Positions 1 to 64,000 of a stretch of 64,000 nt of DNA are shown here, piece by piece (position 1 is the first letter of the stretch; every line of letters starts with the position of its first letter). Position numbers and translations under genes: made by a program. Under the pieces are notes generated by a model, which did no database searches, was not told the DNA's origin, and saw only the letters and a list, made by a program, of their open reading frames with translations. The stretch comes from Mycobacteriales bacterium (GTDB lineage: Bacteria > Actinomycetota > Actinomycetes > Mycobacteriales > SCTD01). The stretch lies in the NCBI GenBank assembly GCA_030447385.1, contig JAUJOY010000001.1:126770-190769 (forward strand). The letters run 5' to 3'.

Positions 1-17
1 TCTGCGGCGAGCTCCTG

Positions 18-1109
18 GTGCGCTCGGAGGCCGCCCAGGACGATGCCCTGCTCGCCGCGCTCACGCCGTTCGGCTTCACCAGAATGACGCCCGTCGACGG
101 GCTCGGCGGCCGGGTGCTGCGCCTGGCCGGCTGCGGCTCCGACATGGGCGCCCAGCGGCTGACCGACGCGGCCCGCTTCATCCGCACCGCTGGACACCAG
201 GCGTCGGTCAACCACATCACCCCGCTCGGCCCGGTCATGAAGGGCCGCGGAGGTCCCGAGAGCACCCCCGTCACGCTGCCCTTCCCGGCACCGTCGGCGG
301 ACGACGGCGCCGGGCAGCCGGTACGCGTGGCGGTCATCGACACCGGCATCAGCGCTCAGGAGCGTGCCGACGGCTGGCTGTCCGGACTCGCCCGCTCCGA
401 CAACGAGGACCCGCTGGACAACCTGCCGCAGCCCAACGGCTTCCTCGACTTCGGGGCCGGGCACGGCACCTTCACCTCGGGGATCGTCCAGCAGGTCTGC
501 CCGGACGGCGAGCTGGCCGTCTACTCCGCGGTCGACAGCGACGGCGTGGGGAGCGAGGCGGACGTCGCGTGCGAGATGGTGCGCGCCGTCCGCGAGGGCG
601 CCAAGATCCTGAACCTCTCCCTCGGCGTGGCCACGGTCGACAACCAGCCGCTGCTCGCGATCGAGGTGGCGCTCGACCTCATCGCCGAGATGGACTCGGA
701 GGTGCTGGTGTTCGCGGCGGCCGGCAATGACGGCACCGACGTGCCGTGCTGGCCGGCAGCCTCCAAGCGGGTCGTGGCCGTGGGCGCGCTGGCGCCCGAC
801 CTGACCCCTGCCGCCTGGAGCAACCACGGGTTCTGGGTGGACTGCTCCACGGTCGCCGAGGGCATCGTCTCGACGTACGTCTCGGGGGACGAGTCGCCCG
901 AGCTCGACCCGTGTCCCGACAGCTTCGGCCCCGACGCGTGGGCCGTGTGGAGCGGGACGTCCTTCGCCGCGCCGCAGGTGGCCGCAGCAGTGGCGCACGT
1001 CGCTCGGAAGGACGGGTGCCCGCCACGGGAGGCCTACCGGCGGCTGACGGCGGACTGCCGCACCCTGCCCGACTACGGCCGGGTGATCCCGCTGCTCCCC
1101 GGGACCTGA
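18..1109 (+). CDS. S8 family serine peptidase (subtilisin-like), possibly 5' partial
   Basis: Subtilase catalytic domain with all three active-site motifs, numbered from the GTG at 18: Asp108 in VAVIDTGIS, His149 in GHGTFTSG and Ser315 in SGTSFAAPQ, with the oxyanion Asn237 in AAGND. No signal peptide or prodomain is visible, so a cytoplasmic protease is likely. About 100 residues of uncharacterised N-terminal sequence precede the catalytic core. The frame stays open to the window edge (codons from base 3), so the true start may lie outside. It converges on the CHAT-domain protease gene with 25 bp between stop codons. That pairing suggests a protease-based signalling or defence role rather than nutrition; this is inference. 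Confidence 0.88.
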   Translation: MRSEAAQDDALLAALTPFGFTRMTPVDGLGGRVLRLAGCGSDMGAQRLTDAARFIRTAGHQASVNHITPLGPVMKGRGGPESTPVTLPFPAPSADDGAGQPVRVAVIDTGISAQERADGWLSGLARSDNEDPLDNLPQPNGFLDFGAGHGTFTSGIVQQVCPDGELAVYSAVDSDGVGSEADVACEMVRAVREGAKILNLSLGVATVDNQPLLAIEVALDLIAEMDSEVLVFAAAGNDGTDVPCWPAASKRVVAVGALAPDLTPAAWSNHGFWVDCSTVAEGIVSTYVSGDESPELDPCPDSFGPDAWAVWSGTSFAAPQVAAAVAHVARKDGCPPREAYRRLTADCRTLPDYGRVIPLLPGT

Positions 1110-1134
1110 GCCGCTCGTCGACGCCGTCGAGCTG

Positions 1135-3765
1135 TCATGCGGCCCCGAACGCGTTCCAGGCGCACCAGTTGACGAAGTCGCCCGGCTCGGCCAGGTCGAG
1201 CGTCGACCGGGCCGCGTGCAGGGCCTGCGCCAGCGTCCTGCCGGTCAGCGTGTGGTCGTGCAGGTCGCGCATGAAACCCACCGTCTCGACGTCGGGGACC
1301 ACCAGGATGCTGGCCACCAGACCGGCGGTGCCGCGCGTGAACAGCGCGCTGACGAAGCCCAGCATCTCGTCGCCCTCGTAGCCGACCTGCACGCCCGACT
1401 CGCAGGCCGCCAGCACCAGGCGGTGCGGTGCGTCGGCGCGGGCCGCGAGCTCGTGGACCGTGAGCCGGCCGCCGTGCAGCACGAGCGCGGAGAACATCGG
1501 GTTGTCCGCGCGCAGCAGGCCGTGACAGGCCAGGTGGGCCAGCGAGACGCCCTGCAGCGCAGCCGTCACCGCCTCCACCGTGCTGTGCGGCGGCAGCAGG
1601 ACCTCGGCCGCCGGATGCCGCTCGGCCAGGGCCGTGACCTCGGTGGCGGCACCTGGCAGACCGGGACCCGCGACCAGGGCGACCCGGTCGCTGGCGGCGG
1701 ACCGACGGGCGGTGCGCGCCCACAGGGCGGCCGACGGCGCGATCGTCGTCGGCGCGGTGTGCAGGCACGACCACGGCACCCCCGACAGGTCCGCGCTGGG
1801 CAGGACGACCAGCGGGACGTCCGGTCGAAGCGACAGCGGGCGCACCAGCAGCTCGACCAGGCGCAGCCGGGAGGCATCGGCGCTCGCGCGGGCGGCCGCC
1901 GCGGCCGCCGGCGAACGCGGCCGCGGCATGCGGCGAAGGGCGAACAGCAGTGCCTCGGCGGCTCGAACCGCCGCTGCCGTCGGGCCGAGCGGGACCAGCC
2001 GGGTGCGGCGGCGCTCCAGGACCACCGCCGTGAGCGCACCGTCCAGCGAGCCGTACATCACGAGGACCTGGTCGCCGAGCAGCCCCCTCAGCTCGGCCGG
2101 GTGCGAGCGGCCGGCGGACGTCTGCGTCGACCGCTGTGCTGTCCAGGACGCCCGTCGTACGCGGTCCTCGGCGGCCGCGACCCGCGCCACCAGCCCGGGC
2201 GGCTCCGCACCCCCGCTGCGTGCCTCCTCGAGCTCGCCCTGCGTCCCCCGCAGCGCGGCCAGCTCGTCCTCGAACCCGGCGGTGGCCGGGACGTCCACGC
2301 CGACGAGGGCGGCGGCGCGCGTGCGGTCCATCCAGTCCAGCACCTGCACCGGGGTCCCGGTGGGGAGCACCGCCCGCAGGCCGAGCCGGCCGAGCTCGGC
2401 GCCGTGGCCCGAGGCGAGGGCGCGCAGCTCCATCGACGGCAGCGCGGCCTGGTGCGCCGCGAGATCGGCGAGGCCCGCGCGACAGTGCCGCAGCACCGCC
2501 ACCCCGTCCCCAGAGTGCTGCGCGCCGAGGGCCGCGGCCACCCGGCCGCGAAGGCGCACCAGCACCGGTGCCCGCCGCGCCAGCCGGTCGGCGCGCGCGA
2601 GGCTCGAGAGCGCCTCCTGCGTACGCCCCCGGACCAGCGCCAGGCGCCCGGCCGCCAGATGGCCCTCCACGGCGTCGGAGCGCAGGCCGAGCCGGTCGAG
2701 GGTGCTCGCCGCCGCCTGCAGCCGGCGCAGCGCCGACAGCGGCAACGGGCCCTGCAAGGCCAGCGCCTCGACCGCTGTCACGTCGGCGCGGGCCACCCAC
2801 GCCGTGCGCCCCTGGCGGCGCAGCAGAGCCCGCGCGCTGCGGGCCGCCGCGGCGGCCTCCTCGGCCTCCCCGGCCAGCAGGTGGAGCCGGGCGGAGCGCA
2901 GCTGGGCCTCCGCTGCCATGAGCCGCGCCTCGTGCTGTCCGAACTCGCCCGCGGCGCGGGCGGCGGCGGCCTGGGCCTCGGGCAGCAGGCGCAGGCCGAT
3001 CAGCGCGTCGGCGTACTCGACGAGGTGCTCCCCGAGCGGCAGGCCGGCCTTCTCGTAGAGCACCCCGGCTTCCTCGAACCGGTGCAGGCTCTCGGCCAGC
3101 CGGCCGACCTGCATGGTGATCCAGGCCCGGCTCTGGCTGACGATGGCGTGCGGAGCCGGCCCCAGCTCGGCCGCCAGGCGCAGGGCCTGCTCGACGTGCT
3201 CCTGCGCGGCGTCCCAGCGGCCCAGCCCGACCTCCAGGAGAGCCAGGTTGTTGGTGACCTTGACCAGCACCTGGGGCGGGCAGGCGTCCCGATCGAGCAC
3301 GTCGCGGTAGAGCCGGGCGGCGTCGTGGAGGCGGCCGATGTTCTGGTGCAGCGCTGCCTGCTGGAGCACCAGCTCGGCGCCGCACTCCGGCCCGACAAGG
3401 GCGGCCGCCCGGTCGAGGTCGTCCTGCGCCGCCGCCAGCCGGCCGAGCTCGTGGGACACGGCGGCGCGGCTGACGAGGATCTCGCCGAGCCGGCTGTCCA
3501 GCCCTCGGCGCGAGGCCAGCCGGGCGGCCGAGTCGAGCAGCACGCGGGCGCGCTCGTTGTCGAGCCGCACGTGCTCGCCCCACGCCCAGGCGCGCAACCC
3601 GACGACCACCGCCTCGGCCGCGCCCGCCGTACGCGCCCGCTCGACGACGTCGGCAGCGGTGCTGCGGTAGCGCTGGGCGTCGACGAGGACGCCGCGGTAG
3701 ACGGCCTCGGCCTCCTCGAGCAGCGCTGCTCCGGCGTCCGGCTGGGCCGCGAGGGTGCGGATCAC
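1135..3765 (-). CDS. TPR-CHAT domain protein (caspase-like peptidase)
   Basis: 876-residue protein. The N-terminal two thirds is an Ala/Leu/Arg-rich helical array typical of TPR repeats; the C-terminal third is a CHAT (caspase HetF associated with TPRs) domain. The probable catalytic dyad is His748 in LAHLACHG and Cys788 in LAACESG, the usual CHAT signature. The GTG at 3765 was chosen because GAGAGGGAG lies 4 nt upstream and the sequence further upstream (Arg/Gly/Ser-rich) looks non-coding. CHAT proteins are known as regulated proteases in bacterial conflict systems, the TPR array sensing or binding a partner. The facing subtilase gene is the obvious candidate partner. Substrate unknown. Confidence 0.88.
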   Translation of the reverse strand: MIRTLAAQPDAGAALLEEAEAVYRGVLVDAQRYRSTAADVVERARTAGAAEAVVVGLRAWAWGEHVRLDNERARVLLDSAARLASRRGLDSRLGEILVSRAAVSHELGRLAAAQDDLDRAAALVGPECGAELVLQQAALHQNIGRLHDAARLYRDVLDRDACPPQVLVKVTNNLALLEVGLGRWDAAQEHVEQALRLAAELGPAPHAIVSQSRAWITMQVGRLAESLHRFEEAGVLYEKAGLPLGEHLVEYADALIGLRLLPEAQAAAARAAGEFGQHEARLMAAEAQLRSARLHLLAGEAEEAAAAARSARALLRRQGRTAWVARADVTAVEALALQGPLPLSALRRLQAAASTLDRLGLRSDAVEGHLAAGRLALVRGRTQEALSSLARADRLARRAPVLVRLRGRVAAALGAQHSGDGVAVLRHCRAGLADLAAHQAALPSMELRALASGHGAELGRLGLRAVLPTGTPVQVLDWMDRTRAAALVGVDVPATAGFEDELAALRGTQGELEEARSGGAEPPGLVARVAAAEDRVRRASWTAQRSTQTSAGRSHPAELRGLLGDQVLVMYGSLDGALTAVVLERRRTRLVPLGPTAAAVRAAEALLFALRRMPRPRSPAAAAAARASADASRLRLVELLVRPLSLRPDVPLVVLPSADLSGVPWSCLHTAPTTIAPSAALWARTARRSAASDRVALVAGPGLPGAATEVTALAERHPAAEVLLPPHSTVEAVTAALQGVSLAHLACHGLLRADNPMFSALVLHGGRLTVHELAARADAPHRLVLAACESGVQVGYEGDEMLGFVSALFTRGTAGLVASILVVPDVETVGFMRDLHDHTLTGRTLAQALHAARSTLDLAEPGDFVNWCAWNAFGAA

Positions 3766-4078
3766 ACGGCTCCCTCTCAGGCGTGCCGGGCGGCGGGAGG
3801 ACGTCCGCCCCGAGGATGGCACAGGACCTCGTCCAGGACCTCCTCCGAACCCGGCGGATGCGCGTGCGCTCGGGACACCTTGTCGCTCGGCGCGAGAGTG
3901 CCACCCGAGGACAACCAGTGGCCCCTGCTCAGCGCGCCGGCAGTCGCTCTGCTTCCGCCGGTGGTGAAGAAGCAGGTCGCTAGGTGCGAACTGCATCTAT
4001 CTGGGCCCGCGCGTGCGATGCTGACAGCACGCGCGCCTCGGTGGCCATCCCTGTCGCGTCTCCTGGACGGGATCGCCC
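3766..4078. other. Intergenic region between divergent CHAT and ATP-binding genes
   Basis: 313 bp between the CHAT start on the minus strand and the RsbW-like start on the plus strand. It must carry both promoters; no convincing -35/-10 pair was recognised. The only clear structure is the stem-loop at 4008-4035. Confidence 0.5.
4008..4035 (+). other. Stem-loop upstream of RsbW-like gene
   Basis: Perfect 9-bp inverted repeat (CGCGCGTGC at 4008-4016, GCACGCGCG at 4027-4035) around a 10-nt loop, ending 43 bp before the ATG at 4079. It could be a leader hairpin, an operator dyad, or the end of an unseen upstream transcript. No T-tract follows. Confidence 0.4.
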
Positions 4079-4519
4079 ATGGTGCACAGCACCGACGGTG
4101 AGCACCCCCCCTCGGCTGAGAACTACCGCCACTGCGTCGAGATGCTGCTCGAGAACGACCCGCGCATGGCCCGGCGCGCCCGCTCACTCGTGCGCAGCAA
4201 CCTCAGCGGCTGGGGCGTCCCCGAGGAGTGCATCCACGTGGTGGTCCTGCTCACCAGCGAGGCGGTCAGCAATGCCGTCGTGCACGCGCCGCCGCCGGTG
4301 CACGTGATCCTGCGTCATGGTGACCCCGGGGTGCGCGTCGAGGTCGTCGACTCGCGACCCGAGCTGCGGATGCCCTCCCGGCCGCACCCGGATCAGACCG
4401 GGGGCCGCGGCCTGTGGCTGATCCAGATGCTGGCGACCCGGTGGGGGCACCACGAGCACGGGCTGGGCAAGGTCGTCTGGTTCGACGTCGAGAGCACGCC
4501 GACGCTGCAGCCGGCCTGA
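4079..4519 (+). CDS. ATP-binding protein, RsbW/SpoIIAB-like anti-sigma kinase fold
   Basis: 146-residue single-domain GHKL ATPase. Visible motifs are the N box (EAVSNAVVHA, about residue 60), the G1-like segment (VEVVDSRP) and the G2 box (GGRGLWLIQML). Proteins of this size and type in Actinomycetota act as anti-sigma factors or kinases of anti-sigma antagonists, or as stand-alone partners of PP2C phosphatases. No cognate sigma factor or STAS antagonist lies beside it; the nearest PP2C phosphatase in the window is far away at 31.2 kb. It precedes the cyclic-nucleotide-binding gene on the same strand after a gap of more than 100 bp, so co-transcription is uncertain. Confidence 0.85.
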   Translation: MVHSTDGEHPPSAENYRHCVEMLLENDPRMARRARSLVRSNLSGWGVPEECIHVVVLLTSEAVSNAVVHAPPPVHVILRHGDPGVRVEVVDSRPELRMPSRPHPDQTGGRGLWLIQMLATRWGHHEHGLGKVVWFDVESTPTLQPA

Positions 4520-4792
4520 CTGGGCCGGGAGCCCTAGCGGTTCCCTGCCCGGCCTCCCCGTCCTCCCCGGGCGGGTGCGGGTCCGGCGGTGTCGCGCTGA
4601 AGTCGACCCGCCATCGGAGCCTGGGGGGGACCATGCCGAAGCGATCGCCGAGCTGTTGTGCCGGGCAGGCCGTGATGTCGGAGCGCAGACAGAACCGCGC
4701 CCAGCGCCGGCGACTCGAGGCAGACCTGGCCGCCCGCACTGGCGAGGTGCCCTGAACAGCAGCTCCGCTGCCTCGCCGCCGCCGGACGTGAG

Positions 4793-5104
4793 GTGACGCT
4801 TCCGGCCAGCTGGTCGGTCATCGCCGAGCGCACCCCCGCGGACAGCTCCTACGTGCTGCTCTCCGGGGAAGTGCTGGTGCGGGCAGCAGGGCGTGATGTC
4901 GCGACCCTCGGTGCCGGATCCCTCTTCGGTGAGACGGGGCTGCTCGGCAAGCAGCTGCGGACAGCAACGGTGACCACCCTCACCCGGGTGCGGTTGCTGG
5001 CCATCCCCTACGGGGAGCTCGAGCAGCTGCTCGGCGCCCAGCCGCACCTGGCGGATGCGCTGCTGGCGGACTACCGCCGCCGTTCTGCCGCGACGTCGAC
5101 CTGA
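4793..5104 (+). CDS. Cyclic nucleotide-binding domain protein (N-terminus apparently frameshifted)
   Basis: From the GTG at 4793 this is most of a Crp-type cNMP-binding beta-barrel without a DNA-binding domain. The phosphate-binding cassette is present: GET (FGETGLLG), then RTATV with the conserved Arg. The same frame upstream encodes CPEQQLRCLAAAGRE, which looks like a genuine domain start, but it meets a stop at 4673 and has no ATG or GTG. A different frame (ATG at 4633 or 4675, ending 4755) supplies a basic lead-in (RRQNRAQRRRLEADLAA). A one-base indel between about 4735 and 4753 would join the two into a protein of about 145 residues. The neighbouring cyclase gene converges on it, so it may read the same nucleotide signal. 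Confidence 0.6.
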   Translation: MTLPASWSVIAERTPADSSYVLLSGEVLVRAAGRDVATLGAGSLFGETGLLGKQLRTATVTTLTRVRLLAIPYGELEQLLGAQPHLADALLADYRRRSAATST

Positions 5105-5128
5105 ACGGTCGGCGTGGCTTGCCCCCCT

Positions 5129-5179
5129 GCCGCCGTAGCACCGGACGCCCCCCTCTGATCCCGCCGGGGCTACGGCGGC
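5129..5179. terminator. Bidirectional terminator-like hairpin
   Basis: 11-bp perfect inverted repeat (GCCGCCGTAGC at 5129-5139, GCTACGGCGGC at 5169-5179) around a 29-nt loop, between the convergent cyclic-nucleotide-binding and kinase/cyclase genes. No T-tract, as is common in high-GC actinobacteria. Confidence 0.5.
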
Positions 5180-5237
5180 CAGTGTCGATGCCGCGCGGGC
5201 AGCATCGCCTGACTTCCCGCGACAGGACAGGGATCTG

Positions 5238-8200
5238 TCAGGAACCCGACAGCGAAACCGCCGGGAGCTGCTGCCACAGCAGGCGATGAACCAGGACCGG
5301 CTCCGCGAAGCCCTTGAGTCTCATGCGGCACCCGCGGTCGAAGGCGAGCCCGGCAGCGTTCGAGACCGCCGTGCGGGTGTCGACGGAGAGCAGCACCTCA
5401 CCGGCCCGAGCCCGTGCCGCGATCCGGAACGCCAGCACCATCGTGCGGCCGTACATCGACGCGCCCTCGCGCAGGACGGCACCGGTGTGCACCCCGAGGC
5501 GGAGTCCGGTCCCGCTGTCGCCCGCCCGGAGCTGCAGCTGCGCGGCGCAGCGGAGCGCGTCTGCTGCGTCCGGGAACGCCAGGAGGACCCCGTCACCGAG
5601 GCTCTTCAGCGCGGTGCCGCGGTGCCGGGAGGCGAGGTCCTCTGCCAGCTTGCGGTGGTCGCCCAGGAGCCGGAAGCCGAGCTCCTCGCCGAGCCGCTCG
5701 GTCAGCGCCGTCGACCCCGCGATGTCGGTGAGCAGCAGGGTGACCGGGGCGCCGGGCGCGGGTGCCGACGCCCGCAGGAGCGTCGCGTGCCGGGGCATGT
5801 CCAGCGAGTCGGCCAGCCTCGTCGCGCCGGCCGCCACCTGCTCGGCCGCGATCCGGTCGGCCGGCTGCCCGGTCCGCAGGAGCGTCGTGACCTGCTCGTG
5901 CGCCGTGAGGACCTCGAGCCCGCGTGCGCCCCGCTGCTGGTGTCGGCGCGAGGCCTGCTGCAGGTGCTGGCGGGCGCGGTCCCACTGGCCGAGCGCGCGG
6001 CAGAGCATCGCCAGGGGGAGCTCGACAGAGGTGAAGGCGACGGCGCCCGCGGCGATCACGACATAGCGATCGGCGTACGGGTCCAGCAACGCGAGCAGCT
6101 GCCCGCACCGCGCGACGTCGCTGACCCTGGCAGCGGTCATGGCGGCGAAGGTGGCTGCGGTCAGGAAGTTGCCGTCGCGGGGCAGGTCGGCGAAGTCGCG
6201 CGCCGCGAGGACATCCAGCTCCGCCTGCGCGGCCTCCGGCCGGTCCGTCTCGGTGTAGATGTAGGCCAGCGCGGCCCGCCACGCCGGGGCGTGCGGATAT
6301 CGGTCGGCGAAGGAGCGGGCTGCCGCGACCACCTCGTGCAGCTGGCCCTGAGCCCACCGCGTGACCATCGTCTGCGCCCCGTAGACGACCATCGCCATGT
6401 CCGCGTGGCCTCGTCTGCCCAGCCGGAGCGCCTCGTCCTTGAGCCGGTCGGCCTCACGCACGTTGCCCTCGAGCAGGGCCCGCATGGCGTCCCACACCGC
6501 CACCTGCCACCGGTGCACCGGGTGCCGGGTCAGAGCCGCGAGCCGGCGGCAGCTGTCGATCTCGGCCTCCGCCTGCTCGAGCTGCCCCGACTCGAGCCAG
6601 ATGTTGATCCGCAGGTGATGGGCCCGGAAGACCATGTCCGCGTCCTCCAGCGAGCGGGCGAGCCGCAGCACGCGCTCGGCGCTCGTACGCCGTTCCTCGA
6701 GCCCGTCCGGCCCGAGCAGGGCCCACGTCCTGCTGTAGCGCGCGACGAGCTCGACCCTGCGGTCGCCGAGGCGCACCGCCATCTCCAGCGCCTGGGTGGA
6801 CAGCTCGAGGCGTCGGCTCTGGAACGGCGTGAAGTACAGCTCGGTGGACAGCCGAGCGAGCACCCGTACGCGCAACGCGCTGTCCTGCTCGTCGAGCATG
6901 GCCAGCGACTCCTCGAGCAGCGCCAGCAGCTCGCCATCGGCCCGCTCGGCGAACCCGAAGCCGCCCAGGCCGTTCCCCGTGCCCAGGGCGGCGCGGGCCA
7001 GCAGCTCCGGCTCGCCGAGGAGCAGCGCGAGCTCGGCAGCCCGGGAGAAGGTGGCCCGGCTCTCGTCGGCTCGGCCGGCCCGGCACTGGGCCTCCCCGAG
7101 CGCGAGCAGCAGCTCCCCAGGAGGGGGCCGGTCCTCTCCTGCCGGCAGACCCTCGGCGAGGTGCCGGGCCTTCTCGTAGTGCGCGACCGCCTCCTCCCAG
7201 CCTCCTGCCGCCTCGGCGACGCGCGCCGCCCGGATGCTCCACTGCACAGCCAGCCGCGGACTGCCCGCGTCGGCCGCGCGGACGAAGTGCCCAGCCAGCT
7301 CCGCGGCCCGCTCCTCCAGCTCGTCCGCGCGCAGATCCAGCAGAGCCCTTCCGGCCAGCAGGTGCAGCTGCGCGCGTTCCAGCGGCCCGATGGAGTCGTA
7401 GAGGACCTCCTGCACGAGCGCATGGGGGAACCGGTGGGCCGCACGCACCCCCGGCAGGGGAACGAGCAGTCGCTGCCCGACCGCCTCGTGCAGCAGCGGC
7501 AGGAGCTCGGGCCCCGTACGACCGGAGACCCGGGCGAGCAGGTCGAGCGGGACCTCCCGACCGAGCACCGCACAGGTGCGCAGCAGCGTCACGCAGCCCG
7601 GGCCCACCTGCTCCAGCCGGCGCAGCAGGAGCTCCCGCACGCCGCCTGGCACGCCCGCATCCACCGGAAGTGCGGCTGGCCCCTGCAGTCGATGCTCGGC
7701 GAGAAGCAGGTGCACCAGCTCCGAGAGGAAGAACGGGTTGCCCTCGGTGCGGTCGTGCAGCGTCCGGATCGACGGAGCCGCGAGGGAGAGCCCGGACAGC
7801 CCCGAGACGAGCTGCTCCGCGGCCCCGAGAGGCAGGCCCCGCAGCGTCAGGGTGCGCGCCGCCGGGGTGGACAGGGCCCCGAGCGCCGCTGCGAGGTCGG
7901 GCAGGGGTGAGGTCAGCTCGCGGGCACAGGCCACCAGCAGCAGGCGGTTGCCGGCGGCCTCGCGAGCGGCGTGCCGGAGCAGTGCGAGTGAGGCCAGATC
8001 GGCCCAGTGCACGTCGTCGAGCACGACGAGGACCAGCCCCGTTCCCGCGATCCCGTGCAGCACCCGGCTGACCGTGTCGAACAGGCGGAAGCGGGCGTCC
8101 TCACCGTCGAGGCCGGAACCCTCAGCAGCCGAGGAGGCGAGCAGCGCCTCCAGGAGATCCGCATCCCAGCCGAGCAGTTCGCGCAGCGTGTCCTTGCCGA

Positions 8201-9323
8201 GCTGCTCCACGGCTGCCCGCAGGACCTGGATCCAGGGCCAGTACGCCGGTGCGCCCTCGCCATCCGGGCACCGTCCGCTCAGGACCATCGCACCCGTGCG
8301 GCTCGCGTCGCGGGCGAGCTCCGCGGACAGCCGGGTCTTGCCGATGCCCGGCTCGCCGAGCAGCAGCACGAGCCCGCCCTGGCCCCTGTCGGCGTCGGCG
8401 AGAGCGGTGCGCAGGACATCGAGCTCGGGCTCCCGGCCCACGAACAGCGACCGCTCCTGCGGGTCCGCCTCCGGTGGCGGGCCGAGCATCGCGTCGAGCG
8501 CACCTGCCACGTCGGCAGCGTCAGGGGGCCGGTCAGCGGGGTCGGCCGCCAGCAACCGCAGCACGAGAGCATCGAGCGCCCCGGGGACACCTGGACGGTG
8601 CCGGGAGGGCGCCTCGTGGCCCTGCCCGCGTTGCAGGCTCAGGAAGGAGGGCAGTCCCGGGGCAGGCAAGGGAGGCCGGCCCACGAGGAGCTCCCACAGG
8701 ACGACGCCGAGGGAGTAGAGGTCGGCGCGCCGGTCCGGCGGCGCGCCGAGCGCCTGCTCCGGAGCCACGTAGGCGAGGGTGCCGACCACCGCTTGCGGCT
8801 CGACCGTGCGGTCCTCTTCGAAGGCGGCCAGGCCGAGGTCCCCCAGCACCGCTCGACCCTCCGCCGTCAGCCAGATGTTCTCGGGCGCGACATCCCGGTG
8901 GACCAGCCGCCGGGCGTGCAGGTCGGCCAGAGCGAGCGCGAGGTCACGGGCCAGCGCGAGCGCCCGCGGGAGGGGGACGCGGCCCCCGGTCAGCAGATCA
9001 CGGACGGACCCGCCTTCGAGGTACTGCGTCACGACGAACGGCCGGTCGCCGACCTGCCCGACGTCATGCACGCCGACGACGCCCTGGCTCGCGTCGAAGC
9101 CGGCGGTCAGAGCAGCCTCCCGGCGGAGGCGAGCGGCCTCGCCCGGGTCGTCGCTGCGCAACAGAGACAGCGTCACCTGCCGATCCAGCCAGGTGTCGGT
9201 GACCAGCAGCACCCGCTTGCGGGACCCCTCCCCCAGGGGCCGCTGGACGCGGTAGCGGCCGGCGAGAAGCGCGCCGTCCGCTGCGCAGGCGCAGGGCGGT
9301 CCGCTGCAGACGGCGCAGGTCAC
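5238..9323 (-). CDS. Multidomain kinase-like / AAA ATPase / TPR / class III nucleotide cyclase
   Basis: 1361 residues. A Cys-rich N-terminus (Cys3, 6, 11, 13) leads into a Ser/Thr-kinase-like domain (about 20-280) with a Gly loop near 30, HRDVAPEN (Asp144, Asn149), DLG (Asp162) and APE. An AAA-16 ATPase follows (Walker A GEPGIGKT 323-330; Walker B LVLVVLDDVHWAD), then a long helical TPR region, then a class III cyclase from about 1194 with metal Asp1200 (TDIAGST), Lys1240 and Asp1244 (KSLGDG), and Arg1300. The kinase VAxK lysine is Ser53 and the cyclase transition-state Asn is Val1296, so either activity could be reduced. It overlaps the upstream Crp-type gene by ATGA, so the two are co-translated. 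cAMP or cGMP product cannot be told from sequence. Confidence 0.88.
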   Translation of the reverse strand: MTCAVCSGPPCACAADGALLAGRYRVQRPLGEGSRKRVLLVTDTWLDRQVTLSLLRSDDPGEAARLRREAALTAGFDASQGVVGVHDVGQVGDRPFVVTQYLEGGSVRDLLTGGRVPLPRALALARDLALALADLHARRLVHRDVAPENIWLTAEGRAVLGDLGLAAFEEDRTVEPQAVVGTLAYVAPEQALGAPPDRRADLYSLGVVLWELLVGRPPLPAPGLPSFLSLQRGQGHEAPSRHRPGVPGALDALVLRLLAADPADRPPDAADVAGALDAMLGPPPEADPQERSLFVGREPELDVLRTALADADRGQGGLVLLLGEPGIGKTRLSAELARDASRTGAMVLSGRCPDGEGAPAYWPWIQVLRAAVEQLGKDTLRELLGWDADLLEALLASSAAEGSGLDGEDARFRLFDTVSRVLHGIAGTGLVLVVLDDVHWADLASLALLRHAAREAAGNRLLLVACARELTSPLPDLAAALGALSTPAARTLTLRGLPLGAAEQLVSGLSGLSLAAPSIRTLHDRTEGNPFFLSELVHLLLAEHRLQGPAALPVDAGVPGGVRELLLRRLEQVGPGCVTLLRTCAVLGREVPLDLLARVSGRTGPELLPLLHEAVGQRLLVPLPGVRAAHRFPHALVQEVLYDSIGPLERAQLHLLAGRALLDLRADELEERAAELAGHFVRAADAGSPRLAVQWSIRAARVAEAAGGWEEAVAHYEKARHLAEGLPAGEDRPPPGELLLALGEAQCRAGRADESRATFSRAAELALLLGEPELLARAALGTGNGLGGFGFAERADGELLALLEESLAMLDEQDSALRVRVLARLSTELYFTPFQSRRLELSTQALEMAVRLGDRRVELVARYSRTWALLGPDGLEERRTSAERVLRLARSLEDADMVFRAHHLRINIWLESGQLEQAEAEIDSCRRLAALTRHPVHRWQVAVWDAMRALLEGNVREADRLKDEALRLGRRGHADMAMVVYGAQTMVTRWAQGQLHEVVAAARSFADRYPHAPAWRAALAYIYTETDRPEAAQAELDVLAARDFADLPRDGNFLTAATFAAMTAARVSDVARCGQLLALLDPYADRYVVIAAGAVAFTSVELPLAMLCRALGQWDRARQHLQQASRRHQQRGARGLEVLTAHEQVTTLLRTGQPADRIAAEQVAAGATRLADSLDMPRHATLLRASAPAPGAPVTLLLTDIAGSTALTERLGEELGFRLLGDHRKLAEDLASRHRGTALKSLGDGVLLAFPDAADALRCAAQLQLRAGDSGTGLRLGVHTGAVLREGASMYGRTMVLAFRIAARARAGEVLLSVDTRTAVSNAAGLAFDRGCRMRLKGFAEPVLVHRLLWQQLPAVSLSGS

Positions 9324-10051
9324 CGGTCCTCCACGACCGGCCGCTCCTGAAGGCCCGCTCGTCGCCGCAGGGCCTCGACGTCGTCGAGCACGATCTCCCG
9401 GCCCTGCACGTGTAGCAGCCCCCGTGCGGCGAACACGGCGAGGACCTGGTTGAGGCTCTGCCGGCTTCCGCCTGCCAGCTCGGCGATCCGCGCCTGACCG
9501 AGCCGGACGACGCGCGGCCCGCCACTCTCACCGGCCAGCAGGACGAGCGTCTTCGCCACTCGGCCGGACAGGTCCAGCAGCACCGCATCCGCTGCCGATG
9601 CCGACGCGCGGCGCACCATGTCGCCCAGCGCAGCGAGCAGCCCGTCCAGGAAGCCCGAGCTCCCCGCGGCGCAGCGCAGCAGCTCGTCGCGGTGCAGCTC
9701 GAGAGCCAGCGTCATCTCGACCGCCTCGACCGTCGCCGTCCGCGGCGAGCGGTCCAGCACCGTCACCTCGCCGATCACCGCCGGCGGCCGCAGGTGGGCG
9801 ACAGCCGCCCGCCTCGTCGACGAGGCGCGGTAGACCGTGGCGGATCCCTCGAGCAGCACGAGGACCGAACCGCCAGGCTCGCCCTCCCGGACCAGAGCCG
9901 TCCCGGGCCCGAAGCGACGCAGCCGGGCGACCTCGGCCAGTCCAGCCAGCGCCTCGGGACCGAGGCGGCCGAGCAAGGTCGTGCGGCTCAGTGCCGCAGC
10001 GCAGGCAGCCTGGTCCCAGGTACCCGACGCCGCCACGGCTCTGGCTGCCAC
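9320..10051 (-). CDS. Crp/Fnr family transcriptional regulator
   Basis: 243 residues: an N-terminal cNMP-binding barrel (about 25-145) and a C-terminal Crp-type winged helix (RIAELAGGSRQSLNQVLAVFAARGLL). The binding cassette keeps Glu in GEVTVLD and Arg in SPRTATVE, the residues that contact the cyclic nucleotide ribose and phosphate, so ligand binding is plausible. It is the first gene of a two-gene operon and overlaps the cyclase fusion by four bases. The arrangement suggests that the cyclase makes the ligand for this regulator. An 18-bp dyad at 10109-10126, 58 bp before the start, is a candidate site of autoregulation. Confidence 0.9.
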   Translation of the reverse strand: MAARAVAASGTWDQAACAAALSRTTLLGRLGPEALAGLAEVARLRRFGPGTALVREGEPGGSVLVLLEGSATVYRASSTRRAAVAHLRPPAVIGEVTVLDRSPRTATVEAVEMTLALELHRDELLRCAAGSSGFLDGLLAALGDMVRRASASAADAVLLDLSGRVAKTLVLLAGESGGPRVVRLGQARIAELAGGSRQSLNQVLAVFAARGLLHVQGREIVLDDVEALRRRAGLQERPVVEDR

Positions 10052-10108
10052 GTACAGCTCCCCTCCCCACCAGCGGGCACGTCCGTCTTACCGCAGTGAC
10101 GTGGAAAC

Positions 10109-10126
10109 TGTCAGGTTTCGGACAGC
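10109..10126. promoter_or_regulatory. Candidate Crp-family operator
   Basis: Dyad CTGTC-N8-GACAG (CTGTCAGGTTTCGGACAG) in the divergent promoter between the Crp-type gene (start 10051) and the DUF4255 gene (start 10174). An overlapping GAAAC-N6-GTTTC repeat lies at 10105-10120. A similar sequence at 5235-5252 matches 14 of 18 positions but covers the stop codon of the cyclase gene, so it may be coincidental. It does not match the E. coli CRP consensus. Confidence 0.35.
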
Positions 10127-10173
10127 CCGCCAGGGGCCGGCGTGAAGGGTCACCTGCACGCCGCCCGGTGTTC

Positions 10174-10671
10174 ATGACAGCCTCGAGCAATGCGGGCTCC
10201 CGGGCAGCAGACGTGGTGAGCGCTCCCCTCGTCCTCGCTGCGGCGACCGCAGCTGTGCGCGACCTCCTGCAGAACGCGCTGACCGCGGACTTCCCCGGTG
10301 CCGTCGTGAGCACGCACACCCCCGACCGGGTCCCGGACGACGGCCTGCAGAGCCGGCTGAACCTCTTCCTGTTCCGGGTCGCGCCGGACGCCGAGACGGG
10401 GATGACGCTGCACTACCTGCTCACGGCCTACGCGGCCGAGGATGACCAGCTCACCAGCCAGCGCCTGCTGGGCCGTGCCGCCGGGCTGCTGCAGGAGTGC
10501 CCCGTGCTGTCCGGCGCCGCGCTGGCGACCGGCTCGGGCGTACGCCAGATCCGCCTGTCCGCAGACGATCTGCCCATCGAGCGGCTGTTCCAGCTCTGGA
10601 CGACGTTCCGCTCGCCGTACCGGCTCTCGCTGGCCTACCGCGCACAGGTCGTCGTGGACGAAGCGACGTGA
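10174..10671 (+). CDS. DUF4255 / Pvc16-type N-terminal domain protein
   Basis: 165 residues from the ATG at 10174 (a GTG at 10216 is also possible). The pattern LNLFLFRVAPD...LHYLLTAYA...LLGRAAGLLQECPVL...LWTTFRSPYRLSLAYR fits the Pvc16_N (DUF4255) family. Members form the tube-cap/terminator protein in extracellular contractile injection systems and also occur in phage-tail-like clusters. None of the other expected genes (sheath, tube, baseplate, AAA ATPase) is present here, so this is an orphan or a reused copy. It overlaps the next gene by GTGA, implying translational coupling with a methyltransferase. Confidence 0.78.
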   Translation: MTASSNAGSRAADVVSAPLVLAAATAAVRDLLQNALTADFPGAVVSTHTPDRVPDDGLQSRLNLFLFRVAPDAETGMTLHYLLTAYAAEDDQLTSQRLLGRAAGLLQECPVLSGAALATGSGVRQIRLSADDLPIERLFQLWTTFRSPYRLSLAYRAQVVVDEAT

Positions 10672-11498
10672 CGACCGCCGCGGAGCGCTGGCAGGAGATG
10701 GTGCGGGAGCGGCTCGCGGCGATGTTCGTCCTCGGCCCGGAGCAGGACGGGATCGACCCGAGCTTCTGGAGCGGGCGTGCGGACCGCTACGCCCGCCGGG
10801 TGGCCGGAACCGTCGAGCACGACCCGCTGCTGCCCCGTGTGCGGCGGGCCGTGGACGCCGACACGGTGGTGCTCGACGTCGGTGCCGGCACCGGGAGGTT
10901 CGCGCTTGCGCTGGCCGGGGACGTCAGGGAGGTCGTGGCCCTGGACCCCAGCGACCAGATGCTGCGGGTCCTCACCGAGCACGCCGCCGGCCGCGGGGTG
11001 ACCAACGTCCGCACCGTCTGCGGCCGGCTCGACGAGCACGGCGACCTGCGCGGTGACGTCGTGCTGTGCGCCCATGTCCTGCCGCTGGTGCCCGACGCTG
11101 CCCGTTTCCTGTCGCGGCTCGACGGGGCCGCCCGTCGGCAGGTGTTCGTCTGCATGGGAGCGGGCGCCGCCGACCTGCGCACCGAGCCGCTCTGGCGCCA
11201 CTTCCACGGCCGATCGCGGCCACCGACGCCGTCCTACCTGGAGGCGATCGCCGTTCTCGGCGAGCTCGGCATCCGGCCCGAGGTGGAGGTGGTCGAGGCG
11301 CCTGCGAGCTCGCCCTACGCCTCCCTCGACGAGGCCGTCGAGGACCACGTCGACCTCCTGCGCCTCGACAGCGTCGAGGACGTGCGCCCTGAGCTGCGCC
11401 GGGTGCTGGAGACGTGGCTGGTGCGCACGGCGGACGGCGCATGGCGTGCGCCGGTACCCGTCCTGCCGGTGGCGATCCTGTCGTGGTCGCCGCGGTGA
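10668..11498 (+). CDS. Class I SAM-dependent methyltransferase
   Basis: 276 residues from the GTG at 10668, overlapping the preceding stop. Motif I is clear (VLDVGAGTGRFALAL, about residues 65-79), followed by VVALDPSDQML (acidic residue binding the SAM ribose) and VVLCAHVLPLVPD in the motif IV region. Substrate is not predictable. The N-terminal region (about 1-60, including DPSFWSGRADRYARRV) is typical of UbiE/BioC-like small-molecule methyltransferases. The DUF4255 gene is its co-transcribed partner. Confidence 0.85.
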   Translation: MTTAAERWQEMVRERLAAMFVLGPEQDGIDPSFWSGRADRYARRVAGTVEHDPLLPRVRRAVDADTVVLDVGAGTGRFALALAGDVREVVALDPSDQMLRVLTEHAAGRGVTNVRTVCGRLDEHGDLRGDVVLCAHVLPLVPDAARFLSRLDGAARRQVFVCMGAGAADLRTEPLWRHFHGRSRPPTPSYLEAIAVLGELGIRPEVEVVEAPASSPYASLDEAVEDHVDLLRLDSVEDVRPELRRVLETWLVRTADGAWRAPVPVLPVAILSWSPR

Positions 11499-11535
11499 GG
11501 TCACGGGAGCCGAGGTAGCGGCCGTCGAGGCCGGC

Positions 11536-12171
11536 TCAGCTGCTGCGGGGCCGGGCCGTCGGCTGCGCCGAGGCCTGGGGGACGGGCTCCTGCCCCGGAG
11601 CCCGGTCGGGCCTGGAGGGCTTGACCGGCACTCCCTTGCGGTCGACCTGCTCGCCGATCCGCGCCGTCAGCTCCGCCGCCCGCGTGTCGGCCTGCGCCTG
11701 GGTCAGCCGGCCGGCCGCGACGTCCTCGGCGAGGTGGGTGTTCGCGGCGTCGACCAGCGACCCGACGAGCCTGTCCCTGGTGACCATCTTGCTTCGCGCG
11801 ACGTCCGCCAGCGAGTGGCCACCCTGCAGCGCCGTCCGCAGCTCCTCGACCGTCATCCCGAGCGTCGTCGCGGCCGTCCCCAGCCCGCGCGGCCCGCCGC
11901 GGTGCCCGTGCGGCCCCCCGGGACGGCGGGCCGGGAGCTTCCCGTTCAACGCCGCGGCCACCCTGTCGGCCTGCGCCTGGGTGAGAGTCCCGTCCGACAC
12001 GAGCCCGCGAAGGGCCTCCCGGATCTTCGTGATCCGCTCCCCGGCGGTGGCCGTCGCCGTGGTCGGGTCCGTCGCGGCAACCGCAAGAGCCGGAGCCACG
12101 ACCAGGCCGGTCGTCAGTCCGCCCAGCCCGAGTGCCGCCGCCAGGACCACCTTGCCGGTCGTGCTGTTCAT
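11536..12171 (-). CDS. Secreted Ala-rich helical protein with duplicated motif
   Basis: 211 residues with a cleavable signal peptide (KVVLAAALGLGGLTTGLVVAPALAVAA, cleavage near residue 33). The mature part carries two related helical segments, GTLTQAQADRVAAAL and GRLTQAQADTRAAEL, around a Gly/His/Arg-rich linker and a VEELRTALQGGHSLADVA helix. The tail is Pro/Arg-rich. Such LTQAQAD repeats occur in many actinobacterial exported proteins of unknown function. It lies upstream, in the minus-strand sense downstream, of the damaged two-component system, so it may be a regulated target; that is inference. Confidence 0.75.
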   Translation of the reverse strand: MNSTTGKVVLAAALGLGGLTTGLVVAPALAVAATDPTTATATAGERITKIREALRGLVSDGTLTQAQADRVAAALNGKLPARRPGGPHGHRGGPRGLGTAATTLGMTVEELRTALQGGHSLADVARSKMVTRDRLVGSLVDAANTHLAEDVAAGRLTQAQADTRAAELTARIGEQVDRKGVPVKPSRPDRAPGQEPVPQASAQPTARPRSS

Positions 12172-12282
12172 TCGATTCCTCCGGGCTCCTCGGAGGGCGG
12201 GCGGCCCTCACGGGTCCCACGGTCGCTGACGAACATGGCAGGAACCTGGGCCCCGCCTGGCAGAACCCTGTGAACCTGCGCG

Positions 12283-13711
12283 TCAGGTGGGCGGGCCGGC
12301 CACCGGCAGGATCACCCGGAACGTCGCCCCCCGGCCGGGGGCCGTGTCGAGCTCCAGGCGTCCACCGGAGGCCCGCACCAGTGCGGCCACGATGGACAGC
12401 CCGAGCCCCGAACCGCCGCTGGCCCGGGTGCGAGATGCGTCCGCCCGGTAGAAGCGCTCGAACACCCGTGCCGCGACGTCCGCGCGCATCCCCGGCCCCT
12501 CGTCGGCGACCTCGAGGACGGCCTGACCATCCCGGGCACCCACCCGTACCTGAACCGGCGTGCCGTTCGGGGTGTGCTGCAGCGCGTTGCCCACGAGGTT
12601 GGTCAGCACCTGGCGCAGCCGCGCCTCGTCACCGCGTACGAGCGGTACACCGTCCGCGACCGTCAGGGTCACCGGTCGCTCCGGCTCCAGGACCAGCGCG
12701 CCGGAGACGGCGTCACCGGCCAGCACGGCGAGGTCCACCTCGGACAGCTGCAGCGGCCGCTGCTCGTCCAGCCGCGCCAGCGCGAGCAGGTCCTCCACGA
12801 GCAAGCCCATCCGGCTCGCCTCGTCCTCGATCCGGCGCAGCAGCCTCGTCACGTCCGCCGGATCAGTGACGGCGCCCTGCCGGTGCAGCTCGGCGAAGCC
12901 GCGGATGGACGTCAGCGGCGTACGCAGCTCGTGGCCGGCATCGGCGACGAAACGGCGCACCCGGTCCTCGGAGGCCGCTCGCGTGGCGAAGGCGGTCTGC
13001 ACCTGACCGACCATGGAGTTGAACGACGCTGCCAGGGTGCCGGTCTCGGTCCTGGGGTTGCGCGCCGGGACGCGCCTCGTCAGGTCGCCGGCCGCCACAG
13101 CAGCCGCGGCCTCCTCCACGTCGACCAGTCCCCGCAGGCTCGACCGGACGACGACGCATGCCAGCCCGCTCACCGCCAGCAGCACCAGCGTGCCGATCAG
13201 CGCCTGGAGCAGGGCCAGCCGGTCCACGGTGCGCTCGAGCTCACCGAGGTCGGCCGCCACGACGACGCTGCCGTCGTCCGCGGGTAGCGGCACCGCAGCC
13301 ACCCGCCAGCTGCCGTCGCCGTCAGCCGCCTCGACGGTGAACGCGCTCGCGTTGCGCTCGCGCACCGCCGCCACGTCCAGCGGCGGCAGGGCCGGGGCAC
13401 CGGCATCGGCCGTGTCCGCCCTGACCACGGTGCCCCCCGCGTCCAGCACCGCGAGATACAGCTCCCCGGGCAGCCGGTCGCGAGGAACCGGCCGTCGTCC
13501 ACCCGGCCCGTCCCGCCCTGGACCGGCACGCGGCCCGGCGTCCCTCCGCAGCGCAGGGCTGTCCAGCGCCGCGGTCCACCCGCTCCAGCTGGTAGCTGCG
13601 CAGTGCCGATGTGGCGGCGACACCGGCCACGACCGGCCCCGCCCCGACGAGCAGCACGAGTCCCGCGACCAGCCGGACGCGCAGGGGCAGCCCGCCGAGG
13701 AACGAGCTCAC
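12283..13711 (-). CDS. Sensor histidine kinase, frameshifted near the N-terminus
   Basis: Membrane kinase of the OmpR-linked type. The GTG at 13711 overlaps the response-regulator stop (GTGA) and opens with LRVRLVAGLVLLVGAGPVVAG (TM1). After SYQLERVDR the frame must shift by one: reading continues as ALDSPALRR in the frame that runs to 12283. A single extra base around 13568-13574 explains it. Downstream are the extracytoplasmic sensor, TM2 (LIGTLVLLAVSGLACVVV), HAMP, the H box (DAGHELRTPLTS), the N box (VGNALQHTPNG), G1 (DEGPGM) and G2 (GSGLGLSIV), all intact. As written, no single frame contains both TM1 and the kinase core. Real pseudogene or sequencing indel cannot be told apart here. Confidence 0.75.
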
Positions 13712-14283
13712 CGGGGAAGGCGCAGCACGTAGCCGACGCCGCGCAGGGTGTGCAGCAGCCGCGGCTCGGTCGTGTCGAGCTTGAGGAAGTACCGCAGCAG
13801 CTGGAACTCCGTGGGCGACAGGCTGACCGGCTGTCCGGCCTTCCACGCCTCGTGGCTGTCCTCGTCCAGCTCGAGATCGGCGAACGACAGCCGCGCGGAG
13901 CGCCCACCGGTACGTCGCAGCACCGCCCGGATGCGGGCGACGACCTCCTCGAGCGAGAAGGGCTTGGTGACGTAGTCGTCTCCCCCGAGCGTCAGCCCCC
14001 TGACCTTGTCGGCGGGAGCATCGCGGGCGGTGAGGAACAGCACGGGCGTACGCGAACCGCCGGCCCGCAGGGCCCGCAAGACCTCGAGGCCGCCCAGAAC
14101 GGGCATCATGACGTCGAGCACCAGCAGGTCCGGGGAGAAGTCGCGGGCCACCTCGAGAGCCTCCTGACCGTCGGCGGCGGTGCGGACGTCGAAGCCCGCG
14201 AAGCGCAGGCTGACCGACAGCAGCTCGACGATGCTCGGCTCGTCGTCGACGACGAGGATGCCCGCCTCAGGCGGTGCCACCAC
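13708..14283 (-). CDS. OmpR-family response regulator with internally truncated DNA-binding domain
   Basis: 191 residues; the family is usually about 225-230. The receiver domain is intact: Asp13/Asp14, phospho-acceptor Asp57 (LLVLDVMMP), Thr85 and Lys107. The winged-helix domain begins normally (LSPTEFQLLRYF, to residue 166) and then jumps directly to LDTTEPRLLHTLRGVGYVLR. The roughly 35-38 residues that normally lie between, including the transactivation loop and recognition helix, are absent. The loss is in frame. The protein should still accept phosphate but probably cannot bind DNA in the usual way. It is co-translated with the frameshifted kinase downstream. Confidence 0.85.
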   Translation of the reverse strand: MVAPPEAGILVVDDEPSIVELLSVSLRFAGFDVRTAADGQEALEVARDFSPDLLVLDVMMPVLGGLEVLRALRAGGSRTPVLFLTARDAPADKVRGLTLGGDDYVTKPFSLEEVVARIRAVLRRTGGRSARLSFADLELDEDSHEAWKAGQPVSLSPTEFQLLRYFLKLDTTEPRLLHTLRGVGYVLRLPR

Positions 14284-14356
14284 CCCATCCTCCCGGTGCC
14301 CGCTGAAGGACTGCTGTCAGCGACCTGGGAACAGCCTGTGAGATGACTGCCCCCCG

Positions 14357-15295
14357 TCAGGGGCGGAACAGGGTGCTGAGCTCCTCGAGCAGCGCCAGCA
14401 CCTCTCGCGCCGTGGCGCTGTTGATGGGACCGAGTCGCTCGTAGAGCCGGACCTGCAGCGCAGCGGTCACGTCGTAGGACGTCGCCGTCTCGCTGTGCGC
14501 CCGCAGGAACAGGTACCAGTCCCGGGCGGGGATCCCCAGCACCTCGTGGCGCCAGGTCCGGGCGAGGAAGTCGTCCATCAGCGGCGTGCAGCCGGGCAGG
14601 CTGCCGAACTCCCGGCAGGAGTCCTCATCGGGGTAGGCGTCCGCATGCGCGGTCCGGGCCGGATAGGGCTGCGCGTCGGGCGGGTGGTAGATGCCCTCGA
14701 CGCTTCCCGTCGACCGGCGGCTCCGCTCCCAGCAGTGGTCGCGCCAGAGGGCGGTGAACCGGGCGCTCGCCACCCACGGCTGGACCACCCGCACCGTCCC
14801 GGCGGTGGCGGCCGACAGGTGCCAGGGCACGACGCAGATCAGGTCGTGGGCTGCGCACGCGGCGGGGGTGGCGCGGTAGCGCAGGTCCGGGGCACCTTCC
14901 TTGGCCAGCAGGAACCACGCGTGCAGCACGATGCCGAAGACGATCCACGGACCGTCCGGCTGCTGTCGCACGAGCCGCACGCCCGGGAAGGCGGACCGGG
15001 ACCGCTCGAACGAGCAGCCCGGCCACTGCCCCTGCGGGTCCCACACCTCCCGGAGCCGGTTCAGGGCGCGTACGACCTCGCCCTCGATCGCGTCCCGCAG
15101 GAGGCTGTGCAGGCCGAACAGGTCGTGGGCATCCACGTCCGAGATGCGGCTGTCAAGGCGGAAGTGGGCCGGAACAGCCAGCAGCGCGTTGCGCACGCCG
15201 CCCTGCAGGGCCGTCCTCGGGTCGTGCTCGTCCAGCGGCTCCTCGACCGGCGGCGGCGGGCAGGTCAGGACATCACGTGGTCGTGCAGCTGGCAC
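14357..15295 (-). CDS. Conserved hypothetical protein paired with MEDS sensor
   Basis: 312 residues from the GTG at 15295, which overlaps the end of the MEDS gene by 31 bp (a GTG at 15196 is the alternative). No signal peptide or membrane segment. Well-folded appearance with many Trp/His: RNALLAVPAHFRLDSRIS, then AIEGEVVRALNRLREVWDP, a hydrophobic strand block (WIVFGIVLHAWFLLAKEG), LICVVPWHLSAA and a C-terminal helical part. I do not recognise the family with confidence. The strand block is reminiscent of PD-(D/E)XK nuclease-like folds, but the catalytic E-x-K position would read V-x-H, so nuclease activity is not supported. Confidence 0.7.
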   Translation of the reverse strand: MPAARPRDVLTCPPPPVEEPLDEHDPRTALQGGVRNALLAVPAHFRLDSRISDVDAHDLFGLHSLLRDAIEGEVVRALNRLREVWDPQGQWPGCSFERSRSAFPGVRLVRQQPDGPWIVFGIVLHAWFLLAKEGAPDLRYRATPAACAAHDLICVVPWHLSAATAGTVRVVQPWVASARFTALWRDHCWERSRRSTGSVEGIYHPPDAQPYPARTAHADAYPDEDSCREFGSLPGCTPLMDDFLARTWRHEVLGIPARDWYLFLRAHSETATSYDVTAALQVRLYERLGPINSATAREVLALLEELSTLFRP

Positions 15296-16005
15296 AGCGC
15301 ATCCTGTCCGTCGACGTCGACGTGCGCAGCGGAGTAGGAGCAGAGCAGGGTGAACGGGACCTCCTGCTGCAGCCGGCTCCACAGCTGCTCGAGGCGCACG
15401 GCCCCGGTGACGTTGCCCTCCCTCCAGAGCACGTCGACCAGCTCGCCGAACACCCGCAGCGGCTGTCCGTCGGCGTGCGAACGCACGAGCGCACCCAGGG
15501 TCTCCTGGAACAGGAAGGTGTCCGGGGCCCCGTTGTGCATGACCAGCCGGAGCGTCGCCTCGGCATCCAGCTGGATGAACCGGCCGGTCTCGGCGGCTGG
15601 ACCCGAACCCCTCTCGGCGAGGAGGCTGACCAGGGAGGCCCGGTGCTCGGGGGAGGCGAGCACGATCCCCGTTCCGCCCTGCGCCCAGCCCTGCACCAGG
15701 TAGTCCGCCAGGACGGGGACGAGCCTTCCGTCGTTGGCGTGGAGGTGCATCCCGTGACTCCAGGACCGAGGTGCGCTCGCGGGGGCTGCCCCGCTGGCGG
15801 ACGCGGCCGGGCCCAGGCCTGGCGGCACCCCCGCGATGTCGTGCCAGGAGCAGAACCGGCAGGACAGCAGCAGCGGGCCCGACGACATGCGTGCAGCCCG
15901 CACCGCCCACGGCTGCTTGCACTCAGGGCAGGCGTGGGCCGCGGCGCGCCGTCGGGGCGGACGGGGGTTCTCGGCTGGCATCGAGGTCCATGATGAACCG
16001 GACAT
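15265..16005 (-). CDS. Zinc-ribbon plus MEDS (DcmR sensory) domain protein
   Basis: 246 residues. The N-terminus holds a four-Cys ribbon (CPEC...CRFC, about residues 25-53). The rest fits the MEDS domain (methanogen/methylotroph DcmR sensory): HANDGRLVPVLADYLVQGWAQGGTGIVLASPEHR, a central ATLRLVMHNGAPDTFLF segment, and the closing VPFTLLCSYSAAHVD strand. MEDS domains usually sit in front of histidine kinases or anti-sigma regulators as ligand-binding modules; here there is no output domain. It overlaps the next gene on the same strand, so that protein is the likely output partner. A start at 15981 is also possible. Confidence 0.75.
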   Translation of the reverse strand: MSGSSWTSMPAENPRPPRRRAAAHACPECKQPWAVRAARMSSGPLLLSCRFCSWHDIAGVPPGLGPAASASGAAPASAPRSWSHGMHLHANDGRLVPVLADYLVQGWAQGGTGIVLASPEHRASLVSLLAERGSGPAAETGRFIQLDAEATLRLVMHNGAPDTFLFQETLGALVRSHADGQPLRVFGELVDVLWREGNVTGAVRLEQLWSRLQQEVPFTLLCSYSAAHVDVDGQDALCQLHDHVMS

Positions 16006-16026
16006 CCCGCCCCCGTCCAGAACGAA

Positions 16027-17250
16027 TCAGTGCGGTCCGGCCGCCCCGCCGACGAGAACCCCGTCCTTCCACACCTGCTCGACCCGCTCGCGGAAGCCCT
16101 CGTCGAAGGAGAGCGGGTCCCCGGCCACGACGACCAGGTCGGCGCGCTTGCCCGCTTCGAGGACGCCCAGCTCCTCGTCGAGGCGCAGCAGCCGCGCCGC
16201 GCTGGAGGTGGCTGCGACCAGCGCCTCGCCCGGCGTCAGCCCCGCATCGACAAGCAGACCGAGCTCGGTGAGGTTGGTCCCGTGGGGGCTCACCGGGCAG
16301 TCGGTCCCCATGGCGATCGGGACCCCCGCCTCCCGCGCCGAGCGCACGGCGTGACGGGCGTTGGCCGCTGCTCGCTCGGCCTTCTCCACCACCCGCTCGG
16401 GTACGTGCTGCCCGCCGGCCGCGGCCGCGACGACGCCGTGGGCGGCCAGCAGCGTCGGGACCAGCCAGGTCCCCTTCTCGGCCATCATCCCGATCACGTC
16501 GTCGTCCAGGAAGGACCCGTGCTCGATCGAGCGGACACCGGCCCGCACGGCATTGCGACCTCCGTCGGCGGAGTGGCAGTGCGCCATCACCCACCGCCCG
16601 GCATGCTGCGCCTCGACGACCAGCTCGGCCAGCTCGTCGAGCCGCAGCTGGGGCAGGGTGCTGTCGGTGTTCGGCGACAGCACGCCGCCTGAGGCGGCCA
16701 CCTTGATGCCATCTGCCCCGGCGCGGATCAGCTCGCGGACCTTCCGGCGGATGGCCTCGACGCCGTCCACGACGGCGTCCGGCATCCCGGGGTAGCTCGG
16801 GAAGATCGCGTTGCCGCGGCCGCAGCGCTCGTAGCCGTCACCGTGCCCACCGGTCTGGCTGATCATGTTGAGGGTGATCAGCATCCTGGGGCCGGGGACG
16901 ATGCCCCGAGCCACCGCCTCCTTCATCCCCGCGTCCGCGCCGCCGGCGTCGCGCACGGTGGTGATGCCGAGGTCGAGGACCGTGCGCAGACTCCCGACCG
17001 CCTGGAAGAACCCCAGCGAGAACGGCGTGTCCCTCAGCCGGATCATGTCGAAGTCGGTCATCGACATGTGCACGTGGCAGTCCATGAGGCCGGGCAGCAG
17101 GGTGCGGCCGGTCACGTCGACCTCGACGTCACCGTCGAGGCGGGTCCCCACCTCGACGACCCGGCCCTCGGCGACCACCACGTCGCCGGCGGCCACCGTG
17201 CCGCTGGCCGGATCGAAGACGGCGCCGCCGGAGAACAGGGTGCGGGTCAT
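16027..17250 (-). CDS. Amidohydrolase family metal-dependent hydrolase
   Basis: 407 residues with the composite beta-sandwich/TIM-barrel layout of the amidohydrolase superfamily. Metal ligands are visible: HVH in GLMDCHVHMS, the Lys of GADGIKVAASGG (bridging position), His in VMAHCHS and SIEHGS, and Asp in MGTDCPVSPHG. The C-terminal GVLEAGKRADLVVV segment closes the sandwich. Closest in style to the imidazolonepropionase-like and Xaa-Pro dipeptidase (Sgx) group, which hydrolyse N-acyl amino acids or dipeptides. Substrate cannot be assigned. It ends 22 bp before the MEDS gene, so the three minus-strand genes may form one transcript. Confidence 0.88.
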   Translation of the reverse strand: MTRTLFSGGAVFDPASGTVAAGDVVVAEGRVVEVGTRLDGDVEVDVTGRTLLPGLMDCHVHMSMTDFDMIRLRDTPFSLGFFQAVGSLRTVLDLGITTVRDAGGADAGMKEAVARGIVPGPRMLITLNMISQTGGHGDGYERCGRGNAIFPSYPGMPDAVVDGVEAIRRKVRELIRAGADGIKVAASGGVLSPNTDSTLPQLRLDELAELVVEAQHAGRWVMAHCHSADGGRNAVRAGVRSIEHGSFLDDDVIGMMAEKGTWLVPTLLAAHGVVAAAAGGQHVPERVVEKAERAAANARHAVRSAREAGVPIAMGTDCPVSPHGTNLTELGLLVDAGLTPGEALVAATSSAARLLRLDEELGVLEAGKRADLVVVAGDPLSFDEGFRERVEQVWKDGVLVGGAAGPH

Positions 17251-17306
17251 CGCGAGATCCCATCACGGCGTCGTGCAGCCGCCACCCGCGCGGGTAGGAC
17301 CGCGTC

Positions 17307-17432
17307 GTGAGACTGATCTGCGAGCCCTGCCGGGAGCAGGAGCACGAGCGGTGCCCCGGCAGCACCTGGTGCTACTGCCAGCACCGGCTGCCGGGTCCGG
17401 TCGAGCCGGTCACCGGCTCGCCCGGGGAGTGA
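17307..17432 (+). CDS. Small Cys-rich zinc-ribbon-like protein
   Basis: 41 residues from a GTG at 17307. Cysteines at 5, 8, 16, 22 and 24 with His13 and His26 (CEPC...C...CYCQH) suggest a single zinc-binding knuckle. Short proteins of this pattern are widespread in actinobacteria without known function. Its stop lies 89 bp before the Vms1-like gene on the same strand. Too short for many automated callers, but the Cys/His spacing and codon use support it. Confidence 0.65.
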   Translation: MRLICEPCREQEHERCPGSTWCYCQHRLPGPVEPVTGSPGE

Positions 17433-17521
17433 CGCCGATCGGCGTGCACGGCTGAGCGTAGGTCGCCCGCGAGTGCGGGTAGGAGACGGCAAGCCGCTCC
17501 CCGTACCCGCTGGAGGTCACC

Positions 17522-18649
17522 GTGCAGCTGCGCGACCTGTCCACCGTCCTCATCGCCGACGGCCCCTTCGTCACGGTGCACGTGGGTGCCGAGAGTGCGG
17601 TCGAGCAGGCCGCGGACCGCTACGAGCTGGCGTGGAAGAACATCCTTCGGGAGCTGGAGGACCGGGACGTCCCGGAGAAGGTCCGGAGGGCGCTGGACGC
17701 CGCCCGCGGCGAGCACTCGGACGGCGACGCGCGCCTCGCGGTGGCGAGCCTGGCCACCGGGGAGGTGCTGCTGACCGAGCCGGTGTCCACCCGGCCGGTG
17801 ACCGACCAGGTCCATGTGGGACCCCTGCCCCACCTGCTGCCGCTGCTCACCGACCTCACCACCCAGGTGCCACACGTGGTCGTGCACACCGACCGCACGG
17901 GCGCGGACGTGTCGGCCTACTTCGACACCGAGCAGGTGGCCGGCGAGGTCACCGTGAAGGGCCGCACGCTGCACCTGAAGAAGGTCCGGGGCGGCGGCTG
18001 GGCGCACCACCGCTACCAGCACCGCAGCGAGAACCAGTGGCGCGAGAACGCCAAGGAGATCCGGGAGACCGTGACGCAGCTCGCCGAGCAGGTCGGCGCG
18101 CAGCTGATCGTCGGCGTGGGTGACGAGCGGGAGCTGACCTACGTTCAGGAGGGCCTCCGCCCGCCGTGGGACCTGCGCTGGATCGAGGTGCCCGGCGGCC
18201 GCGGGCAGGACGGCAGCGAGCCGCTGGTCCAGCAGCGGGTCCGGGACGTCGTGTCGCGGCACGTGGCTGCGAAGACGCTGTCCCTGCTGGAGGAGTTCGC
18301 CCGGGAGCGGGGTCAGGTCCAGCGGGCCTGCGACGGGGTCGAGGACGTCGTCGCGGCGCTGCGCAAGGCCCAGGTGCAGACGCTGCTGCTCACCACCGGC
18401 GCCGACCCGGCGGCCACCCTCTGGTACGGCCCGGACCCGATGCTGCTCGGCACCAGCCGCGGGCAGGTCGCGTCGCTGGGGGTGGACGCCCCGCAGGAGG
18501 GGCCGCTGCTGGAGGTGATGCTGCGGGCCGCCCTCGCGACCGGCGCCGCCGTGCAGCTGGTCCCGCACGAGCCCGACGAGGCTCCGGACGGCGGTGTCGG
18601 CGCGGTGCTGCGCTACGCCGACGACGACGACGCGGCTGCCCGGGGGTAG
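17522..18649 (+). CDS. Rv2629-like / baeRF2-Vms1 family protein
   Basis: 375 residues from a GTG preceded by GGAGGTCACC, a near-perfect Shine-Dalgarno. The sequence matches the actinobacterial Rv2629 group (baeRF family 2), related to eRF1 and Vms1/ANKZF1 peptidyl-tRNA hydrolases that release chains from stalled ribosomes. The HHRYQHRSENQW segment (about residues 160-171) corresponds to the conserved Gln-containing loop of that fold. The C-terminal half has the three-layer eRF1-domain-3-like pattern (TLLLTTGADP). Rv2629 is associated with dormancy in mycobacteria. Role here, ribosome rescue or stress, is inferred from the family. Confidence 0.82.
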   Translation: MQLRDLSTVLIADGPFVTVHVGAESAVEQAADRYELAWKNILRELEDRDVPEKVRRALDAARGEHSDGDARLAVASLATGEVLLTEPVSTRPVTDQVHVGPLPHLLPLLTDLTTQVPHVVVHTDRTGADVSAYFDTEQVAGEVTVKGRTLHLKKVRGGGWAHHRYQHRSENQWRENAKEIRETVTQLAEQVGAQLIVGVGDERELTYVQEGLRPPWDLRWIEVPGGRGQDGSEPLVQQRVRDVVSRHVAAKTLSLLEEFARERGQVQRACDGVEDVVAALRKAQVQTLLLTTGADPAATLWYGPDPMLLGTSRGQVASLGVDAPQEGPLLEVMLRAALATGAAVQLVPHEPDEAPDGGVGAVLRYADDDDAAARG

Positions 18650-18746
18650 TTCGAACGAGCCATGCCGCACCCCCAGAAGGGGTGGTTCTCGAACGGATCT
18701 GCTTCGACACGTACCCCGCCAAAGCACTCCTGCCGATGAACGGAGC

Positions 18747-20192
18747 ATGCGCCTTCCTGCTGCCCTGGCCACTGCCTGCCTCTGCGTCACGGGACTGACC
18801 CTTCCGGCCGCCGCGGACACGCCACAGGAGGGCCGCTACGTCGTCCGGTTCGCTGTGGGGATCAGCCCGCAGGACGGGGCGCGCGAGGTGCGCGGCGGTG
18901 GCGGGCAGGTGGAGCGGGTGCTGGAGCACGTCTTCTCCGGGTCGGTCGCGCGCCTGTCCGAGCGTCAGGCGGTCGCCCTCGCCCGCAACCCCCGGGTCGC
19001 GTACGTCGAGGCTGACCAGGTCTTCCGCGCCGTCGACACCCAGAGCTCCCCGCCCTGGGGCCTCGACCGCTCCGACCAGCGCGGGCTCCCGCTCAGCGGT
19101 GGCTTCAGCTGGACGGCGAACGGCACAGGTGTGAGCGCGTACGTCGTCGACACCGGAGTCCGGGCAGACCACGTCGACTTCGGCGGCCGCGTCACCGCCG
19201 GTTACACCGCGATCAGCGACGGCAACGGGACCAGCGACTGCAACGGACACGGCACGCACGTGGCCGGCACCGTCGGGGGTAGCACGTACGGCGTCGCCAA
19301 GGCCGTCCGCATCGTGCCCGTCCGCGTGCTGGACTGCGCCGGGTCGGGCACGACCACCGGCATCATCGCCGGCCTGGACTGGGTGATCGGGCAGCACGCG
19401 GCCGGCACGCCCGCGGTCGCCAACCTCTCCCTCGGCGGCGGCACCTCGAGCTCGCTCGACACCGCCGTGCAGTCCACCATCAGCGACGGCGTCAGCGTCG
19501 TCGTCGCGGCCGGCAACAGCAACACGGACGCCTGCACCACCTCACCCGCCCGGGTGGCCGCGGCAGTCACCGTGGGTGCGACCGACTCCGCCGATGCCCG
19601 CGCGTCGTTCTCCAACTTCGGCACCTGCCTGGACCTGTTCGGCCCGGGAGTGGGCATAACCTCGGCCTGGTACACCTCCAGCACCGCAGCCGCCAGGCTC
19701 AGCGGCACCTCGATGGCGGCGCCGCACGTGGCGGGAGCCGCCGCGGCGCTGCTGCAGGTCGACCCGGCGCTCTCGCCCGCGGCGGTCGCCGACCGGCTGA
19801 ACACGACGGCCACCACAGGTCTGGTCACGTCAGCCGGCACCGGGTCGCCGAACCGCCTCCTGTGGGCCGACCCCGCCCCGGTCGCCTCCACGAGCCCGAC
19901 GGCCACCGCGCCCGCCTCGCCCAGCAACGTCACCGCGGTCGCCGGCAAGAGGTCGGCCACCGTCAGCTGGACCATGGGGAGCGACGGCGGGTCGCCCCTC
20001 ACCGGGCAGACGGTCCGGGTCTACGCCGCCGGCAGCCTTGCCGGAACGGTCGCGGTCAGCGCGAGTGCCACCTCCGTCAAGATCGGCGGGCTCACCGCGG
20101 GCACCCCCTACACGTTCGGCGTCACGGCGACCAACGCCGTCGGGACCAGCGCCGAGTCGGCGCGCAGCAACGAGGTCGTGCCTCGGCGCTGA
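18747..20192 (+). CDS. Secreted S8 serine peptidase with I9 propeptide and FnIII tail
   Basis: 481 residues from the ATG at 18747 (GGAG just upstream). Signal peptide to about residue 23 (LPAAADT). Inhibitor I9 prodomain (YVVRFAVG...VAYVEADQVF). Proteinase K/aqualysin-type catalytic domain: Asp in AYVVDTGVRADH, His in CNGHGTHVAG, Asn in VVAAGNSN, Ser in LSGTSMAAPHVAG. A Ser/Thr/Pro linker then a fibronectin type III domain (SNVTAVAGKRSATVSW to the end). Paired cysteines in the catalytic domain fit an exported enzyme. A nutritional or matrix-processing extracellular protease is most likely. Confidence 0.93.
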   Translation: MRLPAALATACLCVTGLTLPAAADTPQEGRYVVRFAVGISPQDGAREVRGGGGQVERVLEHVFSGSVARLSERQAVALARNPRVAYVEADQVFRAVDTQSSPPWGLDRSDQRGLPLSGGFSWTANGTGVSAYVVDTGVRADHVDFGGRVTAGYTAISDGNGTSDCNGHGTHVAGTVGGSTYGVAKAVRIVPVRVLDCAGSGTTTGIIAGLDWVIGQHAAGTPAVANLSLGGGTSSSLDTAVQSTISDGVSVVVAAGNSNTDACTTSPARVAAAVTVGATDSADARASFSNFGTCLDLFGPGVGITSAWYTSSTAAARLSGTSMAAPHVAGAAAALLQVDPALSPAAVADRLNTTATTGLVTSAGTGSPNRLLWADPAPVASTSPTATAPASPSNVTAVAGKRSATVSWTMGSDGGSPLTGQTVRVYAAGSLAGTVAVSASATSVKIGGLTAGTPYTFGVTATNAVGTSAESARSNEVVPRR

Positions 20193-20285
20193 TCCCCCCT
20201 GCCGCAGCCGCCCCCGGACCCGGGGTGGTAGCACTTCTGCAGACTCCCGGCAGGCGGGACGTCCCTTCCCGGGCCGGAGCAGTGG

Positions 20286-21416
20286 ATGAGCGACTTCGCG
20301 GTGTCCGAGCCGGCACGGACCGGGGCGACGGTCGGCGTCGAGGAGGAGTTCCACGTCGTGGACCCCGAGTCGATGGAGCTGCGTGACTCGCCGGAGCTGG
20401 TGGCCCTGCTCGCCGCCGACGACCTCGGGCCGCGGGTGCACTCGGAGCTGTCGACGACGCAGATCGAGACCGCCTCCCGCGTGTGCACCTCGCTGGACGA
20501 CGTGCGCCGTGAGCTGAGGGCCGGCCGCAGCGCGGCCGCAGCGGCGGCCGGTCAGGTCGGCGCGACGGTGCTCGCCGCGTCGACGCACCCCTTCTCCTCC
20601 TGGCACGAGCAGCGAGTCACCCACACCCCCCGCTACCTGCGGCTGGTCGAGCGCTGGGCGGTCCTCGCGCTGCAGCAGGACATCAGCGGGTGCCACGTCC
20701 ACGTCCACGTACCGGACCTGGACACCGCGGTCGCCGTGATGGACCGCGTGCGGCCCTACCTGCCTGTGGTGCAGGCGCTCACCGGGAGCTCGCCGTTCCA
20801 CGAGGGGTCCGACACCGGCTATGACAGCTTCCGCACGCTGTGGTTCGCCCGCTGGCCCATCACCGGGTCGACCGAGCTGCTGGGCGACGGGAAGACCTAC
20901 CAGGACGTCGTGGAGTCCCTCCAGGTCGCGGGTGTGATCGACGACGCCAGCAACCTCTACTGGGACGTCCGGCCGTCGATGCGCTACCCCACGCTGGAGT
21001 TCCGGGTGGCGGACGTGTGCACCTTCCTGGACGACGCGGTGCTGCACGTGGCCCTGGTGCGCGCCCTGTCGCGGGTGCTCGCCGAACGGGCGAGCCACGG
21101 CGTGCCGCCGCACCTGGTGCGCCCCGAGGTGCTGCGGGCGGCGCGGTGGAGGGGGGCGAGGTACGGCGTGTCGGACCAGCTGTTCGACCCGTTCGCCGGG
21201 GTGCTGCGCCCCGCCGCCGACCTCGTCGGGAGGCTGCTGGCCGAGCTGCGCGACGACCTCACCGAGCACGGCGAGTGGGACGAGGTGAGCTCGCTGTGCG
21301 AGCAGACCCTCCGCCGGGGGACGTCGGCCGCCCGGCAGCGCGATGTCCTGCACTCCACCGCCGACCAGCACGCGGTGGCCCGGATGATCGTCGAGGAGGG
21401 CCTGGCCACCGGCTGA
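20286..21416 (+). CDS. YbdK-type carboxylate-amine ligase (glutamate-cysteine ligase family 2)
   Basis: 376 residues. GCS2-family signature: GVEEEFHVVDPES at the N-terminus (Glu residues for metal-ATP), SELSTTQIETAS, then CHVHVHVPD and the TLEFRVADVC segment. Family members ligate an amine to a carboxylate, typically glutamate with weak glutamate-cysteine ligase activity. In actinobacteria related genes serve thiol or ergothioneine-like pathways, but no other pathway gene is adjacent. The neighbouring zinc alcohol dehydrogenase could be linked through formaldehyde or thiol chemistry; that is speculative. Confidence 0.9.
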   Translation: MSDFAVSEPARTGATVGVEEEFHVVDPESMELRDSPELVALLAADDLGPRVHSELSTTQIETASRVCTSLDDVRRELRAGRSAAAAAAGQVGATVLAASTHPFSSWHEQRVTHTPRYLRLVERWAVLALQQDISGCHVHVHVPDLDTAVAVMDRVRPYLPVVQALTGSSPFHEGSDTGYDSFRTLWFARWPITGSTELLGDGKTYQDVVESLQVAGVIDDASNLYWDVRPSMRYPTLEFRVADVCTFLDDAVLHVALVRALSRVLAERASHGVPPHLVRPEVLRAARWRGARYGVSDQLFDPFAGVLRPAADLVGRLLAELRDDLTEHGEWDEVSSLCEQTLRRGTSAARQRDVLHSTADQHAVARMIVEEGLATG

Positions 21417-21547
21417 CGTGGGCAGCCGCGACTTGCGCCGAGCGAGGTTGGGCCGCAGCGCACGGGACAGGACCGCAACGACGACGTCGGGACCCGGTCC
21501 TGCCGGGTGGCGTCGCCCGGAGCCAGCGCCCTGTCGAGGAGGCAACC

Positions 21548-22696
21548 ATGCGAGCGATGGTCTACCGCGGGCCCTACCGGATCCGCGTCGAGGACAAGCC
21601 GATGCCGGTGATCGAGCATCCCAACGACGCCATCGTCCGCGTCACGCTGGCGGCGATCTGCGGCTCGGACCTCCACCTGTTCCACGGGATGATCCCGGAC
21701 ACCCGCGTCGGGACGACCTTCGGCCACGAGTTCATCGGGGTGGTCGAAGAAGTGGGCTCCTCGGTCCAGAACCTCCAGCGCGGCGACCGGGTCATGGTGC
21801 CGTTCAACATCTTCTGCGGGTCGTGCTTCTTCTGCGCGCGGGGGCTGCAGTCCAACTGCCACAACGTCAACGCCAACGCGACGGCGGTCGGCGCCATCTA
21901 CGGCTACTCGCACACGGCAGGTGGCTACGACGGGGGGCAGTCGGAGTTCGTCCGCGTCCCCTTCGCCGACGTCGGGCCGAGCCTCATCCCGGACTGGATG
22001 CACGACGAGGACGCGGTGCTGCTCACCGACGCGCTCGCCACGGGATACTTCGGCGCCCAGCTCGGGGACATCGCCGAGGGCGACGTGGTGCTCGTGCTCG
22101 GAGCCGGTCCGATCGGGCTGTTCGCCGCGAAGTCGGCCTGGCTCATGGGGGCCGGGCGCGTCATCGTCGTCGACCACCTGGAGTACCGGCTGGCGAAGGC
22201 ACGGGACTTCGCCCACGCCGAGACCTACAACTTCGCCGAGTACGACGACATCGTGGTCCACATGAAGAAGATCACCGACCACCTCGGTGCCGACGTGGTG
22301 ATCGACGCAGTGGGAGCCGAGGCCGACGGCGGTTTCCTGCAGCACGTCACCGCATCCAAGCTCAAGATGCAGGGTGGCTCGCCGATCGCGCTCAACTGGG
22401 CCATCGACTCGGTGCGCAAGGGTGGCACCGTCTCGGTGATGGGCGCCTACGGCCCCGTCTACAGCGCCATCAAGTTCGGCGACGCGGTGAACAAGGGGCT
22501 GACCCTGCGGATGAACCAGTGCCCGGTGAAGCGGCAGTGGCCCCGGCTGTTCGAGCACGTGAAGAACGGCTACCTCACGCCCCGCGACATCGTGACGCAC
22601 CGCATCCCGCTCGAGCACATCGCCGACGGCTACCACATCTTCTCGGCCAAGCTCGACGACTGCATCAAGCCGCTGATCATCCCGAACGCCAGCTGA
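21548..22696 (+). CDS. Zinc-dependent alcohol dehydrogenase (formaldehyde dehydrogenase-like)
   Basis: 382 residues, MDR superfamily. Catalytic zinc ligands Cys in AAICGSDLH and His/Glu in FGHEF; structural zinc site CGSCFFCARGLQSNC. NAD-binding fold at VLVLGAGPIGLFAAKSAW with acidic residue VVDHLEYR, implying NAD preference. The extra loop and IPDWMHDEDAVLLTDALATGY are typical of the glutathione-independent formaldehyde dehydrogenase-like branch. Precise substrate unknown. RBS GAGGCAACC precedes the ATG. It is followed 10 bp later by a short conserved hypothetical gene, so the two are likely one operon. Confidence 0.9.
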   Translation: MRAMVYRGPYRIRVEDKPMPVIEHPNDAIVRVTLAAICGSDLHLFHGMIPDTRVGTTFGHEFIGVVEEVGSSVQNLQRGDRVMVPFNIFCGSCFFCARGLQSNCHNVNANATAVGAIYGYSHTAGGYDGGQSEFVRVPFADVGPSLIPDWMHDEDAVLLTDALATGYFGAQLGDIAEGDVVLVLGAGPIGLFAAKSAWLMGAGRVIVVDHLEYRLAKARDFAHAETYNFAEYDDIVVHMKKITDHLGADVVIDAVGAEADGGFLQHVTASKLKMQGGSPIALNWAIDSVRKGGTVSVMGAYGPVYSAIKFGDAVNKGLTLRMNQCPVKRQWPRLFEHVKNGYLTPRDIVTHRIPLEHIADGYHIFSAKLDDCIKPLIIPNAS

Positions 22697-22706
22697 GAGG
22701 CGAGCC

Positions 22707-23276
22707 ATGGCCTACACCGCGGACAAGCCGCCCCTTCCCCTGTCGACCGACGAGCTGCGCGCTCGCATCCCCGGGTGGGGCGTCGACCTCGACCCGGCCA
22801 ACCGCCCCTCGGTCCCGAGGGAGCGCTTCGACCCGACGCTCAACGGCGCCCGCTGGGACTTCCCGGAGCGCCAGCCGGAGAAGCTCCCGCGGGAGCGGTC
22901 GGTCGAGCACAAGTTCCTGACCCCCGTCTTCGGCACCTCATGCCCGACCAGGGGCGTCTCGGGGGCCATCCGCAAGTACGCCTACCGGCACCACAGCGAA
23001 GCGCGGATCCGGCACTGGCTGCTCCTCATCGTCGGCGACCGGGTGGAGTCGCTGGGGAGCAGCCTGCGGTCGTTCGCCACGCTGCGGCCGGACAAGCCGG
23101 CCACAGGTCTGCGCACCGAGCTCTCCCACCGCGGGCTGCGGTCCCGGCTCGGCAAGGGGCGCGCAGACGTGAAGCACCACCCGCTGGACCCGGTCATCGT
23201 CCTGACCCCGTGGGTGCTGCGAGCCGGCGGCGTGTACGTCCTCGCCCGGGCTCTCGCCCGGAAGCGGCGCGGCTGA
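22707..23276 (+). CDS. Conserved hypothetical protein co-transcribed with alcohol dehydrogenase
   Basis: 189 residues, basic overall. The N-terminal part (about 1-80) is rich in Pro/Arg/Trp and contains LTPVFGTSCPTRGVSGAIRKYAYRHHSEARIRHWLLLIVGDRVES; the C-terminus has a hydrophobic stretch (DPVIVLTPWVLRAGGVYVLARAL) that could be a membrane anchor. Not recognised. It follows the dehydrogenase by 10 bp with a GAGAGGCGAGCC ribosome site, so it is probably an accessory or membrane partner of that enzyme. Confidence 0.75.
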   Translation: MAYTADKPPLPLSTDELRARIPGWGVDLDPANRPSVPRERFDPTLNGARWDFPERQPEKLPRERSVEHKFLTPVFGTSCPTRGVSGAIRKYAYRHHSEARIRHWLLLIVGDRVESLGSSLRSFATLRPDKPATGLRTELSHRGLRSRLGKGRADVKHHPLDPVIVLTPWVLRAGGVYVLARALARKRRG

Positions 23277-23300
23277 GATTGATCGCCCTCCGCGTTCGGC

Positions 23301-23780
23301 ATGCGGCTGTTCGTGGGGCTGTACCCCCCGCCGGCGGTGCTGCTGGACCTGCCGCGGCGTACCGGCCGGGAGCACCTGACGCTCGCCTTCCTCGGCGAGG
23401 TGGAGGACCCCGCACGGCTGCTGGTCGCCCTCGGGGCCGCGAAGCGGCACCGGGCACCTCGACTGCGGCTCGCGGGCGCGGGACGGTTCCGCGGCGGGCC
23501 GGTGTGGCTGGGCCTTCGTGGTGAGCTGGACCAGCTGCACCGGCTGCACGGGGCCCTGCAGGACGCCGTCGAGGCTGCCGGCCTCCCGCACTCGGTGGAC
23601 CAGTGGCGCCCTCACCTGACGATCGGCCGCGCTCGCGCCGTGCCTGCCGGGCTGCACGCCTACGAGGGGCCCGAGGCCCCCTGGCGGGACCTCGCCCTCG
23701 TGCACAGCACGCTGACCCGGCAGGGCGCGCTGCACGTACCGCTGCAGACCTGGCACCTGCCCACCTCGAGCGGCGCATGA
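23301..23780 (+). CDS. thpR: RNA 2',3'-cyclic phosphodiesterase (2H family)
   Basis: 159 residues. The two HxTx motifs of the 2H phosphoesterase fold are present: HLTLAFLGEV (about residue 32) and HLTIGRAR (about residue 105). ThpR hydrolyses 2',3'-cyclic phosphate RNA ends. Shorter than the usual 175-190 because the N-terminal strand is compact (MRLFVGLYPPPAVLLDL). Its stop overlaps the next start (ATGA), coupling it to a GDSL lipoprotein gene without obvious functional link. Confidence 0.88.
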   Translation: MRLFVGLYPPPAVLLDLPRRTGREHLTLAFLGEVEDPARLLVALGAAKRHRAPRLRLAGAGRFRGGPVWLGLRGELDQLHRLHGALQDAVEAAGLPHSVDQWRPHLTIGRARAVPAGLHAYEGPEAPWRDLALVHSTLTRQGALHVPLQTWHLPTSSGA

Positions 23781-24670
23781 GCGCCCTCCGCCGCATCGCC
23801 GGGACGCTGTGCGCCGGACTGCTGCTGTGCGCCTGCTCGTCCACCCCCGATCCACAGCGGTCCGTCGCGCCGCCGGCGGCCACGCCGTCCGTTCCCGCCC
23901 CGGCCACGTCTTCGGCTGCGCCCGTGCCGACGTCGGCGGCACCACCCATCCCCGGCCCGTCGACCTACCTCGCGCTGGGCGACTCGGTCGCGGCGGGTGT
24001 GGGGGCGGCCACGCCCGGCTCGGGCGGCTACGTGGCCCTGCTGGCCGGCCTGCTGTCGCAGCGGCTCGGGTGTGACGCCGGGCCGGCACCGGGCTGCCCC
24101 CTGCAGGTGCGCAACCTCGCGGAGAGCGGGGCCACCACGACGACCCTGTCACGACGCCAGCTGCCCAGAGCCCTCGAGCTGCTGCGGACCGCGCCGGACG
24201 TCCGGCTGGTGACCGTGACCGTCGGGGGCAACGACGTCTTCGAGCCGGTGGTGCGGGCGTGTGCGCGGGCACCGCAGGACCCGTCGTGCGCCGCGGCCGT
24301 CACCTCCTCGCTCCGCCAGGTGGACTCGCGGATCGACGAGGTCCTGCGCGCGCTGGCGGCGGCCGTCCGGCCGGGCACGACGCTGGCGGTCATGGCCTAC
24401 TACGACCCGATCCCGGCGTGCCGCCTCGCGCCGCTGTCGCGGCTGACCGACCGGGTTCTCGAGGGCGCCGGATCCGACCCGGGCCTAAACGACGTGCTGC
24501 GGGCGCGGTCCACCCAGCACGGGGCTCTGGTGGTGGAGACGCGCGCGCGGCTGGCGGTGCCCGGGAGCTTCGTCGGCAACGACGACTGCCTGCACCCGAG
24601 CGGGGCGGGACACGCCCGCATCGCCGCGGCCTTCCTCGACGTCGTCGCGAGCCCGGTCAGCCGCCGCTGA
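23777..24670 (+). CDS. SGNH/GDSL hydrolase lipoprotein
   Basis: 297 residues. Lipobox at LLLCACSS (lipidated Cys near residue 19 or 21) followed by a Pro/Ala/Ser linker. Catalytic blocks of the SGNH fold: Ser in ALGDSVAAG (block I), Gly in NLAESGATT (block II), Asn in TVGGNDVF (block III) and the DCLHPSGAGH triad end (block V, Asp and His). Extracellular esterase or lipase anchored to the membrane. Cysteine pairs (CDAGPAPGC, CARAPQDPSC) suggest disulfides as in Streptomyces SGNH lipases. Confidence 0.9.
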   Translation: MSALRRIAGTLCAGLLLCACSSTPDPQRSVAPPAATPSVPAPATSSAAPVPTSAAPPIPGPSTYLALGDSVAAGVGAATPGSGGYVALLAGLLSQRLGCDAGPAPGCPLQVRNLAESGATTTTLSRRQLPRALELLRTAPDVRLVTVTVGGNDVFEPVVRACARAPQDPSCAAAVTSSLRQVDSRIDEVLRALAAAVRPGTTLAVMAYYDPIPACRLAPLSRLTDRVLEGAGSDPGLNDVLRARSTQHGALVVETRARLAVPGSFVGNDDCLHPSGAGHARIAAAFLDVVASPVSRR

Positions 24671-24761
24671 GCCGCCAGGCGGAAAGCGCCGCAAGCTCCC
24701 GCACAGGGGACGGGTGGACCGCCCGGCGACGGGTAGTTCCCGCGCGACGAGAGGGGTTCCC

Positions 24762-25325
24762 ATGACGGACCACAGCACCGACCACGACGTCATCGACGTC
24801 CTCACCACCGACCACCAGGAGGCGCGCGAGCTGTTCGACCAGATCGTCGGCACGACCGACCCCGAGCAGCGCCGCGACCTGTCCGACAGCCTGATCAGTG
24901 AGCTGGTCCGGCACTCGGTGGCCGAGGAGATGTACGTCTACCCGGCGATGCGCGACCACCTGCCCAACGGGGAGGCGGCCGTGGAGGAGGACACCAACGA
25001 GCACAAGCAGCTCGAGAAGCTGATGAAGGAGCTCGAAGGCGCCGACGCCTCCGAGGCGGCGTTCCTGGAGACGCTGGGGCGCCTGCGGACGGTGTTCGAG
25101 CAGCACGCGACCGATGAGGAGGCGCAGCAGTTCCCGCAGCTGCGCGCGAACATCCCGGCCGACAAGCTCGTCGAGCTTCAGGGCAAGGTCGAGACAGCCA
25201 AGAAGATCGCCCCGACCCGCCCGCACCCGGCCTCACCCAACGCCGAGCTGTTCCACAAGATGGTGGGTCCGGGCGTCGGCATGGTGGACAGGTTGCGCGA
25301 CAAGCTGACCGGTCGCTCCACCTGA
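24762..25325 (+). CDS. Hemerythrin domain-containing protein
   Basis: 187 residues; a four-helix hemerythrin (HHE) domain in the first 130. Candidate di-iron ligands: His19 in TTDHQEARELF, His and Glu in RHSVAEEMYVYP, the His of NEHKQLEKLM, and His in EQHATDEEAQQFP. Roles in the family include oxygen, NO or iron handling. RBS GAGAGGGGTTCC precedes the ATG. It converges on the small protein gene at 25337. Confidence 0.88.
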   Translation: MTDHSTDHDVIDVLTTDHQEARELFDQIVGTTDPEQRRDLSDSLISELVRHSVAEEMYVYPAMRDHLPNGEAAVEEDTNEHKQLEKLMKELEGADASEAAFLETLGRLRTVFEQHATDEEAQQFPQLRANIPADKLVELQGKVETAKKIAPTRPHPASPNAELFHKMVGPGVGMVDRLRDKLTGRST

Positions 25326-25336
25326 GCGCGACGAGG

Positions 25337-25558
25337 CTAGACGGAGTCGGCAGCCGGGTGCTCCACGAGAGCGAGCACCCGGTTGGCGAGGAACCGGGCG
25401 CGACGCACCGGTGTTCCTGACCGGGTGACCTCGGTGACCTCGACCAGTCCGCGCCCGTGCGTGATCTCGACCTTGCTGCCGGCGCGGCTGGCCACGATGT
25501 CGTAGGTCTGCGAGGTGTTCCCGGCGTCGACGACGATCTCGACTCGGTCGCCTTTCAT
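25337..25558 (-). CDS. Small conserved beta-rich protein, function unknown
   Basis: 73 residues from the ATG at 25558, with an excellent Shine-Dalgarno (AGGAGGGC). Alternating hydrophobic/charged strands (DRVEIVVDAGN, YDIVASRAGSKVEITH, GLVEVTEVTRSG) suggest a small beta-barrel, followed by a helix (ARFLANRVLALVEHP). No cysteines or membrane segments. Not recognised. Confidence 0.72.
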   Translation of the reverse strand: MKGDRVEIVVDAGNTSQTYDIVASRAGSKVEITHGRGLVEVTEVTRSGTPVRRARFLANRVLALVEHPAADSV

Positions 25559-25642
25559 GACGCCCTCCTGTGCCTTCCCGCCACCCCGCCGGCACACTCA
25601 ACGCTCCTGGCCGGCTCCGCCTTCCCGCCGGCGACGCGGTGC

Positions 25643-26479
25643 TCAGGACCAGCGCGCCTCCAGCAGCCCCGCCACCTCCTGCGCGGTGTCCTGCTGGACC
25701 GGCAGCTCGGGCAGCAGCCGGAGCACCTCCTCGTCCTCCAGCCCCTCCGACAGCAGCACGTCCAGCAGCCGACCGGCCAGGGCGGGTGGAACCGGCCGGG
25801 GGAGTGCTGCGGCGCGCAGCGCCACGTCCGCGAGGAAGCGCGCGCCGGCCAGGTCGTCGTCCTGCGGCGGCGTCTCGGGAAGGGCGGCGGGCGCCGCGGT
25901 CCGGGTGAGCCCCTCGGCAGCGCGTACCAGCGCCAGCGGAAGCCCGGTGGCCTCCACCTCGACCAGGAGGGCCGAGCCGAGCGCGGCGAGGACGAGGTGC
26001 TCGGCCTCGGTCCGCAGCGGCGCCTCCCACTCGGCGACCCGCACCACTGCGAGCAGGTCGCTGCCGTCCTCCCCGAGCTCGTCGAGCAGCTCGGCCAGCA
26101 GCCCAGGGCAGTCCCGCCCGACCCGCTGCACCGCGCATACGCAGGTGTCGAGCACGAACGGCGCGAGGACCTGCTCGTCGAAGTCCTCCGCGTAGACGCG
26201 GCCGTCGGCCATCAGGGCGTTGAGCGCGTCCTGGAAGGTGCCCGGCTGCGCCTCGGACAGCTCCAGGTGGGCGTCCTCCTCACTCCCGAGCATCTGCCCG
26301 TGCAGGGCCCGGCTCCCGAGCGTGACCCCGGTCGGAGCGACCCGGCCGGAGCGGCGGGCGTGGTGCGGCCGGTCGGACAGCCCGACCGACCAGGCGCAGG
26401 CCTCCGCCACCAGCGCGGCGGTGCGCTCGCGCAGCAGACTGCGGGTCAGCAGGCCGACCGGGTCGACGGCGAAGGTCAC
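25643..26479 (-). CDS. Hypothetical acidic helical protein
   Basis: 278 residues from the GTG at 26479, which overlaps the upstream esterase stop (GTGA). Acidic, Leu/Ala/Glu-rich and mostly helical; no signal peptide, membrane segment or catalytic motif noticed. The central part has DTCVCAVQRVGRDCPG with three Cys. Not recognised. Coupled translation with the alpha/beta hydrolase upstream suggests a shared function. Confidence 0.65.
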   Translation of the reverse strand: MTFAVDPVGLLTRSLLRERTAALVAEACAWSVGLSDRPHHARRSGRVAPTGVTLGSRALHGQMLGSEEDAHLELSEAQPGTFQDALNALMADGRVYAEDFDEQVLAPFVLDTCVCAVQRVGRDCPGLLAELLDELGEDGSDLLAVVRVAEWEAPLRTEAEHLVLAALGSALLVEVEATGLPLALVRAAEGLTRTAAPAALPETPPQDDDLAGARFLADVALRAAALPRPVPPALAGRLLDVLLSEGLEDEEVLRLLPELPVQQDTAQEVAGLLEARWS

Positions 26480-27162
26480 GGGGCGTGCCCGCCGAGCCAC
26501 CAGTCCAGCGCGCTGTCGACGAGCGGCGGCGGGACGACGTGCGGCCCATCGAACTCCTCGTAGTGCACCTCGTACCCGGACTCCTGCAGCAGGCGCACCA
26601 CCCGCCGGCCGCAGCGGTCGACCGGCAGCACCGCGTCCTGCGTGCCGTGCGACACCCACACCCGGGGTGTCCCACGCTGCGACAGGGCCGCCACGAACCC
26701 CGGCGAGAAGACCAGCAGCGCCTCCGCCAGGTCGCCGTTGGCCACCCCGAGCGAGAGCGCGTACGACGCCCCGTCGGAGAAGCCGGAGAAGGCGACCCGG
26801 TCCACGGCGTACTGCCGGAACACCCCTGCCAGAGCGGCGTCCAGCGCCGTCACATCAGCCCCGAGCCCACCCCGGATGAGGTCCCACGTCGCGCCCGCCG
26901 ACGTCGGCAGCAGGACGAGGGCACCCGCCGCCTGCGCCGCCGGCGAGATCGTCGGCAGGCTTCGCTGCGCGTTGCCCCCCGCGCCGTGGAAGAACACCAG
27001 CAGCGGCAGCCGTCGGGCCGGCGCGTCCGGAACGACGAGCAGACCGTCCCGGCTGCCCGCGAGCGCCACCGGGTGCACACCGGCTTCCAGCGCGACCGGC
27101 TCCCGGTCGCCCGGCCGACTGCCGAGGCGCCCGTCGGCCGTGCGCGGCACCGCTCTCCCCAT
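26476..27162 (-). CDS. Alpha/beta hydrolase (phospholipase/carboxylesterase type)
   Basis: 228 residues. Oxyanion region LLVFFHGAGGNAQ, nucleophile elbow GFSDGAS (Ser), Asp in SHGTQDAVLP and His in FDGPHVVPPP: a complete triad in the order expected for the phospholipase/carboxylesterase (dienelactone hydrolase-like) group. Cytoplasmic. Substrate unknown. First gene of a two-gene unit. Confidence 0.87.
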   Translation of the reverse strand: MGRAVPRTADGRLGSRPGDREPVALEAGVHPVALAGSRDGLLVVPDAPARRLPLLVFFHGAGGNAQRSLPTISPAAQAAGALVLLPTSAGATWDLIRGGLGADVTALDAALAGVFRQYAVDRVAFSGFSDGASYALSLGVANGDLAEALLVFSPGFVAALSQRGTPRVWVSHGTQDAVLPVDRCGRRVVRLLQESGYEVHYEEFDGPHVVPPPLVDSALDWWLGGHAP

Positions 27163-27174
27163 GTGCCGCGGCTA

Positions 27175-27200
27175 CCCCGTTGAGGCCGACCTCAACGGGG
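27175..27200 (-). terminator. Hairpin terminator downstream of large subtilase
   Basis: Perfect 11-bp stem (CCCCGTTGAGG / CCTCAACGGGG) with a 4-nt loop, 21 bp past the stop of the minus-strand subtilase and before the esterase start at 27162. No T-tract, but stem strength and position fit an intrinsic-type terminator. Confidence 0.6.
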
Positions 27201-27220
27201 CCGCGACGGCTCTTGCGCGC

Positions 27221-30181
27221 CTAGTCCCGGTCGATGCGCACCAGCAAGGAGCCCGCACTTCCGGGAGAGGCCTTCCGGTCGAGCCCGAGCTCCACGAGCC
27301 CGAACCAGGTCGTGCCCGGCCCCATCGCCGGCTCGTTCCAGGCGAGGGTCACGTCGTAGGGCTTGCCGGCGGCCACGACACCGCTCGGACCGGTGGCCGT
27401 GAGGTTGCCGGCGTCGGTGCCCGGGACGTTCGCGACGACCAGCTCGGCGTCGTCGACGACCTGGCCGGTGAGGAAGTTCTGGACCACCACCCAGTACGAG
27501 CCCGGCTTCGGGTTGGCCAGCAGGCAGGACTCCAGGGCGGTCTCGCTGGCGCTGCGGCAGACCTCCTCCGTGGCCACCGCCTTGCCGTCGCCGTTCGAGT
27601 CCAGCCCGACGAACAGGTCGAGGTCGTTCGAGGTCGTCGAAGCGATCTCGGCCGCGAGGACGCGCGCTCCCTCTGCCACCTTGACGAGCTCGGTGTGCGA
27701 TCCAACGCCGTCATAGGGGTCGAGCAGCGTCGGGTCCTGCGTCACCGTGACGTTCTTGGCGACGCCCTCCGCAAGCCCCAGCACGTTCGTCGTCAGGCCG
27801 CTGATGCGGGCCGGGGCCGTGAGCGTCTGGGTCGCGGTGCCCGAGGTGCCGGTGGACACGAGGTTGACGGGCACGGGTGCGCCACCCGGCAGCACGGCCA
27901 CCGGCAGGTGCACGCCGGGCGCCTGCTTCGCCCGCTCGACCATCGTCAGCTTGGCGAAGCGCCAGGTGCCTGCGCGCAGCCCGGTGACGTCCGCGGTCAC
28001 CGTGATGGGCGCGCTCTGACCGGGGGCGAGGGTGACGCGGTTGGGCTTGGCGGTCAGCTTCATCCCGGCGGGGACGACCGAGCTGATGTCCCAGGTCGCC
28101 GTCGTCGTCAGGACGTTGGTCACCGTGCGGACCCAGGTGCAGGTCGCCGCGCAGCTGCTGCTCGCCATGCTCGGCAGGTTCAGCGCGCTGGGGTTGCCGC
28201 CGGCCGCGGGATTGGCGGCGTTGAAGGTCGCCGCGTCCTTGCCCGCGCCGCCCGTCTCCAGGGTGAGGCCGGCCAGGGCGGCCCTGGTGAGGTCCACCCG
28301 TCCGGCACCGCGGTCGAACGGGTCGGACGGCGTGGTGCCGTCCTCCTTGCGCATGCTGTCGGTGGCGGTGGTCATCAAGGCGGACTGCACCTGAGCGACC
28401 GTCCACTCGGGGTGCACGCCGCGTACGAGCGCCGCGCTTCCCGCCAGGTGGGGGCCGGACATCGACGTGCCGCTCAGCAGTCCGAACTCGGGGCCCGCGG
28501 TCGGGTCCGTGGTGTGCACGGCCGCGAGGATGTCGACGCCGGGCGCGGAGATGTCGGGCTTGAGCACGCCCGGCACGGACTTGTTGGGGCCGCGCGAGCT
28601 GAAGCCGGCCATGACGTCGCCATTGCTAGGCGCCGTGCTGGCGGTGGCCCCGGAGATCGTGCCGGTGTGTCCGGTGCCGCCGTCGTTGACCCAGGCGACC
28701 ACCTTCTCCGCCGCCGAGAAGCCCAGGTGCACGGCGGGAAGGACATGGGCGTCGGCCACGGTGGACTCGCCTTCGGCCGCGGTGTTGAGCAGCACCATGC
28801 CGCCGGCACCGCCCATCTTCACGTTGTTGCCCTTCTCCACGCGGGGGTTGACGCCGCGCTTGCACAGCACGATCTGCCCCGTGAAGGTGCCGGGCAGGAA
28901 CGGCGCCCCGCACAGCTCGTCCCCGAAGCTCTTCGCGTCCACGACCGGCGCCGGCCCGTACCCTCCGGTGAAGCCACCACCCGCCAGCGTTCCCGGGGCA
29001 GTCCCGCCGCCGCTCGTCACGAGGCTGTTGCCGAACGCGCGGTTGTGCGTGCTCGCCGCGACGCTCGTGACCCACGGCGCATCCGAGGGCGAGCCGACGG
29101 TGCTGGCGGCAGGCCCCGAGTTGCCCGCCGAGGCGGCCACGAAGACGCCGGCGTCCCGGGCGCCGAGGAAGGCCTGCGCGTCGGGGTCGGTCCACGGGTC
29201 GGTGGAGCCGCCGCCGATCGAGTAGTTGATGACGTCCACCCCGTCCGCGGTGGCCTGGTCGATGGCGGCGACGGTGCTGGGCGAGAGGCACCCGGGCACC
29301 GTGCAGGCCTTGTAGGTGATGAGGTTGGCGTGCGGCGCGACGCCCGAGATGCGGCTGGCGAACTCCTTCGTCGGAGCGCGGAGGACGGCCTGGACGTGGT
29401 TGCCGACCGTGGTGCTGGCGGTGTGGCTGCCGTGCTGGTTGTCGTCCTCGGGGGAGGTGCCGGTGAAGTCGTAGACCCCGATCAGCTTGTCGTTGCAGAA
29501 GGGCAGGCCCAGCAGCGGGTCGCACAGCCCGTAGTAGGCCGGCCCGCCCAGCAGGTTCTTGCGCGGGTTCGTGTGGTCATAGCCGTCCGCACCGACGTCC
29601 GCGAAGGACGGGTGGTCGGAGTTGATGCCGGTGTCGATGACGCCGACGACCACGCCTTCCCCTTGCTCCTTGGCGCCGCCCGGCGTCTTCTGACCGCTCC
29701 AGACGGTGGTGGCACCGATCCAGGCCGGGCCGGCGTCGGTCAGGAGCTGGCGCAGGACGGCCGGCTGCACCCGCAGCACGCCCGGCAACGACTGGAGCCG
29801 CTTTGCCTCGGCAGCCGTGAGCGAGACGGAGAAGCCGTTGTAGGCGTGGCGGTAGTCATGCGCCCGCGTGATGTTGCGCCCCACGGCCGCTTCGAGCGCC
29901 TTCTCCACCGCGGCGTGCCGTACCGACAGGTGGCTGAGATAGGCGCGGCTGGCCGCACTCGTGACGTCCAGCCGCGCCTTCCCGATGGCCGAGGGGCTCG
30001 TCGCCGGGAGCCCGGCCAGGCCGCCGCGGTAGCTCGCCAGCGGCGCCTCGGCCAGCTGGACAACGTAGCTCTTCTGCTCGCCGGCCGCGGTGGCGGGGGA
30101 GACCGCCACAACGGTGCCCGCCGCAGCGAAGGCCACGGCGGCGGCGAGGGTGAGGTGGAGAGCGTGCGGGCGTCGCCTCAT
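27221..30181 (-). CDS. Large secreted S8 serine peptidase with PA insert
   Basis: 986 residues. Signal peptide (LTLAAAVAFAAAGTVVAVSPATAA), I9 prodomain (SYVVQLAEAPLASY ... GVLRVQPAVL), and a lactocepin/C5a-type catalytic domain: Asp in VVGVIDTGINSDHPSF, His in NQHGSHTAST, Asn in ASAGNSG, Ser in LSGTSMSGPHLAG. A PA domain is inserted before the Ser motif (GQIVLCKRGVNPRVEKGNNVKMGGAGGMVLLN). The C-terminal 350 residues are beta-sandwich modules, including an immunoglobulin-like block and a pre-peptidase-like segment (LDLFVGLDSNGDG...GSYWVVVQNFL). Extracellular protease of streptomycete/plant subtilase type. Confidence 0.94.
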   Translation of the reverse strand: MRRRPHALHLTLAAAVAFAAAGTVVAVSPATAAGEQKSYVVQLAEAPLASYRGGLAGLPATSPSAIGKARLDVTSAASRAYLSHLSVRHAAVEKALEAAVGRNITRAHDYRHAYNGFSVSLTAAEAKRLQSLPGVLRVQPAVLRQLLTDAGPAWIGATTVWSGQKTPGGAKEQGEGVVVGVIDTGINSDHPSFADVGADGYDHTNPRKNLLGGPAYYGLCDPLLGLPFCNDKLIGVYDFTGTSPEDDNQHGSHTASTTVGNHVQAVLRAPTKEFASRISGVAPHANLITYKACTVPGCLSPSTVAAIDQATADGVDVINYSIGGGSTDPWTDPDAQAFLGARDAGVFVAASAGNSGPAASTVGSPSDAPWVTSVAASTHNRAFGNSLVTSGGGTAPGTLAGGGFTGGYGPAPVVDAKSFGDELCGAPFLPGTFTGQIVLCKRGVNPRVEKGNNVKMGGAGGMVLLNTAAEGESTVADAHVLPAVHLGFSAAEKVVAWVNDGGTGHTGTISGATASTAPSNGDVMAGFSSRGPNKSVPGVLKPDISAPGVDILAAVHTTDPTAGPEFGLLSGTSMSGPHLAGSAALVRGVHPEWTVAQVQSALMTTATDSMRKEDGTTPSDPFDRGAGRVDLTRAALAGLTLETGGAGKDAATFNAANPAAGGNPSALNLPSMASSSCAATCTWVRTVTNVLTTTATWDISSVVPAGMKLTAKPNRVTLAPGQSAPITVTADVTGLRAGTWRFAKLTMVERAKQAPGVHLPVAVLPGGAPVPVNLVSTGTSGTATQTLTAPARISGLTTNVLGLAEGVAKNVTVTQDPTLLDPYDGVGSHTELVKVAEGARVLAAEIASTTSNDLDLFVGLDSNGDGKAVATEEVCRSASETALESCLLANPKPGSYWVVVQNFLTGQVVDDAELVVANVPGTDAGNLTATGPSGVVAAGKPYDVTLAWNEPAMGPGTTWFGLVELGLDRKASPGSAGSLLVRIDRD

Positions 30182-30338
30182 GGCCAGCCTTTCGTCCCGG
30201 AGCTCTACGGCGAGCAGCTCCTGCGGGGGTGCGCACGGTCAACGGAGCAGACCGACGCGAATGACCTCCTCACGGTAACTCTCCGCGCATATCCGTGCAC
30301 ACCCCCCTCGGGGCTGCACCTCGCTAGCCCGCGCCGGG

Positions 30339-31055
30339 TCAGCGCAGGCTCCGCACAGCCTCGGATGTGGCCTGCGGATGCGTGAACGGGAAGTTGTGTG
30401 CTCCTGGCAGGGTGCGGCACGTGCCGCCTGCACCGAGTCGCTGCGCCCAGTCGTGCGGCGACACGGCGTCGTGCGAGCCGCGCAGCACCAGCAGGGGGCA
30501 GGTCACGTCTCCGATCGCGTCCTCCGGTCGGGCGGCCATGCCGGTGCCCAGCAGGCTGAGGAAGCGGCCCCGGCTGCGTACGTACTCGGGCCACACCGCC
30601 GGGATCTCACCCGGCCGCTCGCGCACCGCCGTACGTGCCACCCGGACGGACAGCGCTCCCCACGTGCGCGCCTGCGGCGGGAACGTCGGACCCGCCAGCA
30701 CCAGCCCGACGACCCGCTCCGGGACGGCCAGCGCGGCATGCAGCGCGGCCTGAGCTCCGGTGGAGTGGCCCAGCAGGAGCACCGGCTCGCGAGGCACCAC
30801 GCGAAGCCAGTCCGCGACCGCCGTCGTGACCGCATGCAGCGAGGAGGGGGAGCCGGCGGTGTCGGCGGACCCGTAGCCCGGCAGGTCGAGCAGGAAGGCG
30901 ACGGTCCACTCGGCACAGGCGCGGATCGTCGGGTGGAGGTACCCGAGCGCTCCGAGCCCTGGCACGACGACCAGCGGCGGCTGGCCCGGGCGGGTCGTCC
31001 CCAGCCATCGGCTGCGGATGAGCCGACCTCCTGCGTGGTGCTCCGAGACGTTCAC
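30339..31055 (-). CDS. Alpha/beta fold hydrolase
   Basis: 238 residues from the GTG at 31055. Classic fold markers: oxyanion strand LVVVPGLGALGY, LLDLPGYGSAD, nucleophile GHSTGAQ, Asp in LLVLRGSHDAVSP and His in LPGAHNFPFTHP. Looks like a haloperoxidase/esterase-type enzyme; substrate unknown. It is divergent from the PP2C phosphatase gene, sharing a promoter region of about 140 bp. Confidence 0.85.
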   Translation of the reverse strand: MNVSEHHAGGRLIRSRWLGTTRPGQPPLVVVPGLGALGYLHPTIRACAEWTVAFLLDLPGYGSADTAGSPSSLHAVTTAVADWLRVVPREPVLLLGHSTGAQAALHAALAVPERVVGLVLAGPTFPPQARTWGALSVRVARTAVRERPGEIPAVWPEYVRSRGRFLSLLGTGMAARPEDAIGDVTCPLLVLRGSHDAVSPHDWAQRLGAGGTCRTLPGAHNFPFTHPQATSEAVRSLR

Positions 31056-31198
31056 GGCCGCACCCTGCCCTGTTGACCCGCGCCTCAGTCGCGGCCCGGC
31101 CGGCATCCTGCCAAGCGCCGCTTCCGCAGCACGACGGCGGTTCCCGTACGGTCACAGCGGCCCGGACGGCGGGCTGCACGTACGCCGGAAGGTGCGCG

Positions 31199-32425
31199 AT
31201 GAGCCTGGACGCCGAGCGCCTGGTGTCGGCCGTGCGGGTTCTGACGCGGGCAGGGCATCTGGCCGGACCGGATGACCTGCCCTCGTTGATCACCGCCGCC
31301 GCCATGTCGCTGGGCGCCGACCGCGGCGTCCTCTACGTCGTCGACTACGACCAGGTCCTGCTAGTCCCCCTCGGCGAGGGCAGCGGCTCGGGGAGCCTGC
31401 CGGTCGAGGGCACCCTGGCGGGGCGGACCTACACCACGCTGACCCAGCAGCGGAGCGGAGCTGGTGCGGAGGGCGCCACCATCTGGTCTCCGGTGCTGGA
31501 CGGCACGGAGCGGCTCGGCGTCCTCGAACTCGCCTTCGCCGACCCGGACGAGCTCGACGAGGCGATGCGTGAGGCCGTCCTCGACGTCGCCGCGCTGGTC
31601 GCCGAGCTCGTGGTCACCCGCTCGGTCTACGGCGACGCGATCGAACGCGCCCGTCGGCGGGTCCCGATGACCACGCCCGCCGAGCTGCAGTGGCGGCTGC
31701 TTCCCGCCCTCACCTTCGTCGGTCCGCGGGCCGCGATCGCGGGCGGCCTGCTCCCCACCAGCTCCATCGCCGGGGACAGCTTCGACTACGCGCTGAACAG
31801 CAACGTCCTGCACGTGACCATCGTCGACGCGATGGGCCACGGTCTCGAGGCGACGCTGCTGGCGGCAGTGGCGATCTCCGCGCTGCGCAACGCGAGGCGC
31901 AGCGGGCTGGACCTGCGCGCCATGGTGGGGGCGGCCGACACCCAGATCGCGGAGCACTTCGGGCCGGACAAGTTCGTCACCGCGACCGTCGCCGAGCTCG
32001 ACACGAGCACCGGCGAGTGGACCTGGACGACGTGCGGGCACCCGCCCGCGCTGCTGGTACGCGGCGGCAAGGTCGTCAAGACGCTGGACCAGGTCGTCGA
32101 GCCGCCGCTCGGGCTCGGGCTCGTCGGCACCTGTCCGAGGGTGCACACCGAGCGGCTGCAACCCGGTGACCGCATCCTGCTCTACAGCGACGGGGTGGTG
32201 GAGGCCCGCGACGCCGAGGGCGAGTTCTTCGGCACGGAACGGCTGGTCGACCTCGTGGCCCGGCAGGCGGCTGCGGGTCTGCCTGCAGCAGAGACGCTGC
32301 GGCGGCTCAACCTCGCGGTGGTCGCGCACCAGGAGGGCGCGCTGCAGGATGACGCGACGACCGTGATGGTCGAGTGGCTGGTCGACGAGCCCGACCGCAG
32401 CACGCCCTCGATCGCCGGGGCCTGA
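31199..32425 (+). CDS. GAF-like sensor / PP2C (SpoIIE) phosphatase
   Basis: 408 residues. The N-terminal 150 form a GAF-like sensor (GADRGVLYVVDYDQVLLVPLG ... LGVLELAFAD). The rest is a SpoIIE-type PP2C phosphatase with metal-binding Asp residues in IAGDSFDYAL, VDAMGHGLEA and the C-terminal DDATTVMV, plus LLYSDGVVEARD. These enzymes dephosphorylate STAS-type anti-anti-sigma factors in partner-switching pathways. No STAS partner is adjacent; the RsbW-like protein at 4079 is a possible, distant partner. Confidence 0.9.
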   Translation: MSLDAERLVSAVRVLTRAGHLAGPDDLPSLITAAAMSLGADRGVLYVVDYDQVLLVPLGEGSGSGSLPVEGTLAGRTYTTLTQQRSGAGAEGATIWSPVLDGTERLGVLELAFADPDELDEAMREAVLDVAALVAELVVTRSVYGDAIERARRRVPMTTPAELQWRLLPALTFVGPRAAIAGGLLPTSSIAGDSFDYALNSNVLHVTIVDAMGHGLEATLLAAVAISALRNARRSGLDLRAMVGAADTQIAEHFGPDKFVTATVAELDTSTGEWTWTTCGHPPALLVRGGKVVKTLDQVVEPPLGLGLVGTCPRVHTERLQPGDRILLYSDGVVEARDAEGEFFGTERLVDLVARQAAAGLPAAETLRRLNLAVVAHQEGALQDDATTVMVEWLVDEPDRSTPSIAGA

Positions 32426-32465
32426 CCGGCGGCGCAGGGCGCGGTACCACGAGAGGTGCGGGCGC

Positions 32466-33518
32466 TCAGAACGCGTAGCGCACCCGGCAGCTGGGCAGCC
32501 GCTGGCCGATCAGCCCCTCGAGCTGGCGCACCCAGGTCCCCTTCCACCCGGTGCGGTAGCGCACGTTGACCCCGCCGGTCTGCGAGCGCTTCGGCTGCTG
32601 CAGGTCCGGCCGCCACAGCACGTCCTCTGCCTTGGGATGCCAGCCGAGGTTGACCTCGTGCAGCCGGTCGTTGTGGGTCAGGAAGATGACCTCGCAGGCG
32701 AGCTGGCTCTTCGTGGCCGGCCCGAGCCGGTCGTCCAGCTCGGTCAGCAGCGCCGACCAGCGGTCCTGCCACCCCTCGGAGACGACGACCGGCGAGAAGT
32801 TGAGGTGCACCTCGTAGCCCGCCTCGACGAAGGCGTCGATGGCACTGATCCGCTCGTCGATGCTGCTGGTCCGCAGGTCGAGCAGGCGGGCATCCTCGCG
32901 CGGCATGAGGCTGAACCGGATGCGCGTGCGGCCCTGCGGATCCCAGGAGAGCAGGTCGCGGTTGACGTGCTTGGTGGCGAAGCTGGCCTTCGCGGTGGGC
33001 AGCCCGCGGAACATCTCGACCAGGTCCTGGACGTTGTCGCTCACCCGCGCGTCGACGCTGCAGTCGCTGTTCTCACCGATGTCGTAGACCCAGGCGCTGG
33101 GGTCGCACTGGTTCGGCTCGCTCTTGACCCCCTGCCGGCCGACGTGCCGCGACAGGTAGCCCGTGATCTGCTCGATGTTGGCGAACACCGTGATGGGGTT
33201 GCCGTAGCCCTTGCGCCGGGGGACGTAGCAGTAGGCGCAGGCCATGGCGCAGCCGTTCGCGGTCGAGGGCGCGATCCAGTCCGAGCTGCGGCCGTTGGGG
33301 CGCGCGGTCAGCGACTTCTTGACCCCGAGCACCAGGTCCTCGGACTTGGTGCGCACCCAGCGCTGCACATCGGCGGCGCCGTAGGGCACCTGCAGGTGCG
33401 ACGCCACCTCGACCAGCTCGGCCTCGGGCCAGCGGGCGAGCACGTCCTTGCCCCGTGGCAGCACCGCGGCGGCCGGTTCGACGAAGATGCGGCGGACGTC
33501 GAGCAGGGCTGTCGTCAT
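32466..33518 (-). CDS. Spore photoproduct lyase family radical SAM enzyme
   Basis: 350 residues. Radical SAM cluster motif Cys90-x3-Cys94-x2-Cys97 (CAMACAYC), the same spacing as SplB of endospore formers. A further Cys138 (NQCDPSAWVYDIGENSD) lies near the position of the H-donor cysteine (about 140) in SplB. In Bacillus the enzyme reverses the UV thymine dimer spore photoproduct. The actinobacterial branch is common in desiccation-tolerant soil lineages; its substrate is less well established. ATG at 33518 chosen because upstream residues look non-coding. Confidence 0.85.
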   Translation of the reverse strand: MTTALLDVRRIFVEPAAAVLPRGKDVLARWPEAELVEVASHLQVPYGAADVQRWVRTKSEDLVLGVKKSLTARPNGRSSDWIAPSTANGCAMACAYCYVPRRKGYGNPITVFANIEQITGYLSRHVGRQGVKSEPNQCDPSAWVYDIGENSDCSVDARVSDNVQDLVEMFRGLPTAKASFATKHVNRDLLSWDPQGRTRIRFSLMPREDARLLDLRTSSIDERISAIDAFVEAGYEVHLNFSPVVVSEGWQDRWSALLTELDDRLGPATKSQLACEVIFLTHNDRLHEVNLGWHPKAEDVLWRPDLQQPKRSQTGGVNVRYRTGWKGTWVRQLEGLIGQRLPSCRVRYAF

Positions 33519-33598
33519 CGCCTGTGTCAACGCCGGCAGCGGCCACGGCAGTCCCTCGTCGACTGTTCCGACCGCGCCATCAGGGGTACCGCCGCCGC

Positions 33599-34201
33599 AT
33601 GACGACGCTGCAGACCGCCTCCCGCCAGGTCCCGGCACCGCTGACGCTCCGGTCGCACCGACTTGTCGGTCTGGTGCAGACCGTCGAGCGGACGGAGGCG
33701 GCCGATGCCGGCGCGCGGGTGCTGCAGCCCCTGGCCGACGCGGTCACCCGGGCACCGGCGGTGGACGCCGCACTGCGGGGCACCTGGCTCGGGCACGCCG
33801 TGCACCCGATGCTCACCGACTTCCCGCTCGGCGCCTGGACCAGCACCACGCTGCTCGACCTGTTCGGCGGCCCGCGCGCCCGACCCGCAGCCACCGGACT
33901 GCTCGCGTTCGGGCTGGCCGCGGCGATCCCCACAGCGCTCGCCGGCCTCGCGGAGTGGCGCGCGACCGAGGGCGCCGCCCGCCGCGTAGGCATCGTGCAC
34001 GCCGGCATCAACACCGGCGCGCTGGCCCTCTACAGCGCCTCGCTCGTCACCCGGCTCCGCGGGCGCTACCGGGCCGCAACCGTGCTCGGGGTGGCCGGAG
34101 GAGTGACGGCGACCGTCGGCGGCTACGCCGGGGGCCACCTGTCGCTGGTGCGCAAGATCGGGACCGCGGATCCGGTGTTCGCCGAGTCCCCGACCGGCTG
34201 A
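33599..34201 (+). CDS. DUF2231 membrane protein
   Basis: 200 residues with about four hydrophobic segments (residues 75-100 onward). The GHAVHPMLTDFPLGAWTSTTLLDL motif is characteristic of DUF2231, whose conserved His residues may bind heme or metal. Further TM segments are GLLAFGLAAAIPTALAGLAEW, IVHAGINTGALALYSAS and TVLGVAGGVTATVGGYAGGHL. Function unknown. Starts 80 bp from the divergent radical SAM gene. Confidence 0.85.
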   Translation: MTTLQTASRQVPAPLTLRSHRLVGLVQTVERTEAADAGARVLQPLADAVTRAPAVDAALRGTWLGHAVHPMLTDFPLGAWTSTTLLDLFGGPRARPAATGLLAFGLAAAIPTALAGLAEWRATEGAARRVGIVHAGINTGALALYSASLVTRLRGRYRAATVLGVAGGVTATVGGYAGGHLSLVRKIGTADPVFAESPTG

Positions 34202-34240
34202 TCCGCCCGTCGCGGTCCCCTCCCACCGCGCCGGCGCCGC

Positions 34241-34888
34241 TCACGGGCGCCGCAGTCCGGAGAAGGCGAGGGCGACCACGGCATCCGCGATCTTGTCCGC
34301 GGACAGAGCCCGCTGCGGGCGGTACCACTCCGCGACGCTGTTGACCATCCCGAACAGCAGGCGCGTGACGAGCCGGGGGTCGAGGTCGTCGCGCACCGTC
34401 CCCTCGTCGATGGCGCTGCGCACCAGCGCGCTGAGCCGGTCGTCGAAGTCCCGCCGGCGGGTCAGTGCCTCCCGCTCGACAGGGGTGTTGCCGCGGACCC
34501 GCAGCAGCAGGGTGACGTAGGGCAGCTGGTCGACCAGGACCTCGGCGCTGCGGCGCACGACATGCTCGAGCCGCTCCACCGCGGCGCCCTGCCTCGCGGT
34601 CGGCTCGGCGAGCACCGCGAACAGGGCGTCCATCGCCCGCGACACCGCGAGGCGCAGCAGCTCCTGCTTGCCGGTGACGTGGGAGTAGATGGCCGACTTC
34701 GTCATCCCGGTCGCGCGGGCGAGGTCGGCCATGCTCGTCGCGTCGTAGCCGCGGGTCAGGAACTCCTTCGCCACCAGGGCGAGCAGCTCGTCGGGGGAGT
34801 GCCGGGGTGGCCGTCCCACGCCGCGACGAGCAGGTTCTGGAAGCGCAGGCGCCTGCGTACCGTGCGGTTGCGTTGACACCGACCTCAT
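34241..34888 (-). CDS. TetR family regulator of the paa operon
   Basis: 215 residues from the ATG at 34888. The HTH occupies about 25-75 (LLALVAKEFLTRGYDATSMADLARATGMTKSAIYSHVTGK split across helices), preceded by GRPPRHSPDEL. The C-terminal ligand domain ends SADKIADAVVALAFSGLRR. Divergent from paaA with only 44 bp between starts, and the dyad at 34901-34918 lies in that gap, so it probably represses paaABCDE and itself, released by phenylacetyl-CoA as for other PaaR-type TetR proteins. The transcript may be almost leaderless (TATACT 8 bp before the ATG). Confidence 0.85.
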   Translation of the reverse strand: MRSVSTQPHGTQAPALPEPARRGVGRPPRHSPDELLALVAKEFLTRGYDATSMADLARATGMTKSAIYSHVTGKQELLRLAVSRAMDALFAVLAEPTARQGAAVERLEHVVRRSAEVLVDQLPYVTLLLRVRGNTPVEREALTRRRDFDDRLSALVRSAIDEGTVRDDLDPRLVTRLLFGMVNSVAEWYRPQRALSADKIADAVVALAFSGLRRP

Positions 34889-34900
34889 GCGGAGGGAGTA

Positions 34901-34918
34901 TACGAACGATCGGTCGGT
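34901..34918. promoter_or_regulatory. TetR operator in paa divergent promoter
   Basis: Imperfect inverted repeat TACGAACGA/TCGGTCGGT (6 of 9 positions pair), typical in size and base composition of TetR operators. It overlaps a minus-strand TATACT -10 element (34897-34902) for the regulator gene; a plus-strand TTGACA at 34873-34878 could belong to paaA. Confidence 0.6.
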
Positions 34919-34932
34919 AATGGGAGGCTGTC

Positions 34933-35877
34933 GTGGATCGACCCGCACCGCCGGCGCAGCCCGAGCTCGAGCGGGAGTTCTCCGAGCGCATCGCGGCCGA
35001 CGAGCGGATCGAGCCCCGCGACTGGATGCCCGACGGCTACCGCGCGACCCTCGTCCGGCAGATCGCCCAGCACGCCCACTCCGAGATCGTCGGCATGCAG
35101 CCGGAGGGCAACTGGATCACCCGGGCGCCGTCGCTGCGCCGCAAGGCCATCCTCGTCGCGAAGGTGCAGGACGAGGCCGGACACGGGCTCTACCTCTACA
35201 GCGCCGCGGAGACGCTGGGCGCGGACCGCTCCCGCCTGCTCGACCTGCTGCACGAGGGCCGGCAGAAGTACTCCACGATCTTCAACTACCCGGCGACCTC
35301 GTGGGCCGACGTGGCCGCCATCGGCTGGCTGGTCGACGGCGCGGCCATCATGAACCAGGTCCCCCTGACGCGCTGCTCGTACGGGCCCTATGCCCGCGCC
35401 ATGACGCGGGTCTGCAAGGAGGAGAGCTTCCACCAGCGCCAGGGGTTCGAGGCGATGTCGGTCCTCGCCAAGGGAACGTCCGCCCAGCGGCGCATGGCGC
35501 AGGACGCGCTGGACCGCTGGTGGTGGCCGGCGCTGATGATGTTCGGTCCGCCGGACGGGCAGAGCCCGAACAGCGCGCAGTCGATGGCATGGGGGATCAA
35601 GCGCTTCAGCAACGACGAGCTGCGGCAGCGCTTCGTCGACGCCACCGTGCCGCAGGCCGAGCACCTGGGCCTGCAGATCCCGGACCCTCAGCTGCACCGG
35701 GACGGCGAGCACTACCGCACCGGTGAGATCGACTGGACCGAGTTCCAGGAGGTGATGCGGGGCAACGGCCCGTGCAACCGGCAGCGCCTCGCCGCGAGGG
35801 TGCGAGCCCATGAGGACGGCGCGTGGGTCCGCGAGGCGGCCGCCGCGTACGCCGAAAAGCACCCGGCTGCGGCATGA
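34933..35877 (+). CDS. paaA: Phenylacetyl-CoA 1,2-epoxidase subunit PaaA
   Basis: 314 residues, usual length. Catalytic di-iron subunit: ligand motifs include [18 protein letters not shown] (Glu-x2-His) and the earlier [17 protein letters not shown] (Glu-x2-His). Converts phenylacetyl-CoA to the ring epoxide together with PaaBCE. GTG start with GGGAGG 8 nt upstream. Overlaps paaB by ATGA. First gene of the operon under the divergent TetR gene. Confidence 0.95.
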
Positions 35878-36152
35878 CGTCCCCGCTGTGGGAGGTCTTC
35901 GTCCGCAGCCGGCGGGGGCTGTCGCACACCCACGTGGGGAGCCTGCGGGCGCCCGACGCGCACATGGCCCTGCGCAACGCCCGCGACGTCTACACCCGCC
36001 GGCAGGAGGGGACGAGCATCTGGGTCGTGCCGTCGTCGCAGATCGTCGCGAGCAGCCCGCAGGAGAAGGACAGCTTCTTCGACCCCGCCGGCGACAAGCC
36101 CTACCGGCACCCGACGTTCTACGACGTGCCCGAGGGGCTGACGCACCTGTGA
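35874..36152 (+). CDS. paaB: Phenylacetyl-CoA epoxidase subunit PaaB
   Basis: 92 residues. PaaB signature [19 protein letters not shown] and [13 protein letters not shown]-like segment ([16 protein letters not shown]), ending in [22 protein letters not shown]. Small structural bridge subunit of the epoxidase. Overlaps paaA and paaC. Confidence 0.95.
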
Positions 36153-36937
36153 CCGTCTCGCCCCTCCCCGAGGTGGATGCGCCCGCCGATCTGGACGTCA
36201 GCGCGTACGCGCTCCGCCTCGGCGACGACGCGCTCGTGCTCGCCCAGCAGCTGTGCACCTGGGCAGCGCGCGCGCCGGAGCTGGAGCAGGACGTGGCGCT
36301 GCTCAACCTCGCGCTCGACCTGCTCGGCCAGGCCCGCAGCCTGCTGAGCTACGCCGGCAGCCGCGAGGGGCGGGACCGGTCCGAGGACGACCTGGCTTTC
36401 CTGCGGGACGAGCCGGGCTTCGTCAACGCGCTGCTGATGGAGGTCGACGGCGGGGACTTCGCCCGCACGATGGCCCGGCAGCTGTACGCGTCCGCCCACG
36501 CGGTCCTGCTGTGGTCGTCCCTTCACGAGTCCGCAGACGAGCAGCTCGCCGGGATCGCCGGCAAGGCCGTCAAGGAGGCCGCCTACCACCTGGACCACGC
36601 CCGCAGCTGGGTGGTCCGGCTGGGTGACGGCACGGCCGAGAGCGCACGCCGCATGCAGGTCGGGCTGGACGAGCTGTGGCCCTACACCTTCGAGCTGTTC
36701 GAGATCGACCCGCTGATCTCGCGCCTCACGGCTCGTGGGGTGGTGGCCGACCCGGCACTGCTGGAGCCGCGCTGGCGCAGCATCGTCTCCGACGTGGTGG
36801 GGGAGGCGACCCTGAGGCTTCCCGAGTCGACCTGGCGTCCGACCGGCGGCCGCTCGGGCCGGCACACGGAGGGCTTCGGCTACCTCCTGGCCGAGATGCA
36901 GCACCTGCACCGCTCCCATCCCGGTGCGTCATGGTGA
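36149..36937 (+). CDS. paaC: Phenylacetyl-CoA epoxidase subunit PaaC
   Basis: 262 residues from the GTG overlapping the paaB stop. Ferritin-like structural partner of PaaA: QDVALLNLALDLLGQARSLL, KEAAYHLDHARSWVVRLGDGT and the terminal EGFGYLLAEMQHLHRSHPG are conserved PaaC features. Forms the heterodimeric core with PaaA. Confidence 0.94.
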   Translation: MTVSPLPEVDAPADLDVSAYALRLGDDALVLAQQLCTWAARAPELEQDVALLNLALDLLGQARSLLSYAGSREGRDRSEDDLAFLRDEPGFVNALLMEVDGGDFARTMARQLYASAHAVLLWSSLHESADEQLAGIAGKAVKEAAYHLDHARSWVVRLGDGTAESARRMQVGLDELWPYTFELFEIDPLISRLTARGVVADPALLEPRWRSIVSDVVGEATLRLPESTWRPTGGRSGRHTEGFGYLLAEMQHLHRSHPGASW

Positions 36938-37419
36938 CCGAGGCGCGGGTACGTGAGGCGCTCTCGGCCGTCGCGGACCCCGAGATGCCGGTGCTCACCC
37001 TCACTGACCTCGGGATCCTGCGGGACGTCAGCGTCGACGGGGCGACCGTGACCGTGACGATCACCCCGACCTACTCCGGGTGCCCGGCCATGCAGGAGAT
37101 CACGCAGGACATCACCCGTGCGGTGCTCGCGTGCGGCGGCGAACACGTCTTCGTGCGCACGATCCTCTCCCCCGCCTGGACGACGGACTGGATCAGCGAG
37201 GAGGGCCGCCGCAAGCTCGAGGCGTACGGGATTGCGCCGCCGCCCCCCCGGACCGCGTCTGCGGTGCTGGTGCCGCTCGGACGAAGGCACCTCCCCGCCT
37301 GCCCCCGCTGCGCCTCGACCGACTCCGAGGAGCTGTCCCGGTTCTCCTCGACCGCGTGCCGGGCCATGTGGCGGTGCCGGTCCTGCCGTGAGCCGTTCGA
37401 CCACCTGAAGGCGCACTGA
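36931..37419 (+). CDS. paaD: Phenylacetate degradation protein PaaD (MIP18/Fe-S assembly type)
   Basis: 162 residues. N-terminal DUF59/MIP18 domain (ADPEMPVLTLTDLGILRDV, TPTYSGCPAMQEI) and a C-terminal four-Cys zinc ribbon (CPRC ... CRSC, about residues 127-153). PaaD is needed for maturation of the epoxidase, probably iron-sulfur insertion into PaaE. Overlaps paaC. Confidence 0.93.
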   Translation: MVTEARVREALSAVADPEMPVLTLTDLGILRDVSVDGATVTVTITPTYSGCPAMQEITQDITRAVLACGGEHVFVRTILSPAWTTDWISEEGRRKLEAYGIAPPPPRTASAVLVPLGRRHLPACPRCASTDSEELSRFSSTACRAMWRCRSCREPFDHLKAH

Positions 37420-37421
37420 GG

Positions 37422-38498
37422 GTGCCGGTGCTCCTGCCTGCCGTCGGCTTCCACCTGCTGCGCGTCAGCGCGATCGACCGGCTGACGGCCGACGCGGTCG
37501 CGATCACCTTCGACGTCCCGCCGGCCCTCGCGCAGACCTTCTCCTTCCGGGCCGGACAGCACCTCACGTTGCGCCGCGTCCTCGACGGTCAGGACCTGCG
37601 GCGCACGTACTCGCTGTGCACCAGCGCGGCCGGGGGACCTCTGCGCGTTGCCGTGAAGCGGCTGGACGGCGGCGTGCTGTCCACCTGGCTGTGCTCGCAG
37701 CTCGCGGTCGGGGAAGAGCTGGAGGTGCTGCCACCTGCCGGCAGGTTCGGGCCCTCGCTGAACCTGCGACGCAGACGCCGCTACGGCCTGGTCGCCGCCG
37801 GCAGCGGCATCACGCCCGTGCTCTCGATCGCCGCGACCGCCCTGGAGGTCGAGCCGTGCAGCGACGCCGTACTGCTCTACGCCAACCGCACGAGCCGCGA
37901 CGTGATGCTGCTCGAGGAGCTGTCCGACCTCAAGGACCGGTTTCCCGAGCGCCTGCAGGTGCTGCACGTGCTGTCGGGGGAGGAGCAGGAGAGCGAGCTG
38001 CTGAGCGGGCGGATCGACCGCGACCGGCTCCGCCGGCTCTTCGCGACGCTGCTGCCGCCTCCGGAGGTGGACGAGTGGTTCCTGTGCGGGCCGCTGTCGC
38101 TGGTCGAGCAGACCCGCCAGACGCTGCTCGACGAGGGGGTTGCGCCTGAGTGCATCTCCACGGAGCTGTTCTACGCCGGGATGCCGCCCCCCCGACCGCC
38201 GCACGATCCGGCACTGGGCTCGCGTTCGTCGACGGTGACAGCGCGGCTGCACGGCCGGACCACGCAGCTCGCGGTGCAACAGGACGAGCGCATCCTGGAT
38301 GCACTCCTCGCCCTACGCCCCGACGCCCCCTTCGCGTGCCGCGGAGGGGTGTGCGGGACCTGCCGAGCAAGGATCGTCTCCGGGTCGGTGGAGATGGACG
38401 TCAACTACGCCCTGGAGCCGGAGGAGCTGGCCGCCGGCGTCGTGCTGACCTGCCAGTCGCGACCGGTGACCGATGAGGTGCGACTGGAGTACCTGTAG
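37422..38498 (+). CDS. paaE: Phenylacetyl-CoA epoxidase reductase PaaE
   Basis: 358 residues: FAD-binding domain (RRTYSLCTS), NAD(P)-binding domain (GLVAAGSGITPVLSI ... FLCGPLSLVEQ) and a C-terminal plant-type 2Fe-2S ferredoxin (CRGGVCGTCRARI plus a fourth Cys in LTCQSRP). Transfers electrons from NADPH to the PaaA di-iron site. GTG start 2 bp after the paaD stop. Last gene of the operon; PaaK, PaaG, PaaZ and PaaJ are not in the window. Confidence 0.94.
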   Translation: MPVLLPAVGFHLLRVSAIDRLTADAVAITFDVPPALAQTFSFRAGQHLTLRRVLDGQDLRRTYSLCTSAAGGPLRVAVKRLDGGVLSTWLCSQLAVGEELEVLPPAGRFGPSLNLRRRRRYGLVAAGSGITPVLSIAATALEVEPCSDAVLLYANRTSRDVMLLEELSDLKDRFPERLQVLHVLSGEEQESELLSGRIDRDRLRRLFATLLPPPEVDEWFLCGPLSLVEQTRQTLLDEGVAPECISTELFYAGMPPPRPPHDPALGSRSSTVTARLHGRTTQLAVQQDERILDALLALRPDAPFACRGGVCGTCRARIVSGSVEMDVNYALEPEELAAGVVLTCQSRPVTDEVRLEYL

Positions 38499-38560
38499 CG
38501 CCTACGGCCGCGTTCCCGCGGGGCGTCCCTGACCGCCGAATCCAGCAGTGGGCGCGAGCC

Positions 38561-38898
38561 TCACCGCTCGACGAACAGCACCTTCATCGTCTCCTGCCCC
38601 CCGTAGAAGCGACGGACGTCCTCCACCTCGCGCGGTGTGCAGCGCCAGAGGTAGGTGATCTCGCTGTCCCCCTTGTGCGGGTCGATGGTGCAGACCAGCG
38701 CAGTGACACCGCCGTCGACTCCGCTCCCGAACCAGACGTCGATGCCTGAGCCGTCGCCGCCGACGGTCCCCGCGAGGTAGCCGTAGTCGACCGGGTAGAC
38801 CCACTCCGGGAAGCGCGGGTGCCCGCTGCCCGCCGGCCGGTCGACAACGTGCCGGCCCGCTCGCAGAGGTTGTCGACCTCGTTCCAGAAGGCCGCCAC
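38561..38898 (-). CDS. Inorganic pyrophosphatase-like protein, frameshifted
   Basis: A short (about 112-residue) pyrophosphatase-related protein split by a frame change. From the GTG at 38898 the sequence reads [15 protein letters not shown]; from about 38850-38856 a one-base deletion is needed to continue as [22 protein letters not shown], then [21 protein letters not shown] and the end at 38561. The [11 protein letters not shown] segment is the family I pyrophosphatase core signature (acidic metal site). Such shortened homologues are known in actinobacteria; they lack several catalytic Asp/Lys residues. Without the indel neither frame encodes the full protein. Confidence 0.65.
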
Positions 38899-38983
38899 GG
38901 GGGCGAAGGTTAGCCACTGCCCGCCTCGCGCTGCTGGAGCTTCCCGGTGTCCATCGACGCCGCGGGCTCGTACCCTGGCAGGC

Positions 38984-40309
38984 ATGATCCCGCTCCTGGA
39001 CCTGCGCGGCAGCGACCCCGACAAGGTCCGCCCGCTGCCGCGCGCCGCGCTGGACGTGGAGGCCGCGCTGGCGACCGTGCGACCGCTGGTCGAGGAGGTC
39101 CGCCACGGCGGTGTCGATGCCCTGCTGGCGATCAGCGAGCGGCTCGACGGTGTGCGCCCCCCTTCGCTGCGCGTACCGGACGACGCGCTGCGGCGCGCGC
39201 TCGAGCAGCTGGACCCTGGCGTGCGCGACGCGCTGGACGAGTCGATCCGGCGGGCCCGGCTGGTGCACCAGGACCAGCGGCGCGAGGAGCACACGACGCG
39301 GCTGTCGCCGGGCGGGCAGGTGACCGCGCGATGGCTGCCGGTCGACCGGGTCGGGCTCTACGTCCCGGGCGGGCGGGCGGTCTACCCGAGCTCGGTGGTC
39401 ATGAACGTCGTCCCGGCGCAGGAGGCCGGTGTCCGATCGCTGGCCATCGCCTCACCGCCGCAGAAGGACTTCGGCGGCCTGCCGCACCCGACGATCCTCG
39501 CGGCAGCGGCCCTCCTCGGTGTCGAGGAGGTGTACGCCGTCGGTGGCGCTCAGGCCGTTGCCATGTTCGCGCTCGGCGCCCGGGAGAGCGCCGGTGACCT
39601 GGTGTGCCGCAAGGTCGACCTGGTGACCGGTCCGGGCAACATCTACGTGACCGCCGCCAAGCGGCTGCTCAAGGGGCTGATCGGCATCGACAGCGAGGCC
39701 GGTCCCACCGAGATCGCTGTGCTGGCGGACGACACTGGGAACCCCGTCTTCCTGGCGGCCGACCTGATCAGCCAAGCCGAGCACGACGTGATCGCCGCCT
39801 CAGTCCTCGTCACCACCAGCGAGTCGCTCGCGGACGAGGTGGTCCGCGAGCTCGGCCGCCAGGTCCCGGCAGCCAAGCACGCCGAACGCATCCGCAAGGC
39901 CCTGTCCGGCCCGCAGTCCGCGATCGTCCTGGTGGACGACCTCGACGCCGGCCTGGCTGTGGTGAATGCCTACGCGGCGGAGCACCTGGAGATCCACACC
40001 CGGGATGCTGCCGCCGTCGCCCGGCAGGTGCGCAACGCGGGCGCCATCTTCGTCGGCCCCTACGCCCCCGTCTCACTCGGTGACTACTGCGCCGGCTCCA
40101 ACCACGTACTCCCCACCGGTGGTTGCGCCTGTCACTCGAGCGGGTTGTCGGTGCAGACGTTCCTGCGGGGCGTTCACCTGGTGGAGTACGACGAGCCGGC
40201 CCTGCGGGAGGTGGCGCACCACGTCGTGGCCCTGTCCCATGCCGAGGACCTCCCGGCGCACGGCACCGCGATCACGGTCCGCTTCCCGGACGATTCCGCG
40301 CCCGGCTGA
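38984..40309 (+). CDS. hisD: Histidinol dehydrogenase
   Basis: 441 residues, typical length. Signatures: [36 protein letters not shown] (NAD region), [25 protein letters not shown] (zinc-ligand Gln and His), and [17 protein letters not shown] (catalytic His). Carries out the last two steps of histidine synthesis, histidinol to histidine. No other his gene follows before the TetR gene, so hisD stands alone here. Confidence 0.96.
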
Positions 40310-40319
40310 AGCGTCGCGA

Positions 40320-40874
40320 TCAGCCGCGCAGCGCCCTGCCCGCCATACCCGAAAGCTGCCGCGCCGCCTCGCCGCGACCACGCGCGCTGTGCGGGGTCGA
40401 GTTCAACAGCCCGAACACGGCCTGCACCCGCAGTCGCGCCACCTCGCGTGCGAGCGCAGGCTCGGCCCTGCAGAGCACGTCGGTCCAGAGCTCGACGTAG
40501 GTCCGCTGGAGCCTGCGCACGACCGCCCGGTCCTTGTCGCTCAGCGACGCCAGGTCGCGGTCCTGCACCCGGATGACGTCCGGCTCGGCCAGGGCGAAGT
40601 CGGTGTGGAAGTCGACCAGTGCCTCCAGCGCCCGGCCAGGATCGGGGTCGTCCCGGACCACCGCTCGGCCGCCGTCGACGAGCTGCTCGCTGATGTCGAC
40701 GAGCAGACGCGCCAGCAGGGCATCCTTGGACGGGAAGTGCTTGTAGATCGCGGGGCCGGAGATGCCGCAGGCCGTCCCGATGTCGGACACGGATGTGCCG
40801 TGGAAGCCACGCTGTGCGAACAGGCGAGCGGCCTCGCGGAGCATCACGTCGCGCGTACGCGGTGGGCGGCCCAC
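40320..40874 (-). CDS. TetR family regulator of the leucine-catabolism operon
   Basis: 184 residues. HTH at about 8-55 (MLREAARLFAQRGFHGTSVSDIGTACGISGPAIYKHF split). The C-terminal domain is the TetR_C_33/KstR2-like helical type, ending GMAGRALRG. Divergent from the acyl-CoA carboxylase operon with 77 bp between starts; a perfect 6-bp-arm dyad sits in that gap. Probably represses the operon and responds to an acyl-CoA intermediate. Confidence 0.88.
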   Translation of the reverse strand: MGRPPRTRDVMLREAARLFAQRGFHGTSVSDIGTACGISGPAIYKHFPSKDALLARLLVDISEQLVDGGRAVVRDDPDPGRALEALVDFHTDFALAEPDVIRVQDRDLASLSDKDRAVVRRLQRTYVELWTDVLCRAEPALAREVARLRVQAVFGLLNSTPHSARGRGEAARQLSGMAGRALRG

Positions 40875-40907
40875 ATGTCTCCCTGGACAGGATCGGGAAG
40901 CGCACTC

Positions 40908-40924
40908 TAACCTGACGTAGGTTA
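40908..40924. promoter_or_regulatory. TetR operator of the leucine operon
   Basis: Perfect dyad TAACCT-GACGT-AGGTTA, 17 bp, midway between the divergent TetR gene (start 40874) and the carboxylase gene (start 40952). TAGGTT within the right arm could serve as a -10 element, so binding would block transcription. Confidence 0.7.
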
Positions 40925-40951
40925 CGGATCACTAACCGGCGGGAGTTCGGC

Positions 40952-42553
40952 GTGGACGAGGTCCGGCTGCGCTCGCAGGTGGACTCGGCCAGCGAGGCGT
41001 TCGCCCGCAACGCCGAGGGGCAGCGCGCGCTTGCCGTCGACCTGCGCCGGCGCCTCGACGACGTGCGGGCGGGCGGCCCGGCCGCCGCGAGGGAGCGCCA
41101 CCTCGCCCGCGGAAAGCTGCTGCCGCGCGACCGGGTCGACACCCTGCTGGACCCCGGCAGCCCGTTCCTGGAGCTGTCACCGCTCGCCGCCTCGGGGATG
41201 TACGACGACGCGGTGCCTGGCGCGGGGATCCTCACGGGCGTCGGACGGGTCAGCGGCCGGGAGTGCGTCGTGGTCGCCAACGACGCCACGGTCAAGGGCG
41301 GCACCTACTACCCGATGACCGTGAAGAAGCACCTGCGGGCCCAGGAGGTGGCCCTGCACAACCGGCTGCCGTGCATCTACCTGGTCGACTCGGGCGGTGC
41401 GTTCCTGCCCGCGCAGGACGAGGTGTTCCCGGACCGGGAGCACTTCGGGCGCATCTTCTTCAACCAGGCCACGATGAGCGCGCGCGGGATCGCCCAGATC
41501 GCCGCCGTGCTGGGCAGCTGCACGGCGGGCGGCGCGTACGTCCCCGCGATGGCCGACGAAGCCGTCATCGTGCAGAACCAGGGCACCATCTTCCTCGGTG
41601 GCCCGCCGCTGGTGAAGGCGGCCACGGGAGAGGTCGTGACCGCCGAGGAGCTCGGGGGCGGGGCGCTGCACGCACGCGTCTCCGGCGTCACCGACCACCT
41701 CGCCGACGACGACCCGCACGCGCTGCGCATCGTCCGGCGCATCGTGTCCACGCTCGCACCTCGGGCGACGCTGCCCTGGGAGCGCATCGCGACCGAGGAT
41801 CCGGCGGTCGATCCGCAGGAGCTCTACGGCGTCGTTCCGACCGATGTCCGCATCGGCTACGACGTCCGAGAGGTGATCGCACGGCTCGTCGACGGGAGCC
41901 GGTTTGCCGAGTTCAAGGCGGAGTACGGCGCGACCCTCGTCACCGGGTTCGCCCGGCTGCACGGCCATCCGGTCGGCATCGTCGCCAACAACGGGATCCT
42001 GTTCAGCGAGTCCGCCCTGAAAGGCGCCCACTTCGTCCAGCTGTGCGACCAGCGGGCGACCCCGCTGCTGTTCCTGCAGAACATCCCCGGGTTCATGGTC
42101 GGCCGCGACTACGAGGCCGGGGGCATCGCCAAGCACGGGGCGAAGATGGTGACCGCCGTCGCCTGCGCGCGCGTCCCCAAGCTGACGGTCGTGATCGGCG
42201 GCTCCTTCGGCGCCGGCAACTACTCGATGTGCGGCCGGGCCTACTCCCCCCGCTTCCTGTGGATGTGGCCGGCTGCGCGTATCTCCGTCATGGGCGGTGA
42301 GCAGGCCGCGACGGTGCTCGCGGCGGTGGCCGGCGCCCGGTCGGGGGACTACGACCCGCAGGAGGCCGAAGCGAGGGCGGCAGCCATCCGCGAGCAGTAC
42401 GAGCTCCAGGGAAACCCCTACTACGCAACTGCCCGGCTGTGGGACGACGGCGTCCTCGACCCACTGGACACCCGGACGGCTCTCGGCCTCGCCCTGTCGG
42501 CCTGCGCCAACGCACCGCTGCCCCCGGTGTCGTACGGCGTGTTCCGGATGTGA
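40952..42553 (+). CDS. liuB: Methylcrotonyl-CoA carboxylase beta subunit (carboxyltransferase)
   Basis: 533 residues, usual length. Crotonase-fold carboxyltransferase with both halves: [29 protein letters not shown] at the start, acyl-CoA site [11 protein letters not shown] and SGTxxxGGPPL-like ([18 protein letters not shown]), carboxybiotin site [26 protein letters not shown] and [16 protein letters not shown]. The [10 protein letters not shown] and [18 protein letters not shown] segments are typical of MCC beta rather than propionyl-CoA carboxylase. Context (HMG-CoA lyase, isovaleryl-CoA dehydrogenase) supports leucine degradation. Confidence 0.92.
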
Positions 42554-42560
42554 AGGGCCG

Positions 42561-44536
<1,976 letters not shown>

Positions 44537-44540
<4 letters not shown>

Positions 44541-45487
44541 GCACCCCTCTTCCGGGCCTGCCGTCGCTGGTCGAGGTCTACGAGGTCGGACCGCGTGACG
44601 GGCTGCAGAACGAGGCGTCCGTCCTGCCGGTGCAGGTCAAGGCCGAGTTCGTCCGCCGCCTGCTCGCGGCCGGTCTGTCGACCATCGAGCTCACCAGCTT
44701 CGTCCCCGCAGGCCGGGTGCCGCAGCTCGCCGACGCGGAGGAGCTGCTCGCACTCCTGGGTCCGCTGCCGGGACGCCACCCGGTGCTCGTGCCGACGCAG
44801 AAGGGCCTGGACCGGGCGCTCGCGGCCGGCGCACGGGAGATCGCGGTCTTCGCCAGCGCCACCGAGACGTTCGCGCAGAGGAACCTCCGGCGCTCGGTCG
44901 CCGGGTCCCTGGCGATGTTTCGCCCGGTGGTCACCCGCGCGCGCACCGAGGGGCTGGCTGTGCGCGGCTACGTGTCGATGTGCTTCGGCGACCCGTGGGA
45001 GGGGCCTGTCCCGCAGGCGCAGGTGGTGGACGTGGCGCTGCGGCTGCACGAGATGGGCTGCACAGAGATCTCGCTGGGCGACACCATCGGCGTCGGAACG
45101 CCGGGACAGGTCGTCGAGCTGCTGCGCGGGCTGTCCGCCGTAGGGATGGCGATCGGGCGGGTCGCGGTCCACTTCCACGACACCTACGGCCAGGCGCTCG
45201 CCAACACGCTGGCTGCGCTCCAGGCAGGAGTGACGACGGTGGACGCCTCTGCGGGTGGCCTCGGCGGCTGCCCGTACGCCGCCAGCGCCACCGGGAACCT
45301 GGCGACCGAGGACCTGGTGTGGCAGCTGCACGGGCTCGGCGTCGACACCGGCATCGACCTCGACGCGCTGGTCCGCACGAGCGTGTGGATGGCCGAGCAG
45401 CTCGGCCGGCCGAGCCCCTCCCGGGCGCTCGCGGCCCTCGCCGCGACGTCAGCCTCCCCCTCTGCGGCGAACGAGAAGAGCTGCTGA
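44537..45487 (+). CDS. liuE: Hydroxymethylglutaryl-CoA lyase
   Basis: 316 residues. HMGL-like TIM barrel: EVGPRDGLQNEASVLPVQVK (catalytic Arg/Asp, metal site), FVPAGRVPQLADA, VHFHDTYGQALANTLAALQ (metal His pair) and GGLGGCPYAASATGNLATEDLV with the lid cysteine of HMG-CoA lyases. Cleaves HMG-CoA to acetoacetate and acetyl-CoA, the last step of leucine breakdown. Overlaps both neighbours. Confidence 0.93.
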
Positions 45488-46638
45488 TGCTCGACACCCG
45501 GCTGACCGACGAGCAGCAGGCCCTTCAGGACACGGTGGCGCAGTTCGCCCGCGAGGTGGTCGCGCCGGTCTCCTACCACCACGACAGCACCAAGACCTTC
45601 CCGTACGACGTGGTTCGTTCGATGGCGCAGATGGGCCTTTTCGGCCTGCCCTTTCCGGAGGAGTACGGCGGCATGGGCGGCAACTACTTCACGCTGTGCC
45701 TCGCCCTCGAGGAGCTGGCCCGGGTGGACCAGAGCGTGGCCATCACCCTCGAGGCGGCGGTCTCGCTGGGGGCGATGCCGATCTACCGCTACGGCACCGA
45801 GCAGCAGAAGCAGCAGTGGCTCCCCCTCCTGGCCTCCGGCGCCGCTCTCGGCGCTTTCGGGCTGACCGAGGCGGGTGGGGGAAGTGATGCCGGCGCCACC
45901 CGGACGACAGCTCGGCTGGAAGACGGCAGCTGGGTCGTCTCCGGGACCAAGGCCTTCATCACCAACTCCGGCACGGACATCACCCGGCTCGTCACGGTCA
46001 CCGCCGTGACGGCCACGAACGGTGAGGGCAAGAAGGAGATCTCCTCCATCCTGATACCGGTCCCGACGCCGGGCTTCTCCGCCGGCCCGGCCTACGACAA
46101 GGTCGGGTGGCACGCCTCGGACACCCACCCGCTCACGTTCGAGGACGTCCGCGTGCCGGAGGAGAACCTGCTCGGGTTGCGCGGCCGGGGTTTCGCCAAC
46201 TTCCTGCAGATCCTCGACGAGGGGCGCATCGCCATCAGCGCGCTTGCGGTAGGCGCCGCGCAGGGGTGCGTCGACGAGAGCGTGCGCTACGCCCGGGAGC
46301 GGGAGGCGTTCGGCAGGCCGATCGGGCAGAACCAGGCGATCGCCTTCAAGATCGCGCGCATGGAGGCGCGGGTGCACGTCGCGCGTACGGCCTACTACGA
46401 CGCCGCGGCCAGGATGCTGGCGGGGCTGCCGTTCAAGAAGGCCGCCGCGATCGCCAAGATGGTGTCGGGGGAGGCGGCCATGGACAACGCCCGGGACGCG
46501 ACGCAGGTGCACGGCGGATACGGTTTCATCAACGACTACCCCGTCGCCCGGCACTACCGCGACAGCAAGATCCTCGAGATCGGCGAGGGGACGACGGAGG
46601 TGCAGCTCCTGCTCATCGCCCGCGAGCTCGGGCTGTAG
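45487..46638 (+). CDS. liuA: Acyl-CoA dehydrogenase, probable isovaleryl-CoA dehydrogenase
   Basis: 383 residues. Conserved ACAD features: FGLTEAGGGSDAGATRT and WVVSGTKAFITNSG (FAD/substrate), REREAFGRPIGQNQAIAFKIA, and the C-terminal ATQVHGGYGFINDYPVARHYRDSKILEIGEGTTEVQ. The catalytic base position is Glu in IGEGT-adjacent or DARDA-type segment and cannot be fixed by eye. Position in the operon with MCC and HMG-CoA lyase supports isovaleryl-CoA as substrate. Start overlaps the lyase stop (TGATG). Confidence 0.88.
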   Translation: MLDTRLTDEQQALQDTVAQFAREVVAPVSYHHDSTKTFPYDVVRSMAQMGLFGLPFPEEYGGMGGNYFTLCLALEELARVDQSVAITLEAAVSLGAMPIYRYGTEQQKQQWLPLLASGAALGAFGLTEAGGGSDAGATRTTARLEDGSWVVSGTKAFITNSGTDITRLVTVTAVTATNGEGKKEISSILIPVPTPGFSAGPAYDKVGWHASDTHPLTFEDVRVPEENLLGLRGRGFANFLQILDEGRIAISALAVGAAQGCVDESVRYAREREAFGRPIGQNQAIAFKIARMEARVHVARTAYYDAAARMLAGLPFKKAAAIAKMVSGEAAMDNARDATQVHGGYGFINDYPVARHYRDSKILEIGEGTTEVQLLLIARELGL

Positions 46639-46657
46639 GCGACCGCCCTTCTTCGGC

Positions 46658-47377
46658 TCAGGCGCCAGTCACGGCGTAGCGGGCCAGCAGGACACCGTCG
46701 CCGTCGATGAGGTGGCGCAGCTCCAGCTGCTGCGGAGCCGTCAGCGCCGTCGGGAGCAGGTGCGGTGCGGCTCCCAGCAGCAGGGGCGTCAGCGTCAGGC
46801 ACAGCTCTTCGACGAGGCCCCGCTGCAGCAGTGCGGCGAGAAGCTGCGGGCCTCCCTCGCACAGCAGCCGGGTGAAGCCGCGCTCGTGCAGGGCGCAGAC
46901 GGCGGCGGAGAGGTCGACGTCGTCCTCGCCCGCCACGACGACCTCGGTGACTGCGGAGAGGCGGGACTTCCTGTGCCGGTCAGCGGACGCGCAGGTGACG
47001 ACGAGTGACGGCCCGGAGAAGCATCGGTCTGCCGGATCGAGGTCCAGCGACCGGCTCACAGTCACCAGGGGGGGTACGGGGGGCAGGCCGTGTGCGTGGC
47101 GCCACACCAGCCCGCCCGGGCGCGGCCGGACGGGCCCGTAGCCCTCCGCACGCACCGTCCCCGCGCCGACCACCACGGCATCGGCCACCGCCCGAAGGGC
47201 GTGGAACGCCGCCTCATCCGTCGGGGTGCGCAGCGGCCGGCTGCTCCCGGCGAAGGAGATCCCGCCGTCGAGCGCCACCACGAAACCCGCTCGCAGGCAT
47301 GGGCTCGTCTGCCCGGAGTAGATCTCGTGCAGGTCGTCCGGGCTGAGCTGCCGCGGGTGCGGCAGCAGCAGCCGCAC
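46658..47377 (-). CDS. RibD C-terminal/dihydrofolate reductase-like protein
   Basis: 239 residues. DHFR-fold family related to the reductase half of RibD: FVVALDGGISFAGSSRPLRTPTDEAAFHALRAVADAVVVGAGTVRAEGYGP (substrate/NADPH), LLCEGGPQLLAALLQRGLVEELCLTLTPLLLG. The deaminase half is absent. Could reduce a pyrimidine or flavin precursor, but many stand-alone members have no assigned substrate. GTG start. It converges on the leucine operon with 19 bp between stops. Confidence 0.87.
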   Translation of the reverse strand: MRLLLPHPRQLSPDDLHEIYSGQTSPCLRAGFVVALDGGISFAGSSRPLRTPTDEAAFHALRAVADAVVVGAGTVRAEGYGPVRPRPGGLVWRHAHGLPPVPPLVTVSRSLDLDPADRCFSGPSLVVTCASADRHRKSRLSAVTEVVVAGEDDVDLSAAVCALHERGFTRLLCEGGPQLLAALLQRGLVEELCLTLTPLLLGAAPHLLPTALTAPQQLELRHLIDGDGVLLARYAVTGA

Positions 47378-47380
47378 GGC

Positions 47381-48577
47381 TCAGCCCTTGCGACGCCGGA
47401 ACAGCGACGACGACTTGTCCTCCGGGCCGTCTCCGCCTGCGCCCGACTGCTCCAGCCGGGCCACCCGGTCAGTCAGCTCGTCGAGCTGCCGCTGGAGTGC
47501 AGCCACCGACGCCTCGGGCACCGACGGGGCCGACGCCGGAGCCGGTCGGGACGCTGCCGGACTCGGTCGGGACGCTGCGGGGCTCGGTCGGGACGCTGCG
47601 GGGCTCGGTCGGGACGCTGCGGGGCTCGGCCGGGACGCTGCGGGGCTCGGGCGCGGGGGCGCCGGGATCGGGCGCGGGGGCGCCGGGCTCGGGCGGGACG
47701 GGGCGGACTGCGTGGGGCTGGGACGCGACGGGCGACCGCGCCCGGGCGGCGGCTCCATGGCCTGCATCGCCGCCATCTCCGCCTCCATGGCCGCCATGTC
47801 GTCGTCCATCTCGGGCATCTCCCCGGGCCACACCGGCGGCTTGGACTTCTGGGTGGGCGGCGGCGGAGCGGACGGCCAGGCCCGAGCGCCGCCGGAGAGC
47901 TTCCCGAGCACGCCGGACCTGGTGCTCCTGGACGAGGCCTGCGGAGCAGGCGGCGCGGACGTCGGGAAGGGGCGAGCTCCCGCGCCGGCAGCCCTCCCGG
48001 GGGACCCCGCCGCGGGGGCCGGCGACGGGGAAGGCCGGCCAGTGGGGGAAGGCCGGCCAGTGGGGGAAGGCCGGCCAGTGGGGGAAGGCCGGTCGGTCGG
48101 GCTCGGCGACGGCTTGCCCTTCGACGTGGGAGAGGGCCTGCCGGCCCCTGGGGAGGGCTTCCCGACGGAGCCGATCTTGACGTTGCCACCGGTCGAGGAC
48201 CGGGACGCCGGACCAGGCTTGGCGGTGCCCGCGGGAGCCATCGCCTCACCGGGCTCGGGGTTCTCCGTGCTGGCCGGCGCATCGTCGGTGGTGACCGACC
48301 GCGAGGCCGCGCCCGGGCCCGACGTCGAGATGTCGTCGTCCGCGGGCGCCTGTCCGGCAGCCGGCTTGCCGGAGCGACGGCCCGGCTTCTCAGGAAGGGC
48401 GTTGGCCTTCTTCGTCGTGGGCGACAGACCCGCCTTGGCGGCCGTACCGCCCGGCTTTCCGACGAGTGAGGCGAGATAGGCCGCGTGGACCTCCGCCGGC
48501 AGTCGACCACGGTCGGCCACCGCGATGCCGTTCTCACGAGCCCAGGTGCGTACGTCAGCAGTGTCAGGTGAAGTCAC
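47381..48577 (-). CDS. Lsr2-like DNA-binding N-terminus fused to Pro-rich repeats and coiled coil
   Basis: 398 residues. The first about 45 residues (VRTWARENGIAVADRGRLPAEVHAAYLASL) match the C-terminal AT-hook-like DNA-binding domain of Lsr2. Then a long Pro/Ser/Gly/Arg low-complexity region with PSPTGR and RPSPAAS tandem repeats, an acidic Met-rich patch (MPEMDDDMAAMEAEMAAMQAME), and a C-terminal coiled coil (VAALQRQLDELTDRVARLEQ) ending RRRKG. No catalytic domain. Possibly a DNA-bridging or scaffold protein; I do not know a described family with this layout. GTG start, possibly leaderless. Confidence 0.75.
   Translation of the reverse strand: MTSPDTADVRTWARENGIAVADRGRLPAEVHAAYLASLVGKPGGTAAKAGLSPTTKKANALPEKPGRRSGKPAAGQAPADDDISTSGPGAASRSVTTDDAPASTENPEPGEAMAPAGTAKPGPASRSSTGGNVKIGSVGKPSPGAGRPSPTSKGKPSPSPTDRPSPTGRPSPTGRPSPTGRPSPSPAPAAGSPGRAAGAGARPFPTSAPPAPQASSRSTRSGVLGKLSGGARAWPSAPPPPTQKSKPPVWPGEMPEMDDDMAAMEAEMAAMQAMEPPPGRGRPSRPSPTQSAPSRPSPAPPRPIPAPPRPSPAASRPSPAASRPSPAASRPSPAASRPSPAASRPAPASAPSVPEASVAALQRQLDELTDRVARLEQSGAGGDGPEDKSSSLFRRRKG
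47539..47706 (-). repeat. 21-bp in-frame tandem repeat array
   Basis: Eight consecutive 21-bp units, the first five nearly identical (GGCTCGGTCGGGACGCTGCGG type, plus-strand reading, 47539-47643) and three more diverged (47644-47706). They encode the seven-residue RPSPAAS repeat of the Lsr2-like protein. Confidence 0.85.
48034..48087 (-). repeat. 18-bp in-frame tandem repeat array
   Basis: Three identical copies of GCCGGCCAGTGGGGGAAG (plus-strand reading) with a diverged fourth after 48087. They encode PSPTGR repeats in the same protein. Identity of copies suggests recent expansion. Confidence 0.85.
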
Positions 48578-48583
48578 GCCGCG

Positions 48584-48613
48584 ATACTAGGGCGTCCGCA
48601 GCCCGCGGACCAA
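48584..48613 (-). promoter_or_regulatory. Possible promoter of Lsr2-like gene
   Basis: On the minus strand, TTGGTC (48608-48613), an 18-bp spacer and TAGTAT (48584-48589), the latter 6 bp before the GTG start at 48577. The spacing implies a leaderless transcript, common in actinobacteria. Confidence 0.35.
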
Positions 48614-48870
48614 CCCCCCTCCGCGATTCCCGGAGACGGGCCACCACGGGATCTCCCCGGAGGGAGCGTGTTCTGGGCGGAAGCGGGAGAACCTGGAAGT
48701 CGGGCGGGTTCGGCTGCTTCCTTCCGCCGGGGAACGCAATGACCACGGAATGCGGGCCGAGGGAAGGGCCGACGGGAACTGCACGCCGAAAGGACCCGCC
48801 GCTGAGGCCGTCTCGGCCGCCGGCAGCGCCGGTTCCCGGAGCTCGGGTGCTCGACAGGCAGACTGTCGCG

Positions 48871-51057
48871 GTGACTGCACAACCGGCTGCCCCGACGGGC
48901 GCGCTCGCGGATGAGCTCGCCAGGGAGCAGACGGTGCTCGACCGGGCGCTGGCTCGACTCGAGGTCCTTCGGGCCGAGGCACTTCGGCGCGAGAGCGAAA
49001 GCATGCGTCAGGTCGGTGGCTCCCCCCAGGCCGTGTACGAGCGTGACGTCGCCGCCCAGGCAGCGGCGAACCGGCGGGCTGATCTCGACCTCGCGGGAGA
49101 GGGCCTGTTGTTCGGCCGGCTCGATCGGGTGGACGGCACGGTTCACCACGTCGGGCGAATGGGGCTGCGCACGAGCAGTCAGGAGCCCATCGTCCTCGAC
49201 TGGCGGGCCCCTGCTGCGACGGCCTTCTACCGGGCGACCGCGGCTGATCCCCAGGGAGTTCTGCGCCGCCGGGCGATCTCCTGCCGCCGGGACAGGGTGG
49301 TCGGCGTCGACGACGAGCTGCTCGACCCCGGGGCCGCCGATCTGCTCGAGGGCAGCGTCATGGTCGGTGATGGCGCGTTTCTCGCAGCCATCTCCCGCGA
49401 GCGCAGCGGACAGATGCGCGACATCGTCGCGACCATCCAGCGCGAGCAGGACGAAGCCGTGCGGGCTCCCGACGACGGTGCACTGCTCGTCACCGGTGGG
49501 CCTGGCACCGGGAAGACGGCCGTGGCCCTGCACCGGGTGGCCTACCTGATGTATGCCCGGCGCGAGTGGTATTCCAGACGCGGCGTCCTCGTGGTCGGCC
49601 CGACCGCGGTGTTCGTGGACTACATCAGCGCGGTGCTCCCGGCGCTCGGTGAGACCAGTGTCCGGCTGGCGAGCCTTGCCGACCTGCCGGATCTGCCGCG
49701 GGGCACTGCGGTGTGCGGACACGACTCGCCTGCCGCGGTGGCCGTCAAGGGCTCGGTGCGCATGGCGGACCTGCTGAAGAGGACCACCCGCCTGCTCGGC
49801 GGCGCCCGCCGCCTCGACGACCTGGAGATCGAGCGGTGGGGGATCTCGCTTTCCGTACGCGGAGGCGACCTCGCGCGTCGCCGGGCGCAGGTGCTGCGTT
49901 CGTCGCGCAGCCACAACAGCGGGCGAGCAGCGTTCGCCGCCGGCCTCGCCGAGCTGTGCTGGCGGGCCTGGCAGCGTCGTCCGCAGGCGACGCGCATCGA
50001 GGCCGACGAGCACGAGGACTTCCTCGGCTGGCTGCGCGCCGAGCCTGCCTTCCGCGCGGCGCTCGATGCCGCCTGGCCCGTCCTGCTGCCATGGGAGGTC
50101 CTCTCCGCGCTGCGCGCTGGTGAGGTCCCGGTGCGGCAGCTGGCGCAGGGGCTGCTGTCCGATCCCGAGATCGACGCCCTCACCCTGTCCTGGACGGGCG
50201 GGGCGCCGCTGACCGCCGCAGACGCGGCGCTCTACGACGAGCTCGCCGAGCTCCTCGGGAGCACACCCGCCGACACCGACCCGGAGGACGACGGCTGGGA
50301 CGAGATGACCGAGCTGGACGAGCGCGCCCGCGAGAGCGAGGTGACCACCTTCGCCGACCGCCATCGCCGCGCAACCCGCCAGGTGGCGCAGGAGCGGGAC
50401 TACCGCACCTACGCGCACGTCGTCGTCGACGAGGCGCAGGACGTGACGCCGATGCAGTGGCGAATGCTGGGCCGGCGGGCACGAGGGGCCACCTGGACCG
50501 TGGTGGGCGACTGGGTCCAGTCCGCCTGGCCGGACGTGCAGGAGATCCGGACCGCGCTGACCACGGTGCTCGGCCGCAGCCGCCTGCGGCAGGTCGAGCT
50601 GACCACCAACTACCGGACCAGCACGGAGGTCGCCGCTCTGGCAGGCCGGCTGCTGGGGCGGATCGACCCCTCGCTCTCGCCGCCGGTCGCCGTGCGCAGC
50701 ACCGGGGTCGAGCCGAGGCTCGTCCAGGGGAACCCGCTCGCGCTCGTGGCCGAGGAGGTCGAGGCGCTGCTCGGGCAGGTCGGCGGCTCCGTGGGAGTCG
50801 TCGCGCCGTACAGGCTCGTGCAGTCGGTCCGCGACCTGCTCCCCGGCTCCGGGCGGCTGTCGGTCGTCGACCCCTGGCAGGTCAAGGGTCTGGAGTACGA
50901 CGGGTGCGTGGTGCTCGACCCGCACGGCATCGCGCGGGAGAGCCCCCACCCGGTGGCAGGCCTGCGCAGTCTCTACGTCGCCATGACCCGAGCCACCCAG
51001 CGGCTGGTCGTGCTCAGCGAGAGCCCGCTCGAGACGCTGCTGCAGCCGGCGGGCTAG
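48871..51057 (+). CDS. HelD/HelR-like RNA polymerase-associated helicase
   Basis: 728 residues from the GTG at 48871 (an in-frame ATG at 48739 would add 44 residues of low-complexity sequence). UvrD-like SF1 ATPase: N-terminal coiled coil (LAREQTVLDRALARLEVLRAEAL), Walker A GGPGTGKTAVAL near residue 210, Walker B VVVDEAQDVTPMQWR, motif IV-VI region TTNYRTSTEVAAL and LYVAMTRATQRLVVL. The N-terminal arm and YERDVAAQAAANRRADLDLAGEGLLFGR match actinobacterial HelD/HelR, which remove stalled or rifamycin-bound RNA polymerase from DNA. Convergent with the zinc-ribbon gene; the stop codons overlap. Confidence 0.87.
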   Translation: MTAQPAAPTGALADELAREQTVLDRALARLEVLRAEALRRESESMRQVGGSPQAVYERDVAAQAAANRRADLDLAGEGLLFGRLDRVDGTVHHVGRMGLRTSSQEPIVLDWRAPAATAFYRATAADPQGVLRRRAISCRRDRVVGVDDELLDPGAADLLEGSVMVGDGAFLAAISRERSGQMRDIVATIQREQDEAVRAPDDGALLVTGGPGTGKTAVALHRVAYLMYARREWYSRRGVLVVGPTAVFVDYISAVLPALGETSVRLASLADLPDLPRGTAVCGHDSPAAVAVKGSVRMADLLKRTTRLLGGARRLDDLEIERWGISLSVRGGDLARRRAQVLRSSRSHNSGRAAFAAGLAELCWRAWQRRPQATRIEADEHEDFLGWLRAEPAFRAALDAAWPVLLPWEVLSALRAGEVPVRQLAQGLLSDPEIDALTLSWTGGAPLTAADAALYDELAELLGSTPADTDPEDDGWDEMTELDERARESEVTTFADRHRRATRQVAQERDYRTYAHVVVDEAQDVTPMQWRMLGRRARGATWTVVGDWVQSAWPDVQEIRTALTTVLGRSRLRQVELTTNYRTSTEVAALAGRLLGRIDPSLSPPVAVRSTGVEPRLVQGNPLALVAEEVEALLGQVGGSVGVVAPYRLVQSVRDLLPGSGRLSVVDPWQVKGLEYDGCVVLDPHGIARESPHPVAGLRSLYVAMTRATQRLVVLSESPLETLLQPAG

Positions 51058-51638
51058 TCGCAGCCGCACACGCCGGACGCCGAGCGCACCTGGAAGCAGT
51101 GCGGGCACGTCTGCGACTTCAGCGTCGCCTTCTCCACCGCCGCCTCCTTCGCGAGCGTGGCCGCCCTCGTTGCGGCGGCCTTCGCCGACCGCTGCTTGGC
51201 CTTCAGCTCGAGGGCGTCGCGCTCGGCCGTGAACACCGCGTGAGCGGCGATGGTGTCGGCGTTGTCCGCCTCGAAGACCCGGCGCCGGATCGTGTCGGGG
51301 ATGAAGTCCATGCTCTGCGCGCACAGCGCGACCGCGACGTCCAGCGGGCACTCCAGGGCGACGGTCTCGACCACGTCTCCGAAGACCAGGTCGCCGTCGG
51401 CGGCGACCTGGTCGTGAACCCGCTGCAGGGCCGCGTCCACCGCTGCCTGCACCTCCGGGGTGGGTCCGGCTTCGAGCGGACCGGCTGACATCCGGCCACC
51501 TTCCACGGACAGTCCTGCCACGGGACCGCCTTCCGCGGGACTGTCTGCCACGCCGGTGTCGTCCACGGTGCTCGCCTGCTTCCGCTGGGGGGTGGCGAGG
51601 GTCGGTCGCCGTGCCTGTCCTGCCTGAGTCTGCCTCAC
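51054..51638 (-). CDS. Zinc-ribbon protein of unknown function
   Basis: 194 residues; an internal ATG at about 51491 (MSAGPLEAGPTPEVQ) is an alternative start and may be the true one since the first 49 residues are low complexity. The conserved part is helical (DAALQRVHDQVAADGDLVFGDVVETVALECPLDVAVALC) with a long Ala/Lys helix, ending in a CPHC...CGC ribbon. Not recognised. Overlaps the HelR-like gene stop to stop by 4 bp. Confidence 0.65.
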   Translation of the reverse strand: MRQTQAGQARRPTLATPQRKQASTVDDTGVADSPAEGGPVAGLSVEGGRMSAGPLEAGPTPEVQAAVDAALQRVHDQVAADGDLVFGDVVETVALECPLDVAVALCAQSMDFIPDTIRRRVFEADNADTIAAHAVFTAERDALELKAKQRSAKAAATRAATLAKEAAVEKATLKSQTCPHCFQVRSASGVCGCD

Positions 51639-51651
51639 GTGGGAACGAGGC

Positions 51652-52560
51652 TCAGGCAGCCAGGGCCTGCTGCACCCGCTCGATCAGCCGGAGCAGCGCG
51701 GCGTCGACGACCTCCGGCCGGGTGAGGTTGACGCTGTGACCCACTCCGGGGACGACGACCAGCTCGGCGTCCGGGAGCTCCTCCGCCATCCGGCGGCTGT
51801 GGCTGACCGGCGTCAGGCGGTCGGAGTCGCCGACCAGCAAGGTGACCTCGATGTCCTGCATGGCGGTCAGGGACGCGTGCTCGTCGTGGTCCAGCAGGGT
51901 GCGGTAGAAGGCGGCGGCCACCGGCCACGGCGTCTCCTCGAGCTGACGCTGCACCAGGCTGATCAGCTCGGGGTCGACGTCCTCGTTCCCGAACAGGTAG
52001 TGCCGGTAGTACGCGCGGGCGATCCTCGTGCCGCGCCGACGGTACCTCTCCAGCAGTGGCGCCCACAGGCGCAGCCACACCAGGATCGGCCGCAGCAGGT
52101 GAAGGCGGCGGGCGATGCGCACGGCCATGCCCAGCGGACCGGCCTCGATCAGCCCGCCCGAGGAGGTCGACATCAGGAACGCGCCGACCACCCGCTGCCC
52201 GAACAGCTCGGGCCGCTGACGGGCCAGCGCCATGACCGTCATGCCGCCCATCGAGTGCCCGAACAGCACGACGGGGCCGGGCGGGACGACCTGGTCCAGG
52301 ACCGCCCCCAGGTCGCGCCCCAGCTGGTCGATGCTCGCGTGGTGCACGTTGCCCTTGCGGCTCGCCCCGTGCCCCCGGTGGTCGTACAGCACGGCCCGCG
52401 CCCGACCGCGTACGGCCTGGCGCTGCAGCTCGAACTCCTCGAGCCGGGCGGTGAACCCGTGCACGAACACGACCGTCAGGTCGGCCAGCGGATCGGAGTC
52501 GACCTCCACGTGCAGGTCGACGCCGTCGTCGGTCCGGGCCCTCGTGACCAGCACACTCAT
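51652..52560 (-). CDS. Alpha/beta hydrolase
   Basis: 302 residues. VVFVHGFTARLEEF (oxyanion), LYDHRGHGASRKG, nucleophile GHSMGGMTVMAL, Asp in VGDSDRLTPVSHSRR and His in VPGVGHSVNL. Looks like an esterase or epoxide-hydrolase-like enzyme with a helical cap (about 150-220). No signal peptide. Separated by 62 bp from the cold-shock gene on the same strand. Confidence 0.87.
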   Translation of the reverse strand: MSVLVTRARTDDGVDLHVEVDSDPLADLTVVFVHGFTARLEEFELQRQAVRGRARAVLYDHRGHGASRKGNVHHASIDQLGRDLGAVLDQVVPPGPVVLFGHSMGGMTVMALARQRPELFGQRVVGAFLMSTSSGGLIEAGPLGMAVRIARRLHLLRPILVWLRLWAPLLERYRRRGTRIARAYYRHYLFGNEDVDPELISLVQRQLEETPWPVAAAFYRTLLDHDEHASLTAMQDIEVTLLVGDSDRLTPVSHSRRMAEELPDAELVVVPGVGHSVNLTRPEVVDAALLRLIERVQQALAA

Positions 52561-52622
52561 GGCGCCAGAATGCACGAGAGCCAGGCTCCTCGCGGAAACC
52601 GGGCTCTCGAGGGCCGACCGGA

Positions 52623-52826
52623 CTACTGCGGGCGGACGTTCTCCGCCTGCGGGCCCTTGGGGCCCTGAGTGATGTCGAACTCGACGCGCTGGTTCTCGTC
52701 GAGGGTCTTGTAGCCGTCGGTGGCGATCGCGGAGAAGTGCACGAAGACGTCGGCGCCGCCGCCGTCCTGAGCGATGAAGCCGAAGCCCTTCTCGGCGTTG
52801 AACCACTTCACAGAACCCTGAGCCAT
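52623..52826 (-). CDS. cspA: Cold shock protein (CspA family)
   Basis: 67 residues, standard size. RNP1 (KGFGFIAQ) and RNP2 (VFVHFSAI) motifs intact. Binds single-stranded nucleic acid and melts RNA structure. GAAGGAGAC ribosome site 6 nt before the ATG. The transcript is likely to carry a long leader with the hairpin at 52903-52932. Confidence 0.95.
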
Positions 52827-52902
52827 GTTGCTGTCTCCTTCAAGACTTTCGGGGCGCGCACTGTGCGCGAACCCGGGAGTCGAAGCTCTCGACAGACGCA
52901 AG

Positions 52903-52932
52903 AACGCCCGCGACCACACGTCCGCGGGCGTT
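52903..52932 (-). promoter_or_regulatory. Leader hairpin upstream of cold shock gene
   Basis: Perfect 10-bp stem (AACGCCCGCG at 52903-52912, CGCGGGCGTT at 52923-52932) with a 10-nt loop, 77 bp upstream of the cspA start. Position within the probable 5' UTR suggests an RNA element controlling expression, or less likely a terminator for a transcript not seen here. Confidence 0.5.
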
Positions 52933-53096
52933 GATGAACACGAGCGAAGAGGTGCAACTACAACCGCGGGCAAAGGTACACGGTCCGGCGGCATCCGCAC
53001 AGGCCGGATCTGCGTAGTCCTGCTCATGCCCCCCGCGCCACGTTGTTGGATGTTGGCGGGGCGCGGGCAGGTCGCCCCACCCCGACGGGAGTCCTC

Positions 53097-54503
53097 GTGA
53101 CAGCCAGCCTGATCTCGCCCGCCGACCCGGTACGCCGTCGCGCGGTGTCGGGCTTCACGCTCTACGACGTCGCGAACTCCGCGTTCGTCACCACGGTGGT
53201 CACCGCGGTGGGCGGGCCCTTCCTCACCTCGCTGGCGAAGGAGGCGGCCGGTGCCGACGGGCGCGTCTCCCTCCTGCTGCTGGCGCCCCGAGCAGAGTCC
53301 CTGTTCGCCTACGCCGTCAGCCTCTCCGTTCTCCTGCAGGTGCTGGCCCTTCCGGTGCTGGGCGCCCTGGCCGACCGAGCTACCGCGAAGCGGCGGCTGC
53401 TGCTGGTGGCGACCGGTGTCGGCTCGGCCGCGACCGTGGCTCTTGCGCTCGTCCCGGCGGGCGCTGTCGTGGTGGGCCTGCTGGCCTTTGTCGTCGCGAA
53501 CCTGGCCTACGGCGCCGCCATCCTGGCCTACAACGCCTACCTGGCCGACGTGGCCGAGCTGCCCGACCGCGACCGGGTGTCGGCCCGCGGCTTCGCCTGC
53601 GGCTATGCCGGCGGGGCCTTCGTCCTCGCCGTGTCGCTCGGCCTGGTCACGGCGGCGGAACCGCTCGGCATCAGCCGCGGCACGGCTGTGCGGCTCGCGA
53701 TCGGGCTCTCGGCCGTGTGGTGGGCGGCGCTCGGCGTGATAGCGGTACGCCGGCTCGACGCGGTCCGCGAGCTTCCCGGCTACGACGGGCGCGCCACCAC
53801 CGAACCCCTGCGGGCACAGGTCGCGAGCTCGCTGCGCCAGCTGAAGGCGTCGTTCGCCGCGCTGCGGGCGCTGCCGGGCACCGCGCGCTACCTGCTGGCG
53901 TTCCTGCTGTTCAACGACGCGATCCAGGCCGTCGTCGCCCTGTCGGCGGTGGTCCTGGAGAACGAGCTGTTCGTCGCGAAGGGCCTGCCGAAGGAGGACG
54001 CCACCCCGTTCCTGCTGCAGCTGATCCTGCTCATCCAGGTGGTCGCCGTCTTCGGCGCAGCCGGCTCCGCGAAGCTCGCCGCGCGCATCGGCGCGAAGAA
54101 CACGCTGCTGCTGACCCTCGCGGTCTGGGTGGGGATCGTGCTGTACGCGGTCGTCGCCCTCGACGGCACCGGCGCGGCCTACGTGCTCGGCGTCTTCATC
54201 GCCCTGGTGCTGGGCGGGTCGCAGGCGCTTGCCCGCTCGCTGTTCTCGTCCATGACCCCGGCCGGCAGGCAGGCGAGCTTCTTCGGCTTCTACGAGCTGG
54301 CCGAGCGGGGCACGGCCTGGATCGGGACCCTGGTCTTCGCCGTGGTCCTCGATGTCACCGGCTCCTACCGCAGCGCCCTGTCCTCCCTGCTGGTGCTGTT
54401 CGTCGCCGGGGGGCTCCTGCTGGCCCGGACCGACACCGACGCCGCCATCGCCGCCGCCCGGCAGGCCGACGAAGCCGCGGCCGTGCCGGCCCCCCGCGCA
54501 TGA
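53097..54503 (+). CDS. MFS transporter, UMF1 family
   Basis: 468 residues, about 12 TM segments. The [21 protein letters not shown] start, the [10 protein letters not shown] loop, the central [32 protein letters not shown] linker and [23 protein letters not shown] match the UMF1/Atg22-like family (VBL-type efflux). Substrate unknown; eukaryotic Atg22 exports amino acids from vacuoles. GTG start at 53097. Overlaps the acyltransferase gene by ATGA. Confidence 0.88.
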
Positions 54504-55306
54504 CGCTTCCCGAGCCGCCGGGGTGGACGGCGGGGCGGCCGTCCGAGCGCGGCTACCGGGTGCTGCTGCGTACGGTCCGCTTCCTGCTGCACGTCTGCAC
54601 GCGGCGGACGCAGGTCGGCGACCTCCCGGCCTCCGGGTCCGTGATCGTGGCCGGCAACCACCTCTCCGTCGCCGACGCGTTCGTGCTGGGTGCGGCGGTG
54701 GCCCGGCGCGGCCGGCGGATCCGCATGCTCGACACGGCCGGGCTGTTCCGGGCGCCGGTCCTCGGCCCGCTCCTGCGCGCCGTCGGCTACATCCCCGTGG
54801 ACCGCCGGGGGAGCGACCCCAAGTCGGCTCTCGGGCCGGCCCGCGCGGCGCTCGAGGCGGGCCAGTGCGTCGGCCTCTACCCGGAGGGCGCCATCACGAG
54901 GCATCCCGACGGCTGGCCCGCTCGCGGCAAGACAGGTGTCGTCCGGCTGGCCCTCGACACGGGCGCACCGGTCGTGCCGCTCGCCCAGTGGGGGACGCAG
55001 CAGTTCGTCGGTGCGGAGGGGACGCGGTGGAAGGCGCTGCTGTCTCCGCTGACGCGCCCACGGGTGGACGTCCGGCTGGGTGCTCCGCTGGACCTGCGCG
55101 CGCTGCTCGGCGTCTCCTGCGCCGCGGAGGCGAGCGCCATCCAGCTCCGGGCGGGCGCCGACGCGGTCATGGACGCGCTCGTCGCGGAGCTGGTGCTCCT
55201 GCGGGGGGAGCCCGCCCCGCCGCACGCGGGCCGGGCGGAGAACCCGCCGAAGCCGCGGCGGCGGCCGGACGAGGTCGCGGCGAGAGCGGCAGGGCCCGCC
55301 GGCTGA
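54500..55306 (+). CDS. 1-acyl-sn-glycerol-3-phosphate acyltransferase-like (PlsC domain)
   Basis: 268 residues. PlsC blocks: HX4D in [11 protein letters not shown], block [24 protein letters not shown], block [17 protein letters not shown] and block [12 protein letters not shown]. Transfers an acyl chain to lysophosphatidic acid or a related acceptor. C-terminal 30 residues are Pro/Arg-rich. Coupled to the MFS gene. Confidence 0.9.
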
Positions 55307-55354
55307 TCGGGCCGGCCGCCACAGGTCCGGCAGGGAAGGCGGCAAGATGGCGCG

Positions 55355-58240
55355 GTGCCGTCCTCAGCCTGGGAGAGCTGCGCCTTCCCGGGGCGGTTCC
55401 GCCGCTACCAGCGGGGTGCCCTCGAGGCGGTCGACGGGGTTCGGGCGGCAGGGGAGTGCCAGGCGTACGTCGTGATGCCGCCCGGCTCCGGCAAGACGGT
55501 CGTGGGGCTGGAGGCGGCGCGGCGGATCGGGCGGCGCACCCTCGTGCTGACCCCCAACACGGCCGTGCAGGGGCAGTGGCTGAGGCAGTGGGAGTCCTTC
55601 GGCGGCTCGGCGCGGCACCCGCAGCCCGGCAGCGCGTCGCGCACCCTCGATGCTGCGGTGACGGTGCTCACCTACCAGTCGCTGACCGTGTGGGACCGCA
55701 CCGCGGACGACGAGGACGACGTCGAGGACGACCGCTCGGGCGGGCTCGCCGAGCGCCGGCGCGCAGCCGTACGCGGTGCGGACGGCAGCGAGCTGCTGGA
55801 CCTGCTGCACCCCAACGGCCGCCGGCTGGTGGAGCGGGCCGCCGGGCTCGCGCCCTGGACGCTGGTGCTCGACGAGTGCCACCACCTGCTCGAGACATGG
55901 GGGGCACTCGTGCGCGCCCTCGTCCGCGCTCTGGGGAAGGACACCTGGGTGCTGGGGCTGACCGCCACCCCACCGCATGAGCTGACGACGCGTCAGAAGG
56001 CCTTGCACGACGAGCTCTTCGGCGACCGGGACTACTGCGTCCCGACGCCCGCGGTGGTGAAGGAGGGCGAGCTCGCGCCCTACCAGGAGCTCGCCTACCT
56101 GACGACGCCCACGTCGGACGAGGACACCTGGATCGTCGCCGAGCGGACCCGCTTCAGCGACCTGCAGATGGAGCTGGTCACCCTGCGGGCCGGGACCCTG
56201 CCCTTCCTCGACTGGCTGCGCAGGCGCCTCGTCGGACGCAGCGCGCAGGACGACGGGCCGCAGCTGGCGTGGGCCGACCTCGAGCGTGAGGATCCCGCCC
56301 TGGCGCGCGCCGCGCTGCGGCTGGTGCACGCCGGCCTGCTCGAGCGGCCGGCCGGTGCGCGCCTTCGTGAGGAGCACCGGGCCGCCCCCGACGGGCGGGA
56401 CTGGGCGGCCCTGCTGGCGGCGTACGCGCTCGAGCACCTGACCCGCAGCACCGACGAGGAGGACCTGCGGCTGCTGGCGGCGACCCGTCGGGTGCTGCCC
56501 GGCCTGGGCTGGATGCTCACCGTGCGCGGGCTGCGGGCGACCACCTCGCCCGTGGACCGGGTGTGCGCCCTGTCCGCCAGCAAGGCGGCCGCCGCGACGC
56601 ACATCCTCGACACCGAGTCGGCCGCGCTGGGCAAGGACCTTCGTGCCGTGGTCCTCTGCGACTTCGAGCAGCGCACGGCGTCGCAGTCCACCCGGCTGCG
56701 CGATGCCAGTGGGGCAGGGCCGAGCGGCTCGGCGCGACTGGCCTTCCTGGTCCTCGCCCGGAGCGACCTCGCGCCGGCGCTGCACCCCGTGCTGTGCACC
56801 GGTCGCACGCTCGGGATGCGCCGGGAGGACCTGCCGGCGTTCCGCGCCTTCGTGCCGCCCACCCTCGCGGACCGGATCCTGGCCGAGCCGCTCGAGGGGG
56901 TGCGGTCCCTGGTCACGCTGCGGGCCGGGCCTGGCTGGAGTGCCCGCAGCTGGACGCCGCTGGTCACCGCCTGGCTCGTCAGCGGAGGCTGCCAGGTGGT
57001 CGTCGGCACCCGCGGGCTGCTCGGCGAGGGCTGGGACTGCCCCCCGCTCAACGTCGTGATCGACCTGTCCAGCGCGTCCACGGCGACCTCCGTGACGCAG
57101 CTGCGGGGCCGCTCGCTGCGGCTGGACCCCGTTCGCCCGGACAAGGTGGCCGACAACTGGACCGTCGCCTGCGTGGCCGACGACCACCCACGTGGGGCGG
57201 CGGACTACCTGCGCGCGGTACGCAAGCACGACCGCCACCTCGCGCCAGGCGCCGACGGGCTCGTCGAGTCCGGCATCGGGCACTGCGACCCGGTCCTGGA
57301 GCCCTACGTCGCGCCCGCCGCGGAGGGCCGGGCCGGCGTCAACGCACGCGCCCTGGCCCGCGCGGGGGAGCGGGAGCAGGTCCGGCTCGCGTGGGCCGTC
57401 GGGACGCCCTCCGCCGGGTTCGAGCTGCGCGCGCTGCAGGTCCGCGCGGAACGCCCGCTGGGGCTGCCGGGCGGGATCGTGCCCCCGTCGCTGCTGCGCC
57501 CCGCCACCACCCTCGGCACGGACGGCGGTGCGGCCCTGCCGGCACGTCGACGCCCCGCCCGCCCGTGGCCCCTGCCGGTGGCCTCGGCGGCCGCGGCGGG
57601 CACGGCCGGTGCCACCACGGTCTCCCCGGAGGTCGGCATCGCCGCCGGGGTCGCCGCGGCAGCCCTCGTCGCGGGCGGTGCGGCCGGGCGCCGCTACGTG
57701 CGGCAGCTGCGGGCGCTGGAGCGCGCACCCGAGGACGGGCAGAGCGCGAGCCTGCGGCAGCTCGCCGAGGCCGTCGCCGATGCCCTGCACACGGCGCGCG
57801 GCACGGTCGTCGGAGCCGAGGCGGTACGCGTGCTCGGCGTCAGGAACGGCTGGCTGTCGTGCGAGCTGGAGGCGCCGGCCGAGCAGTCCGAGCTGTTCGC
57901 CAGCTGCCTGGACGAGCTCCTCGCGCCGCTGGCGCAGCCGCGCTGGCTCATCTCGCGACTCGTGCTCCCGGTGCCCGCGGCGGCCGCCGACCGACGGCGC
58001 CTCGCGCGGGCGCGCGCACTGAGGCGGCCGGTGGAGGCTGCGGTGGCCTGGCACGCCGTGCCGACCTGGCTGGGCCGCAACCGGGCGCGACTGCTCGCCT
58101 TCGACGGCGCGTGGCAGGCCCGTGTGGGTGCCGGTCGCCTGGTCGCCGCTTCGGACGCCGAGGGCGCGGCGCTCCTGGAGCTGCTGCGCGGCGAGGACCC
58201 GTTCGCCCTGACCAGCCGCCTGCGCACGCTCTGGCGCTGA
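55355..58240 (+). CDS. SF2 DEAD/DEAH-type helicase with C-terminal hydrophobic segment
   Basis: 961 residues. Motif I MPPGSGKT (41-48), motif II DECH (173-176), motif III TATPP (about 203), motif VI QLRGRSLR (about 580), with a Zn-less C-terminal helicase half. An acidic loop (DDEDDVEDDRS) and a large insert separate motifs I and II. From about residue 742 to 778 (57580-57690) an Ala/Gly-rich hydrophobic stretch (ASAAAAGTAGA, GIAAGVAAAALVAGGAAG) looks like two short membrane helices; the last 180 residues form a soluble domain. Not a standard named helicase family to my knowledge. GTG start. Confidence 0.85.
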   Translation: MPSSAWESCAFPGRFRRYQRGALEAVDGVRAAGECQAYVVMPPGSGKTVVGLEAARRIGRRTLVLTPNTAVQGQWLRQWESFGGSARHPQPGSASRTLDAAVTVLTYQSLTVWDRTADDEDDVEDDRSGGLAERRRAAVRGADGSELLDLLHPNGRRLVERAAGLAPWTLVLDECHHLLETWGALVRALVRALGKDTWVLGLTATPPHELTTRQKALHDELFGDRDYCVPTPAVVKEGELAPYQELAYLTTPTSDEDTWIVAERTRFSDLQMELVTLRAGTLPFLDWLRRRLVGRSAQDDGPQLAWADLEREDPALARAALRLVHAGLLERPAGARLREEHRAAPDGRDWAALLAAYALEHLTRSTDEEDLRLLAATRRVLPGLGWMLTVRGLRATTSPVDRVCALSASKAAAATHILDTESAALGKDLRAVVLCDFEQRTASQSTRLRDASGAGPSGSARLAFLVLARSDLAPALHPVLCTGRTLGMRREDLPAFRAFVPPTLADRILAEPLEGVRSLVTLRAGPGWSARSWTPLVTAWLVSGGCQVVVGTRGLLGEGWDCPPLNVVIDLSSASTATSVTQLRGRSLRLDPVRPDKVADNWTVACVADDHPRGAADYLRAVRKHDRHLAPGADGLVESGIGHCDPVLEPYVAPAAEGRAGVNARALARAGEREQVRLAWAVGTPSAGFELRALQVRAERPLGLPGGIVPPSLLRPATTLGTDGGAALPARRRPARPWPLPVASAAAAGTAGATTVSPEVGIAAGVAAAALVAGGAAGRRYVRQLRALERAPEDGQSASLRQLAEAVADALHTARGTVVGAEAVRVLGVRNGWLSCELEAPAEQSELFASCLDELLAPLAQPRWLISRLVLPVPAAAADRRRLARARALRRPVEAAVAWHAVPTWLGRNRARLLAFDGAWQARVGAGRLVAASDAEGAALLELLRGEDPFALTSRLRTLWR

Positions 58241-58294
58241 GCGCAGAACCGCCCGCCCGCTGCCCGGCCGTCAGGAGCATCTAGCGTTGCGCTC

Positions 58295-59200
58295 GTGACA
58301 GTGACGCGGCGGGGAACGCTGTACGGCGCCGGGGCGTACCTGCTCTGGGGGCTGTTCCCGCTCTACTGGCCGCTGCTCGAGCCGTCCGGGTCGCTGGAGG
58401 TGCTCGCCCACCGGATCCTGTGGTCGCTCGCCGTCGTCGTCGCGCTGCTGGCGGTGACCCGGCGGCTGCCGCAGCTGCGCGCGGCGGTCCGCGACCGGCG
58501 GCGGCTCGCCCAGATCTCCCTCGCCGCCGTGGTGATCGCCGTGAACTGGGGGACCTACATCTACGGCGTGACCAGCGGCCAGGTCGTCGAGACCTCCCTC
58601 GGCTACTTCGTCAACCCCATCGTCACCGTGCTCCTCGGGGTGATCGTGCTCAGGGAGCGCCTGCGCCCGGCGCAGTGGGTCGCCCTCGGGGCGGCCTTCG
58701 TGGCGGTGGTCGTGCTGACCGTCGAGAACGGCCGGCCGCCCTGGATCGCGCTGACCCTCGCCTTCAGCTTCGGGACCTACGCGCTGCTCAAGAAGACCGC
58801 GGGCGTGGGGGCCGTCGAGGGGCTCGCGATCGAGACGGCGGTGCTGCTGCCGGTCGCCGCGACGTACCTGCTCGTGCTCGGGGCGGGCGGGCAGTCGACG
58901 TTCGGGAGCGAGGGAGTGGGCCATGCGCTGCTGCTCGCACTCTCCGGCGTCGTCACCGCCGTCCCGCTGCTGCTGTTCGGGGCGGCGGCCTCCCGGGTGC
59001 CGCTGACCACGCTCGGGCTGCTGCAGTACCTCGCGCCGACGATGCAGTTCCTGCTGGGGGTGACGCTGTTCGACGAGCCGCTGCCGGTGGTCCGGCTGCT
59101 CGGCTTCATGCTGGTGTGGCTGGGGCTCGCGCTGTTCACGCTGGACCTCGTCCGCCACCACCGGCGCCAGCTGCGCCTGGCGGTGGCGGCGCCCGCGTGA
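58295..59200 (+). CDS. rarD: EamA family transporter RarD
   Basis: 301 residues, ten TM segments. RarD hallmarks: GAGAYLLWGLFPLYWPLLEPSGSLEVLAHRILWSL at the N-terminus and NWGTYIYGVTSGQVVETSLGYFVNPIVTVLLGVIVLRERL. Drug/metabolite exporter of chloramphenicol-sensitivity type; natural substrate unknown. GTG start. Confidence 0.93.
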   Translation: MTVTRRGTLYGAGAYLLWGLFPLYWPLLEPSGSLEVLAHRILWSLAVVVALLAVTRRLPQLRAAVRDRRRLAQISLAAVVIAVNWGTYIYGVTSGQVVETSLGYFVNPIVTVLLGVIVLRERLRPAQWVALGAAFVAVVVLTVENGRPPWIALTLAFSFGTYALLKKTAGVGAVEGLAIETAVLLPVAATYLLVLGAGGQSTFGSEGVGHALLLALSGVVTAVPLLLFGAAASRVPLTTLGLLQYLAPTMQFLLGVTLFDEPLPVVRLLGFMLVWLGLALFTLDLVRHHRRQLRLAVAAPA

Positions 59201-59240
59201 GGCCCGCCTGTCTGCAGACCCGCCTGCCTACTGTGACCGG

Positions 59241-60305
59241 GTGCTCGACCGCCTGGACGTCCCGCTCGCACCGCTGACGACGCTGCGCCTCGGCGGGCTG
59301 GCCCGCCGCCTGGTGACGGTGTTCGACGAGCGCTCCCTGCTCGAGGTCGTCCGGACCGCGGATGCCGCCGGCGAGCCGCTGCTCGTACTCGGTGGCGGGA
59401 GCAACGTCGTGCTGCCCGACGAGGGGGTCGGCGGGACGGTCGTCCGCATCGCCGTGCACGGCCTGGCCGTCTCGCGGCACGACGGGCAGGTCCTCGTCAC
59501 CGCGGCGGCAGGCGAGGACTGGGAGCCCCTGGTGGCCCTCTGCGTCGCGGACCGGCTGGTCGGCATCGAGGCGCTGTCCGGCATCCCGGGACTGGTCGGT
59601 GCGAGCCCGGTGCAGAACATCGGGGCGTACGGCCAGGAGGTCGCCCAGACGATCACGCAGGTACGGGCCTACGACCGCCTCGAGCGGCAGGTCGTGACGC
59701 TCCCCGCGGCGGCGTGCGGCTTCCGTTACCGCAGCAGCGTGTTCAAGACCCAGCCCGCCCGCTGGATCGTGCTCTCGGTGACCTTCGCGCTGCGGCTCGG
59801 CGAGCTGTCGGAGACAGTGGCCTACGCCGAGCTCGCGCGCACCCTGGGCATCGGGGTCGGGGAGCGGGCGCCGCTCGAGCAGGTGCGCCGGGCGGTCCTC
59901 GGCCTGCGTCGCGCCAAATCGATGGTGCTGGATGCGGCGGACCCGGACAGCCGCAGCGCCGGGTCGTTCTTCACCAACCCGCTGCTGTCCCCGACCGAGG
60001 CCGACGCCCTGCAGGAGCGCATCCGGCAGGAGCTCGGAGCCGACACGTCGCCGCCGCAGTGGCCCGGCGGCGACGGGCGGGTGAAGGTGTCGGCGGCCTG
60101 GCTCATCGAGCAGGCCGGGTTCTCGAAAGGGGCCTTCGACGGTCCGGTGGGCATCTCCGCCAAGCACACCCTGGCGCTGGTCCACCGCGGCGGTGGCCGG
60201 ACAGCCGACCTGCTCGCCGTCGCCCGCGAGATCCGCGACGGCGTACGCGCGCGCTTCGGGGTGGAGCTCGTCCCCGAGCCGGTGCTGGTCGGGACGACGC
60301 TGTAG
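59241..60305 (+). CDS. murB: UDP-N-acetylmuramate dehydrogenase
   Basis: 354 residues, type I MurB. FAD-binding GGGSNVVLPDEG, GIPGLVGASPVQNIGAYGQEV, catalytic SAGSFFTNPLLSP (Ser general acid) and the terminal KVSAAWLIEQAGF plus ALVHRGGGRTADLL. Reduces UDP-GlcNAc-enolpyruvate in peptidoglycan synthesis. GTG start. Convergent with the DUF3039 gene. Confidence 0.95.
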   Translation: MLDRLDVPLAPLTTLRLGGLARRLVTVFDERSLLEVVRTADAAGEPLLVLGGGSNVVLPDEGVGGTVVRIAVHGLAVSRHDGQVLVTAAAGEDWEPLVALCVADRLVGIEALSGIPGLVGASPVQNIGAYGQEVAQTITQVRAYDRLERQVVTLPAAACGFRYRSSVFKTQPARWIVLSVTFALRLGELSETVAYAELARTLGIGVGERAPLEQVRRAVLGLRRAKSMVLDAADPDSRSAGSFFTNPLLSPTEADALQERIRQELGADTSPPQWPGGDGRVKVSAAWLIEQAGFSKGAFDGPVGISAKHTLALVHRGGGRTADLLAVAREIRDGVRARFGVELVPEPVLVGTTL

Positions 60306-60319
60306 CAGCGGCGGTGCCG

Positions 60320-60547
60320 CTACTGCATTGCCTCCAGCATGCCCATCATCTCCTTGCAGGCCGGGCACACCGGGTACTTGTCCGGGTCACGCCCCGGCAG
60401 CCACGTCTTGCCGCACAGCGCCACCACGGGCACCCCGTCGACGGCGCTGCGCAGGATGTCCTCCTTGCGCACGTAGTGGCTGAACCGCTCGTCGTCCCCG
60501 TCGTCGAGGCGGGGCTCGCCGACGGGACGGGTGTCGACCTCTGTCAT
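60320..60547 (-). CDS. DUF3039 zinc-ribbon-like protein
   Basis: 75 residues. Actinobacterial DUF3039 pattern: ERFSHYVRKEDILRSAVDGVPVVALCGKTWLPGRDPDKYPVCPACKEMM in part, with Cys of ALCGK and CPAC forming a likely zinc site. Function unknown; usually constitutive and next to cell-wall or DNA metabolism genes. Divergent from recQ. Confidence 0.9.
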   Translation of the reverse strand: MTEVDTRPVGEPRLDDGDDERFSHYVRKEDILRSAVDGVPVVALCGKTWLPGRDPDKYPVCPACKEMMGMLEAMQ

Positions 60548-60783
60548 GTCGACAGGGTAGAGCGCGGGCGGCGACCTGCGCACCGCAGCAGCGGTGGATC
60601 AGAGCCGGTAGGGGTACGTCTCCCTCATCCCCGCGCTTCGACCTGCTGGAGCTCGCCCTGAACAGCCCTGTCCGCACCGATCCGGCTCTGCAGCCGGACC
60701 GTCCGGCGCTGCGCGCCGAGCTCCGCCGCACCGCCCGGGAGGCGTTCGGCTGGACGGAGCTGCGGCCCGGCCAGCTGCCGGCC

Positions 60784-62337
60784 ATGGAGTCCGTCCTCAG
60801 CGGACGCGACACCCTGGCCGTGATGCCGACCGGCTCGGGCAAGAGCGCGATCTACCAGGTGCCCGCTCTGCTGATGGACGGCCCGACGGTCGTGGTGAGC
60901 CCGCTGATCTCGCTTCAGCGCGACCAGGTCGAGGGGCTGCTCGGCCGACGGGGCGGCGCCGGCGGCGCGGTGCAGGCCAACAGCAGTCAGAGCGAGAAGG
61001 CGAGGGGCGCAGCGTTCGCGGCTCTTCGCGCCGGAGCGGTCGAGTTCTTCTTCCTGGCCCCGGAGCAGCTCGCCAAGCCCGAGGTCCTCGACGCGCTCGC
61101 GCTGGCCCGGCCGTCGCTGTTCGTGGTGGACGAGGCGCACTGCATCGCCTCCTGGGGGCACGACTTCCGGCCGGAGTACCTGCGGCTGCACAGCTCCATC
61201 GAGCGGCTCGGCCACCCCACGGTGCTCGCCCTGACCGCGACGGCCTCCCCGCCGGTGCGTGAGGAGATCCTTCGGCGCCTGCGCCTGCGCCTGCCGCACG
61301 AGGTGGTGTGCGGCTTCGACCGCCCCAACCTCACCTTCGAGGTGCAGGCGGTGCGCGAGGACGAGCAGCGCCGTGAGGCGGTCGTGATGCGGGCCATGTC
61401 GGAGGCCAAGCCGGGCCTGGTCTACACCGCGACCCGCAAGAGCGCCGAGAGGTACGCCTTCGACCTCGCTGCGCTCGGGATCGACGCCGCCGCGTACCAC
61501 GCCGGGATGCGGGCCGCCGAGCGCGAGGACGTCCACGAGCGCTTCATGCACGGCAGGCTGGACGTCGTCGTGGCCACCACGGCGTTCGGCATGGGGATCG
61601 ACAAGTCCGACGTCCGCTTCGTCCTGCACGCAGAGGTGGCCGACTCCCTCGACAGCTACTACCAGGAGGTCGGCCGTGCCGGACGCGACGGCGGGCCCGC
61701 GCTGGCCGCGCTGTACTACCGGCCCGAGGACCTGGGGCTGCGCAGCTTCTTCGCCTCCGGCCGGACCGATGTGGACGCCCTGCGCAAGGTGGTCACCCTC
61801 GTCGGCCACGCCGGCGGCCCGGTGGGGCCGCTCGCGCTGGCGCAGGAGATGGACCTTTCGGTCCCGCGGGTCTGCGGGCTGGTCAACCTGCTGGAGCAGG
61901 CCGGCGCGCTGCACGTGAGCCCGGACGGCTCGATCACCCGCATCTGCCGCGAGATCTCGCCGCCGCAGGCGGCGGCGGCCGCGGCCGAGGTCGCGGAGTG
62001 CCACCGGCGTGTGGACCAGTCGCGGGTGGACATGATGCGGGCCTATGCCGAGACCAGCGACTGCAGGCGGCAGTTCCTGCTGGCCTACTTCGGCGAGACG
62101 CTCGGCGAGCCCTGCGGTCGGTGCGACACGTGCGCAGCGGGTACGGCGGAGCAGCAGCTCGATGCGGACAGCTCGCCGTACGCCCTGCAGTCGAGGGTCA
62201 GCCACGCGGTGTGGGGTGTGGGGGTCGTGATGCGCTACGAAGGAGATCGGATCGTCGTGCTGTTCGAAGAGGTGGGCTACCGCACGCTGTCCCTCGAGGC
62301 GGTTCGGGCCCGCGGGCTGCTGCAGGTGGCCTCATGA
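60784..62337 (+). CDS. recQ: RecQ family ATP-dependent DNA helicase (start uncertain)
   Basis: 517 residues from the first canonical start. Motif I MPTGSGKS, DEAH box VVDEAHCIASWGHDF, TATASPP, and the C-terminal ATTAFGMGIDKSDVRF, YYQEVGRAGRDG. A RecQ-Ct zinc region follows (CRRQFLLAYFGE, CGRCDTCAAG). The in-frame sequence continues upstream to about 60612 and encodes motif 0 (FGWTELRPGQ at 60745-60774), so the real protein must begin upstream of 60784. No ATG, GTG or TTG is present there; CTG or an indel must be considered. Overlaps the flavoprotein gene by ATGA. Confidence 0.88.
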   Translation: MESVLSGRDTLAVMPTGSGKSAIYQVPALLMDGPTVVVSPLISLQRDQVEGLLGRRGGAGGAVQANSSQSEKARGAAFAALRAGAVEFFFLAPEQLAKPEVLDALALARPSLFVVDEAHCIASWGHDFRPEYLRLHSSIERLGHPTVLALTATASPPVREEILRRLRLRLPHEVVCGFDRPNLTFEVQAVREDEQRREAVVMRAMSEAKPGLVYTATRKSAERYAFDLAALGIDAAAYHAGMRAAEREDVHERFMHGRLDVVVATTAFGMGIDKSDVRFVLHAEVADSLDSYYQEVGRAGRDGGPALAALYYRPEDLGLRSFFASGRTDVDALRKVVTLVGHAGGPVGPLALAQEMDLSVPRVCGLVNLLEQAGALHVSPDGSITRICREISPPQAAAAAAEVAECHRRVDQSRVDMMRAYAETSDCRRQFLLAYFGETLGEPCGRCDTCAAGTAEQQLDADSSPYALQSRVSHAVWGVGVVMRYEGDRIVVLFEEVGYRTLSLEAVRARGLLQVAS

Positions 62338-63272
62338 GCTCTCCCGTCGAGGTGGACGCGGTCGTGGTCGGCGGCGGCGCTGCCGGCCTTGCCGCGGCGT
62401 CCTGGCTGGGCCGCTACCGCCGCTCCGTGGTGGTCCTGGACAGCCAGGACTACCGGAGCAAGAGCGTCGAGCGCTCCCACGGCTACCTCGGACGCGACCC
62501 GCAGACCCCCACCGAGCTGATCGAGTGCGGCCGGGTGGAGGTGCTGCGCTACCCGACCGTCTCGATCCGCTTCGGGAACGTCGAGACGATCTCGCAGCGT
62601 GAGGACGGCCTGTTCGAGGTCGGTGAGGACCTGCTCGCCCACCGCGTGGTCCTCGCCTGCGGTGTGAAGGACGCGTTCCCCGCGGTCGAGGGCTTCGACG
62701 AGCACTACGGGGCGTCGGTCTTCCACTGCCCGGCCTGCGACGGCTACGAGGCGCGCGACCGGCACGTCGTCGCTCTGGGCTGGGAGCCGCACCTCGTGGG
62801 GTTCGCCTCGACCCTGAAGAACTGGGCCAGCTCGGTGACGGTGGTGACCAACGGCACCCGCTTCCAGGGCGACGACTCCTGCCGGACCCAGCTCGCCGAC
62901 TGCGACATCCCGCTGCTCGAGCGCGACGCCGTCCGCTTCGTGGGCTCCCGCGGTGACCTCACCGGAGTGGAGCTGGACGGCGGCGAGGTGCTGCCCGCGT
63001 CGCTCGTGATGTTCTCGGTGGCCCACCAGCCCCGGACCGAACTGGCCGAGAAGCTCGGCTGTGAGCTCGACGACGAGGGTTACGTCACCGTCGACAGCCA
63101 GGGGCAGACCAGCCTCGAAGGGGTCTACGCCGCAGGAGATCTCACGCCTGGGCTGCAGCTCGCGCTCGTCGCGGCGGCCTCCGGAGCGGTCGCCGGGGTG
63201 GGCTGCGCCCAGTCGTTGTTCGGCAAGCAGGGGGCGCCCTCGTCCCCCGACCCGGCGCCTGAGGTCTCCTAG
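62334..63272 (+). CDS. NAD(P)/FAD-dependent oxidoreductase, thioredoxin reductase-like
   Basis: 312 residues. FAD-binding VVVGGGAAGLAAASWLG, redox pair CPAC in FHCPACDGYEA, and the closing GVYAAGDLTPGLQLALVAAASGAVAG. Resembles TrxB-like ferredoxin/thioredoxin reductases of the low-molecular-weight type. The NADPH-binding region (DRHVVALGWEPHLVG) lacks a clean GxGxxA. Electron acceptor unknown. Translation coupled to recQ. Confidence 0.9.
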   Translation: MSSPVEVDAVVVGGGAAGLAAASWLGRYRRSVVVLDSQDYRSKSVERSHGYLGRDPQTPTELIECGRVEVLRYPTVSIRFGNVETISQREDGLFEVGEDLLAHRVVLACGVKDAFPAVEGFDEHYGASVFHCPACDGYEARDRHVVALGWEPHLVGFASTLKNWASSVTVVTNGTRFQGDDSCRTQLADCDIPLLERDAVRFVGSRGDLTGVELDGGEVLPASLVMFSVAHQPRTELAEKLGCELDDEGYVTVDSQGQTSLEGVYAAGDLTPGLQLALVAAASGAVAGVGCAQSLFGKQGAPSSPDPAPEVS

Positions 63273-63330
63273 CAGGTAGCGCGCCGCGGGGCCGCCACGT
63301 CCTTTCTTCTTCGACGGCTGCCTACGGCAA

Positions 63331-63360
63331 CGGGCCCCGCTCCCGAAGGAGCGGGGCCCG
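63331..63360. terminator. Bidirectional hairpin terminator
   Basis: Perfect 13-bp stem (63331-63343 with 63348-63360, CGGGCCCCGCTCC arm) closing a 4-nt loop; on the minus strand the loop is C(UUCG)G, an exceptionally stable tetraloop. It separates the convergent flavoprotein and membrane-protein genes. Confidence 0.75.
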
Positions 63361-63379
63361 TAAGCCGATCGGGTGCAGG

Positions 63380-63976
63380 TCAGCTGGTGACCATGTTCTT
63401 GGCGGCGACCGCGGCGCCGCCGACGGTCGCCGGGATCCCCTTGAGGATGCCGCCGGTGACCTGGGACGGCCGCTGCTGCTCCTCGTGCAGCGCCGAGCTC
63501 GCGAGAATCGCACCGGTCAGGCCGGGGATGGCCCACTGCAGGGCGGACAGCTGCTTCTGCGCCTTGGCCACCTCGGGCGGGGTGGTCGGCAGGGAGTCGG
63601 TGCCGCCGGCTACGGGGACGTCACCGGCCTTCATCACCTTCTGGCCCAGGACCCGCGAGTAGGCGGTGGCGCCGAGCGCACCCGCCGTGAGCGCGAGCTT
63701 GGTGTTGGTGTTGGCGAGCACGCCCTTCTGGGTGGCCACGCGGCCCTTGTTCTCCTTCAGCAGCTGCGCGCCGCCGAACAGGTGGGCGCCGATCGCGACG
63801 AGGTTGACCGGGGTCCAGCGGCCCCAGCCGGCGTTGGCAACGCGGGCGCGCTGCCGTGGGTCGTCGACGTCGGCTGCGGCGCCGTTCACGCCGATGGCCC
63901 CCATCAGCGAGCCACCGAACCAGGCAGCGAGGCCGATGTCGTGCAGGGCGTGGGCAAGCGTGTTGCGCTCGGACAT
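63380..63976 (-). CDS. Conserved hypothetical membrane-associated protein
   Basis: 198 residues. Hydrophobic segments near residues 8-30 (LHDIGLAAWFGGSLMGAIGVNGAA), 55-70 (VNLVAIGAHLFGGAQLL), 90-107 (TKLALTAGALGATAYSRVLG) and 145-165 (WAIPGLTGAILASSALHEEQQ). Common in actinobacteria, often annotated only as hypothetical. ATG start with GAGGAACTCACC upstream. Function unknown. Confidence 0.8.
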   Translation of the reverse strand: MSERNTLAHALHDIGLAAWFGGSLMGAIGVNGAAADVDDPRQRARVANAGWGRWTPVNLVAIGAHLFGGAQLLKENKGRVATQKGVLANTNTKLALTAGALGATAYSRVLGQKVMKAGDVPVAGGTDSLPTTPPEVAKAQKQLSALQWAIPGLTGAILASSALHEEQQRPSQVTGGILKGIPATVGGAAVAAKNMVTS

Positions 63977-64000
63977 GGTGAGTTCCTCCGGGAAGCGGTA

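Follow-up and report, generated by a model that had tools for sequence, protein, structure and literature searches.

We analysed a 64,000-nucleotide stretch of DNA (the window), at the start of which two protease genes of different families face each other, with the following features:

1-1109, plus strand: leaderless pro-subtilase of peptidase family S8 (Pfam PF00082), the part inside the window of a protein of 457 aa in full
3-209, plus strand: subtilisin-type prodomain, beta-alpha-beta-beta-alpha-beta, predicted from an AlphaFold2 model
210-323, plus strand: flexible linker from prodomain to catalytic domain, with pLDDT < 50 at model residues 77-86
324-1106, plus strand: S8 catalytic domain with Asp202, His243, Asn331 and Ser409 (full-length numbering)
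1110-1134: intergenic gap of 25 bp between the converging stop codons, read from the sequence
1135-3765, minus strand: TPR-CHAT caspase-like protease, GTG start, 876 aa, with a Pfam CHAT match
1195-1860, minus strand: CHAT domain, residues 636-857 (the Pfam stretch)
1522-1524 and 1402-1404, minus strand: codons of His748 and Cys788, inside the CHAT domain
3046-3369, minus strand: top-scoring stretch of the TPR region, residues 133-240 (TPR_MalT, TPR_12)

The subtilase matches Pfam Peptidase_S8 (PF00082) with 76.8 bits (cut-off 21.8); position 18 is not its start, and the reading frame runs unbroken to the edge of the window. The sequence-only reading had suspected that the gene continues outside the window; this proved correct, the likely ATG lying at G000:C9:126505 in the upstream sequence, 265 bases before the window edge. 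The Asp/His/Ser triad is intact in 68 of the 69 S8 homologues linked to CHAT genes, the exception (L063) being a truncated match. The N-terminal region, previously described as unrecognised, was modelled as a subtilisin prodomain (model residues 1-69, protein residues 90-158), with pLDDT by block mostly 84-93 and one block at 74. Unprocessed pro-subtilisins came out as the top structural matches, aligned along the entire chain (for 3whi, Z 31.1 and rmsd 3.9 across 307 residues), and both pro-subtilisin E (3whi) and pro-Tk-subtilisin (2e1p) share the prodomain and catalytic fold over the whole modelled chain with Z of 30-31. Unlike these proteins, the window subtilase lacks a signal peptide and carries about 90 extra residues ahead of its prodomain. 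No hydrophobic leader was found at its N-terminus, which agrees with the earlier view of a non-secreted enzyme, and the protein is probably intracellular. Since the N-terminal part consists of a predicted prodomain and a floppy linker, the subtilase looks like a leaderless zymogen, in which the linker is a candidate region for activation cleavage. The top NCBIfam S8 match of the subtilase is to the type VII secretion mycosins (TIGR03921, 88.5 bits), but the score lies under the cut-off of 278.75 and the window protein has no leader.

The window copy is the sole CHAT gene of the genome, and its product scores 110.5 bits against Pfam CHAT (PF12770), with a gathering cut-off of 24. His748 lies within AHLACHGLLRA and Cys788 within LVLAACESGVQ in the translation, and the dyad is kept in 81 of 81 aligned relatives, bearing out the earlier claim of an intact dyad. 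By domain and dyad the protein belongs to the CHAT proteases, with predicted proteolytic activity. The TPR scores are 24.2 bits for TPR_MalT and 23.6 bits for TPR_12, both under the Pfam cut-off, and a profile of the CHAT family matched the TPRs of kinesin light chain. The CHAT protein has no leader.

The converging arrangement was confirmed as first read, with the subtilase TGA at 1107-1109 on the plus strand and the CHAT TGA at 1135-1137 on the minus strand. From the ten S8 genes and the single CHAT gene of this 3.4-Mb genome we infer a chance of about 2% that an S8 gene falls within 3 kb by accident, before conservation in other genomes is counted. Two other neighbours in the window, an anti-sigma-like HATPase (4079-4519) and a cNMP-binding protein (4793-5104), were rejected as candidate partners because neither family recurs beside CHAT elsewhere. 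Conservation was assessed in a 61-genome sample at order level and in a scan of GTDB contigs for homologous loci. A subtilase lies within 3 kb of the CHAT homologue in 56 of the 60 loci with enough flank, and conversely this CHAT lies within 2 kb of 20 of 24 similar (P0007-like) S8 matches; the two genes therefore do not occur independently in most genomes, and independent occurrence was what the sequence-only reading had named as fatal to a link. All 18 S8-positive genomes of the 61-genome sample are among its 30 CHAT-positive ones (Fisher p 7e-8). Counting 4 kb on each side, S8 genes were found near CHAT in 51 of 55 loci against a background expectation of 0.014 per locus, and the farther flank of the same loci held one S8 gene in 576 kb. 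Among the loci with both genes, the nearest kin of the window CHAT and the window S8 are alike, namely Virgisporangium L024 and Cellulomonas L023, and the distances of the two proteins are correlated (r 0.70, reached in 0 of 2000 permutations). Gene order and orientation vary between relatives. Co-occurrence in both directions, matching trees and shuffled gene order together strongly support a functional link between CHAT and subtilase.

Comparison of the homologous loci revealed a larger gene set. In 47 of 55 loci, across four phyla, an S8 gene, the gene of an ECF-type sigma factor and that of a small protein of about 150 aa all lie within 4 kb of CHAT. The sigma and small-protein genes are adjacent on the same strand in 63 loci, and in G002 a single frame joins sigma-70 region 2 (Pfam Sigma70_r2 just under cut-off) to the small-protein domain, the only fusion found among the module genes. 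Three flanked loci (L040, L053, L063) carry CHAT and S8 with no sigma factor or small protein nearby, and three well-flanked loci (L039, L073, L094) carry CHAT, sigma factor and small protein with no subtilase detected. Neither sigma factor nor small protein occurs beside the window pair, in the window or in 22.8 kb upstream, and their homologues in this genome lie at C10:22543-23612, with the pair on contig C9. The earlier expectation of further components was thus right in substance, since both genes belong to the module, and wrong in placing them just upstream. The C10 genes have as their nearest kin G017, Micromonospora and L039/L048 instead of L023/L024, a tree placement that points to another history than the C9 pair's; we take the C10 genes to be the likely partners of that pair.

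The small protein is carboxypeptidase-regulatory-like, and structure prediction gave it a helix and a beta-sandwich; its structural matches are beta-sandwiches with Z of about 9 and lower, which are not diagnostic. It has no detectable similarity to known anti-sigma factors or to the Csx30 family, NCBIfam included. Reading the upstream regions of the subtilase, CHAT and sigma genes of this genome (G000) by eye, we recognised no common promoter motif. The Saccharothrix relatives share a conserved upstream element, which was not recognised in G000.

The context of ECF54 sigma factors, reported to include carboxypeptidase, subtilase and CHAT genes with proteolytic control proposed (PMC8999054), is one of the closest known, and the terms tried retrieved no other literature on a CHAT-subtilase pair. 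As in that neighbourhood, CHAT, subtilase, carboxypeptidase-regulatory-like small protein and ECF-type sigma factor stand together in most relatives, and CHAT and subtilase are conserved together here; the likeness is one of gene context, and at this locus the two genes face each other, detached from the sigma factor and carboxypeptidase-like protein. In type III-E CRISPR, the TPR-CHAT protease Csx29 cuts Csx30, an inhibitor of an ECF sigma factor, and the cleavage relieves inhibition (PMC10028731). That Csx29/Csx30/CASP-sigma system likewise combines a TPR-CHAT protease, an ECF sigma factor and a third protein, but the window CHAT scores 16.2 bits against the Csx29 model NF041237 (cut-off 300), the small protein of about 150 aa has no NCBIfam Csx30 match, and a subtilase is added here. 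CalpL cuts the anti-sigma factor CalpT, which holds the ECF sigma factor CalpS (PMC11417357), a precedent for a protease that cleaves an anti-sigma factor bound to its ECF sigma; CalpL, however, is a Lon-type protease with a SAVED sensor rather than a TPR-CHAT protein, and no subtilase takes part.

We propose that the two proteases form the proteolytic half of a regulatory module built around an ECF sigma factor and consisting of sigma factor, small protein, TPR-CHAT protease and subtilase, a reading that we hold to be evenly poised between right and wrong. Of the mechanisms considered, the most likely is that the proteases govern the sigma factor by way of the small protein, on the pattern of Csx29/Csx30/CASP-sigma. 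A signal sensed by the TPR region of CHAT would switch on its Cys/His protease, whose cut in either the sigma factor or its anti-sigma-like partner, the small protein, would alter sigma activity. The subtilase would be the second protease, a leaderless zymogen whose inhibitory prodomain and flexible linker would be unlocked so that it completes processing. The order of events, the substrates and the small protein's role as an anti-sigma factor are what we infer here. In favour of the proposal are the co-occurrence and co-inheritance of the pair, the four-gene module, the predicted prodomain fold, the ECF54 context and the Csx29 and Calp precedents. Against it stand the location of the sigma and small-protein genes away from the pair in this genome and their different kin, the three loci with CHAT and S8 but neither of the other two genes, the exported look of S8 in other phyla, and the small protein's lack of detectable likeness to known anti-sigma or Csx30 families. 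This genome would hold a split form of the module, with the convergent CHAT and subtilase genes on C9 and sigma factor and small protein on C10.

Other readings place the subtilase differently. The pair might be a stand-alone cascade with no sigma factor involved: either CHAT would cleave the subtilase at its prodomain linker or the subtilase would cleave CHAT, and the role of executioner would fall to the subtilase. The absence of a leader from both window proteins, the modelled prodomain and linker, and the occurrence of the pair with no local sigma factor in the window and at L040, L053 and L063 are all consistent with this, but sigma factor and small protein accompany the pair in most relatives, and we regard the reading as rather unlikely. 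The partner S8 proteins of Chloroflexota, Pseudomonadota and Acidobacteriota have a signal-like hydrophobic N-terminus, so a direct cascade cannot be universal, nor could such an S8 in those phyla act upon a sigma factor in the cytosol; the three loci with CHAT, sigma factor and small protein and no subtilase further indicate that it cannot be the general mechanism. The proteolytic cascade first suggested for the two enzymes is thus possible in most Actinomycetota, since neither enzyme has a leader there, and fails as a general account. Within that phylum, CHAT might itself unlock a pro-subtilase in the cytosol, a prospect that we rate as doubtful. The two protease families would then form a cascade able to run without the usual sigma factor, an independent counterpart in bacteria of the initiator and executioner caspases. 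Alternatively, the subtilase could be what the module delivers rather than a signalling step, an effector protease under sigma control that is exported in some phyla and intracellular in most Actinomycetota, with CHAT and small protein alone controlling the sigma factor. The loci that lack only the subtilase, the signal-like leaders and the tandem order of CHAT then S8 in the three phyla above argue for such a role. Against it, a zymogen without a leader in Actinomycetota needs something inside the cell that activates it or on which it acts, and inspection of the G000 upstream regions by eye showed no recognisable promoter motif in common; we think it a possibility of the weaker kind.

A conflict-system role, to which the sequence-only reading had pointed, would make CHAT the sensor-activator and the subtilase the killing protease of an anti-phage system. 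TPR-CHAT proteolysis does operate in type III-E CRISPR (PMC10028731) and the window CHAT domain is weakly similar to Csx29, but PADLOC gave no family for the CHAT protein at E 0.01, its matches to the subtilase reflect generic S8 similarity, and defence genes are absent from the recurrent neighbours of CHAT homologues. The context on record is that of sigma regulation in ECF54; our results do not support a conflict role, and we consider the anti-phage reading improbable. The idea that the two genes ended up side by side by accident, S8 being a common protease family, could draw on the ten S8 genes of the genome and the differing orientation among relatives; the excess over background (51 of 55 loci, 0.014 expected) and the matching trees leave it hardly credible, and the co-occurrence in both directions refutes it.

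The CHAT/subtilase context of ECF54 is already on record (PMC8999054). If the ECF-sigma module works as proposed, control of ECF sigma factors by CHAT proteases would extend beyond type III CRISPR, the only case shown in the literature consulted, to a widespread module, for which the annotations examined gave no link to CRISPR, and a second, zymogen-type protease would join that control. With so few and such portable genes, the order in which CHAT, small protein, subtilase and sigma factor act is directly testable in vitro, and the split module of this genome would help to tell which of its parts function on their own.

The source genome (G000; actinobacterial, 3.4 Mb in 13 contigs; the window is G000:C9:126770-190769, with a GC content of 72-77%) carries a single CHAT gene, which faces a subtilase (S8) gene at the left end of the window:

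window 1135-3765, minus strand: CHAT gene, 876 aa
left window edge, plus strand: subtilase gene, frame open past the edge, likely ATG at G000:C9:126505, 457 aa

As described in the sequence-only reading, the two genes are convergent with 25 bp between their stops. The suspected extension of the subtilase beyond the window was borne out by the upstream sequence, where the likely ATG gives the length of 457 aa. The His748/Cys788 dyad is intact in the window CHAT protein and present in 81/81 CHAT sequences in the alignment of relatives; because some adjacent alignment columns had served in the search pattern, independent evidence of conservation comes from the dyad alone. The subtilase residues Asp202, His243 and Ser409 are also intact, and are kept in all relatives except one truncated hit. 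The initial observation is confirmed and its interpretation partly supported.

Scanning some 85,000 species genomes yielded 80 CHAT loci. An S8 gene lies within 3 kb of CHAT in 56 of the 60 loci with at least 3 kb of flank on both sides (34 divergent, 21 tandem, 1 convergent), and within 4 kb of CHAT in 51 of the 55 loci with at least 4 kb; the farther flanks hold one S8 gene in 576 kb. In the family sample (24 genomes), CHAT homologues and subtilases like that of the window are confined to the same three genomes, being divergent neighbours in G002, while in G023 contig ends interrupt the CHAT gene, whose N-terminal half adjoins the subtilase on the other contig. In the reverse direction, among 61 genomes of the order, 20/24 subtilase matches (E 1e-30 or better; distances read by coordinates) have CHAT within 2 kb, the exceptions being G047:C17, G047:C29, G044:C122 and a second CHAT-type subtilase of G000, and CHAT is present in all 18 subtilase-positive genomes (Fisher p 7e-8). 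The two genes thus do not occur independently in most genomes, and together they form a genuine functional unit that is conserved.

Phylogenetic trees revealed that the window CHAT and the window subtilase each pair with Virgisporangium ochraceum (locus L024), then Cellulomonas phragmiteti (L023), with 8 of the 9 other G000 subtilases placed elsewhere in the S8 tree. CHAT and subtilase distances are correlated (r 0.70 across 56 pairs; r 0.62 in Actinomycetota alone; 0/2000 permutations as high in either case), partly reflecting shared species history, so the common placement of both genes is the stronger point. Other S8 genes nearby are:

G000:C9:116447-117229 (within L125:12421-13899), minus strand: second CHAT-type subtilase, 10 kb upstream of the window
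window 19122-19820, plus strand: S8 protease gene outside the CHAT-linked clade of the S8 tree
window 28355-29662, minus strand: S8 protease gene, likewise outside that clade

The second CHAT-type subtilase groups with the CHAT-linked subtilase of locus L062, has a short ANPFR repeat behind a prodomain-like region and lies next to a gene for a large ATPase-like protein; genes for CHAT, the sigma factor or the small protein were not found near it.

Clustering of flanking frames revealed two more families recurring beside CHAT, an ECF-type sigma factor (Sigma70 region 2, 47 bits) and a small protein of about 150 aa with weak CarboxypepD_reg similarity under the cut-off, modelled as N-terminal helices and a beta-sandwich (mean pLDDT 90). 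The complete set of four genes occurs in 47/55 well-flanked loci (Actinomycetota 33/39, Pseudomonadota 7/7, Chloroflexota 4/5, Acidobacteriota 2/3, and one without phylum assignment). The sigma and small-protein genes are adjacent on the same strand in 63 loci, and a single frame carries both domains in G002. This association is not new, since a review already gives carboxypeptidase, subtilase and CHAT proteins in the context of ECF54, with control by proteolysis possible (PMC8999054); we found no experiment on it in the literature. The pair is part of this sigma-control module, here in a split, convergent form.

The sequence-only reading had raised the possibility of further components upstream. 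The sigma factor and small protein do recur beside the pair elsewhere, but in G000 both are absent from the window and the 22.8 kb upstream of it, and their homologues lie on contig C10, 22543-23612 (E 6e-75 and 6e-37). The nearest kin of the C10 genes are in G017, a member of the same genus (identities 72% and 64%), followed by Micromonospora and loci L039/L048, and not L023/L024, the kin of the pair; the pair and the C10 genes therefore seem to have different histories. The pair likewise stands without a local sigma factor and small protein at loci L040, L053 and L063. Close sigma homologues occur at seven loci (L118-L124, from G017, G008, G014, G007, G020, G010 and G005), accompanied by a small protein that is usually diverged; the stretches retrieved around them contain neither CHAT nor subtilase, and regulator-like and polysaccharide-type genes recur near several of them. 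A 600-aa frame on C10 (L117:10496-12292, plus strand), with no Pfam match, is divergent from the C10 sigma factor.

The N-terminal region of the subtilase, at first called unrecognised, proved recognisable. The AlphaFold2 model of its in-window part, built from an alignment with 39 homologues (mean pLDDT 84.7; about 90 residues lie ahead), places a beta-alpha-beta-beta-alpha-beta unit before a linker (pLDDT below 50 at its middle) and the catalytic domain. The top solved-structure matches are unprocessed pro-subtilisins aligned over the whole chain, from residue 1 to 364 or 365 (3whi with Z 31.1 and rmsd 3.9 over 307 residues; pro-Tk-subtilisin with Z 30.4 and rmsd 4.0 over 310 residues), by which the modelled unit is identified as a prodomain, one that its fold suggests is inhibitory. 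A hydropathy test and reading of the sequence revealed no leader, in support of a non-secreted protein. With a prodomain and no leader, the subtilase looks like an intracellular zymogen. The partner subtilase of G023 (L020:15900-17189, minus strand) has a tandem RISGGMVG repeat ahead of its catalytic domain; repeats may arise readily in the linkers of this family.

In two known systems a protease frees an ECF sigma factor by cutting its partner: the TPR-CHAT protein Csx29 cleaves Csx30, the inhibitor of CASP-sigma (PMC10028731), and CalpL cleaves CalpT, which holds CalpS (PMC11417357). By analogy with Csx29/Csx30 and CalpL/CalpT, the small protein is the probable substrate of the CHAT protein, and the subtilase could carry out a second processing step or be the output; we infer this order of events. 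The direct CHAT-subtilase cascade proposed from the sequence fits the leaderless zymogen here, but it cannot be universal, because the partner subtilases of Chloroflexota, Pseudomonadota and Acidobacteriota, and some Rubrobacter-like ones, have a signal-like hydrophobic stretch before a classic propeptide (a call based on simple hydropathy and on inspecting sequences whose starts were guessed, rather than on a trained predictor). Such a stretch would make these subtilases extracellular and separate them from a CHAT protein in the cytosol.

The suggested role in a conflict system found no support: the CHAT protein had no PADLOC match, those of the subtilase were generic, and no defence genes were among the recurrent neighbours of CHAT. 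The local neighbours are:

window 4079-4519, plus strand: anti-sigma-like HATPase_c_2 gene, divergent from CHAT
window 4793-5104, plus strand: cNMP-binding gene, divergent from CHAT
window 5238-9323, minus strand: 1361-aa protein with protein kinase, AAA ATPase, TPRs and nucleotide-cyclase domain
window 9320-10051, minus strand: Crp-like regulator, adjoining the 1361-aa protein gene
window about 10189-10671, plus strand: Pvc16_N (DUF4255) gene

The HATPase_c_2 and cNMP-binding genes do not recur beside CHAT at other loci. Pvc16_N is a component type of extracellular contractile injection systems, and the 1361-aa kinase/cyclase protein and the Crp-like regulator are a possible cyclic-nucleotide signalling pair.
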